DNA of 9,106 nt. Origin: Nitrospinae bacterium RIFCSPLOWO2_12_FULL_45_22. GTDB taxonomy: Bacteria; 2-12-FULL-45-22. The position numbers and the translations under genes were made by a program. The first letter of the stretch is position 1. Each line of letters begins with the position of its first letter. Positions 1-9,106 of the stretch are shown one piece after another. Location: contig MHDQ01000030.1 of NCBI GenBank assembly GCA_001803565.1, positions 1 through 9,106 on the forward strand, written 5' to 3'. The notes under the pieces are model-generated. The model did no database searches. It was not told where the DNA came from and worked only from the letters and a program-made list of their open reading frames with translations.

Positions 1-267
1 TGCTACTTCAGATTTTAGCAATTGCTAAAGTTAAATGGCTTCAAATGTGTATTGCGAAGGTAACTTGGTTTATGTTTGTTACAGGAGGTTTATCTCCTTA
101 GCTTATTAACAAAAAAAATAAGCTTTAGATAGACACATACTCCATAAACAAGCATGAGTTACCGGGCTTTATGTGAAAGTAGAGCCTTACAGGGGCTTGA
201 GCAGTGTGTGGTGAAAGCTGCTTGCACCGTTCTTAGGGGGAGGCGTAAGCCTCCCGATCCACCCGGT
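1..267 (+). mobile_element. 3' part of a group II intron (partial, left edge)
   Basis: The region ends with recognisable group II intron domains V and VI (199 to about 264), so the sequence upstream is most simply the domain IV/3' region of the same intron. Its 5' part and any reverse transcriptase/maturase gene would lie left of the window. Nothing here encodes a recognisable maturase end: one frame stays open from position 3 to a TAG at 99-101, but its translation matches nothing I know. Several hairpins precede domain V: AGGAGG/CTCCT around 83-97, a perfect 8-bp AGCTTATT/AATAAGCT stem at 100-124, and GGCTTTA/TAGAGCC at 165-186. The 3' boundary is estimated from the domain VI fold and could be off by several bases. 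Whether the intron is complete and active cannot be judged. Confidence 0.6.
199..264 (+). ncRNA. Group II intron domains V and VI
   Basis: Domain V is 199-232 and is exactly 34 nt, the canonical length. It starts GAGC and ends GUUC, which pair. A GAAA tetraloop lies at 213-216 and a two-base bulge (UU) sits on the 3' side, as in the family. One lower-stem pair is an A-C mismatch (203 with 228). Domain VI follows after a three-base linker: GGAGGC (239-244), loop GUAA (245-248), GCCUCC (249-254), with GGG (236-238) able to pair with CCC (262-264). A261 or A257 could be the branch-point adenosine. Domain V carries the catalytic metal-binding site of the ribozyme and domain VI the branch nucleotide. 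The fold was done by eye; the length and the conserved ends make chance unlikely. Confidence 0.78.
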
Positions 268-364
268 GTAGTACTGCGATGAATAATTATGTAAGAGATA
301 GTAGGATGTCAAAAAGAGGAAAATTTATTCCCTTTACTTCTTAATTAAGTTGAGGCCTAATAAG

Positions 365-682
365 ATGGTTTGTTTTGAGGATCTAAAAAGAGAAGGAGAG
401 AAACCAGAGATTCGTGAAGTGAATTTAGCTAGGCAAGAAGAGGAAAGACAAAGGAGAAAAGCCGAAGAAACGAGGAAAAAAGAGAAAGAGTTACAAGCTG
501 AAAGAGCTGAAATTGAGAGTGAGCGTTGGGGGACACCTGAAAAAGTATACAGGACGTGGGAATCTAGGGCAAAATCTCTTGTTGAAATAGCAAAGGAATA
601 TGTCCGTTATGGCGCTGTTCCGGAAGGTTATCTGCTCATTGCGGGCAGGGAAAGGATGAAATTAGGTGATAAGATAAGATGA
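365..682 (+). CDS. Hypothetical small charged protein, 105 aa
   Basis: I do not recognise this protein. ATG at 365 is preferred because a GAGG at 352-355 lies 9 nt upstream; a TTG at 350 in the same frame has no Shine-Dalgarno. Residues of about 20-55 are almost all Glu, Lys, Arg, Gln and Ala with no Pro or Gly, and should form a long helix or coiled coil. The rest (about 56-105) is mixed and could fold as a small helical domain. No signal peptide, membrane segment or cysteine cluster is seen. It is the first gene after the intron, about 100 bp from its 3' end, and is convergent with the selenoprotein gene. It may be part of an accessory element, but no neighbour shows this. Codon usage looks plausible, so it is probably a real gene. 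Confidence 0.5.
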   Translation: MVCFEDLKREGEKPEIREVNLARQEEERQRRKAEETRKKEKELQAERAEIESERWGTPEKVYRTWESRAKSLVEIAKEYVRYGAVPEGYLLIAGRERMKLGDKIR

Positions 683-857
683 AGAAACAACTTAGGAAAT
701 GATTTCAAAAGTATATCAACCAGCCAGATAGAACAAGTAAGCTTTTACACAAAATAAGAAGAAGTAATCAACGAATTGGGAAAAGACATCCAACAAAAAA
801 GGGAAACGTGATTAAAATTAGTAGAAAATAATCTCGTCCCCTACGTCCCCATTTCCC
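683..857. other. A+T-rich gap without a supported gene
   Basis: The 175 bases between the small charged protein and the SECIS hairpin are A+T-rich. Short open stretches exist (for example a 17-codon run ending at a TGA near 811), but none has a start codon with a ribosome binding site. No clear terminator with a U-tract is visible. It could be decayed coding sequence, but I cannot assign it. Confidence 0.5.
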
Positions 858-892
858 CTAAAACCCGAGCCACCGGCCCGGGCAGATTTTAG
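858..892 (-). promoter_or_regulatory. Candidate bacterial SECIS element
   Basis: Read on the minus strand, a hairpin follows the UGA at 898-900. The lower stem is CUAAAA/UUUUAG (887-892 with 858-863). A one-sided bulge UCUG (883-886) follows, then an 8-bp upper stem CCCGGGCC/GGCUCGGG with one G-U pair, and a GGU apical loop (872-874). The loop begins 23 nt after the UGA. A short stem-loop immediately 3' of the UGA, with G at the start of the apical loop, is what bacterial SECIS elements look like. The true UAA stop lies within the lower stem. No U-run follows the hairpin, so an intrinsic terminator is a poor alternative explanation. Confidence 0.75.
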
Positions 893-1107
893 ACCGTTCA
901 GTAGCCATTGAAACCCACGGTTACCTTATCATCCATGAGAATGACCGGTACTTTCTTACCGCCCGAGACCTTGACCATCTCTGGTAGGCGATCCCGGTCG
1001 TTGGTAACATTTATCTCCTCAAATTCGATCCCTTTAGCCTTCAAATCCTGCAGGGCCGCGGCACAATAAGGGCACCCGGTCTTAGTATAAATAGTTGCTT
1101 GAGCCAT
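889..1107 (-). CDS. Glutaredoxin-like selenoprotein, Uxx-star type (72 aa, in-frame UGA = Sec)
   Basis: This is a thioredoxin-fold redox protein of glutaredoxin size, with CPYC at residues 12-15 and the cis-Pro motif KKVP (Pro54), so it should carry out thiol-disulfide chemistry in the cytoplasm. Translation to the first stop gives 69 aa ending GFNGY. Reading through that UGA adds Sec70-Thr-Val and then UAA, that is U-x-x-stop, the C-terminal signature of the glutaredoxin-like 'Uxx-star' (seleno)proteins. A SECIS-like hairpin follows the UGA. The start is ATG at 1107, with AGGAGG 5 nt upstream; an earlier in-frame start would add 13 unrelated residues without a ribosome binding site. The gene lies 129 bp downstream of the aldehyde dehydrogenase on the same strand and may be cotranscribed. 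The partner of Sec70 (perhaps the CPYC pair) is inferred. Selenocysteine genes selA-D are not in the window. Confidence 0.8.
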
Positions 1108-1112
1108 CCCTT

Positions 1113-1118
1113 CCTCCT
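1113..1118 (-). promoter_or_regulatory. Shine-Dalgarno of the selenoprotein gene
   Basis: On the minus strand AGGAGG (within AAGGAGGA) sits 5 nt upstream of the ATG at 1107. This fixes the start at MAQATIY and removes the longer N-terminus. Confidence 0.8.
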
Positions 1119-1136
1119 TATAAAAAGTGTAAAACT

Positions 1137-1236
1137 CAAAGAGCAAAGTGCAAAATCAAGGAACTTATTACCGACATGGACAACGGACACGACCCACGGA
1201 AATTATCTTTGCGCCCTCTGCGACTGCGGTAACGAT
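1137..1236. repeat. Degenerate intergenic repeat text between the dehydrogenase and selenoprotein genes
   Basis: The spacer holds three kinds of low-complexity, repeat-like text: AAAGAGCAAAGTGCAAAATC (1138-1157), GGACAACGGACACG (1178-1191) and TTTGCGCCCTCTGCGACTGC (1208-1227). Phrases like these recur between genes in several anaerobic and candidate-phylum genomes; that is from memory, not a search. I see no promoter of good quality and no gene. The text touches the stop codon of the aldehyde dehydrogenase at 1237. Confidence 0.4.
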
Positions 1237-2712
1237 TCAATCAATGTCAATCTGGGCCCGTTGTAGTCTCCCACTATAATCTATATAAACACTCTTCCAC
1301 TCAGTAAAGGCTTCCAGGGCAGCATTACCGGCCTCACGGTGACCATTACCCGTACCCCGCGTACCTCCGAAAGGGAGGTGTACTTCGGAGCCAATAGTAC
1401 CAGCATTGATATATACCAGGCCAGTACTAATATTATTTATGGCCTTTAATGCCTTATTGACATCCTGGGTATAAATAGATGATGAGAGGCCATAAGGGGT
1501 ATTATTATTTACTTCTATGGCCTCTTCTAAATCCTTTACCGTAATAAGGACTGTGGTAGGGCCAAATATCTCTTCCTGGGCAATCCTCATACCTGGCTTT
1601 ACTAGGGCAAATACTGTAGGTGTGTAAAAGAACCCTCTGGCGCATTCCCCCTCAGTATAGCGCTTTCCACCGGTTAATAGGATGGCCCTTTCTTTCAGGC
1701 CAATCTCGGTATAGTTATGGATGCGCTGGAGCTGGGGCTCATTAATTACTGGCCCGATGTCAGTAGTCTCCAGCAGACCATTGCCCAGCCGGAATTTTTT
1801 AACCCTTTCAACCAAGCTCCTGGTCAGGTCTTCCTGAATACCTTGCTGCACAATGACTCGGCTAGCAGCCGTGCAGCGCTGTCCTGAAGTACCAAAGGCA
1901 CTCCAGAGGATACCCTCTAGGGCCAGCTCCAAGGCGGCATCGTCCAGCACTATTATAGCATTCTTACCACCCATTTCCAGAGACAGGCGCTTACCACGCT
2001 CAGCGGCCTTGATAGCGATCTCGCGGCCTACTTCGTTAGACCCGGTAAAAGATATCATAGCTACCTTAGGATGTTCTACCAGGGCCGCTCCTACCTCTCC
2101 CGGGCCTAAGACCAGGTTAAGGACGCCGGGTGGTAAGCCGGCCTCTTCCAATATTTGTACCAGTAGCACCCCCATAATCGGGGTATCTTCTGCCGGTTTA
2201 AATACCACTGTATTGCCAGCAACCAGGGCAGGCATGATCTTCCAGGCCGGGATAGCCAGGGGAAAATTCCAGGGTGTTATGGCGGCTACCACACCGATAG
2301 GGTCCCTTACCTGCATAGCAAATTTATTGGGCAGCTCAGAAGGGGTAGTGTAACCAAACAGACGGCGTCCTTCACCAGCCATATAATAAGCCATATCTAT
2401 AGCCTCTTGCACATCCCCCCGGGCCTCTTTCAGCACCTTGCCCATCTCTCGGGTAAGCATGATAGCCAGCTCCTCTTTACGCCTCTGCAAAATATCTCCT
2501 GCCCGGAAGAGGGTCTCGGCCCGCCGGGGTGCCGGTACCTGTCTCCACCTGGAGAAGGCCCTGGTAGCTGCTTCTACGGCAGAGTCTATCTCGTTGGGGC
2601 CAGCATAAGAAACTCTCCCCAGGACTTCACCATTGGCCGGATTTAGGCTCTCAAAGACCTTCCCTGATGCGGACTCAACCCATTTACCATCTATATAGTT
2701 CCTATATAACAT
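1237..2712 (-). CDS. NAD(P)-dependent aldehyde dehydrogenase, 491 aa
   Basis: Oxidises an aldehyde to the carboxylate with NAD(P)+, in the cytoplasm. All hallmarks of the ALDH superfamily are present: PWNFP at 147-151 with the oxyanion Asn149, FKPAE at 171-175 (Glu175 suits NAD+ rather than NADP+), FTGS at 222-225, the general base Glu246 in LEMGGK, the nucleophile Cys280 in GQRCTAA, and EEIFGP near 380-385. Length is normal. The C-terminal part (HLPFGG, TGNGHREAG, EWKSVYIDYSGRLQRAQID) resembles the semialdehyde dehydrogenase branch (aminoadipate, succinate or ketoglutarate semialdehyde types). I would not fix a substrate. The start is ATG 2712, with AGGAGG 8 nt upstream; the next upstream ATG is only 2 nt from that site. 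It is divergent from the MaoC-like genes and probably cotranscribed with the selenoprotein. Confidence 0.93.
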   Translation of the reverse strand: MLYRNYIDGKWVESASGKVFESLNPANGEVLGRVSYAGPNEIDSAVEAATRAFSRWRQVPAPRRAETLFRAGDILQRRKEELAIMLTREMGKVLKEARGDVQEAIDMAYYMAGEGRRLFGYTTPSELPNKFAMQVRDPIGVVAAITPWNFPLAIPAWKIMPALVAGNTVVFKPAEDTPIMGVLLVQILEEAGLPPGVLNLVLGPGEVGAALVEHPKVAMISFTGSNEVGREIAIKAAERGKRLSLEMGGKNAIIVLDDAALELALEGILWSAFGTSGQRCTAASRVIVQQGIQEDLTRSLVERVKKFRLGNGLLETTDIGPVINEPQLQRIHNYTEIGLKERAILLTGGKRYTEGECARGFFYTPTVFALVKPGMRIAQEEIFGPTTVLITVKDLEEAIEVNNNTPYGLSSSIYTQDVNKALKAINNISTGLVYINAGTIGSEVHLPFGGTRGTGNGHREAGNAALEAFTEWKSVYIDYSGRLQRAQIDID

Positions 2713-2720
2713 GACCATAT

Positions 2721-2726
2721 CCTCCT
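2721..2726 (-). promoter_or_regulatory. Shine-Dalgarno of the aldehyde dehydrogenase
   Basis: AGGAGG on the minus strand, 8 nt from the ATG at 2712. It excludes the ATG 2 nt away and the upstream TTG at 2742 as starts. Confidence 0.8.
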
Positions 2727-2756
2727 TACGTGCCTGGAGCAACTCGATGATGCCCC

Positions 2757-2776
2757 CTAAGATTAATCTATCTTAG
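2757..2776. promoter_or_regulatory. Operator-like perfect dyad CTAAGAT-N6-ATCTTAG
   Basis: A perfect 7-bp inverted repeat with a 6-bp spacer, 20 bp in all, about 45 bp upstream of the aldehyde dehydrogenase start. The shorter palindrome AGATTAATCT (2760-2769) lies inside it. It overlaps the proposed -10 of the dehydrogenase promoter, where a dimeric repressor would block transcription. Size and symmetry suit TetR-, GntR- or MarR-type regulators, but no regulator gene is in the window. As RNA it could also form a short A+U-rich hairpin. Confidence 0.5.
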
Positions 2777-2793
2777 ATAAGCCTGTTTTGCAA
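2765..2793 (-). promoter_or_regulatory. Possible sigma-70 promoter for the aldehyde dehydrogenase
   Basis: On the minus strand TTGCAA (2788-2793) and TAGATT (2765-2770) are 17 bp apart, each with four of six consensus bases. The predicted transcript would start near 2758 and have a leader of about 45 nt. Moderate matches like these are common in A+T-rich DNA; the overlap with the dyad adds some weight. Confidence 0.35.
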
Positions 2794-2852
2794 ACGATAG
2801 GGTTTTAGCGCGGTTAATTTCCACTTTTTCTGTTTCATGAAAATCATTGTTA

Positions 2853-2877
2853 CTCCTACACTTATTCCGTGTAAGAG
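2853..2877. repeat. Imperfect dyad or hairpin in the divergent region
   Basis: CTCCTACAC (2853-2861) pairs with GTGTAAGAG (2869-2877) at eight of nine positions around a 7-base loop. It could be a second regulator site or an RNA hairpin. No U-tract supports a terminator. Confidence 0.4.
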
Positions 2878-2912
2878 GACAAATTTTGGGGAATGTCCAG
2901 ACCATATTTCCC

Positions 2913-2941
2913 TTGACACGATTGGAATATTTTTGCATCAT
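2913..2941 (+). promoter_or_regulatory. Possible sigma-70 promoter for the MaoC-like genes
   Basis: A perfect -35 TTGACA (2913-2918) is followed after 17 bp by CATCAT (2936-2941), which matches the -10 consensus at four of six positions. It would give a leader of about 135 nt before the first MaoC-like gene. The perfect -35 is the main support. Confidence 0.4.
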
Positions 2942-3083
2942 AGGGAAATCCTAATATAGCTTATTGACCGGGGCTTTTTTACTTGCTGCCTGCATAGGGT
3001 CTAGACTCATCCTCTATATCAGAAAGGGAATCTCAGGCTGGGCAGGAGGAATTTTTGAAAAAATAATAAGGGGAGGTGGTAAC

Positions 3084-3530
3084 ATGAATTTGTATTTTGA
3101 AGATTTTGAGGTAGGAGAGAAGTTCTCTACTCCAGGAAGGAGCATTTTTAATACTGATATAGTTAATTTTGTGGGCCTTACCGGTATGTATGAGGATCTC
3201 TTCTGTAATCTGGAATATATCGAAAAGGCCAGTGCCTTTAAAAAGCGGATAGTACCTGGGGCCTTGACCCTTTCGGTCTCTGTCGGCTTGTTTAGCCGAA
3301 CCGGCTGGTTCGACAAGACTGGCCTGGCCCTCACAGGTTTCCGGAAGATAAATTTCATCAATCCTCTAGTCCCAGGCGATACCATCAGGAACGAATGTGA
3401 GGTGATAGGTAAGCAGGAATCAGAGAGAAGAGATGGGGGCATTCTTACCCTGCAAGTTATAGTCAAGAACCAGCGGGATGAAGATATTGTCTCGTATCAG
3501 ACCCTGGGTTTAATGGCAAAAAGGGGTTAA
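3084..3530 (+). CDS. MaoC-like hot-dog protein lacking the usual catalytic pair, 148 aa
   Basis: This is a single hot-dog domain of the MaoC/(R)-enoyl-CoA hydratase family. The N-terminus (YFEDFEVGEKF), TDIVNFVGLTG at 24-34, KRIVPGALT at 54-62 and PGDT at 97-100 follow the family order. Active members carry a G-D-x-N-P-x-H motif after the helix start. Here the same stretch reads GMYEDLF, placing Met35 at the catalytic Asp and Phe40 at the catalytic His. Hydratase activity is therefore doubtful. It may bind an acyl-thioester, act as a structural subunit, or do different chemistry. The start is ATG 3084, with GGAGG 7 nt upstream; the frame is open further upstream but without family similarity. 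The second paralogue follows 217 bp downstream on the same strand and may be its partner in a heterodimer. Confidence 0.82.
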   Translation: MNLYFEDFEVGEKFSTPGRSIFNTDIVNFVGLTGMYEDLFCNLEYIEKASAFKKRIVPGALTLSVSVGLFSRTGWFDKTGLALTGFRKINFINPLVPGDTIRNECEVIGKQESERRDGGILTLQVIVKNQRDEDIVSYQTLGLMAKRG

Positions 3531-3532
3531 GA

Positions 3533-3597
3533 AAGGTTCAAAGTTCAACGTTCTATATAAAGCCAACCTTGAACCTTGAACGTTGTACATTGAACTT
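3533..3597. repeat. TTCAA-type inverted repeat after the first MaoC-like gene
   Basis: Blocks of GTTCAA/TTGAAC text: AAGGTTCAA (3533-3541) with TTGAACCTT (3569-3577), and CAACGTTC (3546-3553) with GAACGTTG (3578-3585). The two pairings cross, so the fold would have to choose between them, or AAGTTCAA (3541-3548) pairs with the GAACTT end at 3592-3597. It begins 2 bp after the stop codon. It could work as a transcript 3' structure or be a decayed small element. Confidence 0.55.
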
Positions 3598-3605
3598 ATT
3601 AAATT

Positions 3606-3692
3606 AAGGAGAAAGGGAGAAGAAGGGAAAATGGTGAAAGAAGAGCAATAGATATAATTTTTCTCCAGTTCCCTTTCTCCCCTTTTCTCCTT
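3606..3692. repeat. Purine/pyrimidine inverted repeat with about 25-bp arms
   Basis: The left arm 3606-3630 (AAGGAGAAAGGGAG and on) is all purine. The right arm 3669-3692 is its near-exact complement, ending TTTTCTCCTT. The arms differ at only a few positions and enclose about 38 bases. Transcribed, it gives a long hairpin followed by a U/A-rich stretch, which could end or protect the upstream transcript. It lies between the two MaoC-like genes and so could lower expression of the second one. Confidence 0.6.
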
Positions 3693-3747
3693 ATTATTAA
3701 AATGGAAATTCCTATACTATGAACTTATGAAGAGAGGAGGGAGATAA

Positions 3748-4218
3748 ATGCCAAAAGAAGCGCATATGGACCTATATTTTGATGATTTACCCCGGGGGTA
3801 TAAATTTTCTGTCCCAGCGAGAACCATATTTGATGCCGATATCGTAGGTTTTGTGGCCCTCTCAGGACAGACAGAGAGCCTCTTTTTAGATACTGAGTAT
3901 GCTGAGAAAGAGAGCATATTCAAGAAGCGGGTTGCCCCCGGCATGCTCGTCTGGCAGCTTTCTATGATGGGGATGCTCCGGTTAGGGATACTGGAAAAGG
4001 CGGGATTAGCTTTCCTGGGTCTGGATGATGTCAACTTCTTTAAGCCTGTCTGTCCCGGTGATACCATTTATTCCGAGGCAGAAATCGTGGAATGCCGAGA
4101 GACCAGCAAAGGGGATCGGGGTATTATTGCCATGCGGTTTGAGGTTAAAAATCAGCGCGGGGAAAAGGTTATGGAGTATACCCATAGAGAACTACTCCGC
4201 AAACGACCGCAACCATAA
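3748..4218 (+). CDS. Second MaoC-like hot-dog protein lacking the usual catalytic pair, 156 aa
   Basis: A paralogue of the upstream gene and the same fold: DLYFDDLPRGYKF at 8-20, ADIVGFVALSG at 30-40, KRVAPGML at 60-67, PGDT at 103-106 and a C-terminal EVKNQRGEKV strand. The motif that should read G-D-x-N-P-x-H reads GQTESLF, giving Gln41 for Asp and Phe46 for His. Both paralogues have Phe at the His position and share the FKKR-x-x-PG block, so they arose by duplication of an already altered ancestor or are held to a common new role. The start is ATG 3748, with GGAGG 7 nt upstream. It is followed by an inverted repeat and is convergent with the kinase genes. Confidence 0.82.
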   Translation: MPKEAHMDLYFDDLPRGYKFSVPARTIFDADIVGFVALSGQTESLFLDTEYAEKESIFKKRVAPGMLVWQLSMMGMLRLGILEKAGLAFLGLDDVNFFKPVCPGDTIYSEAEIVECRETSKGDRGIIAMRFEVKNQRGEKVMEYTHRELLRKRPQP

Positions 4219-4242
4219 TGACCCTTGAAATTTATTGAGATT

Positions 4243-4325
4243 GAGAGACTAATGGAGACTTGCTGAGACCGAGAGATTATTGTCGAAATGAGTCTCTATA
4301 AATCTCAGCATATAGTCCAAGTCTC
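4243..4325. repeat. GAGACT/AGTCTC inverted repeat between convergent genes
   Basis: TGCTGAGA (4261-4268) pairs with TCTCAGCA (4303-4310) perfectly. Outside it GAGACT (4245-4250) pairs with AGTCTC (4320-4325), and inside it GAGAGA-like text (4271-4276) faces TCTCT (4293-4297). The inter-gene space 4219-4346 holds almost nothing else. It may stop transcription from both sides, since the second MaoC-like gene and the hybrid kinase converge here. No clean U-tract is present, so intrinsic termination is unproven. Confidence 0.5.
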
Positions 4326-4346
4326 TATGACTCTGTGGCTGAACCG

Positions 4347-6335
4347 TTAGGGTGAAGATATTGATCCCTGGTTGTTAGCTAAGATGCCTTTTATCACGGG
4401 TAAAATTCTATCAATTTTAAAGGGTTTATTTATAACCTGATCTACTCCATTTTCTTTAAGTGTTTGATCATCTATTTCCATATTCCACCCAGTCATCAGT
4501 ATAACGGGTGTCTCTGGATTGATTTCTTTAATCCTTTGAGCTACTATCCAGCCTGAGATTTCTGGCATTCCCAAGTCGGTAATGACTAAGTCATATTTAT
4601 TTCGGCCAAAGAGTTCTAGGCCTTCCTGGCCCTCATTTACGTAAGTGGCTTGGCAACCCACGCTATCTAATATTTCAGAGAGGGCTTCCCCAATTTCTTC
4701 TTCATCCTCAATAATCAAGATCTTTTCACCGGCAAAAGGACTAACACTAACCAACTCTTCCGCCTTTTGTTGGGGCCCAGGAGCTACTACTGGTAGATGA
4801 ATAGTAAAGGTAGTCCCCTGCCCTTCTTGAGTAGCAATAGCGATGCTTCCTCCCTGGGAGGTAATTATACCGTATGACATACTCAATCCCAAACCTGAAT
4901 TCCGGGGACCCTTAGTAGTAAAAAAGGGTTCAAAGGCCTTAAGTTTTGTTTTGGGAGACATACCAATGCCGGTATCGTTGACCTGGACCTCCACCAAGGA
5001 ATTAGCATCCCCTAAACGGGAAGAGATGGTGATGGTCCCCCCTTGGGGCATGGCATCCACCGCATTAAATATCAAATTGATGAAGACTTCTTTAAGTTCA
5101 GAGGCGATCCCTCCAATTAAAGACATATCTTCTAAATGGGTTTCAAATTCTATTTTGACACCTTTTTGCTGGGCATCATCTTTCCAGCGAGGCTTAGTCA
5201 ATTCTTTAACTTCCATGATTAATTCATTAAGATTTAAAGGTTGGCAGGTCCTTTCTTTTTTAGCCCCAGCAAATTCTTGGATGTGTCTTACTACATCAGC
5301 TCCATCCAGAGCGGATCTCTCAATAACTTCTAACCCCTTCGAAATGGTACTTATATCTTTTTCCTTTCCTGACAACTGTAGCAATTGGGCTCTCACCAAG
5401 ATAATGGATAATATATTATTAAAATCGTGGGCTATTCCAGCCGCCATTTCTCCTAAAGCCTTAAGCCTCTCCGCCTGAATAACTTGCTCTTGGAGCCTTT
5501 TTTGCTCACTAATATCTCTCAAGATCACTAAAATACCTATTATTCCATCATTTCTATCTCTCAAGAAAGAGACAGAAATAAGGGATGGTATTTTCTGTCC
5601 ATCTTTAGCTAAAAATTCTATCTCTTGATTCTGTATTTTCCCTGTTTCTTTCAGCTCTTGGGTTAACTTCTCTATTTTTTCAGGCTCATCCCCACAGTAA
5701 TGGGTGAATAAAGTACCCACTATTTCTTGGGCCTCATGCCCATAAAGACTCTCTGCCCCTTTACTAAAAAAGTTTACGGTCCCTCCCGTATCCGTAGTAA
5801 TAATAGCGTCAATAGAGCTTTCGATGAGGCATTCTAAATAATCCTTAGTTAGGGTAATCTGGGTCGTTAACTCCTTTTTTTCTTTTTCTATTTTCTTTAT
5901 CTTTTTCTCTAATATTTCCTTGGATTTCTGCGAATGCTCCAGGGTTTCTTTTACCCGTCTCCTTTCTTCCAGCCGGCCAATCCCTTTCTCAACTATCTTT
6001 TCCACATCTTCTTTATTAAAAGGTTTAATTAAATAATCTGAAGCCCCATACCTGAGAGCATCCTGGGCATTTTCTATAGAGGCATAAGCAGTGACAATGG
6101 CTACTTCGGTATCTAAACTAGACTCTCTTAGCTGCCGTAGAACCTCTATACCATCCATATATGGCATTAGAATATCCAAAAGCACCATATCGGGTCTTTC
6201 AGCCCTAATATATTTGAGGGCCTCTTTTCCATTTTCCATGGTAGTTACCTGATATTTACCCTCTAAGATCAATCGAAGGGATTCCCTACAACCCAGCTCG
6301 TCATCCACCACCAGTACTCTATATTTTTCATCCAT
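4347..6335 (-). CDS. Soluble hybrid histidine kinase, REC-PAS-HisKA-HATPase-REC, 662 aa
   Basis: The order is receiver (5-120), a Lys/Glu-rich coiled coil (about 120-165), PAS (about 165-280), HisKA (285-360), HATPase (about 405-517) and a second receiver (537-652). Both receivers look intact: Asp11/Asp12, Asp54, Thr82 and Lys104 in the first; Glu543/Asp544, Asp587, Thr615 and Lys637 in the second. The kinase core has His303 in AHDFNNIL, N-box Asn424 in FNAVDAM, Asp454 in NDTGIGM, FEPFFTTK and GLGLS. AHDFNNIL is typical of the HisKA/PAS kinases of anaerobic proteobacteria and relatives. No membrane segment or signal peptide is seen. The start overlaps the end of the upstream kinase by 8 bp (ATGGATGA), implying translational coupling. 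A purine-rich AAGGGG lies 7 nt before the ATG. The second receiver could take phosphate from His303 and the first from another kinase. Confidence 0.9.
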   Translation of the reverse strand: MDEKYRVLVVDDELGCRESLRLILEGKYQVTTMENGKEALKYIRAERPDMVLLDILMPYMDGIEVLRQLRESSLDTEVAIVTAYASIENAQDALRYGASDYLIKPFNKEDVEKIVEKGIGRLEERRRVKETLEHSQKSKEILEKKIKKIEKEKKELTTQITLTKDYLECLIESSIDAIITTDTGGTVNFFSKGAESLYGHEAQEIVGTLFTHYCGDEPEKIEKLTQELKETGKIQNQEIEFLAKDGQKIPSLISVSFLRDRNDGIIGILVILRDISEQKRLQEQVIQAERLKALGEMAAGIAHDFNNILSIILVRAQLLQLSGKEKDISTISKGLEVIERSALDGADVVRHIQEFAGAKKERTCQPLNLNELIMEVKELTKPRWKDDAQQKGVKIEFETHLEDMSLIGGIASELKEVFINLIFNAVDAMPQGGTITISSRLGDANSLVEVQVNDTGIGMSPKTKLKAFEPFFTTKGPRNSGLGLSMSYGIITSQGGSIAIATQEGQGTTFTIHLPVVAPGPQQKAEELVSVSPFAGEKILIIEDEEEIGEALSEILDSVGCQATYVNEGQEGLELFGRNKYDLVITDLGMPEISGWIVAQRIKEINPETPVILMTGWNMEIDDQTLKENGVDQVINKPFKIDRILPVIKGILANNQGSISSP

Positions 6336-8385
6336 GAGTCTTCCCCTTCCTTCCTGCTAATAATTTAACTTTAATAGAACAACCTTCCTTTATATTGTCA
6401 TCCAGAAATATAGTACCACCATGATCTTCAATGATCCTTTTGGCAATGGACAGACCTAATCCAAACCCCTTTTGCTTGGTCGTAAAGAAGGGCAAAAATA
6501 CCTTTTCCCTATCATCAGTAGCGATTCCAGAGCCATTATCCTTAATTTCTATCTCAGCTATATTGGCCTGTTTCCTAGTAGAGACCTTTATAGTCAGATC
6601 TACTCCTTCCCGTTTAGCCTCTACGGAATTTCTTAGGATATGGCAAAAGGCCTCCCGGAGTCTACTCCTATCCAAGTCGAAGGGGATGGGTTCTGGCGAT
6701 AGATCCTTGATAATCCTCGCTTGCTCCAGCCCTATCTCGGACTTTAACGAGTCAAGGATTCCCATTATAAAATTATTGATATCTATCTCCTCAGTATGGA
6801 GATCATGATGCAAGGCAAAACTGATGAGTTGTTCAACAATCTTGTTTAATTTATCTAACTCCTGGGATACTACATTAGAGAAGAAATTACGGAAAGTTTC
6901 TTCTTGATATTTTTCTGGTAAAAGCCGGGTAAAGGTATTGATGGCTACCAGGGGATTTTTAATCTCATGGGCAATGCGGGAGACCAAAAAATTCCAGAAT
7001 TTTACCCGCTCTAGTTCTAGGGTCTTTTTTTCCAATAGCTTAGCCTCAGACAGATCAGAAAAGACCATGATGGCTCCCACTGCGTCTTGATTTTCGTTAC
7101 AAAGGAAAGAAGTACTTGCTCCCAAAGGGGCTTTGGTAATTGGATGGATGGTCTCATGCCTATTAAACACATGACCTTCTTTAATGGTGGAGAGGAGAAG
7201 ATGGGAAAGGGCCGAGCCTATCTTCTGAACGCTCTCTTCTAATACTTCCTCAGCTTTGATATTCAGGACCCTTTCGGCGCTCTTATTAATGGTGGTTATC
7301 ATACCCTCATTATTGATACTAATAACACCACTAGGAATATTATCTAACACATTTTGGATGTATTCTTTTTGCAAAGACACTCTTTGATATAAAAAGGCAT
7401 TTTCTATGGCGATCGCCCCATATAGCGAAACGGTAAGAAGAATTTCTAGGTCTTCCCTAGAAAAGTCCTCGCCTGTTACCTTCTTACCAATCCCTATGAA
7501 ACCCAGGAGCCCTTCCCGACCATTTAAAGGTAAAGCAATATTTGCCCCGACCAGGTCTATTTCCTTTTTTAGCTGAATCCCTTCAGAGCCGGAGATGGAG
7601 TCAGGTAAATTACTGATCTTTAATAGCTGGTTATTCTCCTTCAGCCATTTTATAAGACTATCTTTCTCTTGAAAGGCCATTCTATTCAGGAATCTCTTAG
7701 CAAAACCAAAAGAGCTGCAGGGCAGATATTTCTTGGCATTCATATCCCACAGAAAGATAATAACCTTATTAGCCCCGAAAGCATCTACTATTAGCTCCAC
7801 CAGGCTTCCTAAAACCTTTTCTAAATTAGATATATGAATAATAGCATTAGAAAATTTTCTCATGATGTCTCGATAATAATATGCGCTTTTGACCTGATAG
7901 TTATTATCGGCCATAGCGCCATTTTTAAGAAATAAATGCCTGGTTTTTTCTTTCCCCTCCATTTGCTCTAATCGGGCAGAGAGAAACTTTATCTCCTGAC
8001 TTAAGCGCCTTTTTTCTATGGCATTAAGGGTGAGGCAGCGGAGCTCTTCTTCCTTTGATATATTAAGGATAAAGCCATAGGCGCCAGCCCGCAAAACTTC
8101 TGCAGCCATCTCGGGCGAAACCAGAGGAGGTGTTAAAGCTAGGAAGATAACTGGTAAGTGGGGGTCTATTTTTTTGATCTTTTCTAATACCTTAAAAGAA
8201 TCCCATCCTTTCAAATTTATCTCGAGAAAAACTAGGTCTATAAGGTTTCTAACCAGATATTCGTTGATTTCAGAGTCTTTCTTTTCTATGGGAAAAAAGA
8301 CAAATTCTTTCCCTAAAATTAACCGCAGAGATTCTGAGAATTCTTCTTCCTTATTAGAAATTAGCAATATATGATGCTTGGCCAT
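6328..8385 (-). CDS. Soluble histidine kinase with degenerate receiver, pseudoREC-GAF-PAS-HisKA-HATPase, 685 aa
   Basis: An N-terminal receiver fold (5-120) has lost its chemistry: Ser10/Asn11 replace the acidic pair, Glu55 stands at the phospho-acceptor Asp (LVFLEINLKG), and Asn108 at the conserved Lys. A coiled linker (120-150), a GAF domain (about 175-335) and a PAS domain (about 341-450) follow. The HisKA domain has His473 in AHEIKNPL. The ATPase has N-box Asn586 (HILRNSVEAK), Asp616 in DNGSG, LPFFTTK and GLGLSIAKR. All catalytic parts of the kinase look intact. No membrane segment is visible, so it should sense a cytoplasmic signal through GAF or PAS. The start ATG 8385 has only a weak AGAAG-type ribosome binding site, and a repeat array ends 14 bp upstream of it. 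It overlaps the next kinase by 8 bp and may phosphorylate that protein's first receiver. Confidence 0.9.
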   Translation of the reverse strand: MAKHHILLISNKEEEFSESLRLILGKEFVFFPIEKKDSEINEYLVRNLIDLVFLEINLKGWDSFKVLEKIKKIDPHLPVIFLALTPPLVSPEMAAEVLRAGAYGFILNISKEEELRCLTLNAIEKRRLSQEIKFLSARLEQMEGKEKTRHLFLKNGAMADNNYQVKSAYYYRDIMRKFSNAIIHISNLEKVLGSLVELIVDAFGANKVIIFLWDMNAKKYLPCSSFGFAKRFLNRMAFQEKDSLIKWLKENNQLLKISNLPDSISGSEGIQLKKEIDLVGANIALPLNGREGLLGFIGIGKKVTGEDFSREDLEILLTVSLYGAIAIENAFLYQRVSLQKEYIQNVLDNIPSGVISINNEGMITTINKSAERVLNIKAEEVLEESVQKIGSALSHLLLSTIKEGHVFNRHETIHPITKAPLGASTSFLCNENQDAVGAIMVFSDLSEAKLLEKKTLELERVKFWNFLVSRIAHEIKNPLVAINTFTRLLPEKYQEETFRNFFSNVVSQELDKLNKIVEQLISFALHHDLHTEEIDINNFIMGILDSLKSEIGLEQARIIKDLSPEPIPFDLDRSRLREAFCHILRNSVEAKREGVDLTIKVSTRKQANIAEIEIKDNGSGIATDDREKVFLPFFTTKQKGFGLGLSIAKRIIEDHGGTIFLDDNIKEGCSIKVKLLAGRKGKTHG

Positions 8386-8398
8386 CGGCTTCTTCTGT

Positions 8399-8528
8399 TG
8401 TCATTGCGAGCCTCCAGAAGGGAGGCGTGGCAATCCCATTATATCCCGTACCTGTCTGTCATTTGAGATTGCTTCGGGGCTGCGCCCCTCGCAATGACAG
8501 GTGAGGGGTCTCGCTCCCCGCAATGACA
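8399..8528. repeat. Array of TGTCATTGCGAG-type palindromic repeat units
   Basis: There are three related units. Unit A (8399-8437) has hairpin GCCTCC/GGAGGC flanked by ATTGC/GCAAT. Unit B (8457-8499) is bounded by TGTCATT and AATGACA and holds GATTGCTTC and GGGGC/GCCCC. Unit C (about 8500-8528) is a half-unit with GGGG/CCCC ending GCAATGACA. Text of this kind (CATTGCGAG with GAAGCAATC) is a widespread bacterial intergenic palindrome family, as I recall it. The array fills the gap between two kinase genes and enters the coding end of the upstream one. As RNA the units form strong G+C-rich hairpins that could reduce read-through. Confidence 0.85.
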
Positions 8529-9106
8529 TTTTCATTGTCCTTTGTGCCTTGTAGAGGCATGAATGCTTCTCCAAAATTTTCTATGGATAAAGGCAATCTT
8601 ATAATAAAGGTAGACCCAGCTCCAGGTTGGCTTTCTACTTCAATACTCCCTTTTAATTCATTGACAATCTCTTTGGAGATGACCAGACCTAAGCCCGTAC
8701 CCTTCTCTTTGGTGGTAAAAAAGGGCTCAAAGATATCAGACAGGTATTCTTCTGGTATCCCTCTACCAGTATCAGAGATCCTGATGAAAACTATCTGGGA
8801 ATTAGCCTGATGAGAAGGGAATTCTAGTTTCTGACCGTTGTTTTCTAGTTCTGTGCTAATAGTGAGAGTCCCTCCTTTATCCATGGCTTGTATGCTATTA
8901 TTAAAAAGGTTTAAAAAGACTTGTTTGAGTTTATCAGGATCGGTCAATAAAATTATATTTTCTTGTGTATAATTCTTATTAACCAATATTTCCTTATCCC
9001 TTAATTCTTTTTTTACTAAGGCCAGGGATTCTTCTAATACTGCCCCAATAGCTACTGATTTCAAGACCTTTGGGGAAACCCGCGAGAGACTTAAGAGGTC
9101 TTCGGT
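8459..9106 (-). CDS. Sensor histidine kinase, C-terminal part (cut by right edge), 215 aa visible
   Basis: The frame is open to the window edge, so the start and the sensor domains are missing. The visible part begins just after the dimerisation helices (EDLLSLSRVSPKVL) and covers the HATPase domain: N-box Asn70 in LFNNSIQAM, Asp112 in SDTGRGI, FEPFFTTKEKGTGLGL at about 127-141, and a closing GAGSTFIIRLPL strand. The domain ends near residue 174. The last 22 residues (about 194-215, from VIAGSETPH to NLK) are translated palindromic repeat and are not part of the fold. The stop TGA (8459-8461) lies inside repeat unit B. A TTG at 9064 could be mistaken for a start, but the upstream codons are in family register. 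It is first of the three kinases and separated from the next by 73 bp of repeat. Confidence 0.88.
   Translation of the reverse strand, partial: TEDLLSLSRVSPKVLKSVAIGAVLEESLALVKKELRDKEILVNKNYTQENIILLTDPDKLKQVFLNLFNNSIQAMDKGGTLTISTELENNGQKLEFPSHQANSQIVFIRISDTGRGIPEEYLSDIFEPFFTTKEKGTGLGLVISKEIVNELKGSIEVESQPGAGSTFIIRLPLSIENFGEAFMPLQGTKDNENVIAGSETPHLSLRGAQPRSNLK

Follow-up and report, generated by a model that had tools for sequence, protein, structure and literature searches.

A CPYC-type member of the Uxx-star glutaredoxin-like family with a probable C-terminal selenocysteine

The UXX-star families of selenoproteins are listed in a 2026 review of selenoproteomes (PMC13188914), which cites Haft and Tolstoy (2025, mSystems). 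As far as this review shows, the Uxx-star family is known without an established function. NCBIfam has dedicated models, among them NF041212 (Uxx-star) and NF041114 (gluta_UXX_star_1), and the characteristic ending has a selenocysteine (Sec) or Cys with exactly two more residues between it and the stop. Two other groups of described proteins come close: bacterial glutaredoxin 3 and NrdH-redoxin, with a CPYC-type centre, and selenoprotein glutaredoxins in which Sec is part of an N-terminal UxxC motif. For the bacterial SECIS hairpin (bSECIS), the review gives as criteria an apical loop of 3-9 nt with G in the first two loop positions, an upper stem of 4-16 bp, and a distance of 16-37 nt between the UGA and the loop (PMC13188914).

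The window analysed here is the whole stretch of 9,106 nucleotides from Nitrospinae bacterium RIFCSPLOWO2_12_FULL_45_22. Its minus strand carries a glutaredoxin-like gene with a CPYC centre (Table 1), which under the standard code closes at a UGA and yields a product of 69 residues. The preliminary description, made from the sequence alone, had read the end of this gene as GFNGY-UGA-Thr-Val-UAA, and the read-through translation confirms that ending. When the UGA is read as Sec, the product is MAQATIYTKTGCPYC...KVTVGFNGY-U70-T-V-stop, in full MAQATIYTKTGCPYCAAALQDLKAKGIEFEEINVTNDRDRLPEMVKVSGGKKVPVILMDDKVTVGFNGY-U-T-V-stop.

Table 1. Features of the selenoprotein locus in the window (coordinates refer to the window).
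Feature	Position	Strand	Basis or remark
CDS, Uxx-star glutaredoxin-like selenoprotein (very probable)	889..1107	-	72 aa with Sec70, UAA included; NF041212 match
UGA codon, very likely read as Sec70	898..900	-	UGA in the same column in 22 loci, with two codons between it and a stop
True stop UAA	891..889	-	
Shine-Dalgarno sequence GGAGG	1113..1117	-	sequence; 5 nt upstream of the ATG
Cys12-Pro-Tyr-Cys15 redox centre	1063..1074	-	read-through translation and alignment
Putative bacterial SECIS hairpin	857..893	-	folding, family comparison, bSECIS model (PMC13188914)
Hairpin, upper stem	883..863	-	
Hairpin, GGU apical loop	874..872	-	
Hairpin, 4-nt bulge	887..884	-	
Aldehyde dehydrogenase	1237..2742	-	co-directional, upstream, 129 nt before the selenoprotein gene

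The read-through protein scores 101.9 bits against NF041212 (cut-off 66; profile positions 2-70 of 70). It resembles this family over its whole length, including the U-x-x-stop ending, and the comparison brought up no difference that would exclude membership. In a six-frame search of the genome with the same model the window gene is the only member (95 bits). The score against NF041114 is marginal (75.7 bits, barely above the equivalog cut-off of 72). With read-through, the match extends to the final column of both profiles. The GF-x-G-x-U-x-V ending is common to the window protein and NF041114, whereas most of the NF041114 members found here have UPYT, UHYT or CPFT at the first motif, where the window protein has CPYC, and the latter is one residue shorter before the VPV loop. 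The window gene is a further member of an already catalogued family, within which its CPYC centre is a modest variant, and not a new kind of protein. It had been expected that automatic annotation would drop the Sec. This applies to naive gene callers, and standard gene calling would indeed lose the probable active residue. However, as NCBI already has dedicated models for the family, the Sec of Uxx-star proteins is not overlooked in principle.

Homologous loci were collected by profile searches of up to 386 genomes, by two follow-up searches at family level and from retrieved regions. A contig scan with the standard-frame protein returned mostly ordinary glutaredoxins with long C-termini, and the search with the family model was more useful. 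A total of 22 loci, the window included and mostly in distantly related genomes, end in U-x-x-stop with the UGA in the same column. The second residue after the UGA is always hydrophobic (Val in 17 cases, Phe in 3, Ile in 2). This Val is encoded by GTC, GTG, GTT and GTA, and the stop codons are also mixed (9 UAA, 8 UGA, 5 UAG). In our view, translation of the UGA is supported most strongly by this conservation of amino acids with synonymous change beyond it. Homologues that all end at the Gly-Tyr position, which the preliminary description had named as speaking against a selenoprotein, are thus not what the alignment contains. The closest relative (L079) is 58% identical to the window protein, and a relative from the same order (L023) ends GFGGTUSV-stop. 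A clear one-to-one homologue ending in Cys-xx-stop was not found among the loci examined; two of them (L070 and L100) have a Cys near the Sec column, but with longer tails. One protein of similar length (L040, genome G006) has Thr at the Sec column and ends Thr-Asn-Ile-stop, which may represent a loss of Sec.

Alignment A1 shows no variation at the cis-Pro, at conserved glycines or in the Sec70 column, and in the first motif the Cys12 column likewise contains nothing other than Cys or Sec in any of the 16 members aligned. Most members have UPYT at this site and hence two Sec per protein. CPYC occurs in the window protein, L079 and L098, and CPHC in L080 and L099. The window protein and its nearest relatives, in which a C-terminal Sec is paired with CPYC or CPHC instead of the usual UPYT, are in this respect mildly unusual.

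A search for selA, selB, selC and selD, the lack of which had likewise been named as an argument against Sec insertion, found the complete set in the assembly to which the window belongs (3.67 Mb in 321 contigs; completeness 85%, contamination 1.3%). The selB gene (372 bits, cut-off 242) and the adjoining selA gene (588 bits, cut-off 268) are located on contig C264, selD (401 bits, cut-off 125) on contig C19, and the gene for tRNA-Sec (75 bits, gathering score 47; anticodon UCA according to ARAGORN) on contig C247. The selD gene carries one in-frame UGA of its own (...SHGGGUACKL...). Apart from the full selB, there is a second, truncated selB-like fragment with about 180 residues from the GTPase domain (L002, contig C215 of the same genome, 213-752).

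The preliminary description had further reported a bulged hairpin right after the UGA, with a GGU apical loop 23 nt away, and folding gave the same structure: a lower stem, a 4-nt bulge, an upper stem of 9 bp and the 3-nt GGU loop, at -18.8 kcal/mol. The loop sequence, the stem length and the distance from the UGA all fall within the published bSECIS ranges. The Rfam scan of the window reported no match to a SECIS family. Compared to shuffled sequences, the window hairpin has a z-score of about -2, with 9 of 200 shuffles being equally good, and this drops to between -0.4 and -1 when longer flanks are included. Taken singly, the window hairpin is weak evidence.

The family comparison is more informative. 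In each of 20 homologous post-UGA regions, the highest-scoring local stem-loop was taken, and the mean score (9.35) exceeds both the mean (5.87) and the maximum (7.15) of 300 shuffled sets; the shuffles preserve base composition only, and some of the loci are closely related to each other, so that these are not 20 independent observations. Against dinucleotide shuffles, individual family hairpins have a modest mean z-score of -1.67, which is why we base the hairpin on the set and not on single hairpins. The loops are mostly GGU, GGUC, AGGU or AGUU. Stem pairs vary on both sides between loci in a compensatory manner, the loop-adjacent pair being C-G, G-C, A-T or T-A. SelB would use the window hairpin to direct Sec-tRNA to the UGA, two further residues would be added, and translation would stop at the UAA.

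A trivial explanation would be that the UGA is an ordinary stop of a truncated glutaredoxin of 69 residues and that the hairpin acts as a weak terminator of transcription. The flanking A and U tracts (AAAA...UUUU) would fit this, as would the modest significance of the single window hairpin. In this respect the claim that no U-tract suggests a terminator has to be corrected, as the upper stem is followed by a run of four U (GGGUUUUAGGG), paired with the AAAA opposite; the terminator scan, however, reported nothing at the hairpin. A terminator also leaves the conservation beyond the UGA unexplained: all 22 loci have a hydrophobic residue at +2, with synonymous changes in its codon, and a stop codon at +3. 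The Sec machinery of the genome and the SECIS-like hairpin common to distant genomes argue in the same direction. We therefore reject the terminator and regard an ordinary stop as highly improbable. Translation through the UGA is very likely, given the Sec machinery in the genome, the UGA-x-x-stop in the same column of 22 loci and the common downstream hairpin, and Sec would be the residue inserted. We are confident that this gene truly encodes a selenoprotein and that it belongs to the Uxx-star glutaredoxin-like family.

An AlphaFold2 model built with 16 members (mean pLDDT 83.9, pTM 0.68) predicts a glutaredoxin-type topology, E-H-E-H-E-E, which ends after the strand at residues 61-64. Among solved structures, clostridial cGrx2, Archaeoglobus fulgidus Grx-1, Synechocystis GrxA and E. 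coli Grx3 come nearest to it. The window protein has its CPYC-type centre and its fold in common with bacterial glutaredoxin 3 and NrdH-redoxin (TM-score 0.67-0.79 to Grx and NrdH structures) but ends after the fourth strand and has a C-terminal Sec. A classical glutaredoxin has the full fold with a final helix after the last strand, and this helix is missing from the model. The selenoprotein glutaredoxins with UxxC have the same fold; in these the Sec belongs to the N-terminal motif, whereas the window protein has it on the C-terminal tail, where the model has a pLDDT of about 71-75. The product would be a thioredoxin-fold protein that ends just past its last beta strand, where ordinary glutaredoxins enter their final helix.

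The presence of CPYC and a C-terminal Sec in one protein permits the question of what a tail selenol does beside a full dithiol centre. On its short tail, Sec70 may lie near the CPYC centre and act with Cys12 as a redox pair that forms a selenenylsulfide, which would replace the glutathione-based resolution of classical glutaredoxins. We give this pair an even chance. The window protein could also be a selenoprotein in which Sec70 and the CPYC cysteines are ligands for a metal or another soft substrate, a role that we regard as possible, with the odds somewhat against it. That the Sec of UXX-star families may bind a metal or other substrate is raised where the review cites the authors of the family (PMC13188914), and a protein that lacks the final helix and carries its Sec on the C-terminal tail is unlike classical glutaredoxins. 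On the other hand, both CPYC and the glutaredoxin fold typically go with disulfide chemistry, and the neighbours in the window (aldehyde dehydrogenase, MaoC-like proteins, sensor kinases) include no metal genes. Our best guess places a redox role of Sec70, exerted on a presumed substrate, ahead of metal binding.

The closest NCBIfam model for the upstream aldehyde dehydrogenase is alpha-ketoglutaric semialdehyde dehydrogenase, with a score below its cut-off. L079 likewise has an aldehyde dehydrogenase directly upstream. The two enzymes best fit different subfamilies, so that the common neighbour may be due to chance, and we did not accept it as a functional linkage. In L080, L098 and L099, from three genera of one family, different from that of the window genome, the CPYC/CPHC-type Uxx-star gene is located between nuoM and a nuoN-like gene of complex I, in the same direction; the nuoM of L080 was checked against NCBIfam, and the other nuo genes were named by sequence resemblance and position. 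It is conceivable, though we think it unlikely, that the five proteins with CPYC or CPHC plus Sec represent a functional subgroup, in which a dithiol and a C-terminal selenol would form a glutathione-free relay of three residues. Such a subgroup could have particular metabolic partners, aldehyde dehydrogenase for the window and L079, and NADH dehydrogenase subunits M and N for L080, L098 and L099.

Elsewhere in the window, two adjacent and co-directional genes for MaoC-like dehydratase-domain proteins (2964-3530 and 3748-4218, plus strand) appear to be related to each other. Between them is an imperfect inverted repeat (3596-3702) with 34-nt arms that are 76% complementary and 39 nt apart; this repeat attracts spurious matches to eukaryotic miRNAs. 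Near the contig edge, positions 197-267 of the plus strand match the group II catalytic intron family of Rfam (RF00029) above its gathering score, and the remainder of this intron would be off the contig.
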